IMG/VR virus record: IMGVR_UViG_3300043398_000164
Coordinates: 1-53,378 of that record
Strand: one strand, 5' to 3'
Length of the DNA stretch: 53,378 nt
Origin: a virus
A program made the translations under genes and the position numbers. The first letter of the stretch is position 1, and each line of letters opens with the position of its first letter. Positions 1-53,378 of the stretch are shown in pieces. The notes beneath the pieces were generated by a model. That model worked only from the letters and a program-made list of their open reading frames with translations. It was not told where the DNA came from and did no database searches.

Positions 1-127
1 GGAATCCCGCCCGTGTTTGTCTGCCGTTGTTGGAACGGTTGCTCGGGCATGTTCTTGAGTCGTCCCCGTAGCCACCACGGGGGCTGTCCGTAGTAGCCGC
101 CGCCCGGTTGATTGGGGAACGGCCCGC
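1..127. repeat. Terminal direct repeat, left copy (circular closure)
   Basis: These 127 bases are identical to the last 127 bases of the window (53252-53378). An exact odd-length overlap of this size is what a k=127 de Bruijn assembler leaves on a circular contig, so I read it as assembly closure rather than a biological terminal repeat. One reading frame continues across the join, which supports a circular or circularly permuted genome of 53,251 bp. Confidence 0.95.
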
Positions 128-341
128 CGCGACTGCTGGTGCGCATCGGCGGAATCTGTCCGTACTGCGGCGCTGGAGCGGAGCCGTTGCCGCTGTTGGT
201 GAAGTTGCCGTAGCCGATCGTCTTATTGGACGGGAACTGGCCGATGCTGGTCGCTTGCCACGGCGGCAAGGCGTAGCCTGGACCTTGGGGGCCAAGGAGC
301 GTGCTGGGATTGCGACCGTTGTAGTAGTCGGCGTATTGCAT
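1..341 (-). CDS. Pro/Gly/Gln-rich small protein, 5' part of a gene spanning the contig ends
   Basis: The ATG at 341-339 follows an AGGAGT Shine-Dalgarno sequence 5 bases upstream. Reading minus from 341 to base 1 and continuing at 53251 gives one open frame of 160 codons ending at 53113, a 159-aa protein. It is rich in Pro, Gly, Gln, Asn and Tyr, has no membrane segment, and looks low-complexity or disordered. It lies between two coiled-coil proteins upstream of the giant ejection-type protein, so a minor virion component is likely. I do not recognise a family. Confidence 0.75.
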   Translation of the reverse strand, partial: MQYADYYNGRNPSTLLGPQGPGYALPPWQATSIGQFPSNKTIGYGNFTNSGNGSAPAPQYGQIPPMRTSSRGGPFPNQPGGGYYGQPPWWLRGRLKNMPEQPFQQRQTNTGGI

Positions 342-350
342 GGGTGACTC

Positions 351-1547
351 CTAATCTTCGTAGGGACCAATGAAACCACGGGCACGAATTCGATCTGCCA
401 CTGCCCGATTGGCGTCTCCGGGACGATAGCCAGCGTCGATCCGCTGCTGAATCCGAGCTTGCTTCGCCGCGGCTTCTCGCGCCAAGCGTGCTTGGACGGG
501 ATCAACGGCCATTGGATCGGGCGGCGCGTCGTATCCTTGATCGTAGTAGGCTGGCGGCTGATAGTCAGAACCACCGCCACCGCCGTACATCGCTTGCGCT
601 TGCTGGAGCGGATTGCCGTTGAGCCACATCGGACCACGGCCCTGCGCCCCGTACTGCGGCAATCCATACAACGGCTCGTACCCCGTGCCTTGCTGGTCGA
701 ACTGCCCACCCTGCGGAGTCATTGTTCCAACCGTTCCCTGCCCGTCGCCGCTCGCTCCGTACTGCATCGCCATCTGGAGATACGGCAGGATGTCCGGCGC
801 CACGTCGTTCTGCCGCTCGACGAACCCGGCGAAGTTTCCGCTGAGGCTTTGGTCGTTGTTGATGCGGCGGTCGCTCACCATCTCGGAAAGCCGCTGCTGC
901 TCACGGGCGAGGTCGCTGGCGTTCCGCTGACGGAAGGCGTCAGTGATCGTCGATGACCCCAGGCCGCGCGCCGACAGACTCGCCTGAACGGCTCCCATCG
1001 CTTCCTTGGCGCGTTGTTCGAGGTCCAGCTTGGACGCCTTGCCGTAGTTGTCGATCTCGCCCATCGTGCGGCCGTACAAACCTTCGTTCGTGCCTGGCGT
1101 GCCGAGGACGCCGCGAATCTCTTGGTCGTGTTTGTCATTCGCCGCGTTCGCCTTGTCGATCTTCGCCTGCACTTCCATGAGCAGTTTTTCGAGCTTGGTC
1201 GGCTCGGGCTTCTTCACGCCGAGGTCGCTGCGGTTGAGCGTGTTGGGATCGTTGCTCGCCACGCCGCCACGCCGCATTTCACCGGGACCGGCCGGGCGAC
1301 GCGCGACTGGCGCACTCGCTGCGCCCATTCCGCCGCGCATGGCGATGAACTTGTCTAGGAGTTTGTCGTCGGGCGTGACGCCGTTCTGGATGTTCAATCC
1401 GCCCATCTGTTCGGCCAGCGGTATACTGCGGTCGCCGAGCGCGCCCCACTTCTCGGGGAAGGGTCCGCTGCGAGCTTGGCCCACCCGCGCCAGTTTGGCG
1501 AGTTCCCGACGCATCTGCTCGCGGTATTCGGTTGCTGTCATGGTCAA
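351..1547 (-). CDS. Coiled-coil virion-associated protein, putative internal or ejection protein
   Basis: This 398-aa protein has a central charged helical region (about residues 110-240) rich in Gln, Arg, Lys and Glu, followed by a Gly/Tyr/Gln/Pro-rich low-complexity tail. There is no signal peptide or catalytic motif. It starts in an ATGA overlap with the stop of the preceding zinc-ribbon gene. Together with the 402-aa and 1,475-aa proteins downstream it resembles the internal-core protein set of short-tailed phages in position and composition, not in recognisable sequence. The function is inferred from context. Confidence 0.7.
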   Translation of the reverse strand: MTMTATEYREQMRRELAKLARVGQARSGPFPEKWGALGDRSIPLAEQMGGLNIQNGVTPDDKLLDKFIAMRGGMGAASAPVARRPAGPGEMRRGGVASNDPNTLNRSDLGVKKPEPTKLEKLLMEVQAKIDKANAANDKHDQEIRGVLGTPGTNEGLYGRTMGEIDNYGKASKLDLEQRAKEAMGAVQASLSARGLGSSTITDAFRQRNASDLAREQQRLSEMVSDRRINNDQSLSGNFAGFVERQNDVAPDILPYLQMAMQYGASGDGQGTVGTMTPQGGQFDQQGTGYEPLYGLPQYGAQGRGPMWLNGNPLQQAQAMYGGGGGSDYQPPAYYDQGYDAPPDPMAVDPVQARLAREAAAKQARIQQRIDAGYRPGDANRAVADRIRARGFIGPYED

Positions 1548-2023
1548 CTCCAGCCTAAAGCGGCTTTGAAACGGTCGAGCTTCTCGCCCAATTCTAATCG
1601 TTCGTCGAGCTTATTGATCCACTGTTTGCGGGCATTGCAATTGCAGCCAGGAGGAAGTCCCACTGCCGCGCGCACTCCCTGCCATCGCTCTTTGGTAACG
1701 CCCACGGCAGTAAGGGCGGACTCGACACGATCGCCGAGGCGTGTGACGTGTGATGTTCCGCAGACGTGTCCGAGTGGTTCATCGGTCTCCGTAATCGTCG
1801 TCCAGTCGCACGCGCGGCAGCCCCAAATGACCTTGCCTTCCGGCGTGCGGTCGATGATGTAGGTTGATCCCACTTGGCAATTTCGATGTAGTGGACGTTC
1901 ATAATCCCTTGGGAGCGCGTATCCGCAGTGCGTGCATTGGGTTCCTTTTGTCAGCGATGGGAAGATGCAATCGACCACGACTACTGAACTAAGACAGCCC
2001 CTAGAGATGCTACGGGGGTGCAA
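1544..2023 (-). CDS. Zinc-ribbon-type hypothetical phage protein
   Basis: The ORF is 159 aa. Near residue 30 it carries CTHCGYALPRDYERPLHRNC, a paired-Cys motif like a treble-clef zinc ribbon, then a GCRAC pair and a C-terminal GCNCNARKQW segment. The 2023 ATG would overlap the upstream gene by 43 bases; a GTG at 1978, just after the upstream stop, would give a 144-aa product and keeps all the cysteines, so the start is uncertain. Its place between fibre-like and ejection-type genes suggests a small structural or assembly role. I do not recognise a named family. Confidence 0.7.
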   Translation of the reverse strand: MHPRSISRGCLSSVVVVDCIFPSLTKGTQCTHCGYALPRDYERPLHRNCQVGSTYIIDRTPEGKVIWGCRACDWTTITETDEPLGHVCGTSHVTRLGDRVESALTAVGVTKERWQGVRAAVGLPPGCNCNARKQWINKLDERLELGEKLDRFKAALGWS

Positions 2024-2556
2024 TAACCAACATTAATGACCGCGGCGAGTATTGGATTCAGCATGGCATTGAGCGTTGTCGGAAGCGCGATCGACGTGTA
2101 CCACGTATAGCAAAAACCGCCAACTCGCGCTAACGCCTTGAAGTGCAATATACCGCCCGATGACTCGCAGCCGACCAGGAATCCTAATCCGTCGCAAGTC
2201 GCTAATCCGCACGTTACCGGCGGTGACGGAGGAATGTAGTAGTAGCGATTTGACACGATAGCAAACTGCGGTCCACTTATGCAAAAATTACCAACTGAGA
2301 CGAGCGGGTCGGAGAGTGATGGGGACAGGTTGAATGTTCCAATGAACGCCGTGGCGCAGTTGTCAGGCGGCGTGCAAATTCCGCCGAACGCTGTCCAAAA
2401 TGGTCCGGTGAGTTCGATGTGGTCAACTCCTGCAAAGACTAAATTAGCTTCCGTACAAGTGGCAATTGGCGTATCGCAGGGGCAGGTATCGCAGTTGATG
2501 ATGGCGCCCGTGGCGTCAACGATTGGCTTGCCGGCGGCGTTGACCCAAATACTCAT
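1981..2556 (-). CDS. Cys-rich hypothetical structural protein
   Basis: This 191-aa protein is hydrophobic, beta-rich in appearance and has about 14 cysteines, including CDTCPC near residue 23 and further Cys around 62, 67, 93, 115 and 120. It has no Lys/Arg-rich helices and no signal peptide. It directly follows the fibre-like gene (stop 2557, start 2556) in the minus operon. Disulfide stabilisation or metal binding is possible. The position suggests a minor tail or fibre-associated protein. No family recognised. Confidence 0.7.
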   Translation of the reverse strand: MSIWVNAAGKPIVDATGAIINCDTCPCDTPIATCTEANLVFAGVDHIELTGPFWTAFGGICTPPDNCATAFIGTFNLSPSLSDPLVSVGNFCISGPQFAIVSNRYYYIPPSPPVTCGLATCDGLGFLVGCESSGGILHFKALARVGGFCYTWYTSIALPTTLNAMLNPILAAVINVGYCTPVASLGAVLVQ

Positions 2557-3414
2557 CTAGCACTCCGCTTGCGTCACCCATTTAAATACTCCAAAGTCAT
2601 TTTTGAGCCATTGCTCCTGCCCGGCTTCGTAGCCGCTCACTTGCGTCAGGTCCACCGAAATTCCTGCCGAGAAAAGTTCGATGTACGTTCCCGCCTTGCA
2701 TCGCAACTTGCCCGCTGCCCCGGCCACGTCGAACTCCAGGCCCTTGTCCCCTTCGATTTCCACCGCGACAGCGCCGCTGTCGAAGTAAATCCCAGCCCCT
2801 TCCTTGACGCGCAGCTTGCCCGCCGCGCCCGCCACGTCAAACTCCAGCCCCTTGTTGGTTTCGAGTTCCACGTCGATCGTGTCGCCGTCGAAGGCGATGC
2901 CAGCGCCGCCGATTAAGTTTCCCAGGAAGGTTTCCGGGTCAATGTCAATCTGCACCGAGTCGGACCCGGAACTTGTCGTCAGCACAAACCCAACGCCGCC
3001 GATGAGGTTGAGCGTGTCGCCAAACGATTCGGCAACCAAGTCAGTCTGCGGGTTGCCAGTCTGATCGGTAACGTGGATTGTCTTGAACGCCAGCGAGTTG
3101 CAGACGATCAGGCCGCCCGCCGTCGTCATCGTCGTTTCGTCGGCAACCGCTGAGATGACGCCGGCCGTAATGTCGATGCCATCTCCCGCGGTGTACGCGA
3201 CGCCGCCGCCGGCCGCCGAGAGGATTCCGCCTGAACAAACAATCGTCACGTTGTCGATCAGTGGAGTAATCGTCCCCAGCGCCAGTGTAACCGGATCAAT
3301 CCCGCAGCCGGCCGTGTAGGTCGCGCCTGTCACGGTGAGGTTGCTGACGACCGATACGAGCGCGTCAATGCGATCGTCGGGCGAACTACATCCTCGTTTG
3401 GGAACGCCAGCCAT
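2557..3414 (-). CDS. Tail-fibre-like beta-repeat protein
   Basis: This 285-aa protein is Gly/Ile/Val/Asp-rich with short alternating beta motifs of the sort seen in trimeric phage fibres (GIDITAGVISAV, GIYFDSGAVAVEIE). Two near-identical blocks occur around residues 188 and 223, each containing KGLEFDVAGAAGKLR, so an internal duplication of about 35 residues is visible. The C-terminus (WLKNDFGVFKWVTQAEC) may be a trimerisation tip. It lies just after the nozzle-like gene. A host-binding fibre or spike stalk is inferred; receptor specificity cannot be judged. Confidence 0.65.
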   Translation of the reverse strand: MAGVPKRGCSSPDDRIDALVSVVSNLTVTGATYTAGCGIDPVTLALGTITPLIDNVTIVCSGGILSAAGGGVAYTAGDGIDITAGVISAVADETTMTTAGGLIVCNSLAFKTIHVTDQTGNPQTDLVAESFGDTLNLIGGVGFVLTTSSGSDSVQIDIDPETFLGNLIGGAGIAFDGDTIDVELETNKGLEFDVAGAAGKLRVKEGAGIYFDSGAVAVEIEGDKGLEFDVAGAAGKLRCKAGTYIELFSAGISVDLTQVSGYEAGQEQWLKNDFGVFKWVTQAEC

Positions 3415-3416
3415 GC

Positions 3417-4922
3417 TTAACCCTTCTTGCGATTTCCGTCTCCATTAATCGTCAACACGACCTCTTCCGGGCTCCACGCCGCCCCCGACACATCATCCAG
3501 TCGCACGTAGGCCGCCGTGCCATTGACGCGCGGGTTCTCTGTTCCGTTGAACCCGGCCGCCCAATTGGCGCACGTGTAGCTGGCCGTGCCGGACAGCGCG
3601 GCAAACGCCTCTTGCGGACTGTCGCCCACGAAGATGCTCGCCGTCGCCGCCCCCGAACCCTCGGCGAGCGTACCGCAGATTTCCGTGATTTCCGCCTTGC
3701 TGCTGGGTCCGCCTAACGCGATCGGCCCATAGACCAAGTAGCTGTCGATCGTCTCGCTACCGGCGGTGTCGTACTGATAGACGAGTCCGGCGTCGGTCAT
3801 GAGTAACAGCGGGCTGACGGTCGCGCTGCTCTTGTATTTGATGTTGGCTGCCAACTGCATTACCTTGCCGCTGAACGCCATCGGCCAGAAGCTCCCGCCG
3901 TCGCTGAGGAAATAGCGGTAGTACAGGTCAGTCCCGCTCGCCTTGTTGACGATAATGTCCACCGCATCCCACCGCGAACAGTAGCCGAGGCTACACCAGT
4001 CGCCAGCCCCAGGATCAATCCCCTTGAGGTCGTTTGGCAACTGGTTCTGCGAGACAATCACCGGCTCGCTCCCGCACCCTTCCGCCATTGCAAACAACCC
4101 CTGCCGCGTCATGAACATCAGCGTGCCGTTGCCGATATGGCAATGGGCCGATTGCATGAGCGGGCCGACCGGGGCCTTGAGCGGCATGAGTTGCCCGCCC
4201 GCGGCGATGTTGCCGATCAGCAGGTGCATCGAATCGGTTTGACCGATGACCGCGCAGTCGCGGGTGTGCGAGATGAACGACGTGATCGGTTCTTTCACCG
4301 TGAACGCGACGGCCGCCGATTCGTCGGTCTGCGTATAGTCCCAATCGGTCGGCGTTCCGATGCGCGGCGAGTAGACGGTCCAGGGGAAATCACTCGCCCC
4401 GCAGAGATAGAGTCGGTCGCCATGTGTGGCGACGATCCCGCAGTTGGTGGGCGCGGCAATGCCAGCCGTCAGGAGCGAGCCAAGTGCTGCGCCAGCGCCA
4501 GCACCCGCCGGCAAGCTCACGTACAGCGTCGTGCCGCCACTCCGCGCCTGATAGAGCCCTTGAAGGTAGACGGCGCAGGACGAAAACGTGGTCCCCGGCG
4601 CTATCGTAATCATCTCTGTCAGCGTCCACGAACCGCTGGCGTAGTAGATGATGTACGTGCCATTCTCGGTCGTGACCGCGATGCCGCGCCGCAGCGTGCC
4701 GCCGGAGAGATAGGACGCCTCGCAGTAATTGTACGGGGCGCCGATGGTTCCGATCGACGTACCTAGCGGCGGGCGCTGTCCACCACGCTCGCGGCCTGTC
4801 GTGGGATCAACTAGCCACACATTCTGGCAGGAGGGGGTCGTAAATGGCGCTTGCGATTGATAGGCAAACTTGCGACTTAGGCCCCCGGAAGGAAATGTCA
4901 GGGCTTTGGTGCGCTCGGCCAT
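3417..4922 (-). CDS. Putative tail nozzle or stabilisation protein (beta-propeller-like)
   Basis: This 501-aa beta-rich protein has little helix. The stretch around residues 165-240 ([18 protein letters not shown], then GTPTDWDY, then [15 protein letters not shown]) resembles what I remember of phage stabilisation and tail-tubular-B-type proteins that close the tail of short-tailed phages. It is followed by the fibre-like gene and preceded, across the inserted pseudopilin cassette, by connector-like genes. Family assignment is by remembered motif pattern and gene order only. The region upstream (4923-5092) is shared with the divergent pseudopilin gene. Confidence 0.6.
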
Positions 4923-4940
4923 CGGAGTTCTGCAATTTAG

Positions 4941-4968
4941 TTGACACAGGAAACCGGCGGGTCATAAT
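4941..4968 (+). promoter_or_regulatory. Sigma70-like promoter for the pseudopilin gene
   Basis: TTGACA at 4941-4946 is a perfect -35 box. It is followed after 16 bases by CATAAT at 4963-4968, a 5/6 match to the -10 consensus. Transcription would begin near 4975 and read the lone plus-strand gene at 5093, independently of the surrounding minus-strand operon. This is among the best promoter matches seen in the window. Confidence 0.7.
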
Positions 4969-4983
4969 TCAATCGCTGGGTGA

Positions 4984-5009
4984 GCGTTGCGGGTTCGAAA
5001 CCGCAACGC
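4984..5009 (+). other. Perfect 9-bp hairpin in the pseudopilin leader
   Basis: GCGTTGCGG (4984-4992) pairs with CCGCAACGC (5001-5009) around the 8-base loop GTTCGAAA. Outer bases CGCT/AGCG can extend the stem. It lies about 10 bases after the predicted transcription start and 84 bases before the ATG, so it could protect the mRNA 5' end or be a regulatory leader. The loop resembles a tRNA T-loop but the rest of a tRNA is absent. Confidence 0.5.
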
Positions 5010-5092
5010 CAAGCGACGTGCGGCGGGATTGGCTTTCGCCTTCCTGGCCGGTCACGCCGCACGCGGCCCGGCCTAACTGGAGGGCTTCTGCC

Positions 5093-5524
5093 ATGCGTCG
5101 CGCTTTCTCGCTCGTGGAATTGCTCGTTGCTATCTGCATCATCGCTTGCTTGATGGGCCTCTTACTGCCAGCCGTCATGCACGCTCGGGAAGCGGCCCGC
5201 GCCGCAGAATGCCGATCGAATCTCCACCAGATCGGCGTCGACATTTTCCAGCGCGTCGACCGTCGTGGTCGCATTCCGCACTTCCTCAACGGCAGCGCCG
5301 CCAATCTCCGCTGCCCAACCGCCGTGGCAATCTATGGCGATGATCGGGAAATGTTCGAGGACCAGGGGCATTACTTCCAGCTTTTTCAGGACGTTACTCG
5401 GGAGCGGATCATGGATGACCAACAAAAAGCATCAACGGAAATAGCACTTCTTATCGAGGGAGCGCCACTCCACAACGGAGTGGCGTTCGCTCTGTATCTC
5501 GACGGCCATGTGGCCGCACAGTGA
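5093..5524 (+). CDS. Prepilin-like protein with N-terminal cleavage/methylation motif and H-X9-DG motif (DUF1559-type pseudopilin)
   Basis: This 143-aa protein starts [12 protein letters not shown], a type IV pilin-like leader with Glu at position +5 of the mature chain and a hydrophobic helix (about residues 5-28) ending [14 protein letters not shown]. The residue before the cleavage site is Ala rather than the usual Gly. The C-terminus contains H127[10 protein letters not shown]137-G138, exactly the H-X9-DG motif of planctomycete pseudopilins. It is about half the length usual for the family. It is the only plus-strand gene in the structural block and has its own promoter. Likely membrane-anchored; possible roles are exclusion of other phages or interference with host pili or type II secretion. 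Function is inference. Confidence 0.85.
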
Positions 5525-5535
5525 TTACGTAATCA
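5522..5535. other. 14-bp palindrome joining convergent stop codons
   Basis: TGATTACGTAATCA is a perfect palindrome that supplies the TGA stop of the plus-strand pseudopilin and the TAA stop of the minus-strand gene ending at 5525. It has no T-tract, so it is not an intrinsic terminator. It marks the downstream edge of the inserted cassette. Confidence 0.5.
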
Positions 5536-6490
5536 CCAAATCAACAATCTTCGTGTAGAGGATGCGGCAGCCGTACATATACAAAATGTCGGTCGCGTGC
5601 GTGGGGGGCGTCAGCGACACCGTAACGGTGAGGGCGGCATTGGGGACATCGGCCGCCGCGACGGTCCCCGGAGCGACCTTGACGGTCGTGGTCGCAGTGT
5701 CAGTAAGGGCGTCAACAACGTCCGCCCCGCCATCCCAGTTCGTCACCAGAACGGCCGCATTGAAGCTGTTAGTAGTGCCCGCCGAAGCCACGATGAACTG
5801 CACCGTGACATTGGCGGCGCCATTGAAATCTGACGGGAGGCATACGGACGAAGCGATGCGATCCACATTTCCCGTCGCCCAGGCGATTCGCCAAGCGTTC
5901 GTTGTGCCGCCGCCTTCCAGGAATGGCGTTGAGTCGCTGGCCAGGGTACCGCCCACGGCGGCCAGGTTCCCAACGTCGCCATCAGCGTCGACTTCTCGGA
6001 ACGACGACAGCGGAATATCCACGCACCCAGTCGTTCCCAGCGTGGACGAATAGATCGCTTCAAACAGAGCAGCGGCATTATTTGCGATTCCGGCCGCCGT
6101 CAATGCCTGTCCAAAATCCGATGCCGGATCGTCAATCGGCAAATCAGCCGCCGTGTTGATCTCCACCGCCGCGCTCGCCGACAGCAGCACGCCCGACCAC
6201 CCCGAAGTCGTCGTCGAGATGAACTGCGCCGCTTCGCCGCTGGCTAACGTCCCGATCGTCGTCCCGGCGACGTTCGTGAAAATCTGCGCCCCGTCCGCAA
6301 TGGCGTAGAACACGCACCCGGCGCCCTCGGCGATATTCGGCAGGATGTACGTGCCCGCGCCCCAGCCCTTGCCGATGGCGAACTGCTTGCCGCCAAGGTT
6401 AATGACGTTGCCCGTGCCTGGGTCGGGGACGACGGAGAAATTTTTCCGAAGGGCTTCACCTAAAGTGAAATTGGCATTGGAAGCCTGCAT
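5525..6490 (-). CDS. Hypothetical beta-rich structural protein
   Basis: This 321-aa protein is rich in Ala, Gly, Thr and Val, predicted beta-rich, without signal peptide or Cys pairs. Near residues 55-105 it has a segment (FYAIADGAQIFTNVAGTTIG and on) with the look of capsid- or tail-surface beta domains. It lies between the connector-like gene and the nozzle-like gene, so a minor tail or head-tail protein is likely. Its stop overlaps the palindrome that also ends the opposite-strand pseudopilin. No specific family recognised. Confidence 0.7.
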   Translation of the reverse strand: MQASNANFTLGEALRKNFSVVPDPGTGNVINLGGKQFAIGKGWGAGTYILPNIAEGAGCVFYAIADGAQIFTNVAGTTIGTLASGEAAQFISTTTSGWSGVLLSASAAVEINTAADLPIDDPASDFGQALTAAGIANNAAALFEAIYSSTLGTTGCVDIPLSSFREVDADGDVGNLAAVGGTLASDSTPFLEGGGTTNAWRIAWATGNVDRIASSVCLPSDFNGAANVTVQFIVASAGTTNSFNAAVLVTNWDGGADVVDALTDTATTTVKVAPGTVAAADVPNAALTVTVSLTPPTHATDILYMYGCRILYTKIVDLVIT

Positions 6491-6569
6491 TTTGATCTAG
6501 CTCCTGTTATTCGTGCCGCTGCGCTGATCCGAGAGCGACACCTTGTTAAGTTGACCGAAACAACTGCGT

Positions 6570-7589
6570 TCAAACATTGACGGAAATCGAGGCATACGGA
6601 ATATCCGCGCGGAGGTCAGCCAGCACATCCTCCAGCAAGTCGTCGTCGGCCGGCGGTCGGCCCAAGGTTTCCACGGCGCTGGTGCGGCGGTCGTAGCCTA
6701 CGCACGACGCCAGGCATTCCAGACGGTCGTTGTTCGCGGCCTGATAGGCACTCGTGTCGGCCCCCTTCACCTTCTTAATCAGTTCCGCCACCACCGCCTT
6801 AATAAGCAGTTCGCCAAACCACGGGCCGCCGTGGTGATACACGTAGGTCGATCCGTCGAGCGTAACCGGGACGATTTCGTAGCGGTACTCGACCGTGCGG
6901 TTCTCGCTGGTCAGCGGGAAAAACTGGACCTGCTGGCGGGCGTCGTTGGACGTGGTGGGGGCGACGTAGGAAAGGGAATACTCGCATGGATACAGGGAGG
7001 CGCCAAAGTCGCGGTCGAGTTCGCGGAGTTCCTTGTCGGGGATGCGTTTGAGTCGCAGCGGACCCAATGTGCTTTCGCGCGGGTACGTGAACCCGTCGTT
7101 CAGCAGCGAGCCGAAGTCGGTCGGCAGCGTGTAGTAGTGCTGGATCAGCGTGTAGCTGGTCCCCGCGGAGGCCGCCACGCTCGTATCGTTGAGCGTGACC
7201 TGCGTGTTGCTGTCGCGGGTGTTGACCGAATAGCGGATCGCGTTGACCCACACATCGCCATCGGCCGCCCAGGAGGGAAACGTCCCGCTGGCGAGCGTCA
7301 CGACTCCCGCGACAATCGTGACCGTGCCCGTCGAGTAGGGGGCGTAGAGCGAGAGCGTCGTGACCTGGCTCGTCATGAACGACCAGATATGTGGCGCTTC
7401 CATGCCGCGGCCGGAATCGCTGCGGAGCACAGGCGGATAGTAGGCCCACCGCTGGCCGCTCTTGAGCGCCGCCGAGAAGTCGGCCGCCTGCGTCGCACTC
7501 CACGAACCGGAGGCTTTACGCCACCCGGCGGCGCGTTGCCCTTCGTCCGCGAGCACCGAGTACGGGACTGCCAGTGTGTTTGCGGCCAT
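6570..7589 (-). CDS. Putative head-tail connector or tail tubular A-like protein
   Basis: This 339-aa mixed alpha/beta protein starts at an ATG immediately after the stop of the 77-aa gene. The C-terminal half contains a Glu/Lys/Arg/Asp-rich helical region (LLIKAVVAELIKKVKGADTS) and an acidic helix near the end, and the middle has a beta insertion of the kind seen in adaptor proteins. Gene order (portal, scaffold, capsid, then this) matches a head-completion or adaptor gene of short-tailed phages. Assignment is by position and general character, not a diagnostic motif. Confidence 0.55.
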   Translation of the reverse strand: MAANTLAVPYSVLADEGQRAAGWRKASGSWSATQAADFSAALKSGQRWAYYPPVLRSDSGRGMEAPHIWSFMTSQVTTLSLYAPYSTGTVTIVAGVVTLASGTFPSWAADGDVWVNAIRYSVNTRDSNTQVTLNDTSVAASAGTSYTLIQHYYTLPTDFGSLLNDGFTYPRESTLGPLRLKRIPDKELRELDRDFGASLYPCEYSLSYVAPTTSNDARQQVQFFPLTSENRTVEYRYEIVPVTLDGSTYVYHHGGPWFGELLIKAVVAELIKKVKGADTSAYQAANNDRLECLASCVGYDRRTSAVETLGRPPADDDLLEDVLADLRADIPYASISVNV

Positions 7590-7823
7590 TTATTTTGCGA
7601 GGGCGGGTGTTTTCTTGGGCGGGTCCACCGGCGTCAGTTTCCGCTGGTACTTCACCGCCAACGGGAAGATCGCCCACTCCTGGAGCGGGCCGGTATGGCA
7701 TTTATGCCACACGTCGAGCGTCTTGAAATACTCTTTGCGGAAGTCGTCGTCGCGCCAGTCGCCGCCAAAGCGATCCATCACGTTGCGATCCGACGCTAAA
7801 ACTTCGCGGTTGTCGTTAGCCAT
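7590..7823 (-). CDS. Small hypothetical protein in the head gene cluster
   Basis: This is a 77-aa charged, soluble-looking protein with an aromatic core (WRDDDFRKEYFKTLDVWHKC). It has no membrane segment or known motif. It sits tightly between the jelly-roll-like gene and the connector-like gene and abuts the latter, so it is almost certainly co-transcribed. Function unknown; a head-completion role is only a positional guess. Confidence 0.6.
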   Translation of the reverse strand: MANDNREVLASDRNVMDRFGGDWRDDDFRKEYFKTLDVWHKCHTGPLQEWAIFPLAVKYQRKLTPVDPPKKTPALAK

Positions 7824-7898
7824 CGTCTGTCTCCGAAGCCCGCCGGGCGGCGGGTGAGAGTGGGGAAAGCCCCGCCGCCCGGCTGAGAGTTGAAAATC

Positions 7899-8672
7899 CT
7901 AGGCGCGCGTGTAGCCGAACGCCCGGTAGGCGCTCAACACAATCGGGTCCGTCGTACCATTGGACTGGCACACTGAGGAACACACGATTGCTCCATCCGG
8001 CGCGTTGCTCTCGGCAACGTCGCTGGTATCGACCTTGGCGCCGTTGACATACACCTTGATGTCTGTGCCGACTTCCCAGCGGAAGCCCCAGCGAAACCAA
8101 GAGGCAGCGGTCACATCGCCGTCAATCGTCGTGTGGGCGGTGTTCGCAGAAATGTCCTGCGTCCCGTCCTCCACGCCGAATTTCAAGGCTGGCGTCCCGT
8201 CAACCGAATACAACCCGATCCAGTCCGCCGCGCTGATGGCGCCGGACGCGATGAGCGTTGTATCGAGCGTCGCCAGTCCGTCGAAGAACTCTGGCCCCGT
8301 GTTGGTGCCGATGTCCTTGAAAATCAGCATCGTCTCGTAGGCGATGATCATGCCGGTGGTCGGATACACACCGAGCCCCGGATACTGGACCTGGATGCCT
8401 TGCGTGTTGGTCGAGCTATTGCAATCCAACTCCAAGACCGACCCCCAGCCAGCAATCGGGCTAGCGATCCACAGCGCCGTGCCGGCCGTGGCTTGCGTCG
8501 AGGTGAAATTTCCGACGCCGCTCTGCCCGTGGTCAACGTGGAAAAAACCGTGGAACGGGTCGTTGACGCCCCTGGAACGGTCGATGCCATTCCAGATTTT
8601 CGTAGTCAGGCCCTGCTTCGAGGTTTGGGTCTGGAGAAACTCCGGCCCAACTACTGCACCATATTCAGCCAT
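7899..8672 (-). CDS. Putative capsid decoration or jelly-roll surface protein
   Basis: This 257-aa beta-rich protein has the layout of a concanavalin/LamG-like jelly roll: repeated short strands with aromatic residues, a WFRWGFRWEVGTDIKVYVNG stretch typical of the last strands of such domains, and several Gly turns. It lies immediately downstream of the major capsid gene, the usual site of head decoration genes. No catalytic residues are apparent. The fold is inferred from pattern; the role comes from position. Confidence 0.55.
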   Translation of the reverse strand: MAEYGAVVGPEFLQTQTSKQGLTTKIWNGIDRSRGVNDPFHGFFHVDHGQSGVGNFTSTQATAGTALWIASPIAGWGSVLELDCNSSTNTQGIQVQYPGLGVYPTTGMIIAYETMLIFKDIGTNTGPEFFDGLATLDTTLIASGAISAADWIGLYSVDGTPALKFGVEDGTQDISANTAHTTIDGDVTAASWFRWGFRWEVGTDIKVYVNGAKVDTSDVAESNAPDGAIVCSSVCQSNGTTDPIVLSAYRAFGYTRA

Positions 8673-8721
8673 TTGACAAACTCCAAGTGGAGGTTTAGTT
8701 GAAGGAAAACGTCACGCCAAA

Positions 8722-9804
8722 CTAGGTCGTCGCCTTGTGTCCGACGAAGTTCGAGCGTGGGGACGTGCAGCGATAGTTGATGATCGAGTCCATCCACGTT
8801 ACCCGCAGGTTGTGGCTGTTCCCGGTCGTGATCTCCGACTTCTTCATGAACCACGGACCCTTCTTCATGAAGTCCCAGGTGCTCATGTCGAACCCGTAGA
8901 TCGGTTCCGTCGAGTCGTAGGCTTCGCTCGCGCTGTTGGTCAGCGCGTCCACCCACGTCCAGGGAATCGAGCGGTAGAACACGCTGCCATCCGAGGTCGC
9001 CTTGTACTTGCCCATGTCGCTGCCGCGGTTATCGTTCACGCCGCCCAGCAAGTCCTGGTAGGTTTTCCAGGGCGTGTAGTGCGACGCTAACTTGTACCGC
9101 TGCGCCGGCACGCGCTCGCCCTTCGACGGATAGGGCGGCTTGAAGCCGCTCTTGTTGATCGCGTCGTCGAGCTTCGACAGTCCATCGCTGTCATTGATGG
9201 CGCCGTACACGAACGCCCCGTTCTTGGTGCCCTCGAACGTCGCGTCGGTGCGGTCCAGTCCCGCGACGGAACTGTAGCCACTGGGATTCGAGCCGTTGAA
9301 GCCGAACGCCTGTTGCGCGGTGCTCGTGCTCTTGACGACGTAGTATGGCGCGCCAGAAGGCTTCCGATTCGTCGTGTTCGGGTACACGGGCAGCGTCCAC
9401 CACCAGATTTCGTTCTTGCGCGCGAAACCGTCGAGCATGTCGGAGGCTTGGGCGTCCAGGTGGTTGAGCACCTGATAGTTGCCCAGGCCGCCGCTCATCT
9501 CGCGCACGTCGATGGCGAAGTGCGTTTTCTGGACGGCGTAATACTGCGTGGCCTTCTCCAACAGGTTGATCCGGTTCACCGAATCGTTGTCGAAGAGTTC
9601 CGTCGCCAGGGTGTTGTCCGACGAATCCACCTTGAAATGCCAGGTGAACGTCGGCGCATCGGGGCCTTGCGTCATCCGGCTCTTGAAGAGTTCCTGAACG
9701 ACGAAGAAATTGTTGAAGTCGCGGTCAGCATCCATCCACACGTTGGGCAAATACCCCTCCACGTAGGTGGTCAGCATGTCGCCAATGGCGTCGAGTGCGG
9801 GCAT
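8722..9804 (-). CDS. Major capsid protein
   Basis: This 360-aa protein directly follows the acidic scaffold gene, separated by 1 base. It starts without a signal peptide (MPALDAIGDMLTTYVEGYLP), has an early basic/aromatic N-arm, and the middle contains a long helix-like region (ATQYYAVQKTHFAIDVREMS) as in HK97-fold capsids. Length and position after portal and scaffold fit a major capsid protein well. I see no protease gene and no cleaved delta domain. The C-terminus ends in a basic/aromatic strand (YRCTSPRSNFVGHKATT). Confidence 0.75.
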   Translation of the reverse strand: MPALDAIGDMLTTYVEGYLPNVWMDADRDFNNFFVVQELFKSRMTQGPDAPTFTWHFKVDSSDNTLATELFDNDSVNRINLLEKATQYYAVQKTHFAIDVREMSGGLGNYQVLNHLDAQASDMLDGFARKNEIWWWTLPVYPNTTNRKPSGAPYYVVKSTSTAQQAFGFNGSNPSGYSSVAGLDRTDATFEGTKNGAFVYGAINDSDGLSKLDDAINKSGFKPPYPSKGERVPAQRYKLASHYTPWKTYQDLLGGVNDNRGSDMGKYKATSDGSVFYRSIPWTWVDALTNSASEAYDSTEPIYGFDMSTWDFMKKGPWFMKKSEITTGNSHNLRVTWMDSIINYRCTSPRSNFVGHKATT

Positions 9805-9805
9805 A

Positions 9806-10720
9806 TTAAGAAACTCCTATCCCTTTTTCCGCCAAGTCCTCGGCCCACTTCTCAGCGCGGGATTTTTGCATCTCGGGCGCTGGTCGTGAGGAACCGCCGC
9901 CGAGTCGGGTTTGAGCCTGCTCGCGGACGACCTGGGAGATTGAGGGTTGTGCGGCTGTCTTGCCGTGACGCAGGGCAATCGCTTGGATCGCCTGCTCCTC
10001 GGTGAAGCCGTGTTGTTCGGTCATGGTTTTGAACGCACGATAATCCTGATCTCGCCGATGCCACTCCGGGCTAACGCCGGGGGTGAGCTTCTTCGAGTCG
10101 CCGAGTTCCTTCACGCCCAGACCGTCGCACAGTTTGTCGAACTCCTGTTGCTTGGCGAGTTCGGCTTTCTGTTGTTCGGTCCTGCCCTTTGTCACGGTGT
10201 ACTCGGCGAGCGCCGTGAACTCTTCCTCTCGCTTGGCGTCGCGTTGTTTGTAGAACGCATGGAGCCGTTCCAGTTCGCGGCGTAGCGGATCGGTCGGAGG
10301 CACTTCATCCTCAGGCCACTCAAACTGGAAGTCGGGGTCCGGCGCGATCTTCTCGGCGGCCGGATTCTCAACGTCCGTGCGGGGGGCCTGGAAGCGCGAG
10401 GCAAGCGTCATGGCGAGTCGCACGTCACGATCGCTGGCGGCGGTCGCTAGTACGTCCTCGGGAATGCCAATCGCTCGCGCGACCGCCAACATATTGTCGG
10501 ACGGTCCTTCGGCGACGACCGCTGCGGCCTCGCCGGGTGCTTCGGGCGTCTCGTCGACGACCGGGGGTTCATCCGCCGTTTCCGGCGGGGTGATTTGTTC
10601 CGGCGCCTCGGCCTTGGGCTGTTCCTCCAAGGGGGCGACTGCGGCTGCGAAGCGCGCGAGGCGCTCGTCAGATGTTTCGGGCGCGACAGGCTGCCCGTTG
10701 GTTTCTTCCAGTCCCATCAC
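9806..10720 (-). CDS. Scaffolding protein
   Basis: This 304-aa protein is very acidic and Pro/Ala/Glu-rich in its first 110 residues, then forms a predicted long charged helix (about residues 145-215; RRELERLHAFYKQRDAKREE) and ends with a basic helical tail (MQKSRAEKWAEDLAEKGIG). This acidic, coiled-coil, basic-tail architecture is typical of phage internal scaffolds, whose C-terminal helix binds the capsid protein. It sits between portal and capsid genes, the classic order. It overlaps the upstream 81-aa gene by 4 bases (ATGA). Confidence 0.75.
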   Translation of the reverse strand: MMGLEETNGQPVAPETSDERLARFAAAVAPLEEQPKAEAPEQITPPETADEPPVVDETPEAPGEAAAVVAEGPSDNMLAVARAIGIPEDVLATAASDRDVRLAMTLASRFQAPRTDVENPAAEKIAPDPDFQFEWPEDEVPPTDPLRRELERLHAFYKQRDAKREEEFTALAEYTVTKGRTEQQKAELAKQQEFDKLCDGLGVKELGDSKKLTPGVSPEWHRRDQDYRAFKTMTEQHGFTEEQAIQAIALRHGKTAAQPSISQVVREQAQTRLGGGSSRPAPEMQKSRAEKWAEDLAEKGIGVS

Positions 10721-10962
10721 TTCACTCCGTCTCGGTTGATGAATCCGCGCAAGTCCTCGACCTTCTTGGCCGTCTTAGATGTGTCCATGTGGAGCACGCC
10801 CGTCTGCGGATCGTGATGCGCGCCAGTGATGCCGTGCCGCCGGTAGTGCTCGTTGAACGCGGCGGCTTGCTCGGGCGCGACGGCCATTGAGACGCTGTGC
10901 TCCTTGCAGTCGCGGTTCCCGCGGCGTAAACGCTCTTGAAACTCTCGTTGCTCTTGGCTCAT
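10717..10962 (-). CDS. Small hypothetical protein between portal and scaffold
   Basis: This 81-aa, highly charged and His-rich protein begins with a helical segment (QREFQERLRRGNRDC) and carries the motif HYRRHGITGAHHDPQTG. It overlaps the portal gene by 4 bases at one end and the scaffold gene by 4 bases at the other, so it is translationally coupled to both. Function unknown; a role in prohead assembly is a positional guess. Confidence 0.7.
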   Translation of the reverse strand: MSQEQREFQERLRRGNRDCKEHSVSMAVAPEQAAAFNEHYRRHGITGAHHDPQTGVLHMDTSKTAKKVEDLRGFINRDGVK

Positions 10963-12743
10963 GCGGCCTCCGGCGCGGGCGCCATCATCGCCAGCGATTG
11001 CTGCCCTTGATCGACTTGGTTGCCGCTAATGCTGCGATGAACGTACTCGCCGCCGGGCTTGCCGATCTGCGAGGCGCCCTCGCCGCCGCCCATCTCTTGC
11101 GGCATGTTGTTGGACGAAAGCAGCTCGAGGTATTCCGGCATGTTCTCGTAGCGGGCCAGAATCTCCAGATACCGCTGAGGATTGGGCTGCGCGCCGCTCA
11201 TCGCAAAGATTTGCGCGCCGGCCAGAATCTCCTGAAACGTCTGGCGGATGCGTTGAGCGCGAACTTCCGGAGGCTGGTGCTTGGTCGAGCCGACCTCGAA
11301 ATCCAGGTCGTAGTCGTCGAACGCACCGAGCCGCGGCGGAATCGGCGTGCCATCCGGCGCCGTCTGCGTATCATCGGCTGCCCCCAGCCACGTATCGGGC
11401 ACGGTGATCGCCGTGCCGGGGATCGTGAGCGAACCGGGGATTTCCGTGATCTTGTCGTGCCAGATCAGCCGCGCCATCTCATTCATGATGCCGCGGACGG
11501 CGTTGATGAAGCGCAACTGGTAGAAGCCGCGCACGCTGCCGACGCTCGCCGAAATCATCTGTTCCTGTCCGAGCGTGTCCGCCGAGGGGCCGGTTCCCAA
11601 TTGATTATCGAGGTTGCCGGCCTGCTTCGAGAATTGATCGAGGCAATTCAGCGTGAATGCGAACAGGTTTTGATCGGGGCCGCCATAGCGCGCCTTCACG
11701 ACCGCGCCAACGCTCGTGACGACGGGGAACTCGCCATTCTTGGCGTTCTTGATCTTGTTGCCGTCGTCCTCATTGCCGCTCTGGACAAGGTTGATTTCCT
11801 TCATGTCCTTGGCTTGCTGCTCCAACTTGTTGTAGTCGGAGTTCACCAATTGATGCAGCAGCAGTAGCCCCAGGCCCGGCGCACTCGGGTACGAGTTATC
11901 CGGCACGGGGCCAAGGTTGAGATAGTGGTACGGGCCACTCTCGCCGCCCGTCCACTTCTGTTCGGCCAAAGGCTCGCTGTAGAGCGGCGCCCAATCTCCG
12001 TCGATGGGGTAAGTGACTGTCTTGCCTTCGGTCGGAATGAAAATATCCGCCAGCCAGATGCGGTCGATAATATCCTCTTCGTCGACCGCCGGCGCCATAT
12101 TCGAGTCGCCCTCTTGGCGCACGAGACAGGCCCGACCCTTCTCTTTGATCGCGGTGCGAATCTTCGCCGGAATCCGCACGTCATGGACGATGTTCTCGAA
12201 GGGGACCGTGTAGCGGTCGCCGACGAACGCAAACCCATGCGTCCGCTTGGCCTGCGCGTCCCACACCATGTCGTCTTGCGAAATGGCCAGACAACACGGC
12301 ATCCCAGGATCGAGCCATTCATCCGCCTCGACCATCACGGCTGGCGAGTCGCCCATGAAGCACTTGATGACGCCCATGCCGACAAAGGCGTTGCGGGCGA
12401 ACTCCTCGAGGGACTCCTGCAAGTGCGCCCGCTCGGCGTAGCGGTTGATCGCCCGGCTCATATGCTCGGCGAAGCCGCGCAGCTTGGGGTCGTGCGTCGT
12501 GATGAGGCACCGCGGCGAGCCAGCCGCCAGCGTAATCGCTTCGGCGTCGGCCGCTTGACGAAGGAGATTGATAATCTCCTTGCGGCGCTTGTTGTTCGGG
12601 TAGAGCGTGCCCGCAATGGTGCGGATCAGCGTTTCCCGACTCTTGCGGTGCGGCGCGAGCAGCTTGAAATGCTGTGGAACCGCTTGTGTCAGTCGGCGAA
12701 AGTCCAAGAACAGGGCTTCCCCAACTTGCCGCTCCTTACGCAC
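10959..12743 (-). CDS. Portal (head-tail connecting) protein
   Basis: This 594-aa protein begins with a basic helical region, has a wing-like alpha/beta part (ISQDDMVWDAQAKRTHGFAF), a long stem-like helical region near residues 290-420 (LHQLVNSDYNKLEQQAKDM and SVRGFYQLRFINAV), and a Gln/Gly-rich C-terminal tail. Size, layout and position between terminase and scaffold identify it as the dodecameric portal through which DNA is packaged. It overlaps the downstream 81-aa gene by 4 bases. The gap to the terminase stop (12785) is 41 bases. Which portal family it belongs to cannot be settled by eye. Confidence 0.8.
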   Translation of the reverse strand: MRKERQVGEALFLDFRRLTQAVPQHFKLLAPHRKSRETLIRTIAGTLYPNNKRRKEIINLLRQAADAEAITLAAGSPRCLITTHDPKLRGFAEHMSRAINRYAERAHLQESLEEFARNAFVGMGVIKCFMGDSPAVMVEADEWLDPGMPCCLAISQDDMVWDAQAKRTHGFAFVGDRYTVPFENIVHDVRIPAKIRTAIKEKGRACLVRQEGDSNMAPAVDEEDIIDRIWLADIFIPTEGKTVTYPIDGDWAPLYSEPLAEQKWTGGESGPYHYLNLGPVPDNSYPSAPGLGLLLLHQLVNSDYNKLEQQAKDMKEINLVQSGNEDDGNKIKNAKNGEFPVVTSVGAVVKARYGGPDQNLFAFTLNCLDQFSKQAGNLDNQLGTGPSADTLGQEQMISASVGSVRGFYQLRFINAVRGIMNEMARLIWHDKITEIPGSLTIPGTAITVPDTWLGAADDTQTAPDGTPIPPRLGAFDDYDLDFEVGSTKHQPPEVRAQRIRQTFQEILAGAQIFAMSGAQPNPQRYLEILARYENMPEYLELLSSNNMPQEMGGGEGASQIGKPGGEYVHRSISGNQVDQGQQSLAMMAPAPEAA

Positions 12744-12784
12744 AAGCTATCGGGAGTATTGCAATCCTGACTAAATCGGTCAAG

Positions 12785-15784
12785 TCACCACTCGCACGAC
12801 ATGGCATTGGCCTCTTCGCGCCCTGCCGCGTAAATCCGGCTTCCCAAACTCCCCTCGGGGGCCTGATGCAGCCGTTCCCAGTCGGAAATTTGCTGTTGAG
12901 CGGCCATCTTACGGGCATCCAGCGCCCGGACGGCGATGGCCGCCCCGACCGCCCGATCGCCGTGGTTCTCTCCGGCCTCGGAGGCGTCAAACGCCGTGCG
13001 GCTCTTGGGATGCTCGATCTTCCCGCCCACCCCATCGACAAAAATGTACTCGCCGCATTCCAAGATCAGCGGCAAACTGAGGATTTCCACCGCATCGTCG
13101 TTCATGGCGATCATCAGTGGCCGCATCGTCTCGGCCTTATTGCTGTTGTGATACCCAGGCAGCACGCCCGGCTTGGCATACGGCCGAAACTCATCCCCTT
13201 CGGCCTGATAGTAGAGGTTCGGGTAGCCCAGTTCGACGATCTTGGACGTGAAAATCGACCCCGGCAGGGCATTCCGCTCCCAATTGAGCACCGGCCACGT
13301 CAAATCCCCCCCGAACCACGCGCAGATCGCATAGATGTACTCGGCGAAATGGTCCGCATACATGTCGTTGCGCACGACTTCCGCGACCTGCCGCCGCGTG
13401 GACAGGTCAAAGAAGATGGCCGTCGAATTGCTTGAGCCGGAACCCCCCGTTCCGCCGCCCAAGTCACACCCGACGGCCAATCTCAGCCGCGGCGGACGCC
13501 CATCGACCACCGGAACCCATAGGGAAATCGGCCCCCGATCGACAGTTTGCCACGACGAGTCCTTGAGATTCGCCGGATTGGCTTGTAAATCCCCCCGGAC
13601 CATTGGCTCGACGCACCGCGCCTTATATCGCTCAATGGTCGCGGGGTTGAACGGCTTGCCCGACGCCCCGCCAAAGTCCATGTCGTATTCGCGCGACATG
13701 TACTTCGCGTTGTCGCCCGATTCGCGCCACTTACGGTCGTACCAGACGCTCCGCACCCGACCATCCAAAATAAACTCGTAGTCGGGCGGGAACTCATAGT
13801 CATCGAGCTGCTGGACTTTCCCCTTCTTGGCGGTGTATTTGCCAATCCGATGAACCGGATTGTCTTTCCAGTCCAGCGTGTACGTGAGCCACGGGCCGGG
13901 ATTCTCCAGTTTGCGAAAGTGCTCGGTATTCTCATCATTACTGGACGAAATCAGCAGAATTTGATTCGTCGTCGCCAGCAGATTCACAATCGCCTTCGTG
14001 TCGTAGCCCTTCATGAAGAAGCCGGCTTCGTCCAGAAAGAACGACGTGTACCGATCCGAGCGCCCGATATTCTCCGTGGCGCTTTCGGCATACAGCAGCG
14101 CCCCCGTGTCGGGATTCTCCCAGGTATGGGCGGTGACGCGGCGATGCACGTCGGGATTCCACTTCCGGGGGAGCATCCAGCCGGGGAGATTCTTCAAGAG
14201 GAAGTCGAACTTCCACCCCAGCGACCCATGCCGCGCGGGATCGTCCGCCTTCTGCATCGTCTCGCTGCCCATCCCCAGCACGCAGCCATGCTTGCGGAAC
14301 AGCCACGCCCAGCAGTACGCCGCCAGCACCATCCACGACGCGCCCTGCTCGCGACTCTTGCGCTCGACAATGTGCCGCTGGCCAAAGTAATGCTGCAAGC
14401 CAGCAATCAGCGGGTCTTGATGCTCCCACGTATTGAAGGGGATGGCGCCATAGACCGGATTGCCTAACGCATCGGTAATCCCATCCCGCGGCTCGTAAAT
14501 CCAGCAGTTGTGAACCAACAGCGGTTCACCATTTCCGTCGATGACGGTAAAGCAACGATTAGGTCCGCAATTCAAGAGATCGTAGACAACCGCCGTCCGT
14601 GAATCCCCGGAGCAAGTAACCGATCGCCCGTCAGACCCATGCGAATGCGGTATTGAATTGCCGCCTTGGTCACGCCCGCAATCGCCGCCGCTTCGGTCAG
14701 CGTCAACCTGCCGAGCGTCGCGTTGATAATCACATTGCGGCGCGTATTGTTGGCTTGCTCTTTTCTCGTGGCCCAGCGACAGTTCATCGGGTAGTAGCCG
14801 AAGTTGTTGTCGATCCGTTCGAGCGTCAAGCCAGGAGGGCGCTCGCCCATATCTTGGAGGAAATTCTCGAACGTCAGCCACCTCGCACAGACTTCGATTT
14901 CCCTGCCGCCGTAGCGATGATAGCTGGCATTGTTGGGATTGCTGCAACGATCGTGCATCGACATCCAAATCGTATAAATTGATTCCCCTGAGCGGCCGTG
15001 CGTCTTTCTTCCGCCTTGCTTGCATCCCTTGCGACCGCAGCTTTTTTGCTTGCCGCGGCGAAGATTGTCTCCGCTCACAATCCGCTCGTTCCCGCACTCG
15101 CAGCGGCAAAGCCACGCCGCCTGTGTCGTCGTGCGGTAAAACCCCTCGCGCCGAATAACCGTCAGGCAGTCGAACTGGAGCCCGGTCAAGTCGATCACCT
15201 GCGTCTTTCCAGCCATGTTTCGTCCACACTAAATGGTCGTGCGTGAGGTAAATCTTATACGCAAAGATAACAGACTTACGACCCTTGCACAACGCACCGC
15301 CTTGGCTCACCCAGTTCTCGCCGTCCCACACGAGATCATCGCTGGTCACGCACTCGATCGGGACAAGTCCTCGATCTGTCACCACGGGCGTACCGACAGC
15401 AAGGCAGAATGCATTGATGTAAAACAGCAGGTCGGAAGCACACGCTTCCAGAAGAGATTGCTGAAACGCCTTGTCCTCGGCCGCCCGCTCGGCGAGCATG
15501 ACCCGATACTCGAAGTGCGCCAGCGGGTCTTTAGGGACCGTCCCATACCACGGCGCCGCAGCGACCAGGGGATGAATCGTCCCCGGCTCAAACTGCAAAG
15601 TTTCGCCAACCGGCCAATCTCGCACAAACCACCCAGTGGCAACCGCTCCTAGGCCGGCATTGTAACAGGCCAGCACAGCGAAACGGCAGGTCCATCCGGC
15701 GAGCCGCATGGATGCTCGCAAAAAGTCAGACCGTACCAAGATTTCGCCCGCCCCACGTCTCCGTCCACCGGCTCCCTGTAGCAA
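12785..15784 (-). CDS. terL: Terminase large subunit interrupted by an intein
   Basis: This packaging ATPase-nuclease is read as one 999-codon frame. The exteins join as FYINAF/CWIYEPRDG, a typical terminase N-terminal motif. Downstream are a Walker A-like VERKSREQGASW, a Walker B FFLDEAG, and RNase H-like nuclease motifs (AVGCDLGGGTGG, then VLNWERNALPG, then ENHGDRAVGAA). The intein occupies codons 127-426. About 170 codons of its read-through frame (after PVRLPDG, before VVYDLLNCG) do not look like protein; there the DNA encodes an HNH nuclease in another frame. The true start is uncertain: the ORF overlaps the 111-aa gene by 136 bases, and an ATG at 15709 is the next candidate. Confidence 0.9.
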   Translation of the reverse strand: MLQGAGGRRRGAGEILVRSDFLRASMRLAGWTCRFAVLACYNAGLGAVATGWFVRDWPVGETLQFEPGTIHPLVAAAPWYGTVPKDPLAHFEYRVMLAERAAEDKAFQQSLLEACASDLLFYINAFCLAVGTPVVTDRGLVPIECVTSDDLVWDGENWVSQGGALCKGRKSVIFAYKIYLTHDHLVWTKHGWKDAGDRLDRAPVRLPDGYSARGVLPHDDTGGVALPLRVRERADCERRQSSPRQAKKLRSQGMQARRKKDARPLRGINLYDLDVDARSLQQSQQCQLSSLRRQGNRSLCEVADVREFPPRYGRAPSWLDARTDRQQLRLLPDELSLGHEKRASQQYAPQCDYQRDARQVDADRSGGDCGRDQGGNSIPHSHGSDGRSVTCSGDSRTAVVYDLLNCGPNRCFTVIDGNGEPLLVHNCWIYEPRDGITDALGNPVYGAIPFNTWEHQDPLIAGLQHYFGQRHIVERKSREQGASWMVLAAYCWAWLFRKHGCVLGMGSETMQKADDPARHGSLGWKFDFLLKNLPGWMLPRKWNPDVHRRVTAHTWENPDTGALLYAESATENIGRSDRYTSFFLDEAGFFMKGYDTKAIVNLLATTNQILLISSSNDENTEHFRKLENPGPWLTYTLDWKDNPVHRIGKYTAKKGKVQQLDDYEFPPDYEFILDGRVRSVWYDRKWRESGDNAKYMSREYDMDFGGASGKPFNPATIERYKARCVEPMVRGDLQANPANLKDSSWQTVDRGPISLWVPVVDGRPPRLRLAVGCDLGGGTGGSGSSNSTAIFFDLSTRRQVAEVVRNDMYADHFAEYIYAICAWFGGDLTWPVLNWERNALPGSIFTSKIVELGYPNLYYQAEGDEFRPYAKPGVLPGYHNSNKAETMRPLMIAMNDDAVEILSLPLILECGEYIFVDGVGGKIEHPKSRTAFDASEAGENHGDRAVGAAIAVRALDARKMAAQQQISDWERLHQAPEGSLGSRIYAAGREEANAMSCEW
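14507..15406 (-). other. Intein in the terminase large subunit
   Basis: The intein is 900 bases, 300 codons. It starts with Cys1 (CLAVGTPVVTDRGLVPIE, block A), has block B as LTHDHLVWTKHGW about 55 residues later, and ends with VVYDLLNCGPNRCFTV and GEPLLVHN (blocks F and G), followed by Cys+1. All splicing residues (Cys1, block-B His, C-terminal Asn, Cys+1) are present. The usual block G penultimate His is there. In place of an in-frame endonuclease domain, the middle holds a separate HNH ORF in another frame. Insertion is just upstream of the ATPase P-loop, in a conserved extein motif, as usual for inteins. Confidence 0.85.
14572..15216 (-). CDS. HNH homing endonuclease nested out of frame in the terL intein
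   Basis: This 214-aa HNH-family protein starts VIDLTGLQFDCLTVIRREGF, then has a Cys cluster (CRCECGN, CGRKGC) and the HNH core: WMSMHDRCSNPNNASYHRYG, GREIEVCARW, GLTLERIDNNFGYYPMNCRW. The C-terminus (LTEAAAIAGVTKAAIQYRI) looks like a helix-turn-helix. Its ATG overlaps the codons for block B (KHGW) and its TGA overlaps block F (DLLN), so it fills exactly the slot between intein halves but in a different frame from terL. It presumably cuts intein-free terL alleles. No Shine-Dalgarno sequence is evident before the ATG. Confidence 0.85.
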   Translation of the reverse strand: MAGKTQVIDLTGLQFDCLTVIRREGFYRTTTQAAWLCRCECGNERIVSGDNLRRGKQKSCGRKGCKQGGRKTHGRSGESIYTIWMSMHDRCSNPNNASYHRYGGREIEVCARWLTFENFLQDMGERPPGLTLERIDNNFGYYPMNCRWATRKEQANNTRRNVIINATLGRLTLTEAAAIAGVTKAAIQYRIRMGLTGDRLLAPGIHGRRLSTIS

Positions 15785-15984
15785 TTGAATAAATCCGTCA
15801 GCGAGTCAACAAGACCGCTGCAAAGATGCAGCGTTCGGTCGCCGACGCGAATCACCGCCGGACGACCGCACCGCTCGCACACCAATCGCGTCTCCAATTC
15901 CTCAACATGACCCCAACCGGCCTTGTCAATCAGAAACGACACATGGCACAGCTCAATGTGCGAAATCTCCTGACTACTTGGCAT
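15649..15984 (-). CDS. Small Cys-containing hypothetical protein upstream of terL
   Basis: This 111-aa protein has a central zinc-finger-like pair (CERCGRPAVIRVGDRTLHLC, four ligands spaced C-X2-C then H-X-C) and ends in an aromatic/Cys segment. It overlaps the end of the upstream 234-aa gene by 11 bases, and its 3' end overlaps the terminase ORF. It may be an accessory packaging protein. No family is recognised, and the C-terminal 40 residues share DNA with the possible terminase N-terminus, so its exact extent relative to terL is uncertain. Confidence 0.6.
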   Translation of the reverse strand: MPSSQEISHIELCHVSFLIDKAGWGHVEELETRLVCERCGRPAVIRVGDRTLHLCSGLVDSLTDLFNCYREPVDGDVGRAKSWYGLTFCEHPCGSPDGPAVSLCWPVTMPA

Positions 15985-16678
15985 TGACCTTCTCCGCCCT
16001 CGCCTTGAGCGCCGCCAAATCCCCCTTCAAGTCCTCGACCCGCTTCTGCTCCTCGGTGAGCTTCCCATCCGAAACATTCGATTGCTTGATGCTCTTGGCC
16101 GACTCCTCCAAAAGCTTGTGCAACAGCGCCGGCTTCTGCTGGCACTGCTGAAAGAGCGTCAGCGCCGCATCGTTGGGAGCCGGATTGACCCGCTCGTACT
16201 GCTTCACGCACGCCCGCTGCACCGGATCAAGATTGAACCGCCCGCACTCCGAACACACCCCCGGCCGAGCGTCCTTGGGCAACTGAAAGATCGGGTGCTG
16301 CACCACCCACCGCACATGCGGCTGCATATGCGACAACTCCATCTGCTGGCGCAACATCGGCGTGAGCGTCTCACCGCTCTTGGTCATCCGCGCCTCAAGA
16401 AATCGCGTCACGATCTTCGACGCCACATCCCGCCGATCCGTCACCCCCATCCGCATCGCATCGAGCTTCGCCTGCCGAACCCACATCTGCGCCGCCACCT
16501 TCTGCCCAGCCGCCGAATACCGCGCCAACAACCGCCCCCAAGGCTGGTTGCCCCAATCCTCCACGGAGAGCCCCTCCGACTCCAACCACGCCACCAACTC
16601 GGGGGTCCGCTCGGCAATAATCCGCTTCGCCTCCGCGGTGTTCTCTTCACGCGTAAATCCGGGAATGACCTTACCCAT
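15974..16678 (-). CDS. Putative terminase small subunit or packaging accessory protein
   Basis: This 234-aa protein is mostly helical, with a basic, HTH-like N-terminal half (AKRIIAERTPELVAWLESEG), a Cys pair (CSECGRFNLDPVQRAC near residues 141-155) that may bind zinc, and a charged coiled-coil C-terminus (LTEEQKRVEDLKGDLAALKA). It is the last sizeable gene before the large terminase subunit, the standard place for terS, and a DNA-binding head plus coiled coil fits. Sequence alone is not diagnostic. The ATG overlaps the upstream stop as TAATG. Confidence 0.5.
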   Translation of the reverse strand: MGKVIPGFTREENTAEAKRIIAERTPELVAWLESEGLSVEDWGNQPWGRLLARYSAAGQKVAAQMWVRQAKLDAMRMGVTDRRDVASKIVTRFLEARMTKSGETLTPMLRQQMELSHMQPHVRWVVQHPIFQLPKDARPGVCSECGRFNLDPVQRACVKQYERVNPAPNDAALTLFQQCQQKPALLHKLLEESAKSIKQSNVSDGKLTEEQKRVEDLKGDLAALKARAEKVNAK

Positions 16679-16920
16679 TACTTCGTCCCCTCCTGAACCC
16701 TCAACTCCAGAAACATCGCATCCCAGGTCGTCGTGTGAGAACCCGTGAGCCGGTTATAGGCCGACGACTCAAGGCTGGAACCGATGATCCACCACAGCAG
16801 CACCCCCACAAAGAAGATTCCGATAGAAATAACGGCCCCAGTGACGTGATCTTGGGATTCCTTCCGAAACCGCTCCTTCATGGCTGAATGCTCGGCAGCC
16901 CATTTCTCAGCTAATTGCAC
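16678..16920 (-). CDS. Small single-span membrane protein
   Basis: I place the start at GTG 16920 because GGAGG lies 6 bases upstream; a longer reading from 16950 has no such site. The 80-aa product has a charged helix followed by one clear membrane segment (TGAVISIGIFFVGVLLWWII, about residues 28-48). It is coupled to the putative small terminase (TAATG). A membrane protein at the head of a packaging operon is unusual and could be a moron or lysis accessory. Function unknown. Confidence 0.6.
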   Translation of the reverse strand: MQLAEKWAAEHSAMKERFRKESQDHVTGAVISIGIFFVGVLLWWIIGSSLESSAYNRLTGSHTTTWDAMFLELRVQEGTK

Positions 16921-16950
16921 ACTTAACCTCCAAGAGACGCTCCATCTCAC

Positions 16951-17220
16951 TCACTGGACAGTTTTGTAAACGGGAATAAGCGACATCTTATACCCATCCG
17001 GGCGGCGGGTTTCCGGTTTCGGTGCATGCTCGCCGCAGAAGTCCGATGAGTCAGTCGTTGGCCAGTAGGGCATGATGTCCTCAGTGACTTCGCCAATCTC
17101 AAATGTCCGCCAAATAGGAATCGGCGGGTATCGGCGACACTCCGAAGTCCCCGACTCTAGGACCTCAGCCTCATCAGCCCTCCACCACCGACACGTCTCG
17201 CACGTCCGATTGTCAGCCAT
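16951..17220 (-). CDS. Small Cys/Trp-rich hypothetical protein
   Basis: This 89-aa protein starts MADNRTCETCRWWR, followed by a Cys-Arg-Arg-Tyr-Pro-Pro motif near residue 29 and DFCGEHAPK near residue 63. The pattern C-X2-C-X(n)-C-RRYPP-X(n)-FCGEH is one I associate with a small phage and bacterial family with a putative metal site, of unknown function. It appears to be the first clear gene of the minus-strand packaging operon, with a GTG- or ATG-started short ORF further upstream. Confidence 0.65.
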   Translation of the reverse strand: MADNRTCETCRWWRADEAEVLESGTSECRRYPPIPIWRTFEIGEVTEDIMPYWPTTDSSDFCGEHAPKPETRRPDGYKMSLIPVYKTVQ

Positions 17221-17273
17221 CGTCCCTAATCCCCATCACTGCAATGAGTTAAGCGGCCACCGCATCCAAAAAA

Positions 17274-17406
17274 GCCGCGGGGAGGGCTCGAACCTCCACT
17301 CCTGTGATCCAGCAGCGGCACGTGGCTGGCCATGTCACAGCCCCTTGGACTCGTGGTGTTCCACTGCTCAATCGTCGGGGCTCTAGCCATTTGAGCCTAC
17401 CGCGGC
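17274..17406 (-). ncRNA. tRNA-like element with expanded middle
   Basis: Read on the minus strand, 5' GCCGCGG (17406-17400) pairs with 3' CCGCGGC (17280-17274). Next to these lie a canonical D-arm (GCTCAAATGGCTAGAGC, with A14, G18-G19 and A21 equivalents) and a canonical T-arm (GGAGGTTCGAGCCCTCC). Between them, instead of a normal anticodon arm, are two long imperfect stems of about 40 nt each, one closed by CTGTGA/TCACAG. The 3' end runs into a T6 tract. It may be a tRNA remnant with insertions or a tRNA mimic. The acceptor match is weakened by CCGCGG being self-complementary. Confidence 0.35.
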
Positions 17407-17567
17407 AATAAACCAAACCACCGCTCATTCTCCCGACGCTCCGCCTCATCCAACTTACACTCAAGCCACTTCCGGTCCTCCTCCGCAAGATACGCCAAGA
17501 TCAACGCCTCGCCAGAGCCCCTGGGAGGCTCACTGTGGCGTTCGGAATCCGAGTGGCTGTCTGACAC
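17397..17567 (-). CDS. Short charged hypothetical protein
   Basis: A GTG at 17567 opens a 56-aa frame ending at TAG 17397-17399. The C-terminal 35 residues form a coding-like charged helix (ILAYLAEEDRKWLECKLDEA then RRENERWFGLLPR). The stop overlaps the 5' arm of the tRNA-like element. No Shine-Dalgarno sequence is visible. If real, it is the first gene of the packaging operon. Confidence 0.4.
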   Translation of the reverse strand: MSDSHSDSERHSEPPRGSGEALILAYLAEEDRKWLECKLDEAERRENERWFGLLPR

Positions 17568-18287
17568 TGTTGTTGTTGCGGAAATGTGCGTAGCGAGGTG
17601 TGGGGACTAATAACGCTTCTACGCTGGCGAAGCCGCCGGGGTCGCATCCAAAAACTACGCGAACCAGGTAAAGGGACTCCTGATCGGCCCCAGTTGCACG
17701 CAACCGATGATCTACGCTGTTGAGACTGTGCGTATGTCCTTACGCATCATGTACTTGCGTTGTGCGTTTGTGATGTGCTACCCTACCCCGCTGGTGGGTG
17801 GGGTGGGGGTGGACTGTGGGCGCACGTGGTGGTGGGAGCTGGGCGAGGCAGGGCTGGTGATACTAACCCCTGCCTCACTCACACCTATCCGTTGATCGTC
17901 GGGCATTGCTCCCCTATTCTTTCGACCAGCCCTTGGCGCGCGGCCGGCAACTCATGCTTGGAAGCGTAGAGCCGTATCCGGTCAGACCTAGCGGTTGCTA
18001 GGCTGGTTGCGTCTATCCCCGGCCGTGCAATTGGCACAACACGAGCCGGATCAACTAGGCGGCCATTTGTGCGTCGCGTTGTTTGCCCGCAGGCCCATCG
18101 GTGCAACATCCGTATCCCGCAGGACTGGCCCAATTGCAGCATGGCCTATTTGTGCGCTGACAGTCCTGTTGTCGGCGTAGCGGCGCAGGGCCGCCCGGTT
18201 GGTGTTGCCGGCATTGTGTACGCGACACCGAGCGGCCGAGATTGACCCTTTAGAACGTCGAGTACACCGCGGCAAACACCGTCCCAA
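17568..18287. other. Control region between divergent blocks without a convincing gene
   Basis: No frame in these 720 bases has convincing protein character, though an 85-codon minus ORF (18142-17885) is possible. The stretch 17720-17790 is rich in TGCG words and contains TGCGTA-N6-TACGCA (17729-17746), a possible operator. A G/T-rich tract follows at 17795-17860 (GGTGGGTGGGGTGGGGGTGG). The promoter for the minus packaging operon should lie here, but I see no good sigma70 match. Confidence 0.4.
17729..17746. promoter_or_regulatory. Inverted repeat, possible operator
   Basis: TGCGTA and TACGCA are separated by 6 bases, giving an 18-bp dyad in the control region upstream of the minus packaging operon. 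The spacing would suit a dimeric regulator. No matching copy was found in the other control region. Confidence 0.3.
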
Positions 18288-18512
18288 CTATTCGCCAGTC
18301 CCCTGCCCCTGGTCAAGGTCCGCGGCAACGATCTTCCGCTTGCGCCTGGCGGATCGACCAAGCGCCGCCCTGATCCACGCCGATAGACTCATCCCCTCGG
18401 CGTGCGCTCGCAGCCTGTATCGCTCCCAATCGGCATCAGACACCCTGACGTTTCTGTATCGCAGCGGACTGTCCGTCCTGGGCCGACCAGCTTTTCCTAG
18501 ATTATTTTCCAT
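18288..18512 (-). CDS. Ribbon-helix-helix DNA-binding regulator
   Basis: This 74-aa protein starts at ATG 18512. The middle (LRYRNVRVSDADWERYRLRA then EGMSLSAWIRAAL) has the strand, then helix-turn-helix pattern of Arc/CopG-type repressors, with the basic strand RYRNVRV for DNA contact and a Lys/Arg-rich tail. It is divergent from the early plus genes and separated from them by paired operator-like sequences, so an early-gene or self-regulating repressor is likely. A TTG at 18533 could extend it by 7 residues, but a promoter with its -10 box at 18524-18519 favours a leaderless message starting at the ATG. Confidence 0.7.
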   Translation of the reverse strand: MENNLGKAGRPRTDSPLRYRNVRVSDADWERYRLRAHAEGMSLSAWIRAALGRSARRKRKIVAADLDQGQGTGE

Positions 18513-18516
18513 GCCG

Positions 18517-18589
18517 TAATTGTTGTGGGGCAATGCTTTCCGTCAAGTGCTTAGATATTTGTGGTAGAGTTGTGTTGACACAACAATTA
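18517..18589. promoter_or_regulatory. Paired operator half-sites in the divergent control region
   Basis: TAATTGTTGTG (18517-18527) recurs as its exact inverse CACAACAATTA (18579-18589). The right copy overlaps the dyad GTTGTGTTGACACAAC (18569-18584), which has perfect 7-bp arms. One copy covers the -10 box of the regulator promoter and the other the -35 box of the early plus promoter, the arrangement expected for a repressor controlling both directions, plausibly the RHH protein encoded next door. Confidence 0.55.
18519..18546 (-). promoter_or_regulatory. Promoter of the RHH regulator gene
   Basis: On the minus strand TTGACG (18546-18541) is followed after 16 bases by AACAAT (18524-18519). 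The ATG begins 6 bases further on, which predicts a leaderless mRNA, as for some phage repressor promoters. The -10 box overlaps the operator-like half-site at 18517-18527. Confidence 0.45.
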
Positions 18590-18603
18590 GGCGTCGATAT
18601 TCT
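18575..18603 (+). promoter_or_regulatory. Early plus-strand promoter
   Basis: TTGACA (18575-18580) is a perfect -35 box; 17 bases later TATTCT (18598-18603) matches 4 of 6 positions of the -10 consensus. Transcription would start near 18610, about 45 bases before the first early gene. The -35 box lies inside the 16-bp dyad, so repressor binding would block it. Confidence 0.6.
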
Positions 18604-18653
18604 TCATTCATGCGGCGCCCACACCGGGGCCGAGCCTAGTAATTGGGGAAGCC

Positions 18654-19079
18654 ATGAGAACCGCCACACGCAAGCCGACCACATCCGCCAGTGTTTACGA
18701 TCAACTCGAATCGTTGTGTCTGCCGCATATCGAGGCTTACCACGCGGACTTGACGACGCACGACCGGAAATTCATTGCCGACAATCCGGACGTGCCGTTT
18801 CTCCACTTCACGCGATCCTGCGGGACGCATATCGCGCCGCTCATTCCCGCCGAGCAGTACCCGCGCAAGGGGGAGCGCATCCCCTACTTGTTTGGCACGG
18901 CCGACCGCGAACACGTCCTTGACGGCACGAAAAGCATCGTTTCCTACGCCGTGCGGAGCGAAGTGACGCAATTGGCCATTTATTACGATGGCGCACGCGT
19001 CAGGGTCATCGAGCCCGCAAAGGCGCTGGAGATTGTGGACCGATACGCGGCCGGCATCCGTCGGCAATGGCAAGCCTAG
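18654..19079 (+). CDS. Early hypothetical protein
   Basis: This 141-aa soluble protein is the first gene after the early promoter. It has an N-terminal Thr/Lys tail, a helical segment (YDQLESLCLPHIEAYHADLT), a middle with FLHFTRSCGTHI, and a C-terminal region with TKSIVSYAVRSEVTQLAIYY and a final helix. The FTRSCGTHI...PYLFG...I..Y pattern may be a family signature but I cannot name it. Its AGGGGAA-like leader (TTGGGGAAGCC) sits just before the ATG. As the first early gene it is a candidate host-takeover or anti-defence protein; that is positional inference. Confidence 0.7.
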   Translation: MRTATRKPTTSASVYDQLESLCLPHIEAYHADLTTHDRKFIADNPDVPFLHFTRSCGTHIAPLIPAEQYPRKGERIPYLFGTADREHVLDGTKSIVSYAVRSEVTQLAIYYDGARVRVIEPAKALEIVDRYAAGIRRQWQA

Positions 19080-19165
19080 ATCGACCCCCGTAGGGCGGCG
19101 CCTAGCAAGCGCCCCCCAGCAGCGGCCGACCATCTGACGCCGAGCCTAGTACAAGGGGAAAGACA

Positions 19166-19639
19166 ATGGAAACGACTCAGGTATGCCGCGTGGTATCGTT
19201 TGGACTCGGTGGCCACTCGGAAGATTATTGCTCGCGCAAGTGCGGCTCGCTGCAATATGGCCCATCGTCGTTAAGCGGATACGATCGACCGCACAATTGG
19301 GCGCCTCGCGCCAATACGGACTACTCCCGCGCTGTCGTGATTGACAAGCGCGAAGCCGTCGAGACTCCCGCGGGCTATTCATGGGTCTTTAAGGGGCCGA
19401 TGGTATCGGCGGACCTTGAACCAGGTGAACTCGACGCGCTGCCCGAAGTCTCGCCCATCATGGCCGGTGCAATGGCCGAGAATCCCTATGGCGGACTCTT
19501 GGCCGTCGCCGAGTCGCAGCGTGGCAAGGTACGCGCGGGCGCCCTGGACCACGTTTCCCCAGAAGAGTATGCGGCTGGCTGGCGCGACCATGGCGCGCGT
19601 ATCGGGCGCGTCGAGAGCGGCGCCATTGTTTGGGAGTAA
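19166..19639 (+). CDS. Early hypothetical protein
   Basis: This 157-aa protein has an N-terminal Cys/Gly region (VVSFGLGGHSEDYCSRKCGS), a predicted beta-rich middle and a C-terminal helix near residues 135-145. It has no membrane segment. An AGGGGAAAGACA leader precedes the ATG, and an 86-base GC-rich gap separates it from the upstream gene. No family recognised; early expression is inferred from position. Confidence 0.65.
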   Translation: METTQVCRVVSFGLGGHSEDYCSRKCGSLQYGPSSLSGYDRPHNWAPRANTDYSRAVVIDKREAVETPAGYSWVFKGPMVSADLEPGELDALPEVSPIMAGAMAENPYGGLLAVAESQRGKVRAGALDHVSPEEYAAGWRDHGARIGRVESGAIVWE

Positions 19640-19728
19640 CACTACGGCTCGCGCCCCTTGCCAAGCGCCGGGGGCGCATGCCGCGGCCCTTATTTCGAGG
19701 GCCGAGAAAAGTGTTTAGGGGAATCACA

Positions 19729-20292
19729 ATGGCCAAGCAAGTAACGAAAACCGAAACGCTATACCGATTCGATGAATTGGAAGAGTGCGCGCAAGATAAG
19801 GTGCGCGAAATGTTCATGGAAGAATACAACTGGGCCGGCGAGGCAATGGATTCGCTCAAGGCACTGGCCGCGCATTTTGGCGGGCGCTTGGCGGACTGGT
19901 CGATTGACTGGGCCGACTACAACCGAAGCAGCGCCAAGTTTGATATGCCGGAAATGGGCTATGCCGAAGCGCGGGAGTTGATGGAACAACTCGGCAGCTA
20001 CAACCCGCAAACACTCAAGGGCAATGGCGACTGCAAGCTCACGGGCGTTTGCCACGACGAGGATGCGATTGACGGCGCGCGGCAATGGCTTTACGCGCAA
20101 CCTCTTCCCCCCGCACCTGAGGACGACGAGGACGACGAGACAATCGACCTTGGCGAAATGATGGACGAGGCTTTTGATTCTTGGATGCGTGCGTGCAGCC
20201 GCGACTATGAATCGCAAGGGGATGATGAACAAGTGCGCGACTCGTGCGAGGCTAACGACTACTGGTTTTACGCCAACGGTCGGTTGGCTTAG
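19729..20292 (+). CDS. Early hypothetical acidic protein
   Basis: This 187-aa, strongly acidic protein begins KTETLYRFDELEECAQDKV, a start I associate with a family of small phage proteins of unknown function in which Y-x-FDEL-x-x-x-A is conserved. Residues 36-60 (SLKALAAHFGGRLADWSIDW) fit the same family. A run of Asp/Glu follows near residue 128, then a helical C-terminus. The ATG at 19729 is chosen over upstream Mets because TTTAGGGGAATCACA directly precedes it. Acidic early proteins can be DNA mimics, but nothing here proves it. Confidence 0.7.
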   Translation: MAKQVTKTETLYRFDELEECAQDKVREMFMEEYNWAGEAMDSLKALAAHFGGRLADWSIDWADYNRSSAKFDMPEMGYAEARELMEQLGSYNPQTLKGNGDCKLTGVCHDEDAIDGARQWLYAQPLPPAPEDDEDDETIDLGEMMDEAFDSWMRACSRDYESQGDDEQVRDSCEANDYWFYANGRLA

Positions 20293-20385
20293 CGGACCGC
20301 AACAGAGCGCGCCTAGCTCCGGCTCGGCGCGCTTAGTCGCGGCCCTCACTCCGAGGATCGTAACCAAGTACTAGGGGAAACTACC

Positions 20386-20868
20386 GTGCGAACGAAACGC
20401 AAGCGCGGCGCGCGAGGATCAACGCGACCGCACAATCCGGCAATGCTAGCGGCCAAACGAGCCGCCCGTGCATTGGGAATCAATTGGGCTGACGTGTGCG
20501 AAGAGCGCGACCGATTACGCGCCGACGACTGCGCGCAGCGCGACTATCTGGAAACGGCGCGGCAGATCGCGTGGAGCTCGTTTGGGGGTCATCCGGCATT
20601 TTGGCGGAATGGCTTTTCTAAGCGGTTCGGCGCGAGAATGGCCAGGGGCGCCGATTACACCGTGATTCGCGGCCACGACGAAATAGCCTCGGCCGTGCGG
20701 TGCAGCGTGCCGGAGTTTGCCGACGTGGAAACCGGCGAGCTATTCGAGCTGCTGCTGGCGCCGTATGAGCCGCGCACGAGTACCGATGCGCTCTACACAA
20801 TGGCTTTGGCGAATGTTCTCGCCGGCCGGGCGCGCGTCGCGCTCCACACCAATCCGCAACCGTTCTAG
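20386..20868 (+). CDS. Early hypothetical protein (GTG start)
   Basis: This 160-aa protein has a very basic N-terminus (RTKRKRGARGSTRPHN), a helical section (RAARALGINWADVCEERDRL) and an acidic C-terminal part (VETGELFELLLAPY). The GTG at 20386 follows ACTAGGGGAAACTACC. The basic tail suggests nucleic-acid binding. It is separated from the next gene by 9 bases, the stop codon itself forming part of the next leader. No family recognised. Confidence 0.65.
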   Translation: MRTKRKRGARGSTRPHNPAMLAAKRAARALGINWADVCEERDRLRADDCAQRDYLETARQIAWSSFGGHPAFWRNGFSKRFGARMARGADYTVIRGHDEIASAVRCSVPEFADVETGELFELLLAPYEPRTSTDALYTMALANVLAGRARVALHTNPQPF

Positions 20869-20877
20869 GGGAAAATC

Positions 20878-21135
20878 ATGGTCACAATTCACAGTAACCG
20901 CGAAGGTTGGTTCGCCAACGACGATGAAACGGGCGCGACCACCGAGTACTATCCGAGCCGCGATAGCGTGCGGCTGGCGCTGGCGCATGACGCCGTAGCG
21001 TTTAGTGGGGGATTTGAGTTGCGAAACGATCCGCCCGCGCCCAAGCGCCAGCGGTTTGAGAATGGGGATCAAACGCGACAAAAAGTGTTGATCGAGGGTA
21101 TGGCGTGTCTGCCGAATCAACTAGACCTGTTTTAA
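20878..21135 (+). CDS. Small early hypothetical protein
   Basis: This 85-aa protein starts with a beta-hairpin-like region (VTIHSNREGWFANDDETGAT) followed by a helical part and a basic stretch (PAPKRQRFENGDQTRQKVL). Its start follows TTCTAGGGGAAAATC, in which TAG is the stop of the preceding gene. It is tightly clustered with neighbours on both sides. Function unknown. Confidence 0.6.
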   Translation: MVTIHSNREGWFANDDETGATTEYYPSRDSVRLALAHDAVAFSGGFELRNDPPAPKRQRFENGDQTRQKVLIEGMACLPNQLDLF

Positions 21136-21145
21136 GGGGATTACC

Positions 21146-21466
21146 ATGAAAATCGACCAGGAAATCCGCGAGTATCTCGCCGATCGCTACGACTGCGATC
21201 CCAACACGGACATTGAGACAGAGGGGCAGCACGTGCATGTAACGGCCATCATGCCCAACACCAGCGAATACGGGCAGTTTTACGCGGGCGATTTGGCGGA
21301 CATCCAGCGCGATCTAGAGAGCGACCGGTACACGAAAGACAAGCAAGCCTATCGCTGGGCCTGCGATCAACAGGGATTTGTTGGCAACTACGAAAAATGG
21401 GTTTGCTTGCCGGCCGAAGAACGCGCCGAGTATGAGGCCGGCGCAGCAGGATTTGGAACGATCTAA
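21146..21466 (+). CDS. Small early hypothetical protein
   Basis: This 106-aa acidic protein opens with IDQEIREYLADRYDCDPNTD, then a beta segment (HVHVTAIMPNTSEYGQFYAG) and an aromatic C-terminal region (AYRWACDQQGFVGNYEKWVC). The leader is TTTTAAGGGGATTACC, sharing the upstream stop codon. No family recognised. Two widely spaced Cys residues make metal binding unlikely. Confidence 0.6.
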   Translation: MKIDQEIREYLADRYDCDPNTDIETEGQHVHVTAIMPNTSEYGQFYAGDLADIQRDLESDRYTKDKQAYRWACDQQGFVGNYEKWVCLPAEERAEYEAGAAGFGTI

Positions 21467-21555
21467 CGCCCCCAGCTCCGGGGCCGTGGCAACACGACCC
21501 CGGGGACAGTGGACGTTGCTTTGACGGACACGCTAAGTGCTAGGGGAATCGAACC

Positions 21556-21870
21556 ATGAACGCGAAACATACGCCGGGACCGTGGAGCGTACACGGAGAC
21601 TCGCATACGCTGATCGGCGCCGACGATGGCAAGATGATGTTGGCCAGTGCGTTTCACAAGCACGCTGTATGCGAGTGGCAACGCACGCAAGCCGAGGCAC
21701 AAGCTAACGCCCGCCTGATCGCAGCCGCGCCGGAACTGCTGGCCGCGCTGCAATTGGCGTGGAAGTATTACAACGATCCGACCTATCAGGACGACTTGAC
21801 GGAAATTGCTTTCGCCGATGACGTAGTGGCCGCGCTGGAGAAGGCCACCGGCGAGCCGTGCGAAGTCTAA
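21556..21870 (+). CDS. Conserved phage protein of the HTPGPW type, unknown function
   Basis: This 104-aa protein has the pattern KHTPGPWSV at the N-terminus, a short beta middle, then ANARLIAAAPELLAALQLAW. This N-terminal HTPGPW plus C-terminal ANARLIAAAPELL combination is, from memory, one of the commonest small hypothetical protein families in phages. Its role is not known to me. The C-terminal helix is amphipathic and may mediate binding. It has the standard CTAGGGGAATCGAACC leader. Confidence 0.75.
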   Translation: MNAKHTPGPWSVHGDSHTLIGADDGKMMLASAFHKHAVCEWQRTQAEAQANARLIAAAPELLAALQLAWKYYNDPTYQDDLTEIAFADDVVAALEKATGEPCEV

Positions 21871-21962
21871 TCGCCCCCCGGCGCATCGGCCGCGCAGGTT
21901 GTGCGACCGATCGCCAGCGGGCGCCAGTTCGGCGAACGTGCTTTGTAATGGGGAAATGAGCC

Positions 21963-22184
21963 ATGAACGCCAGCGACATTGAAACTATTACGGCGATTTC
22001 ACACGGATGGTTAGCTTTTCCAGATGAGTCCCGCGGCAATGGGTGGCACAAGTATCGTCGCAGAAACACAAGCCTCTGGCACACCGGACGCATTTGGGTA
22101 TCTGCTGAACTCAATGACGGAAAATACGAGAACCACCGCAAGTACGATACATTCGCCGAGGCGATTGAAGGGGAGGGAAACTAA
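21963..22184 (+). CDS. Small hypothetical protein
   Basis: This 73-aa aromatic, basic protein (ITAISHGWLAFPDESRGNGW, then HKYRRRNTSLWHTGRI) may form a compact beta fold. It is the last gene with the recurring leader (TTGTAATGGGGAAATGAGCC) and ends 1 base before the next start. Its GGGAGGGAAAC 3' end provides the ribosome binding site of the next gene, so the two are coupled. Function unknown. Confidence 0.6.
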   Translation: MNASDIETITAISHGWLAFPDESRGNGWHKYRRRNTSLWHTGRIWVSAELNDGKYENHRKYDTFAEAIEGEGN

Positions 22185-22185
22185 C

Positions 22186-22704
22186 ATGACAATCCTTGAC
22201 CTACTCGACAAGATCGACGAGACAGCGCCGCGAAGTTGCCAGACATGCGTATTTATGGCGACGCACGAGAAGTGCGACAACTGCCTCTGCGATCCTGGCG
22301 ATTACCAGATGAAGCCGCGGCCAGAGTTTCGCTATCGACACTGGACGCCGGGCAATTGGCTGCGCCATGGGCACGAGGCGCAACTAGCGGGAAAGAAAAA
22401 CATCGTTGTTGGCGGCATCGGTGAGGCCGAGGTTAACGCAAACGCTACGCCCGCCGAGGCCGCGAAGCACTTGAACTACACGGCCGGCGAGTGCGGGTAC
22501 TATTCCGAGAACCTGACCCGTAGCGAAGTGTTCGACGTGAAATACAACGCCGTTGTGACCGAGGCCCGCAAGCATTACCACACGTCAGAAGGGCATTTTC
22601 TGATTGTGTGGATCAATGAGCGGCTCGACCGCATCGACCGCATTGGAAACGAAGGTCAAGTCGCTTGCACAACCTGGAGCCGGCACACACCACTGCCGGA
22701 ATAG
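22186..22704 (+). CDS. Cys-rich hypothetical protein with N-terminal zinc-like motif
   Basis: This 172-aa protein carries CQTCVFMATHEKCDNCLC near residues 17-35, a likely structural metal site. A region after it (LRHGHEAQLAGKKNIVVGGI) is followed by a predicted mixed alpha/beta domain ending in a helix. I chose ATG 22186 because GGGAGGGAAACTAAC precedes it; upstream in-frame Mets lie inside the previous gene. No family recognised. Its stop TAG abuts the GTG of the next frame. Confidence 0.65.
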   Translation: MTILDLLDKIDETAPRSCQTCVFMATHEKCDNCLCDPGDYQMKPRPEFRYRHWTPGNWLRHGHEAQLAGKKNIVVGGIGEAEVNANATPAEAAKHLNYTAGECGYYSENLTRSEVFDVKYNAVVTEARKHYHTSEGHFLIVWINERLDRIDRIGNEGQVACTTWSRHTPLPE

Positions 22705-22705
22705 T

Positions 22706-23041
22706 GTGGAACTTTCCGACTACGAGAAACGCAAGGCGGTTACGATCCTTGAGCGGATTGACGCCGTGGTCGATGTTATTTACAGCGACATGCCGACCAC
22801 GGCAGAGCTTGGCGCCGCGTTCGAGGCGTTGGCCGACGCGGCTGGATTGCTTGACAAGTTTTGTCGGATGTACGGAATCAATCACAATTGGAAGGGAAAC
22901 GACCATGACATTCGGAGAAGCGTGCGGGCGATCTGCTGTCCGCTCTGCGGTCAGACGCAAATCAGACCCGGCAAAGAAATACTGGAAAAACGACCCGATC
23001 AGTCTCCTAATGCGCGTCCCTCTCCAAGATCAGATGGCTGA
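22706..23041 (+). CDS. Hypothetical protein overlapping the next gene
   Basis: A GTG at 22706, right after the previous stop, opens a 111-aa frame. Its first 75 residues form charged helices (LSDYEKRKAVTILERIDAVV, then TTAELGAAFEALADAAGLL) and look like genuine protein; a CPLCGQ pair follows. The last 45 residues overlap the 67-aa gene in another frame and look less convincing, so real protein could be shorter than the frame implies. Function unknown. Confidence 0.5.
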   Translation: MELSDYEKRKAVTILERIDAVVDVIYSDMPTTAELGAAFEALADAAGLLDKFCRMYGINHNWKGNDHDIRRSVRAICCPLCGQTQIRPGKEILEKRPDQSPNARPSPRSDG

Positions 23042-23108
23042 CGACTGGGAGGAATACGACCCACGCGAACACGAAGAGTGCGCGGAGTTCAACGAAACCC
23101 CCGCCTAA
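22905..23108 (+). CDS. Small acidic hypothetical protein
   Basis: An ATG with a GGAAGGGAAACGACC leader opens a 67-aa protein with a basic N-terminal part (RRKSDPAKKYWKND) and an acidic end (DDWEEYDPREHEECAEF). It overlaps the 3' part of the GTG-started frame at 22706-23041 by 137 bases in a different frame. The good ribosome site favours this one in the overlap. Function unknown. Confidence 0.5.
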   Translation: MTFGEACGRSAVRSAVRRKSDPAKKYWKNDPISLLMRVPLQDQMADDWEEYDPREHEECAEFNETPA

Positions 23109-23192
23109 CCAAGTCCCCGGCGGACCCCCTCCGCGCACGTAGCCGCTTGTAGCGGCCAGCGACGCGGGGCGGGGCCGCTTTACTGGTGCGAT

Positions 23193-23894
23193 ATGCGAAA
23201 CGCAATCATTTACTTGAGGGTTAGCACCAAGGGCCAGGCCGAGAATGGCGTGAGCTTCGCAGATGGCGACGACTCCGGCTTTCAGGAGATGAAATGCCGT
23301 GAACTCTGCGAGCGCAAGGGGTGGATCATCCAAGGGGTCCACGGCGACCCAGTGAGCGGGCGCCGGATGCACAACCGGCCAGGACTCAAGGCAGCACTAG
23401 CCGGCGTCTGTGCGTGTCGTGGCGTGCTGGTGTTCTATTCCGTCTCTCGGCTAGCGCGCTCGACCCGCGACCTATGCAACATTGCCGCTGAGCTTGAGGA
23501 GCACCGGGCGCACTTCGCCAGCGCGACCGAGGATTTTGATACGACCACCGCAATGGGCCGGGCATTCTTCGGAATTCTTGGCGTGCTGGCGCAGCTCGAA
23601 TCCGATCAAACAGGCGAGCGCGTCAAAGCGGCCAACGCGCATATCGTCGCGCAACTGGGCTATCGCACATTCGGCGAGCAGCGATATGGGTGGACGATTA
23701 AGGCCGGCGTGCGCGTTGAAGTACCCGAGGAACAGGCCCACATTCGCAGCGTGCTAGCAGTCGTGGAACAAAACGGCCGCTCGCCGGAAGGGATTTGCGA
23801 GTACCTCAATGGGGCCGGCATCACCACGCCCAAGGGGCTGATGTGGACGCCGAAGCGCTTGGGGCGGTTTGTCGCCACGCACCACAACTTATAG
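23193..23894 (+). CDS. Small serine recombinase (resolvase/invertase family)
   Basis: This 233-aa protein has a resolvase-type catalytic domain at residues 1-150: YLRVSTKGQ with nucleophile Ser11 and Arg9, then VFYSVSRLARSTRDL with the SRLAR arginines, and FFGILGVLAQLESDQTGERV as the long E helix. A short C-terminal part (ICEYLNGAGITTPKGLMWTP) matches the start of the recombinase domain of serine integrases. It is far shorter than large serine integrases (about 450-600 aa), so it could be an invertase, a resolvase or a reduced integrase. A GCCGCT/AGCGGC hairpin precedes it. No attachment site is identifiable. Confidence 0.85.
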   Translation: MRNAIIYLRVSTKGQAENGVSFADGDDSGFQEMKCRELCERKGWIIQGVHGDPVSGRRMHNRPGLKAALAGVCACRGVLVFYSVSRLARSTRDLCNIAAELEEHRAHFASATEDFDTTTAMGRAFFGILGVLAQLESDQTGERVKAANAHIVAQLGYRTFGEQRYGWTIKAGVRVEVPEEQAHIRSVLAVVEQNGRSPEGICEYLNGAGITTPKGLMWTPKRLGRFVATHHNL

Positions 23895-23929
23895 CGTAGT
23901 GTTGTGCTAAGAATTCGACTCGATACAAT
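23883..23929 (+). promoter_or_regulatory. Promoter with operator-like repeat upstream of the nonapeptide-repeat gene
   Basis: TTGTGC (23902-23907), 16 bases, then TACAAT (23924-23929) form a sigma70-like promoter with a strong -10 box. CACAAC (23883-23888) and GTTGTG (23901-23906) form an inverted pair covering the -35 box, the same half-site words as at the early promoter (GTTGTG/CACAAC). It may belong to the same regulon. Confidence 0.5.
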
Positions 23930-24060
23930 ACGGGCATGTCACGCCGCCCGACCAGCAACGCACACTAAATCCCGCCGCGCGGGGGTCGTTCTGCCAGGGC
24001 TGCGTGACAACAACTCTCGGCTCCGATCCCCCGCGGCATTTACAACCCACCCCCCCGCCC

Positions 24061-24109
24061 CTCGCTGTTATCAGGGCAGCGAGCCAGGCAGCCGCTCTTG
24101 TGGAGCGGC
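24061..24109 (+). other. Two tandem hairpins in the leader of the repeat-protein gene
   Basis: CTCGCTG (24061-24067) pairs with CAGCGAG (24077-24083). GCCGCTC (24091-24097) pairs with GAGCGGC (24103-24109) around TTGTG and is followed by GGGGATTTTATT. The second could act as a weak terminator or attenuator, since it lies 22 bases before the ATG and downstream of the 23.9 kb promoter. Confidence 0.45.
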
Positions 24110-24131
24110 GGGGATTTTATTCGAGGCACTC

Positions 24132-24941
24132 ATGTGTAATTTTCTCAGCGGCATCGCATTCAAGAACGGCGACGTAACGTGTCTCCCCGAGTACACGCAC
24201 TCGCACAGTGACCTCATCCGACACTTATGCCTCATCGATGAGAATCCAGAACTTCGCTCGTGGTGTCGCGTGGAATTCTCCCCGCCGGCGGCGCATGAAC
24301 TCGACGAAGTAGACAAGTACAAGCTGATCGTCGACGACGTGGCCCCATCATGGTGGGCCGACGTGCAAGAGGGCGTCGAAAAGAACATGCGGCGGATCGT
24401 GACGCAAATCATCATCGCCGAGGACCGCGATTTCGTGCTGGGCGGTTTCTGGATCGTTGGCAAGGGAATCAAGATCAACGTCGCCAAAGCGGCGCGCATC
24501 CATGTGATGTTGGACTCCTCGCAGGTCGGCAAGATGTTGGGCTCCTCGCATGTCGGCGAGATGCGGGGCTCCTCGCAGGTCGGCAAGATGTGGGACTCCT
24601 CGCAGGTCGGCGAGATGTGGGGCTCCTCGCATGTCGGCGAGATGCGGGGCTCCTCGCAGGTCGGCGAGATGTTGGGCTCCTCGCAGGTCGGCGAGATGTG
24701 GGACTCCTCGCAGGTCGGCAAGATGTGGGGCTCCTCGCAGGTCGGCAAGATGTGGGACTCCTCGCAGGTCGGCGAGATGTTGGGCTCCTCGCAGGTCGGC
24801 GAGATGTTGGACTCCTCGCAGGTCGGCAAGATGTGGGGCTCCTCGCATGTCGGCGAGATGCGGGACTCCTCGCAGGTCGGCGAGATGTGTGGCTCCTCGC
24901 ATGTGCGTTGTGACAAACGCAACGGGTCTAAACGCAACTAA
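24132..24941 (+). CDS. Nonapeptide-repeat protein
   Basis: This 269-aa protein has an N-terminal domain of about 125 residues (MCNFLSGIAFKNGDVTCLPE and on to WIVGKGIKINVAKAARIHV) followed by 15 tandem nonapeptides of the form M-x-[GD]-S-S-[QH]-V-G-[EK], and a short basic tail. I recall this N-domain plus SSQVGxMx repeat in other uncultivated phages, without known function. The repeats could fold as a solenoid like pentapeptide-repeat proteins, some of which mimic DNA. ATG 24132 follows the hairpin leader. Copy number of the 27-bp units may vary between isolates. Confidence 0.8.
   Translation: MCNFLSGIAFKNGDVTCLPEYTHSHSDLIRHLCLIDENPELRSWCRVEFSPPAAHELDEVDKYKLIVDDVAPSWWADVQEGVEKNMRRIVTQIIIAEDRDFVLGGFWIVGKGIKINVAKAARIHVMLDSSQVGKMLGSSHVGEMRGSSQVGKMWDSSQVGEMWGSSHVGEMRGSSQVGEMLGSSQVGEMWDSSQVGKMWGSSQVGKMWDSSQVGEMLGSSQVGEMLDSSQVGKMWGSSHVGEMRDSSQVGEMCGSSHVRCDKRNGSKRN
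24507..24911 (+). repeat. 27-bp tandem repeat, 15 copies
   Basis: Fifteen 27-base units, each close to the consensus GGCTCCTCGCAGGTCGGCGA plus GATGTGG, encode the nonapeptides of the protein above. Differences fall mostly in the second and third residues (Leu, Arg, Trp or Cys; Gly or Asp). Because 27 is a multiple of 3, all frames stay open through the array on both strands, giving long spurious ORFs. Confidence 0.95.
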
Positions 24942-24953
24942 CACGAGGCACGC

Positions 24954-25271
24954 ATGAGCACCGGATTCCCCGCGAACTTCTCCAACTACCCGCCAGGCGT
25001 CACGCACGAGCCGAACGACGGATACGACTCGCTCTGTGCTGACATTGAAGCGGCGATTACGTACGCCATTCGCCGAGCCGTGATGGGGTCCGGCGTCAAG
25101 CTCGCCGGTCAGATCGTGCAGGTGGAGCGCGTCGAGACCGTTCCGTTCTGCGACCGCAAGGAGATTATGGTCCGGCCGTGTTTCGTGTTGACGCGAGACG
25201 GCGGCGACCTGGACGAGATTGTGGCGCACGTCGGGTGTGCGTTGGCGGAAGTGTTTTCTCGCGTTCAGTAG
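24954..25271 (+). CDS. Small hypothetical protein
   Basis: This 105-aa protein has a central helix (SLCADIEAAITYAIRRAV) and a beta-rich second half (LAGQIVQVERVETVPFCDRK, then IMVRPCFVLTRDGGD). It follows the repeat-protein gene by 12 bases and precedes the HNH gene, so it is probably in the same transcript. No family recognised. Confidence 0.6.
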   Translation: MSTGFPANFSNYPPGVTHEPNDGYDSLCADIEAAITYAIRRAVMGSGVKLAGQIVQVERVETVPFCDRKEIMVRPCFVLTRDGGDLDEIVAHVGCALAEVFSRVQ

Positions 25272-25288
25272 GTCGAAGGATCATCTCA

Positions 25289-25921
25289 ATGGAAGCGTGT
25301 CTTAGCAAGGTTTGTATTTCATGCAAGCAATTACTTCCATTTGAAGAGTTCGGAAATGCCTCGAACAATAAGAACGGAAAGAAGGGTTCGTGCAAGGAGT
25401 GTTCACGCAAGCGATTGAAAGCGTGGTGCCAGAAGAACAGGGATTACTACAACAGAAGGCAGCGTGAATATCGTGAAAGGCGACGACAGGAAGGGAATCC
25501 AGTTAAGGGCAGATACATTCAGTCGATTTGGTGGGCAATGGTATCTAGATGCCACAACCCAAAAGACAAATGGTTCAAGGACTATGGAGGCAGGGGCATT
25601 GTTGTTTGCGATCGGTGGCGGAATTCTTCAGCAGACTTTGAGTCTGACATGGGGCCGCGTCCTACCAGTAAGCACTCTATCGACCGCATTGATAACGACG
25701 GTAACTACGAACCCGGCAACTGTCGGTGGGCGACTGAGTTTCAGCAAAAGCGCAACACTAGAAAAACGGTGATGCTTACTTATGGCGGCATAACGATGTG
25801 CCAATTGGATTGGGCTAAAAAGGTTGGCATGTCCAACGCAGCACTGATACGAAGGCTGCGGCGAATGTCGGTTGAGATGGCCCTGACAATCCCACCTAAA
25901 CGCACCAAGGTGCAGCGATGA
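25289..25921 (+). CDS. HNH homing endonuclease
   Basis: This 210-aa protein begins with a zinc-ribbon-like part (KVCISCKQLLPFEEFGNAS, then GSCKECSRKRL), then a basic linker and the HNH core: WWAMVSRCHNPKDKWFKDYG, GRGIVVCDRW, SIDRIDNDGNYEPGNCRW. It ends with a HTH-like segment (QLDWAKKVGMSNAALIRRL) as in its intein-nested relative. ATG 25289 has AAGGA upstream; a longer frame from 25178 would overlap the previous gene. It is free-standing, so a mobile gene that invaded the early operon. The next gene starts in an ATGA overlap. Confidence 0.85.
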   Translation: MEACLSKVCISCKQLLPFEEFGNASNNKNGKKGSCKECSRKRLKAWCQKNRDYYNRRQREYRERRRQEGNPVKGRYIQSIWWAMVSRCHNPKDKWFKDYGGRGIVVCDRWRNSSADFESDMGPRPTSKHSIDRIDNDGNYEPGNCRWATEFQQKRNTRKTVMLTYGGITMCQLDWAKKVGMSNAALIRRLRRMSVEMALTIPPKRTKVQR

Positions 25922-26262
25922 GCGAACCGAAGTTTAGCCAAGTGTCTTGCGTTGGATTCCCGCCTCCTAAGTCGTGGGACGATTATGACGAAGGCTGCCA
26001 GTTGACCTACAGCGGCGGCCACCACGAGAAGGAAGCACGCGACGCATTCAAGCATGGCATGGGGACCGTGTTCAATCTGCTGCGAGCAGAATTCCCGCCC
26101 GCCGAAATGTGCAAAGCCGCCCCAGCCCTGTACGCCGCGTGCCAAGCACTTGTGAAACAAATCCGCGACTACCAGTACGACCCTGACGCGGTGTTGTTCT
26201 TGCCTGACCCGCAAACTGTAGCCAACGCCGAACACGCCCTCGCCCTCGCCAACCCGCAGTAG
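25918..26262 (+). CDS. Small hypothetical protein
   Basis: This 114-aa protein has a Pro-rich start (FSQVSCVGFPPPKSWDDYDE), a His/Gly patch (SGGHHEKEARDAF) and a helical end (APALYAACQALVKQIRDYQY). The last part resembles the PELLAAL helix of the HTPGPW family but without its N-terminal motif. It starts in an ATGA overlap with the HNH gene and ends 4 bases before the exonuclease. Possibly a helper of the exonuclease/annealing pair; function unknown. Confidence 0.6.
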   Translation: MSEPKFSQVSCVGFPPPKSWDDYDEGCQLTYSGGHHEKEARDAFKHGMGTVFNLLRAEFPPAEMCKAAPALYAACQALVKQIRDYQYDPDAVLFLPDPQTVANAEHALALANPQ

Positions 26263-26266
26263 AGCC

Positions 26267-27163
26267 ATGAGCACCTTATTCATCACGCAACCAACAGCCG
26301 TCTACACGACGCGAGATGCGTGGCGTCGCGCTCGTCAGTCGTTCATCGGCGCGAGCGATGCCGCGGCTATCTGGGGCGTCTCCGGTTATTCATCGCCCTA
26401 TGCGTGCTGGTATCACAAGGTGACGCCGCTGGAGCAAGAGGAATCGGACATCCTGCAACGCATCGGTCACGCCCTGGAGCCGCTGATTACTGAACTGTTC
26501 CACGAGGCGACTGGCGTTGAGGTCTATGACCCCGGCGACTTCGCCGTTTATCGGCACCGCGAAGTCGAGTGCATGGGCTGCACGCCAGACCGACTGACCT
26601 ACGATGGCTCGGCAATTGTCGAACTCAAGACGGCAGGCTTTGGCGCTGCGGACGAGTGGAAGACACGCATCCCGCTCGCGTACCAAACACAACTCCAGCA
26701 CGCGATGCTCTGCGTTGGCGTCGAGCGTGCATACATCGCGGTCCTGATTAACAGCACGCAATTTAAGCACCACGAGATGCATCTGTCGCCGAACTTCGCA
26801 CGGCGGCATATCGCCAAGTGCAAGGCGTTTTGGGAACAGCATGTTTTAACCAAGGAAGCGCCGCCGCCGGACTGGTCGCACGCGACTTCACAGGCGCTGG
26901 CCAAGCAGTTCATGGCGAGTCGCCGCAAGGTGGTTGACCTGCCGGTTGAGTTCGACGGCATCGGCGCACGCTACGACCGAATATCAAAGTTCATCGCGGC
27001 GGCTGAACGACACCAGAACGAAATCAAGAACCGCGTGAAAGCGGTGATGGGCGAGAACGAATTGGGACGGCTGCCAACAGGCGATGGTTTCGCCTGGGCG
27101 GGCAAGAACGGTTCGCGGCGGTTTACTCGAAAGGCTAAGGAAATTCATGGCGACCTCGAATAA
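26267..27163 (+). CDS. YqaJ-type recombination exonuclease (lambda Exo-like family)
   Basis: This 298-aa protein contains the family motifs in order: FIGASDAAAIWGVSGYSSPY near residue 26, a Glu-rich helix (ALEPLITELFHEATG), the catalytic Asp in CTPDRLTYDG, the ELKT catalytic pair (VELKTAGFG) and AYQTQLQHAMLCVGVERAYI. This is the PD-(D/E)XK fold of viral 5'-3' exonucleases that make 3' single strands. The C-terminus is helical and basic. It overlaps the following RecT-like gene by 17 bases, so the two are coupled as a two-component recombination system, used for replication, repair or concatemer formation. Confidence 0.85.
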   Translation: MSTLFITQPTAVYTTRDAWRRARQSFIGASDAAAIWGVSGYSSPYACWYHKVTPLEQEESDILQRIGHALEPLITELFHEATGVEVYDPGDFAVYRHREVECMGCTPDRLTYDGSAIVELKTAGFGAADEWKTRIPLAYQTQLQHAMLCVGVERAYIAVLINSTQFKHHEMHLSPNFARRHIAKCKAFWEQHVLTKEAPPPDWSHATSQALAKQFMASRRKVVDLPVEFDGIGARYDRISKFIAAAERHQNEIKNRVKAVMGENELGRLPTGDGFAWAGKNGSRRFTRKAKEIHGDLE

Positions 27164-27905
27164 CGGCGGGCAATTGGCGGTGACGCAACCGCAACAGAAA
27201 CTCGTCAATGCCGGGCAACGCGGGCTTGTGCTCGGCGACATGGACGCGATGTGGCGATTCGCTGGGGCAATCTCAGCGAGCGGCGTGGCTCCGCGTGGAC
27301 TCAAGACGCGTGAACAGATTCTTGTGGCGCTCCAGTACGGCGCTGAGCTCGGACTGCGACCGATGCAGGCGATGGCGTCTGTCATGGTAATCAACGGGCG
27401 TCCTGCCCTGTACGGCGATGGGATGCTGGCGGTGGCGCAGGCGAGCGGGTTTCTCGTTGACATCAAGGAATCACTGGAGGGCAACCCGGACAAGCTAGAG
27501 ACGCTGGCGGCGGTCTGCGAAGTGAAACGACTAGGACGCCCGACGCCTTCGCTGTGTCGCTTCTCGTGGAAGGATGCCCAGCGTGCGGGCCTGTCTGGCA
27601 AGGACCTCTACAAGCAGCACCCCGGCCGGATGCTCAAAGCCCGTGCCCGTGCGTTCGCGTTGCGTGATGCCTTCCCGGACGTGCTGTGCGGCGTGCTATC
27701 GACGGACGAGGCTGACGACCTGCCGGCGGATGGCGCGTCGCCGGTATTTGTTGACGGGGCGACGCAAGCGCCGACGGACCTGGAGACGCTAATGCAAACG
27801 GACGCCGTCGTGGAAGGCGAAGTCGTGGACGATACGCCAGCCACAAGCGGCGAGTTATTCGACGAACCCGACATGATGGACCTGCCAGTGCAGGAGTGGA
27901 AGTGA
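27147..27905 (+). CDS. RecT-like single-strand annealing protein
   Basis: This 252-aa protein has the core pattern ILVALQYGAELGLRPMQAMA, then VINGRPALYGDGMLAVAQAS, and after a basic stretch FSWKDAQRAGL and YKQHPGRMLKARARAFALRD. This matches RecT-type annealing proteins as I remember them (G-L-x-P-x-Q-A, then GRPALYGDG). The last 70 residues are acidic and disordered, as expected for an SSB-like or regulatory tail. ATG 27147 overlaps the exonuclease end. It would pair the 3' tails made by the exonuclease. Confidence 0.75.
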   Translation: MATSNNGGQLAVTQPQQKLVNAGQRGLVLGDMDAMWRFAGAISASGVAPRGLKTREQILVALQYGAELGLRPMQAMASVMVINGRPALYGDGMLAVAQASGFLVDIKESLEGNPDKLETLAAVCEVKRLGRPTPSLCRFSWKDAQRAGLSGKDLYKQHPGRMLKARARAFALRDAFPDVLCGVLSTDEADDLPADGASPVFVDGATQAPTDLETLMQTDAVVEGEVVDDTPATSGELFDEPDMMDLPVQEWK

Positions 27906-27981
27906 ATTAGCCATCGCAGACCGGCGCGCAGGTACGCGAGCCGGCAGGAATCTTTTGGCAACGGATTCACGGAGGCTTGCC

Positions 27982-28410
27982 ATGAGCGCGACCCGCACTC
28001 CCCAGGGCGTCGAAATCGTCTGGGAACGCTACCTGTTCGACGACGATACGCACCACTGCTGCGTCATCGACTGCGGCTTCAAGAAGTGGGCGCTGTGGTT
28101 CGACGACATCCAAGAACTCGGCGAGATGCTTGCCGAGGCTGTTCGTCACAAGAGCCTGCCGGTGTACGCGGCGGTTGTCGCCCAATCACGAGTGGCTGAA
28201 TGGTTCGGCCGATACGACGCCGAGGAAGCGGCGGCGCAGGAACCTATCGCAGCATCCCCGACATGGAGACCCGCACGGACGCCGGGGGCTGCGCTTTCCG
28301 ACCCGCCGGCGCCGGCGGGGCCGGGGTGGGTTGCGTGCCCGTGGCTGGAGCGTGGGCTGCTGGCGGCGATTGTAGGCGTGTGCCTCGTGACGTGGTGGGC
28401 GCTGCGATGA
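27982..28410 (+). CDS. Hypothetical protein with C-terminal membrane anchor
   Basis: This 142-aa protein has a beta-rich N-terminal domain (VEIVWERYLFDDDTHHCCVI, then KKWALWFDDIQELG), a Pro/Ala-rich linker, and a C-terminal hydrophobic segment (LLAAIVGVCLVTWWALR) that would anchor it in the inner membrane with the domain in the cytoplasm. Its stop overlaps the next ATG (ATGA). A membrane-anchored protein next to recombination genes could attach replication to the membrane or exclude other phages. Both are guesses. Confidence 0.6.
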   Translation: MSATRTPQGVEIVWERYLFDDDTHHCCVIDCGFKKWALWFDDIQELGEMLAEAVRHKSLPVYAAVVAQSRVAEWFGRYDAEEAAAQEPIAASPTWRPARTPGAALSDPPAPAGPGWVACPWLERGLLAAIVGVCLVTWWALR

Positions 28411-28706
28411 ACCAACTCGATATGTTCTCCGAAGCGCTGCCGCGACATTGCCAGCCCCTGCACCAGCCCATCGCCACCGGCCCCGCCAAGCAGCGAGCCA
28501 AGTTTGACGGCGACTGCAAGCGGCTGCTGGACGTGCTTAGGCTGCGTCCACTGTTCAACTACGAACTGCCGGAATTTGCTGGCCTGAATGGTCGGGCAAG
28601 GGTCAGCGATTTACGGCGTGCCGGCTACGTCATCGAGAACAAAGCGGTAAAGTCAGACAGGCCCGGCACGACCATGTACACGCTCATTGGCGAGCCCCAG
28701 GAGTAG
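28407..28706 (+). CDS. Putative winged-helix DNA-binding protein
   Basis: This 99-aa protein has a basic linker and then a winged-helix pattern: KRLLDVLRLRPLFNYELPEF, helix two with GLNGRARVSDLRRAGYVI as recognition helix, and a TTMYTLIG wing. This type often acts in phage replication or regulation. It starts in an ATGA overlap with the previous gene and is followed after 4 bases by the next. No specific regulator family is assigned. Confidence 0.6.
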   Translation: MNQLDMFSEALPRHCQPLHQPIATGPAKQRAKFDGDCKRLLDVLRLRPLFNYELPEFAGLNGRARVSDLRRAGYVIENKAVKSDRPGTTMYTLIGEPQE

Positions 28707-28710
28707 AGCC

Positions 28711-28950
28711 ATGACGAACGCAGAAATTCTCAAGCATCACATCGCCGTCTGCGACGCCGTCTGCATGGATACGTTCACGCAGCACGTTGACTTAGCTCGC
28801 TCGCTGCTCGCGGACCTCAAGCAGCGCGACAAGCTGCTGGAGGCGGCGAAGTCTGTGGTAGCCCAATTCTCGGTTCACCCGTCTGCTCATGCCACATACG
28901 TCGCAATCAACAAGCTCAAGGCCGCACTGTCGGCGGGAGGGGAGGGATGA
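28711..28950 (+). CDS. Small helical hypothetical protein
   Basis: This 79-aa, all-helical protein (AEILKHHIAVCDAVCMDTFT, then DLARSLLADLKQRDKLLEAA) has no membrane segment and two Cys residues near its N-terminus. The heptad-like second helix suggests oligomer formation. It is coupled to the next gene by an ATGA overlap. Function unknown. Confidence 0.6.
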   Translation: MTNAEILKHHIAVCDAVCMDTFTQHVDLARSLLADLKQRDKLLEAAKSVVAQFSVHPSAHATYVAINKLKAALSAGGEG

Positions 28951-29162
28951 ACGAAGGCATCGACCTAGAAGTGTTCTGCGGCATCGTGAAGGTGTTCGAG
29001 AAGCGATACCCGAACAAGGCGTGCGGAATGCAATTGAACAACCTCATTCCGATCCTTCGCCAACTCGATGAAATGTTCGCGTCGCTGCCGGAGATGCCGC
29101 CAAAGAAAAGTAGACGCGGCAAACCAAAAGCGGAGGACGCCCCATGCCCGACGACGAACTAG
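28947..29162 (+). CDS. Small basic-tailed hypothetical protein
   Basis: This 71-aa protein has a helical core (EVFCGIVKVFEKRYPN, then LNNLIPILRQLDEMFASL) and a Lys/Arg-rich tail (PPKKSRRGKPKAEDA). It overlaps both neighbours (ATGA upstream; 19 bases with the zinc-ribbon ORF downstream). Likely nucleic-acid or protein binding; no family recognised. Confidence 0.6.
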   Translation: MNEGIDLEVFCGIVKVFEKRYPNKACGMQLNNLIPILRQLDEMFASLPEMPPKKSRRGKPKAEDAPCPTTN

Positions 29163-29317
29163 ACGCTTGGGGCGACCCCATCCCCGACGACGAGGGCTAC
29201 GAGGACGGAGACTGGGGGCTGTGCGAACGCTGCGGCACGAAGCTCCACAGCCACGAAGCTGCCGGTGGAATCTGCGGCAACTGCGCCATCGACATGATGG
29301 ACTTGGAGGACGAATGA
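29144..29317 (+). CDS. Short acidic zinc-ribbon protein
   Basis: This 57-aa ORF starts at ATG 29144, 13 bases after GGAGG. It has a very acidic N-terminus (PDDEGYEDGDWG) and two Cys pairs, CERCGTKLHSH and CGNC, spaced as in a small zinc ribbon. Its TGA overlaps an ATG at 29314, which opens a 14-codon reading ending at 29358 just before the next gene. It fits the tightly coupled gene chain here, and the four ligands make it believable despite its length. Confidence 0.6.
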   Translation: MPDDELDAWGDPIPDDEGYEDGDWGLCERCGTKLHSHEAAGGICGNCAIDMMDLEDE

Positions 29318-29359
29318 ACCACCGCCGCGACGACTTACGCGAAGATTTCGAGGACTGAC

Positions 29360-29584
29360 ATGAACGCGAACCTAGCCAAGATTAAAGCCGCCACCGAGCC
29401 CGCACGCTTTGTCAACGCGGCGGTGCTGTCGCCCACGGACCCGGACATGGATTGCAGCAAGGAAGCCGAAGAGGCGTTGAAGCGTGAGCGATACAGGCTC
29501 GTGTGCGGAGACTTGCGACCGCGGGAAGTGAAACGGGCTTTACGTTGCGAGATGGCGATTAGGAACATTAGGGCACGGCGCTAG
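29360..29584 (+). CDS. Small basic helical hypothetical protein
   Basis: This 74-aa protein has an N-terminal helix (NLAKIKAATEPARFVN) and a basic C-terminal helical half (EEALKRERYRLVCGDLRPRE, then VKRALRCEMAIRNIRARR). No SD is evident other than GGA in the preceding AGGACTGAC. The 3' end lies in a 13-bp tandem duplication. Function unknown. Confidence 0.55.
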   Translation: MNANLAKIKAATEPARFVNAAVLSPTDPDMDCSKEAEEALKRERYRLVCGDLRPREVKRALRCEMAIRNIRARR

Positions 29585-29596
29585 GGCACGGCGCTA
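29571..29596 (+). repeat. 13-bp tandem duplication
   Basis: GGGCACGGCGCTA occurs twice in direct succession. The first copy contains the stop codon region of the 74-aa gene; the second lies in the intergenic gap before the replication-type gene. It looks like a recent slippage duplication rather than a regulatory element. Confidence 0.6.
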
Positions 29597-29663
29597 GGGA
29601 CACCAGCCCGAGCACCGGCTGGCGGCGCTGTGCGGCCTCAACTAGCACGACGGAGCGATTGGC

Positions 29664-30509
29664 ATGAAGCGGGAGACTCTACGGCATCCCAAGACTTTCG
29701 ACCTCGCCTCGAGGCTAGGGATAGACCGTGCTCGAGCACTGGGCATTCTGACGCTGCTGTGGGACTGGACGACCGAAGTGGCTGTGCAGGGCGATATTGG
29801 TAAATGGTCCAACGGGTCGATAGCTCGAGCTTGCGAATGGACAGATGACCCAGATGCATTTGTAGCCGCTCTAGTCGGAGCTGTATGGCTCGATGAGGAC
29901 GAGATGCATCGCCTGATAATCCACGACTGGCCCGACCATTGCGAGCGTTGGGTTCGCAGCAAACTGAAGTCAATGAAGCTCGAGTTTTTGCCCTGCTACG
30001 GAGATGTACCTAAGTCTGCATCGGGAGATGCATCTCGGGATGTATCCGCCGATCCCCCGCACGACCGAACCGAACCGAACCTACCCGAACCAAACCGAAC
30101 CGAACGGACGGCGGATCGGTCGGACGTTCGGCCGGCCGAGATTTGCTTGGAGCCTGGAGGGGACCGGATCGTTCTTGGCTCAACCCGTTGGCGTGAATCG
30201 GCACCGACTCGAGAGCGAATTGCTCGAGTCGTTAGCGGCGACCCCGGCATCACCGCAAAAAAACTCCGGCCGGCCGACCTCGAGCTGTGCATCCGGGCGG
30301 CGGCTGTTGCCCACTACGCATTTGACCTCGAGTGGCTGGGTAAGATTCTCTCGAGTATGCAGGCCCGCAGAACTCCGCTCGAGAACCGGTGGGCGTTTTT
30401 CCGAACTGCCCTCATCGAATCTGCCAAACGAATGGGGCGAGATTACCACGCAGCCGAGGACTCGGTGGTGATTCCCTCGAGGCAGCTTTCCGCGGAGGCG
30501 ACCACATGA
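29664..30509 (+). CDS. Putative replication initiator / replisome organiser
   Basis: This 281-aa protein has an N-terminal winged-helix-like domain (LASRLGIDRARALGILTLLW, then GKWSNGSIARACEWTDDPDA, then FVAALVGAVWLDEDEMHRLI) of the sort found in phage DnaD-like and replication organiser proteins. A disordered linker contains RTEPNLPEPNRTERT, then a C-terminal helical domain (ELCIRAAAVAHYAFDLEW). The gene DNA contains 11 CTCGAG hexamers and a CGAAC pentamer array, so the origin is probably inside it, as in lambda O. Position between recombination genes and RusA supports replication. No helicase or polymerase gene is visible, so it would recruit host replication. Confidence 0.6.
   Translation: MKRETLRHPKTFDLASRLGIDRARALGILTLLWDWTTEVAVQGDIGKWSNGSIARACEWTDDPDAFVAALVGAVWLDEDEMHRLIIHDWPDHCERWVRSKLKSMKLEFLPCYGDVPKSASGDASRDVSADPPHDRTEPNLPEPNRTERTADRSDVRPAEICLEPGGDRIVLGSTRWRESAPTRERIARVVSGDPGITAKKLRPADLELCIRAAAVAHYAFDLEWLGKILSSMQARRTPLENRWAFFRTALIESAKRMGRDYHAAEDSVVIPSRQLSAEATT
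29708..30481 (+). repeat. Cluster of eleven CTCGAG palindromes
   Basis: CTCGAG occurs at 29708, 29731, 29824, 29979, 30208, 30223, 30279, 30327, 30350, 30378 and 30476, eleven times in 774 bases. Random expectation at this base composition is about one per 3 kb. The sites fall in all three codon phases, so amino-acid choice does not explain them. Three have longer palindromic flanks (GCCTCGAGGC, GTGCTCGAGCAC, AGCTCGAGCT). Confidence 0.8.
30066..30105 (+). repeat. CGAAC pentamer array, possible origin iterons
   Basis: Six exact CGAAC units and two degenerate ones (CTACC, CAAAC) follow each other in a strict 5-bp register over 40 bases. Translated, the array gives a Pro/Glu/Asn/Arg/Thr linker in the replication-type protein. 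A short-period repeat inside an initiator gene, flanked by the CTCGAG cluster, is what an iteron-type origin would look like. Confidence 0.6.
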
Positions 30510-31051
30510 GAACTCCCACTGGATGCGCGCGATTTTGTTTTTCACACCCCAGAAGGCGGCGGTGGAGGGCAGATGGGCGTTATCGTCCGAGCCTGAGCGC
30601 ATCGACCCCACGAGGGGGCCGACGCGGCAAGATGGGAAAGTGCGTCACCGCCCTTCGCCCTCGCTACCGCCCAGCACTTAATTTTTCGTCGCTGCTGGAT
30701 TTCACCCACGACGCCAGCGCCCATGTACCCGCCGCCGTTCGTCGTCACCTTGCGCCGGGGGCTACTGGTTGGTTGACGATTCTTGCGGGCTGTGCTTTCG
30801 CCTCGGCCGCTTCGGCGATCGTCGTGGTTGCCGTTGGCTTCGATGCCATCCAGGCGCAAGAAAAGCCGCCTGGCTTGCTCTGCTGGACTGACGCCCAACG
30901 CCAGGCGGCTTTGATTCGTGGCCGCAATTTGAGATGGACAGTCAGCGTAGCAGAGCATCCTAATTGTACGCGAGAGGAGGAAATCGGACAACCCGCTGGC
31001 CATCCTTCCGCCGCTAGTTTGACCGCCCCCACCCAAGGACGCGAGCCGTGA
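30506..31051 (+). CDS. Possible membrane protein in a coupled gene chain
   Basis: This frame starts in an ATGA overlap with the replication-type gene and ends in a GTGA overlap with rusA, both typical of real genes here. It encodes 181 aa: a very basic, Cys/Arg-rich first third (PRRRRWRADGRYRPSL) with weak coding character, then one membrane-like segment (TGWLTILAGCAFASAASAIV, extending to VVAVGFDAI near residue 114) and a polar tail. A perfect 13-bp inverted repeat lies within its 3' part. The N-terminal part may not be translated from the first ATG. Unknown function. Confidence 0.4.
   Translation: MRTPTGCARFCFSHPRRRRWRADGRYRPSLSASTPRGGRRGKMGKCVTALRPRYRPALNFSSLLDFTHDASAHVPAAVRRHLAPGATGWLTILAGCAFASAASAIVVVAVGFDAIQAQEKPPGLLCWTDAQRQAALIRGRNLRWTVSVAEHPNCTREEEIGQPAGHPSAASLTAPTQGREP
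30862..30912. other. 13-bp perfect inverted repeat, terminator-like on the minus strand
   Basis: AAAGCCGCCTGGC (30862-30874) and GCCAGGCGGCTTT (30900-30912) are exact inverse copies around a 25-base loop. The minus strand continues into TTTTCTT, the form of an intrinsic terminator; the plus strand has only TTT. It may stop antisense transcripts or be a structural element near the origin region. Confidence 0.5.
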
Positions 31052-31422
31052 ACTACGCCATCCGACTCGACTACCCGCCGACCGTTAACACCTACTATCG
31101 AAGTGGGCCAAAGGGGATGTACCTCTCCAAGTCGGGGCGTGAGTTCAAAGAGTTCGTCAAACTGACATGCGAAGTGCAGGTTGAAATGGTTCCGCTCAAG
31201 GGCCGCATCGGCGTGCAGATTGAACTCGCGTCGCCCAATCAGACGCGCAACACGGACATCGACAATCGCGTTAAGGCGGTGCTCGATTCGCTGGAGGGCA
31301 TCGCATTCGAGAACGACCGGCAGGTTGACGAGTTGATTGTGCGTCGCCTGCCAGTGGACGTTGGCGGCGACGGATTCGCGGACGTGATCATTTCCGAACT
31401 AGGAGGCGCGAGCGATGGCTGA
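31048..31422 (+). CDS. rusA: RusA-type Holliday junction resolvase
   Basis: This 124-aa protein begins YAIRLDYPPTVNTYYRSGPK, the family N-terminal strand. Its catalytic motif is NTDIDNRVKAVLDSL, placing Asp70, Asp72 and Lys76 exactly where E. coli RusA has them, with Asp90 beside the third acidic position. Length is as usual (about 120 aa). It would resolve branched DNA made during recombination-dependent replication before packaging. It starts with GTG in a GTGA overlap with the preceding frame and overlaps the next gene by 8 bases. Confidence 0.85.
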   Translation: MNYAIRLDYPPTVNTYYRSGPKGMYLSKSGREFKEFVKLTCEVQVEMVPLKGRIGVQIELASPNQTRNTDIDNRVKAVLDSLEGIAFENDRQVDELIVRRLPVDVGGDGFADVIISELGGASDG

Positions 31423-31699
31423 GAACTGCCCGAAGTGCGGCGGCGAATTTGAGTACACGGCATTTCAGTACGAGCGCAGGTGTTCTAACGGGAGCTTGTT
31501 CACGGCAAGACAGGGCGGCGGCTGGGACTTGTGCGCGCAGTCTATCGGCTGCAAGCAAGCAACGGAGGTCCGCGAACTCAAACGCACCCTCGCCGCAGTG
31601 ACGGCCGAGCGCGACGCACTGCGGGAAGAGAACGTCGCGTTAGTTGGGCGCTGTCACCACATGACCATCAACCGCCAGGAGCCGCCCGATGCCCTATAG
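31415..31699 (+). CDS. Zinc-ribbon and coiled-coil hypothetical protein
   Basis: This 94-aa protein has an N-terminal zinc ribbon (CPKCGGEFEY, then further Cys at about residues 22, 39 and 45) and a C-terminal coiled coil (RELKRTLAAVTAERDALREE). The same LAAVTAERDxLR helix recurs in the next gene, so part of this region duplicated. It overlaps rusA by 8 bases and the next gene by 11. A DNA- or RNA-binding accessory is plausible. Confidence 0.65.
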   Translation: MAENCPKCGGEFEYTAFQYERRCSNGSLFTARQGGGWDLCAQSIGCKQATEVRELKRTLAAVTAERDALREENVALVGRCHHMTINRQEPPDAL

Positions 31700-31892
31700 A
31701 GACGATCTCTACGACGAGTGGTGCCAGCAGCGTTACAAAATCCGCGACCTCACCGACCAACTCGCCGCAGTCACCGCCGAGCGCGACAAGCTGCGGGCGG
31801 CGGTGAAGGAAGTTCTCCCGACGCTCAACTGCAAGATGTTCGAGCAACTTCACGACAGGCTATCAGCCGCTCTCTCGCAGGGAGGGGCGTGA
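31689..31892 (+). CDS. Small coiled-coil hypothetical protein
   Basis: This 67-aa, entirely helical protein (QQRYKIRDLTDQLAAVTAER, then DKLRAAVKEVLPTL) carries the heptad segment QLAAVTAERDKLRA, which closely matches the coiled coil in the preceding protein. The two may pair with each other. It overlaps both neighbours. Function unknown. Confidence 0.6.
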   Translation: MPYRDDLYDEWCQQRYKIRDLTDQLAAVTAERDKLRAAVKEVLPTLNCKMFEQLHDRLSAALSQGGA

Positions 31893-32407
31893 TGGCAAAC
31901 CAAGGAGTCACCATGACCACCGAACCAACGACCGCCGACAAGTACCTGATACTGGCGTCTGAAATGATGGAAGAGTTGAATTGGAACTACGACGGGATTC
32001 CAGAACTTGGGGATGCCATGCGGAAGCGAAAGATACTCGACACCCCCGCCGTCACGCCAGCGGAGTGCGCCGGTTGGCGTGCTGTTCCAACTGGCTACGA
32101 AGGCTCATCCATTCCCGTACCCGCTCCCACGTCAGCGGAGTGCGAGCGACTGAGGGAAGAGATAGACCGTCAGGCAAAATCACTCAAGGGCTACACCGCT
32201 CGCATCGCCGCGCTGGAAGCTGAGTTGAGGGAGGCGAAGCCAAAAGCAGAAGCGGCACAGAAGCTCATGGACATGCTCAATGAGAAAAGTTTGTTCTTCA
32301 AGACTCCGTACAGCGAAGTGCAAAAGGGAGCACTGGAGACGTTTTTGGCAATCCGCGACCGCTTACGAGAGTTGCTCGCCACCACTGCGAAGGAGGCCGC
32401 CGAGTGA
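31892..32407 (+). CDS. Hypothetical coiled-coil protein
   Basis: This 171-aa protein has a helical N-terminal part (TADKYLILASEMMEELNWNY), a middle with AECAGWRAVP and a long C-terminal coiled coil (ECERLREEIDRQAKSLKGYT, then RIAALEAELREAKPKAEAAQ). GGAGG lies 6 bases before ATG 31892; an in-frame ATG at 31913 with AAGGAGT is an alternative giving 164 aa. It is third in a run of small coiled-coil genes. Function unknown. Confidence 0.6.
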   Translation: MANQGVTMTTEPTTADKYLILASEMMEELNWNYDGIPELGDAMRKRKILDTPAVTPAECAGWRAVPTGYEGSSIPVPAPTSAECERLREEIDRQAKSLKGYTARIAALEAELREAKPKAEAAQKLMDMLNEKSLFFKTPYSEVQKGALETFLAIRDRLRELLATTAKEAAE

Positions 32408-32904
32408 GCGTCACGGTGTTGATCACGGGTTACAAGCAGCCCGCGCGAATCTCAAATGGGATGCGCAAGATTCGCAACGGCATCCTAGCCAAGCAGCCGG
32501 ACGCCGACGTGCGCGTGTACAGTTACAAGCAATTCGAGGACAAGTCGTTTGCGTACCACCTTGCCACGGAGCTTGCCGCAACAGGCGACCCGATTGTGGG
32601 AGCGGCGCATTCGTGGGGATCGTGGGCATGGTGTAAACTGGCTGATGTACTCCCCTTTCAGTCAGTGGCTAACCTGTTCCTCGCGGACCCGGTTTCGCGC
32701 CCGCCCGGCGGCACGCTGGAGATTCCCGGCGCCGTCTGTCGGCTGCACACATGGCGTAAGAAATCGGGTTTGATTCCCACCGCCGTACTGTCGCTCGACG
32801 AGGGCGTGGAACACGAGACGGACGCGGTGGTGGACGTGAGCCATCCGAAAGTTGACGACGACGCGAACTTTATTGCGGCGGTTGTTTACGCCGCCACAAC
32901 GTAA
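32404..32904 (+). CDS. Alpha/beta-hydrolase-like protein
   Basis: This 166-aa protein starts at GTG in a GTGA overlap. VTVLITGYKQP resembles a first strand plus oxyanion loop. PIVGAAHSWGSWAW holds a nucleophile elbow (G-x-S-x-G-like: H69-S70-W-G-S), LFLADPVSRP gives Asp95 after a strand, and VDVSHPKVDDD gives His147, so a Ser-Asp-His triad in the right order is visible. It is shorter than typical lipases (about 200-300 aa), so the lid is missing. It may hydrolyse a host lipid or ester; substrate unknown. No signal peptide, so cytoplasmic. Confidence 0.55.
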   Translation: MSVTVLITGYKQPARISNGMRKIRNGILAKQPDADVRVYSYKQFEDKSFAYHLATELAATGDPIVGAAHSWGSWAWCKLADVLPFQSVANLFLADPVSRPPGGTLEIPGAVCRLHTWRKKSGLIPTAVLSLDEGVEHETDAVVDVSHPKVDDDANFIAAVVYAATT

Positions 32905-32920
32905 GTGGGATGCGTGGACG

Positions 32921-33256
32921 ATGACTAAGATTGCCTCAAGTACAAGGCGTGCCATCCTCGCTAAACGCCGCTTCGGATTCAGACCGTCCGCCATCGCCAA
33001 GGAACTCAAGGTTGACGATTCGGTCGTGCGCCACGTACTATCCAGCGACACAAGGCAACGCGACAACGCCTTTCTGGTCGTTCACCGAAAGGCATATCGA
33101 ACGCGCAAACCTCGGGCAGATAGAGAAGCAAGCGAAATCGACTGGCAGCACATCGAACGCCTCATTGCCCTGCACCAAGGTATCGGAGATTTTTTGCGGC
33201 GCGATTTGTTGGTTGGTATTCGTGAATTGAAGCGGCTTTCACAAGGACAATTGTAG
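32921..33256 (+). CDS. Putative HTH DNA-binding protein
   Basis: This 111-aa basic protein has a helix-turn-helix in its first 40 residues (ILAKRRFGFRPSAIAKELKV, then DDSVVRHVLSS) and a helical C-terminus (IERLIALHQGIGDFLRRDLL). It is followed by another small HTH protein and the DNA methyltransferase. It may regulate the accessory segment. ATG 32921 was chosen over an upstream ATG at 32852 that lies inside the hydrolase gene. Confidence 0.6.
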   Translation: MTKIASSTRRAILAKRRFGFRPSAIAKELKVDDSVVRHVLSSDTRQRDNAFLVVHRKAYRTRKPRADREASEIDWQHIERLIALHQGIGDFLRRDLLVGIRELKRLSQGQL

Positions 33257-33264
33257 AGGAACGC

Positions 33265-33615
33265 ATGAACTCCTACCGCGAAAGACTACTGGACGCGCTG
33301 AAATTGAATCAGTACAGCACCGCGAAAACCGCCGCCACGTTGGGCATCAGCAGTCAAGCGTGTAGGGATGCGAAGAAACGCTTGCGAGCCGCCGGCTACC
33401 ATGTCCCCAAAGACCCGGACCTCGGTTGCCCGTGCGGCCATCAAACCAACATCGACCCGACGCCGGAAGAAATCGCGGCGATGTGCGAGCAGTTCCGCGA
33501 GTCGTGGAATGAAGAGCGGAAGCGGCGTTACGAAGGGCCGCCGGCGGTTGTGTTGCACGCGCACACCACGGGCAGGATGGGGCGGGAGAGAATCTACTCA
33601 GTGAGGCAAGCATGA
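33265..33615 (+). CDS. Putative HTH protein with Cys pair
   Basis: This 116-aa protein has an HTH-like start (LLDALKLNQYSTAKTAATLG, then SSQACRDAKKRLRAAGYHV), a CPCGH pair near residue 55 and a charged C-terminal helix (EQFRESWNEERKRRYE). It overlaps the methyltransferase start (ATGA). A role in regulating or aiding the methyltransferase is possible. No family recognised. Confidence 0.6.
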   Translation: MNSYRERLLDALKLNQYSTAKTAATLGISSQACRDAKKRLRAAGYHVPKDPDLGCPCGHQTNIDPTPEEIAAMCEQFRESWNEERKRRYEGPPAVVLHAHTTGRMGRERIYSVRQA

Positions 33616-34346
33616 CGTTCGGGAGCTTGTTCGCCGGTATTGGTGGCTTCGACTTAGGACTTGAGCGAGCCGGCATGGAGTGCAAGTGGCAGGTTGAGAT
33701 TGACCCGTATTGCCAGCGCGTGCTGGCGAAGCATTGGCCGAACGTGAGGCGCCACGATGACGTTAGAACCTTCCCCCCCACCGATGCCGACGACTGGCGA
33801 GTTGACGTTATCTGCGGAGGGTTCCCGTGCCAGGGAATCTCTCGTGCCAACCACGCAGCTGCTGGCCTGGAAGATGCGCGCTCCGGTCTTTGGGTGGAGT
33901 TTGCCAGGGTGGTTCGCTTTATTCGACCACGCTACGTCGTCGTTGAGAACACGACAGAGATTACTTATCGAGGACTCACAAAGGTGCTTGGAGACCTTGC
34001 CGCTTGCGGGTTCGATGCAGAGTGGGCGCCTGTATCAGCCTCTCAGTTGGGAGCGCCCCATACACGGCAACGAATCTTCGTTGTGGCCTACGCCAACGGC
34101 AAGCCAGGACCACAAGATGATTCGCCAGCAATGCCCGAGCGAGCGCGATGGCCTCCACGGAACGATGCTTGTTGCGTCAGTTGGAACGGCCGCCCCTCAG
34201 TTCATCGGATGGTATCTGAATCCGACGTTCTGCGAGTGGCTAATGGGGTTCCCTCAAGGACACACCGACTGCGAGGACTCGGCAACGCCGTCGTTCCCCA
34301 AGTCGCCGAGTGGATCGGACGGAGATTGATGGAGGCTACGGCATGA
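33612..34346 (+). CDS. DNA cytosine-C5 methyltransferase
   Basis: This 244-aa enzyme has the C5-methyltransferase motifs in order: FAGIGGFDLGLERAG (SAM binding, residues 7-21), GGFPCQGIS with catalytic Cys73, VVVENTTEI (motif VI, ENT instead of ENV), QLGAPHTRQRIFVVA (motif VIII), and RVANGVPSRTHRLRGLGN followed by AVVPQ (motifs IX-X). The target recognition region is short (about 60 residues), which fits small phage enzymes. It probably protects phage DNA from host restriction. The same DNA is open in another frame with its own family-like motifs (33757-34329). It starts in an ATGA overlap. Confidence 0.88.
   Translation: MTFGSLFAGIGGFDLGLERAGMECKWQVEIDPYCQRVLAKHWPNVRRHDDVRTFPPTDADDWRVDVICGGFPCQGISRANHAAAGLEDARSGLWVEFARVVRFIRPRYVVVENTTEITYRGLTKVLGDLAACGFDAEWAPVSASQLGAPHTRQRIFVVAYANGKPGPQDDSPAMPERARWPPRNDACCVSWNGRPSVHRMVSESDVLRVANGVPSRTHRLRGLGNAVVPQVAEWIGRRLMEATA
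33757..34329 (+). CDS. Alternative-frame ORF inside the methyltransferase gene, WPTP/EWLMGFP-type protein
   Basis: This 190-codon ORF lies fully inside the methyltransferase gene in another frame. Its translation shows WSLPGWFALFDHATSSLRTR, then ETLPLAGSMQSGRLYQPLSW, SLWPTPTASQD and LNPTFCEWLMGFPQGHTD. I recall a widespread family of phage proteins with exactly these features (SFA-FFD, WRT, LP-SGMM-NG, WPTPTA, NP-FVEWLMGFP). Both frames therefore resemble real families over the same bases. It may be an overprinted gene, or the remembered family may itself be a frame-shadow of C5 methyltransferases. Any start site is weak (ATG 33757, no SD). Confidence 0.35.
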   Translation: MTLEPSPPPMPTTGELTLSAEGSRARESLVPTTQLLAWKMRAPVFGWSLPGWFALFDHATSSLRTRQRLLIEDSQRCLETLPLAGSMQSGRLYQPLSWERPIHGNESSLWPTPTASQDHKMIRQQCPSERDGLHGTMLVASVGTAAPQFIGWYLNPTFCEWLMGFPQGHTDCEDSATPSFPKSPSGSDGD

Positions 34347-34492
34347 GCGACCCCGCCGACCGCCCGCACTGCGTCGTGGAAGTCAGCGGCGACTACGAGA
34401 AACGCGAATTCGATGACGGTGGCGTGGGCTGGTATCTCAGGGACGTTCAACCGCAGCAGGAGGCTTCATGCCCGACCACCAAGCCGGAGTGA
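34343..34492 (+). CDS. Short hypothetical protein coupled to the methyltransferase
   Basis: This 49-aa protein starts at ATG 34343 in an ATGA overlap with the methyltransferase stop. It is acidic (DPADRPHCVVEVSGDYEKRE) and beta-like. It overlaps the next ORF by 25 bases. Function unknown; believable mainly from the coupling. Confidence 0.45.
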   Translation: MSDPADRPHCVVEVSGDYEKREFDDGGVGWYLRDVQPQQEASCPTTKPE

Positions 34493-34665
34493 CCGTCCAC
34501 GTCCCGCAGGGCGAGTTCCTGCTGTGCCCGGAGCGGAGCTTGGCCCGCTACCTGTTCACACAGCGGGGGCGGGATTACTACCGCGTCCAGAAGGTTGGCA
34601 AGAGCGTCAAAAGCCGAGTCAAGCGGCGTAGGTTTGACGAACGCGGGAATCGACACGTACAATGA
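34468..34665 (+). CDS. Small basic hypothetical protein
   Basis: This 65-aa protein starts at ATG 34468 with GCAGGAGG 6 bases upstream, a good ribosome site. It has a beta-rich first half (AGVTVHVPQGEFLLCPERSL) and a Lys/Arg-rich end (KSVKSRVKRRRFDERG). Nucleic-acid binding is plausible. It ends the accessory segment upstream of the terminator. Confidence 0.55.
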   Translation: MPDHQAGVTVHVPQGEFLLCPERSLARYLFTQRGRDYYRVQKVGKSVKSRVKRRRFDERGNRHVQ

Positions 34666-34672
34666 CCGCGTG

Positions 34673-34756
34673 ATGAATCGCGGCCAGCGTCGCGTTCCTG
34701 AAACCCCCGATTATGTCAGGGCTCTGGCTTTGGTCCAGGTCTGCTACGGCAGCTAG
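34673..34756 (+). CDS. Possible 27-residue peptide
   Basis: An ATG at 34673 opens 27 codons (MNRGQRRVPETPDYVRALAL, then VQVCYGS) ending at TAG 34756, shortly before the strong terminator. It is the last possible gene of this transcript. Evidence is limited to the open frame and position. Confidence 0.3.
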   Translation: MNRGQRRVPETPDYVRALALVQVCYGS

Positions 34757-34812
34757 GGGGCGTTGGCGCTGGCTCTTTACAACTTAAACGTCCGGCAGGA
34801 CTGCCGCCGCAT

Positions 34813-34852
34813 AGGCGAGATGAACTCTACGGAGTTTGTCTCGCCTTTTTTT
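34813..34852 (+). terminator. Strong intrinsic terminator
   Basis: AGGCGAGA (34813-34820) pairs with TCTCGCCT (34839-34846), with an inner ACTC/GAGT stem around TACG, followed directly by a run of eight T. It separates the early/accessory genes from the membrane-protein and adsorption genes, so the downstream genes need their own promoter or antitermination. Confidence 0.9.
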
Positions 34853-34863
34853 CGTTGGCACTC

Positions 34864-35136
34864 ATGCCCAAGCATTTTCACATTCACGTCCACATTCCCG
34901 GACTGGAGACAATCATGGCCGCGCTCGACGACTTGAACGCCAAACTCTCCGCGATCCAAACCAACCTCACCGAGCAGGCTGATGAAGTGGCCCGCATCGG
35001 CACGCTCATCGCAGACATCCGCACGCAGCTTGAGGGCGGGCTGTCGGCCGAACAAGCGGCGACGCTCGGCGCCAGCCTCGACGAGTTGGTGACGCGCACG
35101 CAGACGGTTGAGGATTCGCTGCGTTCCACAACCTAA
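34864..35136 (+). CDS. Small coiled-coil hypothetical protein
   Basis: The 90-aa frame starts at ATG 34864 with a His-rich start (PKHFHIHVHIPGLETIM); ATG 34915, with GGAG 6 bases upstream, would give a 73-aa protein. The body is a long helix with heptads (DLNAKLSAIQTNLTEQADEV, then TLIADIRTQLEGGLSAEQAA). It is the first gene after the terminator. Similar helical proteins occur in phage tail or neck regions, but the role is unknown. Confidence 0.55.
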   Translation: MPKHFHIHVHIPGLETIMAALDDLNAKLSAIQTNLTEQADEVARIGTLIADIRTQLEGGLSAEQAATLGASLDELVTRTQTVEDSLRSTT

Positions 35137-35149
35137 CCCCGAGGCACGC

Positions 35150-35398
35150 ATGGCGAAGCAGACATTCACGTCCGCCGAAGAAAAAGAAGCGGTCAAGCGC
35201 ATCCGCGCCAAGCTCTCGAAACGCAACCTCAAGAAGTTCGACGCGCTATCGAGCGAGGAACAAGAGGAAGTCGCCGGCAAGTTTCTCGCCAAGTTCGGCA
35301 AGCGCAACAAGGTGGGCGCGATTGACTGGGAAGCCTTCACCAAGTTTCTCGTGACGATTCTGAATCTGCTGCTGCCGCTGTTCATGAAGAAAAGCTGA
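35150..35398 (+). CDS. Small hypothetical protein with C-terminal hydrophobic helix
   Basis: This 82-aa protein starts with charged helices (EEKEAVKRIRAKLSKRNLKK) and ends with a membrane-like segment (FTKFLVTILNLLLPLFMKKS). The basic end after the segment suggests N-in orientation. Such tail-anchored peptides occur next to lysis genes. Function unknown. Confidence 0.55.
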   Translation: MAKQTFTSAEEKEAVKRIRAKLSKRNLKKFDALSSEEQEEVAGKFLAKFGKRNKVGAIDWEAFTKFLVTILNLLLPLFMKKS

Positions 35399-35404
35399 CC
35401 CTCC

Positions 35405-35456
35405 GCGGGCCGTGCTGATTGCGACGCCTCCCCTCTCTCGGAATCTCGCGGCCCGC
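35405..35456. other. GC-rich inverted repeat
   Basis: GCGGGCCG (35405-35412) and CGGCCCGC (35449-35456) are perfect inverse copies around a 36-base loop in the 81-base gap before the next gene. There is no T-run after it, so it is more likely an RNA structure or processing site than a terminator. Confidence 0.35.
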
Positions 35457-35479
35457 ATTTCAATCAAGGAACCCGCCCG

Positions 35480-35752
35480 ATGAAAGCCGTACTCGCCGCC
35501 CTTGATTACGCCATCGCGGAAATCGAAGCCATCCTGGCTCAAGCGGAAGCCATCGGCTCGCAGGTCGATGCGTTCGTCCGCGAGAAGCTCGACAACCTCA
35601 AGGCCCTGCGCGAGCGGCTCACGATGACGTTCGGCGCCAGCCCGGATGCCGCTGCGGCGTGCCCGGTGTACTCGACGCTGAGCACGGCACGGCAAGAGAA
35701 GGCGGCAGACCTTGCGGATGTGTTGCGGGAACTTTGCAGCACCGCGGAGTAA
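35480..35752 (+). CDS. Small helical hypothetical protein
   Basis: This 90-aa protein is dominated by one long helix (VLAALDYAIAEIEAILAQAE, then QVDAFVREKLDNLKALRERL) and a second helix at the end. A 27-residue linker containing ACPVYST joins them. It is coupled closely (3-base gap) to the secreted protein gene. Function unknown. Confidence 0.55.
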   Translation: MKAVLAALDYAIAEIEAILAQAEAIGSQVDAFVREKLDNLKALRERLTMTFGASPDAAAACPVYSTLSTARQEKAADLADVLRELCSTAE

Positions 35753-35755
35753 TCC

Positions 35756-36757
35756 ATGTCTGACCGCCGAGCGATCCACACCGCCGCCGGAATCTATCTC
35801 GCCCTGTGGCTGGCGGGCATCGCCGGCGTGTCGGCCATCGTACCGTGCGACGCGACCAACTCGGTGCTCGCCCAAGAGCCAGCACCCGAGCCGCAGCCCG
35901 CGCCGGAAATCACCGCCGAGATTGTGGCGCCAGAAGTTGCCGAGCCGGGCACGTTCGTGCCGATCAGCCTCAAGACCAACGGCAGCAAGGTCAACGTCCG
36001 GTGGCTGTTCGACGGCAAGGCGGACCCCGCGCACTTCCGCCCAGTCAACGGCCGCTCAGCCGTCGTGACGGCGCTCGCCGGCCAGCACACCGTGGCCATC
36101 TTCGGAGTGATTGACGAGACGCCGGTGCTGGTTCAGCAGACGGTGAAGTTTGGCGAGCCGGATCCGCCGACGCCGCCCACGCCGATTTCGCAGCTTGTGA
36201 CCGGCGAGACGGCCACGAAGCTCGCGGTGCTGTACCGGGCGATGGCCACGCTATTGCCGCCCGGCGACTTCTGGACTGAGCACAACGCGGCCGTGGCTGG
36301 CCAGGGCATCGTGCTAAGCGACGACGCCGTGAAAGAACTTCATCGACGTCTAGGCCCCGTGGTGAGCGATCCGGCGAAGCTGGCGACCGAACTAGTCAAG
36401 ATCGCGGATGAGTTGGCGAAGTCGCCCAGCCCAACCCCAGGTCCGGCGCCAATCCCGGTTGCTGGATTGCACGTCCTCATCATCGAAGAAACCGACGACC
36501 GCAACAAGATCCCACAGGGGCAACTTGCCGCACTGCAATCCACGCTCATCCCCGCCGAGGTGAAGGCGAAGGGCGGGCAGTTCCGCCAGTACGACGACGA
36601 CCCGCCAATCGCTGACCCGCTGTGGTCGGCGGCCCGCTCCCGCCCGCGGACTTCGCTGCCGTGGATCATTGTCAGCAACGGCACGGGCGGATTCGAGGGA
36701 CCGCTGCCGGCTTCGATTGACGACACGTTGGCACTGATTCGGAGGTTTGAGCAATGA
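35756..36757 (+). CDS. Exported or membrane-anchored two-domain protein of unknown function
   Basis: This 333-aa protein has an N-terminal hydrophobic segment (AAGIYLALWLAGIAGVSAIV, residues 10-29) that is a signal peptide or anchor, then a Pro/Glu-rich stretch, an Ig/PKD-like domain (about residues 50-130; FVPISLKTNGSKVNVRWLFD), a helical middle, and a C-terminal domain (HVLIIEETDDRNKIPQGQLA to SLPWIIVSNGTGGFEGPLPA) that recalls thioredoxin-fold proteins without the CxxC pair. I recall similar C-terminal domains in other uncultivated phages. The protease gene follows in an ATGA overlap. A periplasmic role is likely. Confidence 0.6.
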   Translation: MSDRRAIHTAAGIYLALWLAGIAGVSAIVPCDATNSVLAQEPAPEPQPAPEITAEIVAPEVAEPGTFVPISLKTNGSKVNVRWLFDGKADPAHFRPVNGRSAVVTALAGQHTVAIFGVIDETPVLVQQTVKFGEPDPPTPPTPISQLVTGETATKLAVLYRAMATLLPPGDFWTEHNAAVAGQGIVLSDDAVKELHRRLGPVVSDPAKLATELVKIADELAKSPSPTPGPAPIPVAGLHVLIIEETDDRNKIPQGQLAALQSTLIPAEVKAKGGQFRQYDDDPPIADPLWSAARSRPRTSLPWIIVSNGTGGFEGPLPASIDDTLALIRRFEQ

Positions 36758-37557
36758 CCTACGTGTCAGACATTCAGGGCCGATTCATCATCGACGAAGC
36801 GGTGAGCCGCTACGATCCTGGCGCCAAGACGCCACAGGGATTGAGCACCGGCTACATGCGTCGGGATTACAACCTATTCCCCGAAGGCGTGTTCGCCGCT
36901 CCGTTTCCGCTGCCGCTCATCGACTGGGCGGAAATGCCCGAACGCATCAAGGACATGACCGAGCAGAAGCGATGGCCCAAGGACCACAAGCAACTGTCTG
37001 GCTTCAAGTCGCTCGACCAAAATGGAACCAACTATTGCTGGATCAACGCCCCCGTCCAGTGCATCCATTACGTGCGAGCCATTCATGGCGAGCCGCACGT
37101 TGCACTTTCGCCGGCTAGCGTCGGAGCCATCATCAAAAACTATCGCAACGTCGGCGGCTGGGGTTCGCAGGGTTTGCTCTACATGACGGAGAACGGCGTC
37201 GCTCCGCAGTCGATGTGGCCGGCGAACGCCATCAAGAAGCAGTACGACACCGCCGAGAGCCGTGCCGAGCGCAAGAAGTACATCGTCGATGAGTGGTGGG
37301 AACTCAAGCCGAATAATTTCCAGCAGCTTTGCAGTTGCTTGTTATTAGGATTCCCCGTCGCCATTGGACTTTCGTGGTGGTCGCATGAAGTGACGGCGTG
37401 TGCGTTGGCGATTCGTGGCAGCGACCCGCAGAGTGACATTCTCACAGACATCGACAATTCGTGGGGCACCGATTACGGAGACGATGGCCACGCTTTGCTC
37501 GTTCGCAGCAAGGCAACTCCTGATGATGCGGTTGTTCCGCGCGTCGTGATTACGTGA
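36754..37557 (+). CDS. Papain-like cysteine protease (C1-type)
   Basis: This 267-aa protein shows the papain catalytic set: Gln89 and Cys95 in DQNGTNYCWINAP, His211 in LSWWSHEVTACAL, and Asn235 in DIDNSWGTDYGDDGHALL. Spacing is as in C1 peptidases. There is no signal peptide, so export may depend on membrane leakage or the protein may be in the virion. It sits in an operon of membrane and secreted proteins before the holin-like genes. It may degrade host envelope protein during lysis or process a virion protein. Both are inference. Confidence 0.75.
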   Translation: MTYVSDIQGRFIIDEAVSRYDPGAKTPQGLSTGYMRRDYNLFPEGVFAAPFPLPLIDWAEMPERIKDMTEQKRWPKDHKQLSGFKSLDQNGTNYCWINAPVQCIHYVRAIHGEPHVALSPASVGAIIKNYRNVGGWGSQGLLYMTENGVAPQSMWPANAIKKQYDTAESRAERKKYIVDEWWELKPNNFQQLCSCLLLGFPVAIGLSWWSHEVTACALAIRGSDPQSDILTDIDNSWGTDYGDDGHALLVRSKATPDDAVVPRVVIT

Positions 37558-37565
37558 GGCCCGCC

Positions 37566-38117
37566 ATGCAAAACGCAAACCGCCTCAAGGCCATCGCACT
37601 CGCGGCGCTGCTGCTCGTGCTGTCGCTGGCGGCCTACTCGCTGAGCGCCGAGCCGGACTACCAGTATCAGCTTGCTTTGCGGCTCAAGATCGAACAGGCG
37701 GGGAGTACAAGCCCCGCCCTGCCGGCGCCGGTAACGCCCGCGAAACACGATGATACCGCGAGCGTGCAGGAACCTACCCCGCCGGTGCCGGTCGTTATCA
37801 AGGCCGCTCCCAAGTGGCCCGCCTACCCTAACCGCTCCGTCAGCGGATCGCACTGGCAATACAACGGCGGCCAAATCACCGCAGCCCACCTCGCGGACCC
37901 TCGCGGCCACCACGCGCATGAGCACTTCAATCGGACGTGGTTGAACACGCTTAGTCAATCGCAGTTGACCGCCCTTGGGAGCGACGCCCACGAGGGGCGC
38001 GTGCGGGAAGCCTACGTTGTTCGCGGCACGTCAGTGAAGGCTGCCGGCCATTGGGAGACTCGGAAGTTTTGTACGTCGCGCGGCTGTACGTACCGCCGCG
38101 TTTGGATTGCCGATTAA
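37566..38117 (+). CDS. Secreted or membrane-anchored hypothetical protein
   Basis: This 183-aa protein has a signal-peptide-like start (LKAIALAALLLVLSLAAYSL) followed by a Pro-rich linker and a C-terminal domain with SGSHWQYNGGQITAAHLADP, then LNTLSQSQLTALGSDAHEGR, a pattern I remember from exported phage proteins with conserved Trp, HL and HEGR. A C-terminal Cys pair (FCTSRGCTYRRVW) may be disulfide-linked. A GTG start at 37554 overlapping the protease stop is an alternative. Possibly a spanin-like or cell-wall protein; no family is assigned. Confidence 0.6.
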   Translation: MQNANRLKAIALAALLLVLSLAAYSLSAEPDYQYQLALRLKIEQAGSTSPALPAPVTPAKHDDTASVQEPTPPVPVVIKAAPKWPAYPNRSVSGSHWQYNGGQITAAHLADPRGHHAHEHFNRTWLNTLSQSQLTALGSDAHEGRVREAYVVRGTSVKAAGHWETRKFCTSRGCTYRRVWIAD

Positions 38118-38132
38118 CCACGGAGTTTAGTT

Positions 38133-38495
38133 ATGTCCCGCATAGTCACACTGACCCTGTTGTCCTTGCTAACTATCACCGGCCTCGCCCTCGCGGCTCC
38201 CGAAGCCAACGCGGAGCACGCATCCGGTTGTTCGGCTGCCGCTGAGCACGCCTCGTGCGCCGGCAGTCACCGCACCTGGCTCCCGTGGCGCGCCGCTCGC
38301 GTCGAACGGCGTCATGCCCGGCAAGAGGCCCGGTTGTCGCGTCGGCTGGCTCGCCATGCCGGCTGCGGCGAAGCGGCGAGTTGCTCCGCACCTGCTGCGG
38401 CGCCAGCCTGCCCGGATTGCCCCCAGGTCGCCACGGCGACGACGCCATTGTGTCCAGACGGCAACTGCCCGAACCCCAACGCACCGCGGCTTTAG
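38133..38495 (+). CDS. Secreted Cys/Ala/Arg-rich small protein
   Basis: This 120-aa protein has a clear signal peptide (VTLTLLSLLTITGLALAAPE) with a likely cut after ALA. The mature part has ten Cys residues and a basic helix (RTWLPWRAARVERRHARQEA). The Cys-rich, basic, exported character would suit a periplasmic toxin-like or envelope-binding peptide. No family recognised. Confidence 0.55.
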   Translation: MSRIVTLTLLSLLTITGLALAAPEANAEHASGCSAAAEHASCAGSHRTWLPWRAARVERRHARQEARLSRRLARHAGCGEAASCSAPAAAPACPDCPQVATATTPLCPDGNCPNPNAPRL

Positions 38496-38506
38496 TTCAC
38501 GCTGGC

Positions 38507-38547
38507 GGCCGGCTGTCGGAATCCAGAACTCTCGCCGACAGTCGGCC
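38507..38547 (+). other. Strong hairpin between secreted-protein and holin-like genes
   Basis: GGCCGGCTGTCGG (38507-38519) pairs with CCGACAGTCGGCC (38535-38547), 12 Watson-Crick pairs and one G-U, around a 15-base loop. It has no T-run. It may stabilise or process the transcript and so set the level of the membrane proteins that follow. Confidence 0.5.
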
Positions 38548-38576
38548 AGCCTTAAACCACTTGTGAGGCCACCGCA

Positions 38577-38912
38577 ATGACCGACGAAGCGAAAGGCATG
38601 GTGTGGGGAATCGGCGTGGAGTTCGTCAAGACCGTCGGTTTCCCAATCACGGTGGCGTTGGTGCTGCTGTGGATCGGCCGCGAGCAGATGAACGCCTCCA
38701 TGCTACGCGAGTCGCAATTCACCACGTTCGTGACCACGCAACTCAGCGAGAGCCTGTCCACCACGCGGGAGCTTGTGCAGAACAACGGGGCGATGATCAC
38801 ATCGCTGCAAAAAGTCGTCGAGACGAAGATGGAAGCGATCGACAAGAACACGGACGCCATCATTGGGTTGGAGCAAGCGATCAAACAACTGAGCGCGGGG
38901 GTTGGCCGATGA
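38577..38912 (+). CDS. Putative holin-like small membrane protein
   Basis: This 111-aa protein has one membrane segment (KTVGFPITVALVLLWIGREQ, about residues 18-36) and a long helical coil after it (MLRESQFTTFVTTQLSESLS, then MEAIDKNTDAIIGLEQAIKQ). One-span small membrane proteins with a coiled-coil tail are common as holins or holin accessories next to lysis genes. It overlaps the next membrane gene (ATGA). Holin assignment is by topology and context. Confidence 0.5.
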   Translation: MTDEAKGMVWGIGVEFVKTVGFPITVALVLLWIGREQMNASMLRESQFTTFVTTQLSESLSTTRELVQNNGAMITSLQKVVETKMEAIDKNTDAIIGLEQAIKQLSAGVGR

Positions 38913-39316
38913 GCGAACCCGACGAAACGCCCGCTGTGAAAACCGCCAAGGCCGATTGGGTCAAGCTCATGATGGGCGGCGGCTTTGCGGTCGTCGTCGG
39001 CATCTGGCTGGTCAAGTACATGATGGCCGAGGGGTCAACCAACGGCGAGTTTCAACGCACCACGATCAAGGAATCTACGGCGGCAATGGTCAAGGCGGCC
39101 GACGCGATGGACGACCTGGCCACGGCGGTCAACACTTCGGTCGATGAGCAGCGGGAACTACGGACAGACTTGGCGCCGCTCGTGAAGCAACTCGACCGAG
39201 TGGCGGACTCGTTGACCGATTCGATTGAGCAGCAGGCGGCTGCGGAGAAGGCGAAACTCGAACGCATCGCGGCGAAGGAATTGCAGCGGGCGGATGCTGA
39301 GGCGGAAGCGAAATGA
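38909..39316 (+). CDS. Second single-span membrane protein with long coiled coil
   Basis: This 135-aa protein has a short polar start, a membrane segment (LMMGGGFAVVVGIWLVKYMM) and a long coiled coil (NTSVDEQRELRTDLAPLVKQ, then AEKAKLERIAAKELQRADAE). It starts and ends in ATGA overlaps. The pairing with the preceding membrane protein suggests a holin/antiholin or i-spanin-like pair. No lipobox is visible. Confidence 0.5.
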   Translation: MSEPDETPAVKTAKADWVKLMMGGGFAVVVGIWLVKYMMAEGSTNGEFQRTTIKESTAAMVKAADAMDDLATAVNTSVDEQRELRTDLAPLVKQLDRVADSLTDSIEQQAAAEKAKLERIAAKELQRADAEAEAK

Positions 39317-40599
39317 GCCAGTTCAGAGATGTATTGCCGCTCTACTCAAACGTCATGGTGTCGATTGAGGACTATGGGGCCGTCTCGCTCTACGACTCAG
39401 CGGGATACAACAGCACTTCAGCGCTACAGGACTGGATTGACGCCTACGGCATCACGGAATTTCGTGGGCTTTATATCCCCGGCAAGCCCTATGGGATTGA
39501 TGCTGGCGAGATTGTGTTTCCGACGCGCACCGGATACACAATTTTTGCCGGTGGCGGCGCCACTGACGTGCGCGGCGAAGCAGAGTATCTAAACCCAACC
39601 AGCGGAACCAACGTCGGCGGTTGTCCTGCCCGCCTGTGCCGGCTTAGCGGATCGGGAGCAATGCTCCAATTCCTAGGGTCTACGGGAGTGGAAATTACAG
39701 GAACACTCAGCATCCAAGGCTACTACAACGCTGCCGCATCGCGGGGGCAACTCATTGCTGACAGCAGTAATTTCGCTGACATCGGCGTTTGGTTTACTGA
39801 AAACACATTAGGTAATCGAGGCGCTGACGGCGCGCGTATTGATGCGCTCCACACATCGCTCTGCAATATCGGAATCCAGCAGGGCGTCGATGCAACAGAC
39901 ATTAACTCCAACGGACTGAGCATCCAAAGCTGTGGCGCAGCGTACTGTAATAAGGGCTTCTACGGACTAGGAAATCAAACGGTCAACAATTGGTTCGGGC
40001 GCTACGTGTCCTATGGTGATCTTGCGGACGACCCGAATCAAATTGCCATGCACTCGGCGTTTGGTGGAGATTGGCAGATTGATTTTGTGTCGCACGAAAT
40101 CCCAAAACTATTTCTCAAATGTGATTTGCAGTCAGCAAGCGGCCCTTCGTTTGACATTGGAATCATGGCCGTCGATTCAGCGGCGAACGGCGGCGCGTTA
40201 TTTGAGATTACGGCTGACGGCGGCCCTCATCTTTTTAATACCGCGACGTATATCAAAGTGCGTAGCTTAAACCTCGATGCGTTCTACGCAACAGAAGTGT
40301 GGGCCACGCTCCGCGCTGCTTCCATTCTAGAATTTGGCGGATCAGGTCATTACAACAACTGCATTCGCACAATTGCGGTGACTGACGGCGACACTTTTAC
40401 GCCCAACGTGATTGCCAACGGCGTGCGGTTCCGCAATGGAGTCGCAAGCCTAGCCCTTGGTGCTGCCACCGGAAACACTGGCCGCAGCGATTTCCGCTAT
40501 CGCAACTGCTGTAAGTACGCGGGCCAGTTCTTTGCAGATACCGACCAGTCGCGGACTGGCGATGCCGCTCCAACTACGCTTACCTATACGCCCGCATGA
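39313..40599 (+). CDS. Tail-spike-like beta-helix protein
   Basis: This 428-aa protein starts with a domain containing YGAVSLYDSAGYNSTSALQD, the N-terminal motif of pectate-lyase-like tail spikes (DYGA-N-D-x(n)-AL), then regular short strands with Gly/Asn turns (GVEITGTLSIQGYYN, then INSNGLSIQSCGAAYCNKGF) as in right-handed parallel beta-helices. A C-terminal beta cap follows. It would bind or cut host surface polysaccharide. No depolymerase acids can be assigned with certainty. It is coupled to both neighbours by 4-base overlaps (ATGA). Confidence 0.7.
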   Translation: MSQFRDVLPLYSNVMVSIEDYGAVSLYDSAGYNSTSALQDWIDAYGITEFRGLYIPGKPYGIDAGEIVFPTRTGYTIFAGGGATDVRGEAEYLNPTSGTNVGGCPARLCRLSGSGAMLQFLGSTGVEITGTLSIQGYYNAAASRGQLIADSSNFADIGVWFTENTLGNRGADGARIDALHTSLCNIGIQQGVDATDINSNGLSIQSCGAAYCNKGFYGLGNQTVNNWFGRYVSYGDLADDPNQIAMHSAFGGDWQIDFVSHEIPKLFLKCDLQSASGPSFDIGIMAVDSAANGGALFEITADGGPHLFNTATYIKVRSLNLDAFYATEVWATLRAASILEFGGSGHYNNCIRTIAVTDGDTFTPNVIANGVRFRNGVASLALGAATGNTGRSDFRYRNCCKYAGQFFADTDQSRTGDAAPTTLTYTPA

Positions 40600-43199
40600 T
40601 CCGCGGCTACTCCGTCATCCCGACGCCGGCAACCGACGCCCCGATTATTACGGCGGCCAACGCTCAGTTTGTGGCTAATGGCGGTGCGCTAAGCTTCACT
40701 CCCACATTGACGCAGGGAACGGGAGTTACGTGGACCGCCTCCGGCCTGCCCGGCTGGGCAAGCATCAACAGCAGCACGGGCGAGATCACTGGCACGGCGT
40801 CAACAGGCGGAACGACGGTCAAGGTCACGGCGACCAATAGCGCCGGTTCCGACACAACCTCGGTGCGCATTGTTTGCCACACTTCCACGGCAAATATCAG
40901 CAGCGGCGACACATTTCCGCTGTCGCTGGCGACAGCAAACCGCAAGTACACGCTCACGTCAGACGTGACCTGCGACAGCACGGCGCTCATCGTCGCGGCG
41001 GCCAACGTCGCCGTTGATTTGGACGGCCACACGATCACCTACGACAACGCCGCGCAGCCAACGATGAGCAACACGGGCTTTGAGACGGCAGGCGGCAGCG
41101 CGACTTTGGCGGCCAATTGGTCAGCGAGTGGATCGCATATCCTGCGCACAGCCCGTACAACGGTCGGCCTGTTTGGTTCGTGGGTGATGCGCGCCACCGG
41201 CTATACAGGCGCCGGCGAGTATATCCTGTCGGATGCGATTACGCTGCCGAATACAAATCAACAATATCAGGCGTGCGTGTTTTGCAAAGGATCTGATAGT
41301 ACAAGCGTGACAATCGCCATCGTTGACGCCACCACGCCATCGACCGTCTACGCCTCGCAGGTCAGCAACAACGCCAACTTAGGATTCGCTGCGCGTGTAA
41401 CGTGGAATCATCAGGTGGGAGATGCAACGTCGGTTAAGATCAAGATTACGCCCAACCTTCCCGCTGCTGCCTATATCGACCTCGACTTTGCGACGCTGCG
41501 CCGCTCTGGATGCGTTGGCATCTGGGCAACAGCGGACATGTACGATCAGTGGGGCGATTCGATTGAGGATGGGTCTGCAAGTGCCCCGGAGCAACTGATT
41601 GGCTACACCATCAACGCTGGCAGCGACTTTACTTTGGCCGACACCGTAGGAAGTGGAGGCGTCATTCAGGCGGGACGCAGCCATCGAAGCCATGCACTCT
41701 ATGGCTTCGCCGCCAAGGTCAGCGCAGTTGGCAGTTACACACTCGCAACGAACGGGATGGAGTGCTCATCAATCTATTCCCGCTATTGCATGGCAGGCAC
41801 TTTGGCGCAGCAGGTCACATGCACTGGCGATCAAGAGGGAATCCAGCACCGCACAGTTGCTCTCGCAGTGATTGATTGTGCCAATGCCGAGGGCGATTTA
41901 ATTATTAGGGGCTGCCACATTTCCGGATCAGGCTGGACCTGCATTAGCATCGGGACTGCTGGAGCAACTCCAATCGACAATGTGTTAATTGAAGAGAACA
42001 ACATCATCGACTGGTACAGCTTAGGAACGGACGGGTACGGCATTATCTGCTGCGGCTTGAGCAATTCGACGTGTCGCCGCAACAAGATCGTTGCGGCCAA
42101 TGGACGCGGCATCCTCATCGACGAGTACGGCGACACCGCTTGCTCAAGCCTGACGATTGGCTCGGCAGACGAGACTGATGCAAACAGCATTAACGAGTGG
42201 TGGGGCGACCCTGGGGCGCCGAACGACCCGGATTCATTGGAGCCCGGCGACGGCAATTACATCGAAGCCCGCGAGCGGCAGAACATCGAATTCCCCCGCA
42301 CGTCGCTTGAGGCGACGGCGCTGCGAATTCGCTATTACGACGACCCGCACCAGAATATAAAAATCATCGGCAACTACTTCTACGCCGAGACAGATTCAGC
42401 GGACGGCTCAACAGCCGACGCCGATCAGTGGGTCTGGGCTGCTTTCGCTGCGCGCATCGGAACCTCCAATTCGCAGACAAGCGCCAGCCAATACCACATC
42501 CACAACAACACTTTCAAGGCGATTGTCCTCAACTCAGAAAGCATCAGTGGTACGCAAAACGAGGCAGTCTCCTTGTGCATAACATCGCAGGGAGGAAATG
42601 CGTACACCGAAGGCGATATTACAAACAACACGCTGGAGACAAATCACATCGCCGTCCTAATTGGCGATAACGACGCCTACGGCATGACCATTGGGCCGGT
42701 GACGATGTACGACACGGAAATTATCAGCAGCAGCGACGGCGATCAGTCGCTTGATTTTGATTCGTACCGCATCGGCGCGTGGAACGACGTGTGCGACAAG
42801 CTCACAATGGTGACGACGACCTACTCCGGCGGCGCCACGGAGGCGATCCAGTGGGGCGATCCAGGCGGTTCCACGCCGCCAACAGGACAAGAAGTTGATT
42901 TCGCCAATCGCATCACCACGCACGTCACAACAAGCGCCCCGGCGGACATTAGCGACGCTTCGGTGACGATCCTGAATAACCAGGGTGTGACCGTATTTAG
43001 CGGCAGCACGGACTCCAGCGGACTCACGACGGCTGCGACGTGTCCGCGCATTTCTTGGATGCACAACGGTACATCGGCGTCCAGCGTTGACCACAACCCA
43101 TTTGATATTTCCGCAAGCAAGAGCGGCTATGCCACAAACTCAGACTTGAATTACTCGCTTTCGACTGACGCCACTCGCACCATTATCCTGTCGCCGTAA
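40596..43199 (+). CDS. Large multidomain adhesion / tail-spike protein
   Basis: This 867-aa protein has a putative-Ig (He_PIG) domain at residues 18-95 (TWTASGLPGWASINSSTGEI then TGTAS) and a segment of hydrophobic strands with VAVDLDGHTITYDN. Next is a carbohydrate-binding-like jelly roll (about 150-310; CBM-type start NTGFETAGGSATLAANWSAS), a long right-handed beta-helix (about 330-745), and a C-terminal carboxypeptidase-regulatory-like repeat (SVTILNNQGVTVFSGSTDSS). It is likely a receptor-binding or host-polysaccharide-degrading spike. Individual domain boundaries are estimates. Confidence 0.65.
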   Translation: MIRGYSVIPTPATDAPIITAANAQFVANGGALSFTPTLTQGTGVTWTASGLPGWASINSSTGEITGTASTGGTTVKVTATNSAGSDTTSVRIVCHTSTANISSGDTFPLSLATANRKYTLTSDVTCDSTALIVAAANVAVDLDGHTITYDNAAQPTMSNTGFETAGGSATLAANWSASGSHILRTARTTVGLFGSWVMRATGYTGAGEYILSDAITLPNTNQQYQACVFCKGSDSTSVTIAIVDATTPSTVYASQVSNNANLGFAARVTWNHQVGDATSVKIKITPNLPAAAYIDLDFATLRRSGCVGIWATADMYDQWGDSIEDGSASAPEQLIGYTINAGSDFTLADTVGSGGVIQAGRSHRSHALYGFAAKVSAVGSYTLATNGMECSSIYSRYCMAGTLAQQVTCTGDQEGIQHRTVALAVIDCANAEGDLIIRGCHISGSGWTCISIGTAGATPIDNVLIEENNIIDWYSLGTDGYGIICCGLSNSTCRRNKIVAANGRGILIDEYGDTACSSLTIGSADETDANSINEWWGDPGAPNDPDSLEPGDGNYIEARERQNIEFPRTSLEATALRIRYYDDPHQNIKIIGNYFYAETDSADGSTADADQWVWAAFAARIGTSNSQTSASQYHIHNNTFKAIVLNSESISGTQNEAVSLCITSQGGNAYTEGDITNNTLETNHIAVLIGDNDAYGMTIGPVTMYDTEIISSSDGDQSLDFDSYRIGAWNDVCDKLTMVTTTYSGGATEAIQWGDPGGSTPPTGQEVDFANRITTHVTTSAPADISDASVTILNNQGVTVFSGSTDSSGLTTAATCPRISWMHNGTSASSVDHNPFDISASKSGYATNSDLNYSLSTDATRTIILSP

Positions 43200-43204
43200 G
43201 ATAT

Positions 43205-43876
43205 ATGGCCATTGCTCACGTAATTTCGACAAGCGCGGCCGGAGCTGATAGTGCGACGGTCACGACGAGCGCCGTAGACACGACAGGCGCGAATCTGATT
43301 GTACTGGCGGTGGCGCGCTATCAGGGCGGAACTGGAGTAACAGTTTCGGACAGCAAAGGCAATACGTGGACCGCGCTCACTGACCACCCGACCGCCACTG
43401 ATCCGGCTATCCGGCTTTATTACTGTCTCGCTCCAACTGTTGGAAGCGGTCACACGTTTCAGATGTCGGGAACGGGAGTGTACCCGTCCGTTTCCATGTC
43501 CGCCTTCAGCGGCGCAAGTGCTTACGACAGTCAGCAAAACGGCAACGCCAGCGACTCAAGCGCCACGTCGGGGCAGCCCGGTTCGATCACGCCGTCAGAA
43601 AATAATTGCGTTGCCGTAACGGGCGCCGTGACAAACGGCACATCATTAGTTGTAGATGGCGATTATAGCGCCCATGCGACTGTTTCCTCCCCTGGCGCCG
43701 GCTATACCAGCGGCATCGCCTATTCAATTCAGACCACGGCTGCGGCTACAAATCCAACGTGGTCTTGGACTGGCGGCAGCTCACATGCCGAGGCGATTGC
43801 CAGTTTTCGGGCTACCGCCGGCGGTTCCGTATTCACCCCCTACTTCTACCGCACGCATGTTGCGAGGCAGCCTTAG
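43205..43876 (+). CDS. Jelly-roll-like adhesion protein
   Basis: This 223-aa, Ser/Thr/Gly-rich beta protein has alternating strands typical of a jelly roll ([20 protein letters not shown], then [10 protein letters not shown], then [16 protein letters not shown]). It looks like phage and bacterial surface domains with the pattern S-KGN-W. It has no catalytic signature. An HNH gene lies antisense immediately after it (stops overlap by 4 bases). The short tail [14 protein letters not shown] shows no sign of truncation but could have been changed by the insertion. Confidence 0.6.
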
Positions 43877-44496
43877 TGATTATTTCGCTGCGACCAACTG
43901 TATTTAGCGGCGCAACTTGTGGAGCAAGTTGCCTGGGTGCTTTTCTGCCTTGCGGGAACAAACTCTTGTCCGCAATTGGCGCATCGGCGCGTATTTTCCG
44001 AAACAAACTTTTCGCGTTTGCCGGCGAAATAACACGCCCTATTACAGTGAATTTGTTCCTTGTATCCGGCATGGCGCACAAACATTACCCCGCAGATAGG
44101 ACACTTTTGCGGCTTGAGCCGTCGTTCTGGATGCGGTCGCTTTCCTTGTGCCTTAAGTCTCGCAACAAGCTCTCTTTTCCATTTAGCCCTAGCCGTTGGC
44201 GAAAGGTAAAAGCCAATCGGCGCGCGGTTCTTAGCCTGTTCGGCCCTTGTCGCCCAGCGGCAATTATCGGGACTGTAGCCAAGGTCATTGTCAATCCTTT
44301 CCAGCGTCATTCCGTCTGGCCGTGGAGACATATCCTCAACGAACGAAGCGACGGAATCCATCCATCGCTGACATACAGAAATGCCGCGCCCGCCATACCA
44401 GCGGTAATACGGATGCTCCTTGTCCGTACATCGCCTGCGCATCTGATCCCAGATTTTGTAAAGCGGGTGCCTGGAAAGCCCATGAGTCTTTTTCAT
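43873..44496 (-). CDS. HNH homing endonuclease, antisense to the adhesion genes
   Basis: This 207-aa protein has the HNH core [60 protein letters not shown], closely similar to the two other HNH genes here. Its C-terminus carries two zinc-finger-like sections ([11 protein letters not shown] with CNRAC, and [10 protein letters not shown] with CSTSC). It is the only minus gene among the plus adsorption genes, so it probably arrived by homing. A weak promoter upstream is not apparent. It starts 12 bases before the next plus gene. Confidence 0.85.
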
Positions 44497-44507
44497 AGGA
44501 CAATTCT

Positions 44508-46070
44508 ATGTTCCGTAATGTAGCAAGTCAAAAGTTTTACGTGTTCGCCTTTGACGCCACTACCAATGTACCAAAAGTTTCGGACGCCGCGCAAATCACC
44601 GCCTACGTTGCTAAGGACTTTGGCAGCGCCACGGTCCTGTCCGATACGTCCGCCACAGAAGTTGATGCGACCAACGCGCCGGGATACTACGTGTTCGACG
44701 CCGCCCAGGCCGAGACGAACGCGGATACTTTGCTCGTGTCTGCCAAGTCGTCCACGGCGAACATCAAGGTGCTTGGTGCTCCGGCTGTCATCTTCCCCAC
44801 GCCCGCCAACTTCTCCACGCTGTCGGTGGACTCGAACGGTCGCGTTGACGTTATCAAAGTAGCTGGCACAACTCAGACAGCCCGCGACCTCGGCACAAGC
44901 GTACTCTTGTCGAGCGGTACGGGAACTGGTCAGGTCAGCCTTTCGAGCGGCACGGTCACTATCACCGACGCCTCGCTCACGTCGGCCAAGTTTGGATCAG
45001 GGGCCATCACCGCAACAGTCGTCGCCGACGGCGCCATCGACCGCGCCACGTTCGCCGCCGACACCGGCCTCCAGTCGATCCGCAGCAACACAGCGCAGGC
45101 TGGAGCGGCGGGCACGATCACCCTGGATGCCTCAGCCAGCGCCACGACCGACTTCTACAAGGGCGCCGGCATCTACCTCACGGGCGGTACGGGCGTCGGT
45201 CAGAACAGAATTTGCTCGGCCTACAACGGCTCGACCAAGGTGGCTACGATCAGCCCGAACTGGGCGACGAACCCCGACAATACCTCGACGTTCGCAATCA
45301 TTCCCGCGGGCGGCGTACTGACGAGCGGCGACATTGCCGACGCGGTATGGGACGAGGACTTGAGCGGCCACACAACGGCCAGCACGGCCGGCAAGTACCT
45401 CGGCGACCTTGGCACGGTTTCCGTCGCGAACAACGCCCTGGCCGCCAATCTCACTCGCGTAGCCGGCAGTGCCTTGTCTACGTCGTCCGCTCAGATCGGA
45501 GTCAACGTGGTCAACATGGGCGGCAGCGCGCTGTCCACAACATCAGCCCAGGTTGGCGTCAACGTGGTGCAACTTAGCACCGATGCGACGGCCGCCGACA
45601 ATGCGGAATCGTTCTTTGACGGAACGGGCTACGCGGGCACGGGCAATGTGATTCCCACGGTGACGACGCTCACGGGCCATACGGCACAGACGGGCGACGC
45701 CTACGCGAGAATCGGCGCCCCCGTCGGCGCTTCCATCTCGGCGGACATTGCCGCGGGCATCACATCGACCATTGACGGTGTGCTCGACGGAGTTCGCATC
45801 CAGAAGAACACGCAGCTTGCCGCGTTCCCGTTTGTCATGCGGGATTCGACCAATCACGCTCCAGCGACCGGCCTGACCGTTACTGCGACGCGCAGTTTGG
45901 ACGGTGCGGCGTTCGCATCATGCGCCAACTCGGTTGCGGAGGTTGCAAACGGCTGGTACAAGATCACGCTCGCTACAACGGACTTGAACGCCGATACGGT
46001 CGCACTGAAGTTCACGGCGACCGGCGCTGACGCGACCAACATCACAATTATTACCCAGCCGAAAGACTAG
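44508..46070 (+). CDS. Tail-fibre-like beta-rich protein
   Basis: This 520-aa protein has an N-terminal beta domain (SQKFYVFAFDATTNVPKVSD, then APGYYVFDAAQAETNADTLL), a central repeat region (GTVTITDASLTSAKFGSGAI, and QIGVNVVNMGGSALST / QVGVNVVQLSTDAT as near-repeats) and a C-terminal jelly-roll-like domain (FPFVMRDSTNHAPATGLTVT). The SALSTSSAQIGVNVV unit occurs twice. I recall such proteins in many environmental phages, where they are thought to be fibre or baseplate proteins. Specific role unknown. Confidence 0.6.
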   Translation: MFRNVASQKFYVFAFDATTNVPKVSDAAQITAYVAKDFGSATVLSDTSATEVDATNAPGYYVFDAAQAETNADTLLVSAKSSTANIKVLGAPAVIFPTPANFSTLSVDSNGRVDVIKVAGTTQTARDLGTSVLLSSGTGTGQVSLSSGTVTITDASLTSAKFGSGAITATVVADGAIDRATFAADTGLQSIRSNTAQAGAAGTITLDASASATTDFYKGAGIYLTGGTGVGQNRICSAYNGSTKVATISPNWATNPDNTSTFAIIPAGGVLTSGDIADAVWDEDLSGHTTASTAGKYLGDLGTVSVANNALAANLTRVAGSALSTSSAQIGVNVVNMGGSALSTTSAQVGVNVVQLSTDATAADNAESFFDGTGYAGTGNVIPTVTTLTGHTAQTGDAYARIGAPVGASISADIAAGITSTIDGVLDGVRIQKNTQLAAFPFVMRDSTNHAPATGLTVTATRSLDGAAFASCANSVAEVANGWYKITLATTDLNADTVALKFTATGADATNITIITQPKD

Positions 46071-46072
46071 CC

Positions 46073-46573
46073 ATGTTGCTCGTCTGGAATCCACAAGAGG
46101 CAAGCGTCCTGGGCGGCGGTGGACTCACCGTACTGCAAGAGTCGCTCTACGGAACTGTCGGCGGGAACCAAGCGCCAACGGCTGTGCTGCTGTCGAATAC
46201 CACCGTCCCCAACGCCACGGATACCACGGGCGGCTACATCGTTGGGACGCTTTCCTTCACGGACCCCGACCCAGGGGCAACCGGCACGTTCTCAATTATC
46301 GGCGGGGCGGATCAGGCGAACTTTACCACAGATAATCCTCAGGATGACTGGCTGCTCCTCTTGGATGACGGCGTGCTCGACATTGGCGCGCAGGCATCCT
46401 ATGCCGTGACCGTGCGATTCACAGATCAGGGGGCGTTGACGAAAGATCAGGCGTTTACGATTACCGTCGTTGCCGCCGGCTCGCCGGGCGGCGCCATGCC
46501 GGGCGGAGTCAGCGCTTCGCTCCACGGCGGACTCGCGGCGGCGGACTCCCGGCTCATCGTCCTCAGCTTTTAG
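46073..46573 (+). CDS. Cadherin-like adhesion protein
   Basis: This 166-aa protein includes a cadherin-like domain (TVPNATDTTGGYIVGTLSFT, then DPDPGATGTFSIIGG, ending SYAVTVRFTDQGALTKDQAF). The pattern of V-G-T-L, D-x-D and Y-x-V-T-V-x-x-x-D matches bacterial cadherin repeats that bind calcium. It is small and may cap a fibre or bind a host surface glycan. The C-terminus has ADSRLIVLSF, also found (YDRRLILLIGN) at the end of the next protein. Confidence 0.55.
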   Translation: MLLVWNPQEASVLGGGGLTVLQESLYGTVGGNQAPTAVLLSNTTVPNATDTTGGYIVGTLSFTDPDPGATGTFSIIGGADQANFTTDNPQDDWLLLLDDGVLDIGAQASYAVTVRFTDQGALTKDQAFTITVVAAGSPGGAMPGGVSASLHGGLAAADSRLIVLSF

Positions 46574-46575
46574 AT

Positions 46576-47001
46576 GTGGCAATCCCTACCAACACGTCCG
46601 TTCCGACATTCACCGGCAGCCCTGTCGTGGGGCAGTTGCTTTCCGGCGCCAATGGTTCGTGGACCGGCGCGCCGCTCAGTTACGCCTACCAATGGCAGTC
46701 CGCTGAACCAGTCTACGACAACGGCAGCATTGTTACGGACGACGGCGAGATCGTTGTTGACGAGTGGGCGAGCATTGGCGGCGCTACGTCGATCAACCTT
46801 ACCGTGGCTGCTGCGCAACTCGGACTCATGCTGCGGCTCAGCGTCATTGCCACCAACGGTGATGGTGCGAGCGCTCCCGCGTACTCGACTCAAGCCGGAC
46901 CAGTCGCGGCTATCTCGACTTCTGGCACTGGTTTGTCCGCGGCATTTCCCGCCGGCCTGTCCGCCTACGATCGCCGGCTCATTCTCTTGATAGGAAACTA
47001 A
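46576..47001 (+). CDS. Ig-like adhesion protein
   Basis: This 141-aa, Ig-like beta protein (FTGSPVVGQLLSGANGSWTG, then SYAYQWQSAEPVYDNG, then LMLRLSVIATNGDGASAPAY) follows the pattern G-x-x-L-x-x-x-x-G-x-W...Y-x-W-Q-x that is common in phage and bacterial surface Ig repeats. It starts with GTG two bases after the preceding stop. The C-terminal sequence echoes that of the preceding protein, so the two are probably diverged parts of one assembly. Confidence 0.6.
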   Translation: MAIPTNTSVPTFTGSPVVGQLLSGANGSWTGAPLSYAYQWQSAEPVYDNGSIVTDDGEIVVDEWASIGGATSINLTVAAAQLGLMLRLSVIATNGDGASAPAYSTQAGPVAAISTSGTGLSAAFPAGLSAYDRRLILLIGN

Positions 47002-47004
47002 GCC

Positions 47005-47373
47005 ATGCTCCCCATCCCGAAATCCACCGCCACCAGCGGCAAGACGGACCTGCTCACTGGCGAGACTTCTCGCGTGTGGGAGTGCGTCGGCAACTGGTTC
47101 ACCCTCTATCTCCGCGAGGGTTCCACGAACGCCAACGGCTTTCACGCCAGCGACTTATCGCTGTTGAGTTGCCCGATCCGCGACGGCACCTTCAACGCCC
47201 ATGTCGTGAAGAACGAGACGGGAACGCCCACGGCGCAGGTGTTCACTGACGGCTCCGAAAACCTGCTGCATGTGTTCATCGCACCGGGCATGTTCTTCAA
47301 GCTGTCGATGGAAGCGGCCAACACACCGAACATCGACGCTTGGGTGGACGGCCCGGTCGTCAAGATTCACTAG
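47005..47373 (+). CDS. Small beta-rich hypothetical protein
   Basis: This 122-aa protein is beta-rich (LTGETSRVWECVGNWFTLYL, then FNAHVVKNETGTPTAQVFTD, then HVFIAPGMFFKLSMEAANTP) and looks like a compact virion-surface protein. It is the last plus gene before the convergent terminator. No family is recognised. Confidence 0.6.
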   Translation: MLPIPKSTATSGKTDLLTGETSRVWECVGNWFTLYLREGSTNANGFHASDLSLLSCPIRDGTFNAHVVKNETGTPTAQVFTDGSENLLHVFIAPGMFFKLSMEAANTPNIDAWVDGPVVKIH

Positions 47374-47397
47374 AAAATCCCCGGCCGGGGCGATTTT
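47374..47397. terminator. Bidirectional terminator between convergent blocks
   Basis: AAAATCCCCGGCCGGGG is followed by CGATTTT, a nearly perfect 24-bp dyad with an A-run on one side and a T-run on the other, so it can end transcription from both directions. It lies right after the last plus gene. A second GC-rich copy (CCCGGCCGGGG) near 47456 is just before the stop of the minus gene. Confidence 0.6.
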
Positions 47398-47467
47398 GGC
47401 CTGCCGAGAGACGCATTACGCTCCAAAACTCTCGCAGACTGGCCGCGTGGCCTGCCCGGCCGGGGTG

Positions 47468-50400
47468 TTATTTCTTTTTCTTGTCGTATATCTGCACGCC
47501 TTCTCCGAACGTGTTGAGTATCGATAGGGCCGTGCCGGTCGGGATGCCCTGCTCCTTGTAGATGTTCAGAATGTCGCGGGTGTTGATGGGCGCGACGAGT
47601 CCAGCGCCTAGATTCCAGCCGCCTTCAAGCGAAGTGACATTGACGGGCCGGTTGCTAATATCAGAACCCGTTGACAAGTTAATCAGAGAACTCAAGAGCG
47701 GTGACGACTTACCGCGAGCGAACCGCACTTCCTCTTGCAGCTTGTCATAGGGCGACATCTTCTTCACACGCCCACGCTCATCGACGGTTTTGCTGGAGAA
47801 CATGCGGATCGCAAATCGAGTCAGTTGCGAGATGCCTGCGAGCGGATCAATGCGCGTACGGCCAAGTCGAATCTTGCCGAAGTCGGAAGAGCGCGGGTCG
47901 AGCGTGATCGAGAAGTCGTCGCGGTTGCCGAACGCCAGTCCATAGAGGCCGTACCACATCGCCGCCCCGAGCATCGAACGGGCGTATTCTTTAGCAACGA
48001 TCTTCTTGATCGTGCGGTCGCTGCGCCAGAACGGTTCGCCAAGTTCGTACTGAATGCGGCTAAGCAGGAACCGCGGGGCAAATAGAACGAGTCCGGCGCT
48101 GTGCATGTGTTTGTCGGCCGCCCTGAGCGTTCCGCGTCCGGTGCCGACGTTGATAGCATGGCCGAGCATTTTGTACTGGTCGTAAGACAATCCCATTTTG
48201 CCGCCTTGAATGTCGGCAAGCGCGTCGAACGTGTCCGCTCGCATGAGATTGATGTACGTCCTGTAGGCCCGCTGCGATCCAGCCACAAGCGGCACTTTCT
48301 TAAGAAACTCCGACGCCACAAATTCCTCGCGCGATTCCAATGGCATATCGCGTCTGAGGATCGTCATGCCAAGATCGTAGAGGCGGGCGTTGGGCCGCGA
48401 CAGAATCTCTTTCTCAATCGCGTAGTCCGCGCGATCTGACGCGAACGAACGCAACATGGGCTTGAGGTTTTGTGCCGCAATGAGCGGGTGACTCCATAGT
48501 GAATACTTCGACTGGCGCAACACAGCCGATAAGTCCGTTGACGTAATCAGGCCCATGCTTACGTCTTTAACGTCGCCGAGTATTCCCCAAAGAGTCTTGG
48601 GCTTGAGCGCGTCGATGGCGTGGCGAATCTCTTGATGCGTCTTGTCGAGATCGTAGTTGAGCTTGGTCCGCTGCTCGCTCATCACGTCGGCGTGCTTGCC
48701 GTGGCTGGGCAACTTGGTAATCTCGCCGGACTGAATCTTCCGCAGCGTTTCTTGCGCGGCGGCCAATCGCTTCTCCAACGCGACGGTGCGACGAATCTCT
48801 GCGAGCGCGTCGTTGGACGTGGCGATTTCCTGATTCAGTCTGGCGCGTTCCTGGCTGGCTACGTCGGCAAGTCGTGACCGCTGCTGCGGCGATACGTCGC
48901 GGTTCTCGACGCGGTTATTGATGTCATCCAGCTTCTTTTGCAGGGCCGCGATCTTCTTTTGCTCAACCTCTGCGGAACTGCGAATCCCCTTGCGCTCGTT
49001 GATGACCTTGCGCACGGCGCCAATCGCATCGTCGAGATTGGAGACTTCGATTTCGGACGGGCGGTTGTGAACGCGCTCGGGGCTGATTAAGTCCTTGTCC
49101 AATGAGTTCTCGGCCTCGCGGAGCTTCTCGCGGATCACGTCGAGTTCCGCCCGGTTCTTGTCCGTCAGGCCCGGCACGGCGGCGTTCGCTTCCGAGATTT
49201 CATCGAGACCAAGTTGCTTGCGGATTGACGCGACGGCGCTCTTAATCCGCGAGACTTCGCGGTGCTTGACCTTCTTGTCTTTCTTATCGAGCGACTCCAG
49301 CCGCTTCTTGGCACGCTCGCCCTTGTTGGTGAGCGACGCCAGTTTGGCGCGTTCCTCGGGAGTTGGCGCAGTCCCCTTGGCAATCTTGGCCCGCGTGACA
49401 ACGGAGGCGAGGTCGTAGTCCTGGTTGATCGTGAGTTTCTGGGCGGCCAGCGCCCGACCCTTTTCGGTTCCACTCGCACGGGTGGCGCGAGTGAGTGTGT
49501 CGAGGTCGGTTTCGACCTGATTCAGTTCCCCAGTGTCGGCTCGCGTCGGTTCCTTGGCGGCCTTAATCCGCTCAGTCAAGGCGGCGTGTTTGTTCTTAAG
49601 TTCCGCCATGCGAATCACGACGCCAGCCGTCTCGTCGGGAGTAAACGCCCGTGGCTTGTCGAGGACTTCGTTAGCCAATCCCAAGGCACTTTCGGGGATG
49701 CCGTCCCGTTTGGCGTTCAGGAGATTCTCGGCCCAGCCTTGCGTCTCGGCGTCGGGGATTTCCTCCAGGCCCAGCAAGGACCGGTCCCGGTCCACGAAAG
49801 CACGCTTGGCGGCGGTCAGGTTGTCGGTGGACGGCGGCGGTTCCGTTATCGCTGGCGGCTCAACGGGCGGCTCTGGGCGTGCGCCGACAGTCGCAGACGG
49901 CGGCTGCGGAGATTCAACTGGCTGGACGGTCGGTTGGACTGCCTCCACGGGCGGGGCCGCTACGGGGGCTGTGGGGGATTCTGTGACTGGCAGAGGAGGC
50001 GGCAATACATTCCCACTATCCGCTCGTTGTTGATTTAGGCGATTTCCAGTGAATAGGTCATTTTGCACATTGACGGCGCCCTTGGGGCGAACGCCGACAA
50101 GTTCGAGCAGTCTATCTATCCAATCATCAATACGCGAAAGCAAACCACGATTACCACCCCAGGCCTCGGTTGCTTGCGCGGCGAACTCCTCAATCTCCAA
50201 TCCAGTTTGTGGTCGGCGCTTTCCAGGCCTTAGGTACTTGTCTGTAAGTTTCAGGAGTTCAGCGTGAGTAAATAATCCGGTGCGAGTTGCAAGATGAACT
50301 AATTCATGCCGCAAAACATCGTGTTGCGTGCGCCCATCAGCCATCTGCTGCTTGATCCGAATGAGCCCCAACCCGTCATATCGAGTTCCGTCTTTTGCAA

Positions 50401-51895
50401 TAAGAGCACCGCGCCCCGTTTCATACGACCCCTGAACGTCCTCAAATACCTTTCTGTTTTCGGGCGTGTCATCTAGACCGTAATTTTTTAGGTTGTAGGC
50501 AATGCCTTGCTCGGACGTTGCAATCTTGTGTTCTTCAACAAGCCGAACATCACCGGCAGGAAACTTGAGAATGAAACCGCCTTCTGGGTGTTGTGTTATA
50601 TCGACCTTGGCATTTGGCACCGCGCGCTTAACTATCTCGCTAATTCTGGCAACTTCCTGGTGTATCGGAGATTCCTTAATCGCTTCCGCCAGTGCCCGTC
50701 GCTCTTTGTCCGTCTTGGCAATCTCATCGACGCCGGCCGCCCTGGCGGTTGAGCGGGATGGATGTTCGGCGAACGCGCCGATCTTCTCTTGGACTGAACG
50801 CGGCAGTTCCTCCATTCGCTTCGATATGGTATCGACCACCTTGCCCATGAAGGCGTGGACGGCAGGACCAGCGGCGCCAGCTAGAACGGATGGCCCGGCG
50901 ATGGCCTTCATCTGTGCTAGAAGTTCATCGCCGTTGTACTCATGCTCGCCGCCAGCAACGCCTACCATGTACTGCGAAATGGCCTGCCCTTCGCCTTGGG
51001 CCAGTTGCCCAGTAGCTCCACCGGCAATCTTCGCGGGCCACGCTGGGAGTTTGTATTTTTCGGCAACCTTCTGCGCCAACTTACCAACAATGTTGTCCCC
51101 CTCAGCACCGACGAGTTTCGAGAGTCCTGCCCCGAATATCTTTCCACCGGCAATCGTCCACGCGGCATCAACAAGTCCGTGTGCGGCGCCTTGCAGGTAG
51201 GCGTCCGTCGCGGATGTTCCTTGGGCGCGGGCTTGTGCGACATGATTAGCCGCCGTCGTGCCGCCGAAGAACGCCGCCATGCCACTGAGTGTGCCGCCGC
51301 CAACCGCCGCACCATAGATCGACGTAGCCAGCATGTCCACGCCATCTTGAATTGTGTTCTTGACGGCGCTGCCCTGATTGAGATACTCCCGCTTGGCGGC
51401 GTTGGCGCGGCCCGTCGATTGCATTTGCTCGACGGTTTCTCTGGCTCCTGGAAAACCAACCTCGGCGAGTAGCGAACCAACCGCCCCACCAACCGTGTGG
51501 CCGATGGCCTTACCCGCGCCAGCAATTGTCTGGGCTGGAAATGAATTGGTTAGGGCGTTGCCCTCTTCGGCCGCCGCCTGTCCGACTAAATCCATGTTGT
51601 GCTTGTAAATATCAACGCCCGCTTCACGCATGGCATTGTTCTTCGCCAAGAGGCCAGCGTACCAGTCATCCATGCCGGCCATCGGATCGGCAGGCTTTGG
51701 CGGCTCAGCGACATCCGCACCGCCTCCGAATGATTGCGGCGCTGGCGGTGCGGCGACTTCGACAGGCGCACCACCAAATGATTCTTCTGACGATGGGGAT
51801 GTGGCATCAAGTACAATTCCACCAAACCGATCGCGGCCAGACGCGGCTGGCGGCGCGTCGAGAATCATGCCTCCAAAGCGGTCGCCCTGTGCCAT
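47468..51895 (-). CDS. Giant virion-internal (ejection) protein with a zinc-protease motif
   Basis: This 1,475-aa protein has a Pro/Ala-rich start with repeated DRFGG, then a Gly/Ala-rich, partly hydrophobic region (about residues 110-330). A zincin-type motif HELVH lies at about residue 528 in DVLRHELVHLATRTG, with a downstream Glu-rich helix (LEIEEFAAQATEAWGG) that could supply the third ligand. After a Pro-rich linker come long coiled coils (about 680-1120), and a helical C-terminal part with basic segments (RFLLSRIQYELGEPFWRSDR). Layout matches large ejected core proteins of short-tailed phages. It may clear a path through the envelope or cleave a host protein. No lysozyme domain recognised. 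Confidence 0.65.
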   Translation of the reverse strand: MAQGDRFGGMILDAPPAASGRDRFGGIVLDATSPSSEESFGGAPVEVAAPPAPQSFGGGADVAEPPKPADPMAGMDDWYAGLLAKNNAMREAGVDIYKHNMDLVGQAAAEEGNALTNSFPAQTIAGAGKAIGHTVGGAVGSLLAEVGFPGARETVEQMQSTGRANAAKREYLNQGSAVKNTIQDGVDMLATSIYGAAVGGGTLSGMAAFFGGTTAANHVAQARAQGTSATDAYLQGAAHGLVDAAWTIAGGKIFGAGLSKLVGAEGDNIVGKLAQKVAEKYKLPAWPAKIAGGATGQLAQGEGQAISQYMVGVAGGEHEYNGDELLAQMKAIAGPSVLAGAAGPAVHAFMGKVVDTISKRMEELPRSVQEKIGAFAEHPSRSTARAAGVDEIAKTDKERRALAEAIKESPIHQEVARISEIVKRAVPNAKVDITQHPEGGFILKFPAGDVRLVEEHKIATSEQGIAYNLKNYGLDDTPENRKVFEDVQGSYETGRGALIAKDGTRYDGLGLIRIKQQMADGRTQHDVLRHELVHLATRTGLFTHAELLKLTDKYLRPGKRRPQTGLEIEEFAAQATEAWGGNRGLLSRIDDWIDRLLELVGVRPKGAVNVQNDLFTGNRLNQQRADSGNVLPPPLPVTESPTAPVAAPPVEAVQPTVQPVESPQPPSATVGARPEPPVEPPAITEPPPSTDNLTAAKRAFVDRDRSLLGLEEIPDAETQGWAENLLNAKRDGIPESALGLANEVLDKPRAFTPDETAGVVIRMAELKNKHAALTERIKAAKEPTRADTGELNQVETDLDTLTRATRASGTEKGRALAAQKLTINQDYDLASVVTRAKIAKGTAPTPEERAKLASLTNKGERAKKRLESLDKKDKKVKHREVSRIKSAVASIRKQLGLDEISEANAAVPGLTDKNRAELDVIREKLREAENSLDKDLISPERVHNRPSEIEVSNLDDAIGAVRKVINERKGIRSSAEVEQKKIAALQKKLDDINNRVENRDVSPQQRSRLADVASQERARLNQEIATSNDALAEIRRTVALEKRLAAAQETLRKIQSGEITKLPSHGKHADVMSEQRTKLNYDLDKTHQEIRHAIDALKPKTLWGILGDVKDVSMGLITSTDLSAVLRQSKYSLWSHPLIAAQNLKPMLRSFASDRADYAIEKEILSRPNARLYDLGMTILRRDMPLESREEFVASEFLKKVPLVAGSQRAYRTYINLMRADTFDALADIQGGKMGLSYDQYKMLGHAINVGTGRGTLRAADKHMHSAGLVLFAPRFLLSRIQYELGEPFWRSDRTIKKIVAKEYARSMLGAAMWYGLYGLAFGNRDDFSITLDPRSSDFGKIRLGRTRIDPLAGISQLTRFAIRMFSSKTVDERGRVKKMSPYDKLQEEVRFARGKSSPLLSSLINLSTGSDISNRPVNVTSLEGGWNLGAGLVAPINTRDILNIYKEQGIPTGTALSILNTFGEGVQIYDKKKK

Positions 51896-53103
51896 TACTG
51901 CTTCCTGCCGCGAGTACCGGTTTGGGCGTCAATGTATTCTTCGCCGGGAGCGAGGGCGTCATACTCGGCTTGTGTGTTGATTCTCTTGGATCCGCCAGTC
52001 GGCTGCTGACTTCCATCAAGCTGCGCCACCCGCGCCTCGGCTTCCGCCTGCATCTTCAAGAGTGATGGCGTTACAAAGTCGCTTTCAAGCGGCATGGCTG
52101 GCATAGGTCCGCGCGGCGTGCCATCAACGCGGGCCTTGGTTTCAGCGGCGGCAATGCTGGTATTCCACTTCTGAACTTCTCTGCCAAACGCAATGCGAGC
52201 ATCGTTGACGGCCTTCATGGCTGCATAGGCTTGTGAGCGTGCAAACTTAACGGCTTCCTGCTGAATCCTCTGCGACGCCATATCGTCATTGCGTGCTAGG
52301 TCGGCAATGTGGGCATCGTTCTTTCGCACATCTTCATTGAATCCAGTTGTCCTATCCCACTCGTCCTTCTTGGCCTTGAGCGAGGCCGTCAGTAAGTCCT
52401 TCTGAATCCTGGGAACGTCTTTAATCTCTCCACCCGCTTCCAGATATGACGAGATGGCATCGACAGATAGAACTGGCGCTCCTGTGTCTGGTTCTCTCAC
52501 CATATTGGCGAGATTCGCCAATCGCTGTTGCTGCGCCGCGTCGTTCTCCTGATTCGCCAGTTGATCCGGCAGCCCCCACGCCATCCCGTTCTGTTGCTCC
52601 CAGCCTTGGATCGCCGCCTGCATCCCTTGCTCGGTCAGCTTGCCGTTCCGCTGATAATCCAATATCGCCTCGCGGTCGGCCATCGCCTTCTCAAACTGCT
52701 GCGTCTGCCGGAGTTTGGCGATTTGCGCCAATTGCGTGTCGGCGTTCCGCTGCGTGGCTTGCTGCTGGTAGGCGGCGTAGCCCTGATTCTGCATGTCTTG
52801 CTGGGCCAATCCGCCCATGATGCCAAGTTCTTTGGCGTACACGTCGGCCTGCAAGCCTTGCTGGAACTGGTCGGCTCGCTGGGCCATCTGGTCGTAGCCG
52901 AACTGGCGATCAAGTCCGCTCTGCTGCAAGCGGGCCGCCAGCCCGAGGTCATACTGCCGCTGCGATTCGCCAAGCTGCGCGTAGCGCAGTTGCGCCTCGC
53001 GGTTGAGTTGCTGGAGTTCGCGCAGGAGATTGCCGCGTCCCGTGTCAGCGGCAATGCCGCCGGCCAGCGTGGCGTCAGGCGTGTAGACTCGCGTGATGGG
53101 CAC
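51895..53103 (-). CDS. Coiled-coil virion-internal protein
   Basis: This 402-aa protein is Gln/Ala-rich and helical from about residue 25 to 330 (LRELQQLNREAQLRYAQLGE, then QGYAAYQQQATQRNADTQLA), without signal peptide, and ends in a polar tail (INTQAEYDALAPGEEYIDAQ). The ending YDALAPGEEYIDAQTGTRGRK is a pattern I remember at the C-terminus of phage internal proteins and could be an encapsidation signal. Its stop overlaps the giant-protein start. Gene order next to the giant protein suggests it is part of the ejection apparatus. Confidence 0.65.
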   Translation of the reverse strand: MPITRVYTPDATLAGGIAADTGRGNLLRELQQLNREAQLRYAQLGESQRQYDLGLAARLQQSGLDRQFGYDQMAQRADQFQQGLQADVYAKELGIMGGLAQQDMQNQGYAAYQQQATQRNADTQLAQIAKLRQTQQFEKAMADREAILDYQRNGKLTEQGMQAAIQGWEQQNGMAWGLPDQLANQENDAAQQQRLANLANMVREPDTGAPVLSVDAISSYLEAGGEIKDVPRIQKDLLTASLKAKKDEWDRTTGFNEDVRKNDAHIADLARNDDMASQRIQQEAVKFARSQAYAAMKAVNDARIAFGREVQKWNTSIAAAETKARVDGTPRGPMPAMPLESDFVTPSLLKMQAEAEARVAQLDGSQQPTGGSKRINTQAEYDALAPGEEYIDAQTGTRGRKQ

Positions 53104-53112
53104 AGTCGTCTC

Positions 53113-53378
53113 CTAGAAGCCGTAGCGTGGGTATGTGTGCTGGCGGCCTAACCGATTGAACTTGTGATTGGGCTGGAGAAGATATTGCCCGTCGCCCGCC
53201 ACGCCTTGAGCCAGCGGCGTCGGCGCTGCGATGGGACCGTTGCCGTACAGAGGAATCCCGCCCGTGTTTGTCTGCCGTTGTTGGAACGGTTGCTCGGGCA
53301 TGTTCTTGAGTCGTCCCCGTAGCCACCACGGGGGCTGTCCGTAGTAGCCGCCGCCCGGTTGATTGGGGAACGGCCCGC
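53113..53378 (-). CDS. Pro/Gly/Gln-rich small protein, 3' part of a gene spanning the contig ends
   Basis: This is the C-terminal portion of the 159-aa protein that starts at base 341 on the other side of the join; bases 53252-53378 duplicate bases 1-127. The C-terminus ends in a Tyr/Arg-rich stretch (HTYPRYGF). It stops 9 bases before the next minus gene (start 53103). An independent 62-aa ORF can be read from an internal Met, but the continuous frame across the circle makes that a fragment. Confidence 0.75.
   Translation of the reverse strand, partial: GPFPNQPGGGYYGQPPWWLRGRLKNMPEQPFQQRQTNTGGIPLYGNGPIAAPTPLAQGVAGDGQYLLQPNHKFNRLGRQHTYPRYGF
53252..53378. repeat. Terminal direct repeat, right copy
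   Basis: This is the second copy of the first 127 bases. It should be removed when the genome is circularised. It lies inside the coding region of the small Pro/Gly-rich protein gene that spans the join. Confidence 0.95.

Follow-up and report, generated by a model that had tools for sequence, protein, structure and literature searches.

An HNH endonuclease gene nested out of frame within a phage terminase intein and conserved among its relatives

RESULTS AND DISCUSSION

Layout of the terL locus

In the window, by which we mean the whole 53,378-nucleotide stretch of viral DNA that was analyzed, the gene for the terminase large subunit (terL) is interrupted by an intein whose middle is occupied by an HNH endonuclease gene in another reading frame. 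With high confidence, the arrangement is best read as a mini-intein with a separately translated, overprinted homing endonuclease gene. This reading is built on the intein boundaries, the two reading frames, the absence of stop codons and its improbability, the conserved arrangement, the family membership of both parts, and their predicted folds, all of which were derived from the sequence. The parts of the locus are as follows.

12785 to 15784, minus strand: terL open reading frame including the intein, 999 amino acids from a putative TTG start, without stops (PHROG 2 terminase large subunit, E = 1e-15)
15407 to 15784, minus strand: TerL N-extein, with the C-terminal end ...FYINAF, which joins the C-extein directly in the intein-free relatives L004 to L008
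12785 to 14506, minus strand: TerL C-extein, first residues CWIYEPR (assigned from relatives L004 to L010)
14507 to 15406, minus strand: terL intein, 300 codons, Cys1 to His-Asn, followed by Cys+1 (splicing blocks A, B, F, and G; Foldseek)
15143 to 15406, minus strand: intein N-terminal splicing region, residues 1 to 88 (AlphaFold pLDDT)
14606 to 15142, minus strand: host-frame linker, residues 89 to 267, the HNH gene in the wrong frame, predicted to be disordered (pLDDT about 44)
14507 to 14605, minus strand: intein C-terminal splicing region, residues 268 to 300, VVYDLLNCGP...LLVHN (pLDDT 95 to 97)
14572 to 15216, minus strand: nested HNH homing endonuclease gene, 214 amino acids, +1 relative to TerL (PHROG 374, E = 2.8e-62; AlphaFold pLDDT 89)
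15143 to 15216, minus strand: 5' dual-coding overlap of about 24 codons, GWKDAGDRLDRAPVRLPDG and MAGKTQVIDLTGLQFDCLTVI (excess host-frame identity is confined here)
14572 to 14605, minus strand: 3' dual-coding overlap, the end of the HNH gene and its TGA within block F (frame overlay; pLDDT)
15223 to 15225, minus strand: weak Shine-Dalgarno-like GGA before the HNH ATG, gtgtggacgaaacATG (duplex energy -3.0, unremarkable within terL)

The splicing element

An earlier note on this DNA had placed complete splicing motifs in the terL frame, and blocks A, B, F, and G were indeed found there. The intein begins CLAVGT, ends LLVHN, and is followed directly by C; it has Cys1, a block B THDH (TxxH), the C-terminal LVHN, and Cys at +1. 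Across 40 sequences C1, H58, and N300 were invariant, and T55, D28, G29, V298, and H299 were conserved in at least 90%. AlphaFold predicted a confident Hint fold from residues 1 to 85 and 268 to 300, broken by about 180 disordered residues (pLDDT 96 to 98 for residues 1 to 70, 90 for 71 to 80, and 74 for 81 to 90). When the model was searched with Foldseek, the best match had an E value of 1e-3 and a probability of 1.0; matches 1 to 27 were all inteins or bacterial intein-like domains, and match 28 was a Vint domain. The intein also had a profile match to PI-MtuI (E = 1e-6). The TerL relatives L004 to L008 are uninterrupted at the insertion site, as in L004, which reads FFINAF CWIDEPR. Because these intein-free terminases are contiguous at the junction, both intein boundaries are exact and the insertion is in frame.

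The window proteins gave nothing above the cut-off against the Pfam and NCBIfam intein models. The relatives L223 and L239 passed PF14890 when scanned within the whole host protein. The miss reflects how sensitive the models are, and passing them is no structural hallmark of an intein; membership rests on the motifs, the profile, and the fold matches. As far as sequence analysis can establish it, the terL insert is confirmed as an intein, a Hint protein-splicing element whose splicing domain is complete in the TerL frame. The TerL frame is continuous over 12785 to 15784, rather than broken between IntN and IntC as in a split intein. The HNH gene is not in frame as the endonuclease of a large intein would be, and the disordered host-frame middle matches no nuclease. 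A group I intron at the locus was also considered and was rejected; Rfam gave no match.

The nested endonuclease gene and the open host frame

The HNH gene starts with an ATG at intein codon 64 (KHGW), immediately past block B, and ends with a TGA that overlaps block F (VVYDLLN), as the earlier note had proposed in placing an HNH gene in a different frame inside the intein. Its product belongs to the PHROG 374/3377 families by profile, carries the conserved family residues, and was modeled with confidence by AlphaFold. A GTG at 15196 to 15198, downstream of the ATG, is a possible alternative start. A PDB structure search with the HNH model was uninformative: the best match had an E value of 0.23, and PacI appeared only at rank 7. 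A PDB sequence search using the HNH profile gave 0 matches, a plasmid search gave no match, and a DNA-level search among phages recovered HNH fragments alone.

It had also been claimed that the open terL frame across the HNH gene would be unlikely without selection. This was borne out when synonymous codons were shuffled within the HNH gene with the protein and the codon set held constant. The TerL frame contained 0 stops versus 9.6 expected, and none of the 20,000 shuffles was stop-free. The result was similar for HNH codons 26 to 200 alone, with the overlapping ends excluded (0 stops versus 8.9 expected; 0 of 20,000 shuffles). An HNH codon that ends in T creates a host-frame stop when it stands before AA, AG, or GA, and therefore the codon choice at these positions is a direct signature: 0 of 48 codons before AA, AG, or GA ended in T, versus 36 of 165 other codons (Fisher p = 5e-5). 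Two free-standing members of this HNH family elsewhere on the contig served as an internal control and had 10 and 5 stops per approximately 97 codons in the corresponding frame. Of 84 free-standing family genes, not one kept either alternative frame open. The openness of the frame is suggestive by itself; the synonymous test and the homologs decide. The host frame across the HNH gene is kept open by selection, not by chance.

The content of the two frames differs. Comparison of 20 diverged pairs showed stronger conservation in the HNH frame than in the host frame, with substitutions concentrated at third positions of HNH codons; the two APSE sequences are too nearly identical to be informative here. 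Past the first 25 codons, host-frame identity in the 12 pairs tested mostly showed no excess over that expected as a by-product of HNH conservation, the exceptions being L215-L216 and, weakly, L207-L208. The pairs that include the window showed no such excess in the linker. Within the first 25 codons, host-frame identity was above expectation in several pairs, such as the window and L203 (0.50 versus 0.27, p = 0.013). The pairwise identities and the AlphaFold model therefore place real dual coding in only the first 24 or so codons of the HNH gene and the last 10 or so. Thus, the impression that both frames are meaningful early in the gene held for these codons but did not extend to the middle of the host frame, which, according to the structure model, is a disordered linker kept open and not a second meaningful protein.

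Conservation among relatives

Relatives were sampled at 80 viral and 16 bacterial loci. The loci were picked on intein sequence alone, so the sample is unselected for HNH. A nested out-of-frame endonuclease open reading frame was found in 78 of the 96 loci (65 distinct). The rest comprised 10 mini-inteins, 3 split inteins, 2 inteins with an in-frame LAGLIDADG endonuclease (one distinct), 2 shrunken inteins, and 1 cut by a contig end. None of the 96 loci had an in-frame HNH. Two candidates for such inteins, L051 and L087, in which an HNH lies within a long same-frame open reading frame, were rejected because neither is an intein. In a PHROG scan 65 of 66 nested open reading frames matched HNH endonuclease families; the nested HNH in L236, L276, L286, L302, and L305 was assigned by eye. 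Over 62 distinct nested cases the host frame contained 0 stops versus 464 expected, and 61 of the 62 were individually significant (p < 0.05).

The offset and the open read-through frame were conserved in all nested homologs classified, and none of these had a broken host frame. The offset was constant within each lineage, with both +1 and +2 occurring across lineages. L219, the TerL of another phage that is 27% identical to that of the window, has the same intein site, offset, and start codon, and both HNH proteins begin MAGKTQ..DLTG. The endonucleases cluster into clades by host gene (PolA, SNF2 helicase, and TerL). Intein and endonuclease distances were correlated (rho 0.70; 0 of 2,000 permutations), and therefore the intein and its endonuclease have long travelled together. 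The isolated phages APSE-1, Caulobacter GB2A, and Shewanella SFCi1 have DNA polymerase I inteins related to that of the window, with homologous HNH genes nested at the same offset. The Caulobacter phages RW, RLK, and KcrB likewise carry the homologous polymerase intein. These results support the earlier note's proposal of a new architecture with a separate endonuclease. The arrangement is common rather than unique, and it has an annotated precedent in GenBank (APSE-1 P45/P46).

Three of the relatives, L265, L298, and L313, are truly split: the N part contains a stop, and the C part is encoded separately by an open reading frame in a different frame. A nuclease gene overlaps the break in two of the three. 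The suggested step toward or from a split intein therefore corresponds to a real link in the family, but the window intein itself is continuous.

Expression of the nested gene and mobility

Shine-Dalgarno cores preceded the nested starts in 25 of 28 curated cases, for some of which the start codon was picked by judgement, versus a background of 0.18. With a blind first-start rule, cores were present in 30 of 57 cases versus a background of 0.20 (KS p = 9e-8). Shine-Dalgarno sequences are thus enriched before nested starts family-wide; that of the window, a bare GGA, is weak.

L061 is a second nested intein, and close sister phages of its phage carry the empty site. The +1 residue is Cys at L061 and Ala in the empty-site relatives. 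Divergence was raised only within about 120 to 240 nt on either side of the insertion, a gene-conversion-like pattern in which the second intein of L093, an in-frame LAGLIDADG intein 236 nt upstream, limits one side of the comparison. This apparent conversion tract supports the mobility of nested inteins and lends indirect support to cleavage of intein-free alleles by the HNH.

Alternative explanations

The 60% GC of the contig and its many chance open reading frames raise the possibility that GC-rich composition and the amino acid content of the HNH protein are enough to account for the open frame. In the other long genes of the contig, a 190-codon stretch happens to be open at 2.2% of positions in the same relative frame and at 0.1% in the other. 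This explanation can be given almost no credence, because it is refuted by the synonymous shuffling, in which protein and codon set were fixed, by AT-rich members of the wider set (the nested gene of L177 has a GC content of 0.31), and by the many stops in free-standing paralogs. It is no more credible that a sequencing or assembly frameshift displaced an ordinary in-frame HNH domain. The window is one metagenomic contig, and in-frame HNH inteins have been reported previously (Dalgaard 1997, as cited in PMC5050341). However, the two halves of the intein are in the same frame, which such an artifact could produce only through a pair of compensating errors. Furthermore, the constancy of the offset within lineages and its presence in independent contigs and in the isolated, independently sequenced phages APSE-1, GB2A, and SFCi1 mean that it is not a sequencing error.

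Two further explanations accept the out-of-frame HNH gene but differ in how the proteins would be made. The locus might be on its way to becoming a split intein or fractured gene, with TerL-N/IntN and IntC/TerL-C as separate chains that splice in trans and the HNH gene between them. The three split relatives show that such a state is reached in this family, but the host frame is unbroken in the window and in all 78 nested loci, with strong selection against stops, and trans-splicing needs neither. This explanation is consequently very unlikely. Alternatively, a programmed ribosomal frameshift, instead of internal initiation, could make an IntN-HNH fusion. The constant offset per lineage and the weak Shine-Dalgarno at the window start would fit such a frameshift, but the enrichment of Shine-Dalgarno-preceded start codons where nested genes begin does not, and the existence of both +1 and +2 offsets would require opposite shift directions. 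A frameshift is a highly improbable source of the endonuclease.

Proposed mechanism

With a mini-intein and a separately translated endonuclease gene as the preferred reading, translation in the TerL frame would yield TerL-N, the N half of Hint, a meaningless linker of about 180 residues, the C half, and TerL-C. The Hint halves would fold together, excise the insert with its linker by protein splicing, and join a functional TerL. A second ribosome on the same mRNA would initiate internally, within the intein in the +1 frame, to produce a free HNH endonuclease. This enzyme would cut the empty site of intein-free terL alleles, into which the intein DNA would then be copied by recombination. The linker frame would be kept without stops by selection because a phage with a stop there would lose its TerL.

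Relationship to known systems

The endonuclease is currently pictured as part of the intein or, in the rare case of fractured genes, as a gene of its own that interrupts the host gene. Dassa et al. in 2009 reportedly described such fractured genes, mainly in phages, with split inteins and free-standing, often Vsr-like endonucleases. The endonuclease is a separate gene there, as in the window, but the host gene is broken in two, whereas that of the window is continuous. Large LAGLIDADG inteins (the Cane17 portal intein, L296, and L093) likewise combine Hint and a homing endonuclease in one element, but in them, unlike in the window, the intein polypeptide itself contains the endonuclease as a domain. 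Group I introns with nested endonuclease genes resemble the window in pairing a self-removing element with a separate nuclease open reading frame, but they are removed by RNA splicing, in contrast to the protein splicing that we infer for the window.

The ShiLan domain, an insertion in Pacc40 gp60, is an out-of-frame HNH in a phage methylase whose host frame is stop-free (PMC11855218). Its authors found no splicing motifs and considered it neither an intein nor an intron (Arsenault, Gosselin, Gogarten 2025; PMC11855218). Both it and the window have an out-of-frame HNH and an open host frame, but only in the window, where splicing motifs are present, does a complete intein surround the HNH. The closest precedent is the P45 DNA polymerase intein of APSE-1 (NC_000935; van der Wilk et al. 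1999), which is homologous and has a homologous HNH at the same +1 offset and position. P46 is annotated in GenBank as an HNH endonuclease located within P45. The host gene there is DNA polymerase I, not TerL. No paper explaining the P45/P46 overlap as an intein architecture was found in the open-access literature searched. Nor did that literature yield a description of an intein with an endonuclease in an overlapping frame.

Overprinting in further intein families

TerL inteins at another site have an HNH_3 nuclease nested at offset 2 (L155, L159, L173 to L178, L180 to L186, and others), including one AT-rich member, and the same layout is present in phages Highwayman, TJE1, and LS06-2018-MD07. 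The polymerases of Salmonella phage SETP3, Pseudomonas phage MR14, and EBPR siphovirus 2 have an HNH-like open reading frame at offset 2. Helicase inteins of Vibrio and Corynebacterium phages have a DUF559 nuclease nested at offset 1, and the helicase inteins L206 to L208 carry such nucleases out of frame. We take the DUF559 nucleases to be related to Vsr. In the same surveys the LAGLIDADG endonucleases were in frame (L093, L096, L209, and L296).

Taken jointly, these findings make it probable that overprinted inteins are a third standard architecture, in which an independent endonuclease gene, HNH or DUF559/Vsr-like, lies in a different frame within the loop of a mini-intein. This architecture would be ancestral and prevailing in the PolA/SNF2 helicase/terminase phage family, would have arisen more than once, and would be the source of mini-inteins through HNH loss and of split inteins through a stop in the linker. 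As part of the same reading, the host frame would be open only so that the splicing halves share one chain. Most members of a large phage intein family do overprint, with an endonuclease that is neither an intein domain nor a gene that breaks its host. Overprinting would be a natural intermediate both for the entry of endonucleases into inteins and for the origin of split inteins, and it would represent a long same-strand gene overlap held open by a simple, testable selective force. It may also explain the junk-like intein middles in annotated phage polymerases and terminases. The nested SETP3 HNH matched at least 163 phage records at 80% identity or more; among the matches listed, DNA polymerase was the sole name in the Salmonella phage entries, or these were unannotated.

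Endonucleases of TerL inteins and their relatives

The TerL gene family hosts two inteins of opposite architecture, in-frame LAGLIDADG versus nested, that is, with the endonuclease gene out of the host frame. The former is found at two loci:

L093, 3073-5808, LAGLIDADG insert in TerL, in frame
L096, 2953-5763, LAGLIDADG insert in TerL, in frame

The first residue of this insert seems to be Ala (PPRH/ALDIKEK ... VTTHN/SKSE; slashes mark the junctions). The nested-intein site of L061 lies 236 nt downstream of the insert.

Members of the intein search family of the window's terL intein have apparently exchanged or lost their endonucleases, because this family also includes in-frame LAGLIDADG (L296/L297) and mini-inteins of 123-166 aa without any nuclease (L266/L267, L290, L292, L307, L308, and L312).

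Split relatives of the window's intein (L265, L298, and L313) have a stop in the N part, and the C part is an ORF of its own in a frame different from that of the N part. An HNH-like ORF overlaps the break in L265. The ORF overlapping the L298 break looks by eye like a GIY-YIG nuclease; a Pfam search with it returned no match. In L313, from Aggregatibacter kilianii, a second intein, with a nested HNH, lies downstream of the split one.

Two free-standing HNH genes of the window served as internal controls for its nested HNH:

25178-25921, + strand, HNH endonuclease gene (PHROG 374/3377)
43873-44496, - strand, HNH endonuclease gene (PHROG 374/3377)

Nested nucleases in polymerase and helicase inteins

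Nested nucleases also occur in inteins of other phage proteins:

L213 (Salmonella phage SETP3), 2593-3333, nested HNH gene inside polymerase intein
L206, 2748-3374, DUF559 nuclease in the +1 frame, nested inside helicase intein
L207, 2769-3542, the same
L208, 2757-3392, the same

The polymerase arrangement recurs in about 160 phage records. Salmonella entries among the matches listed are annotated as DNA polymerase only, or not at all, despite the nested HNH gene. The DUF559-bearing helicase inteins are from Vibrio phages and Corynebacterium phage phi673.
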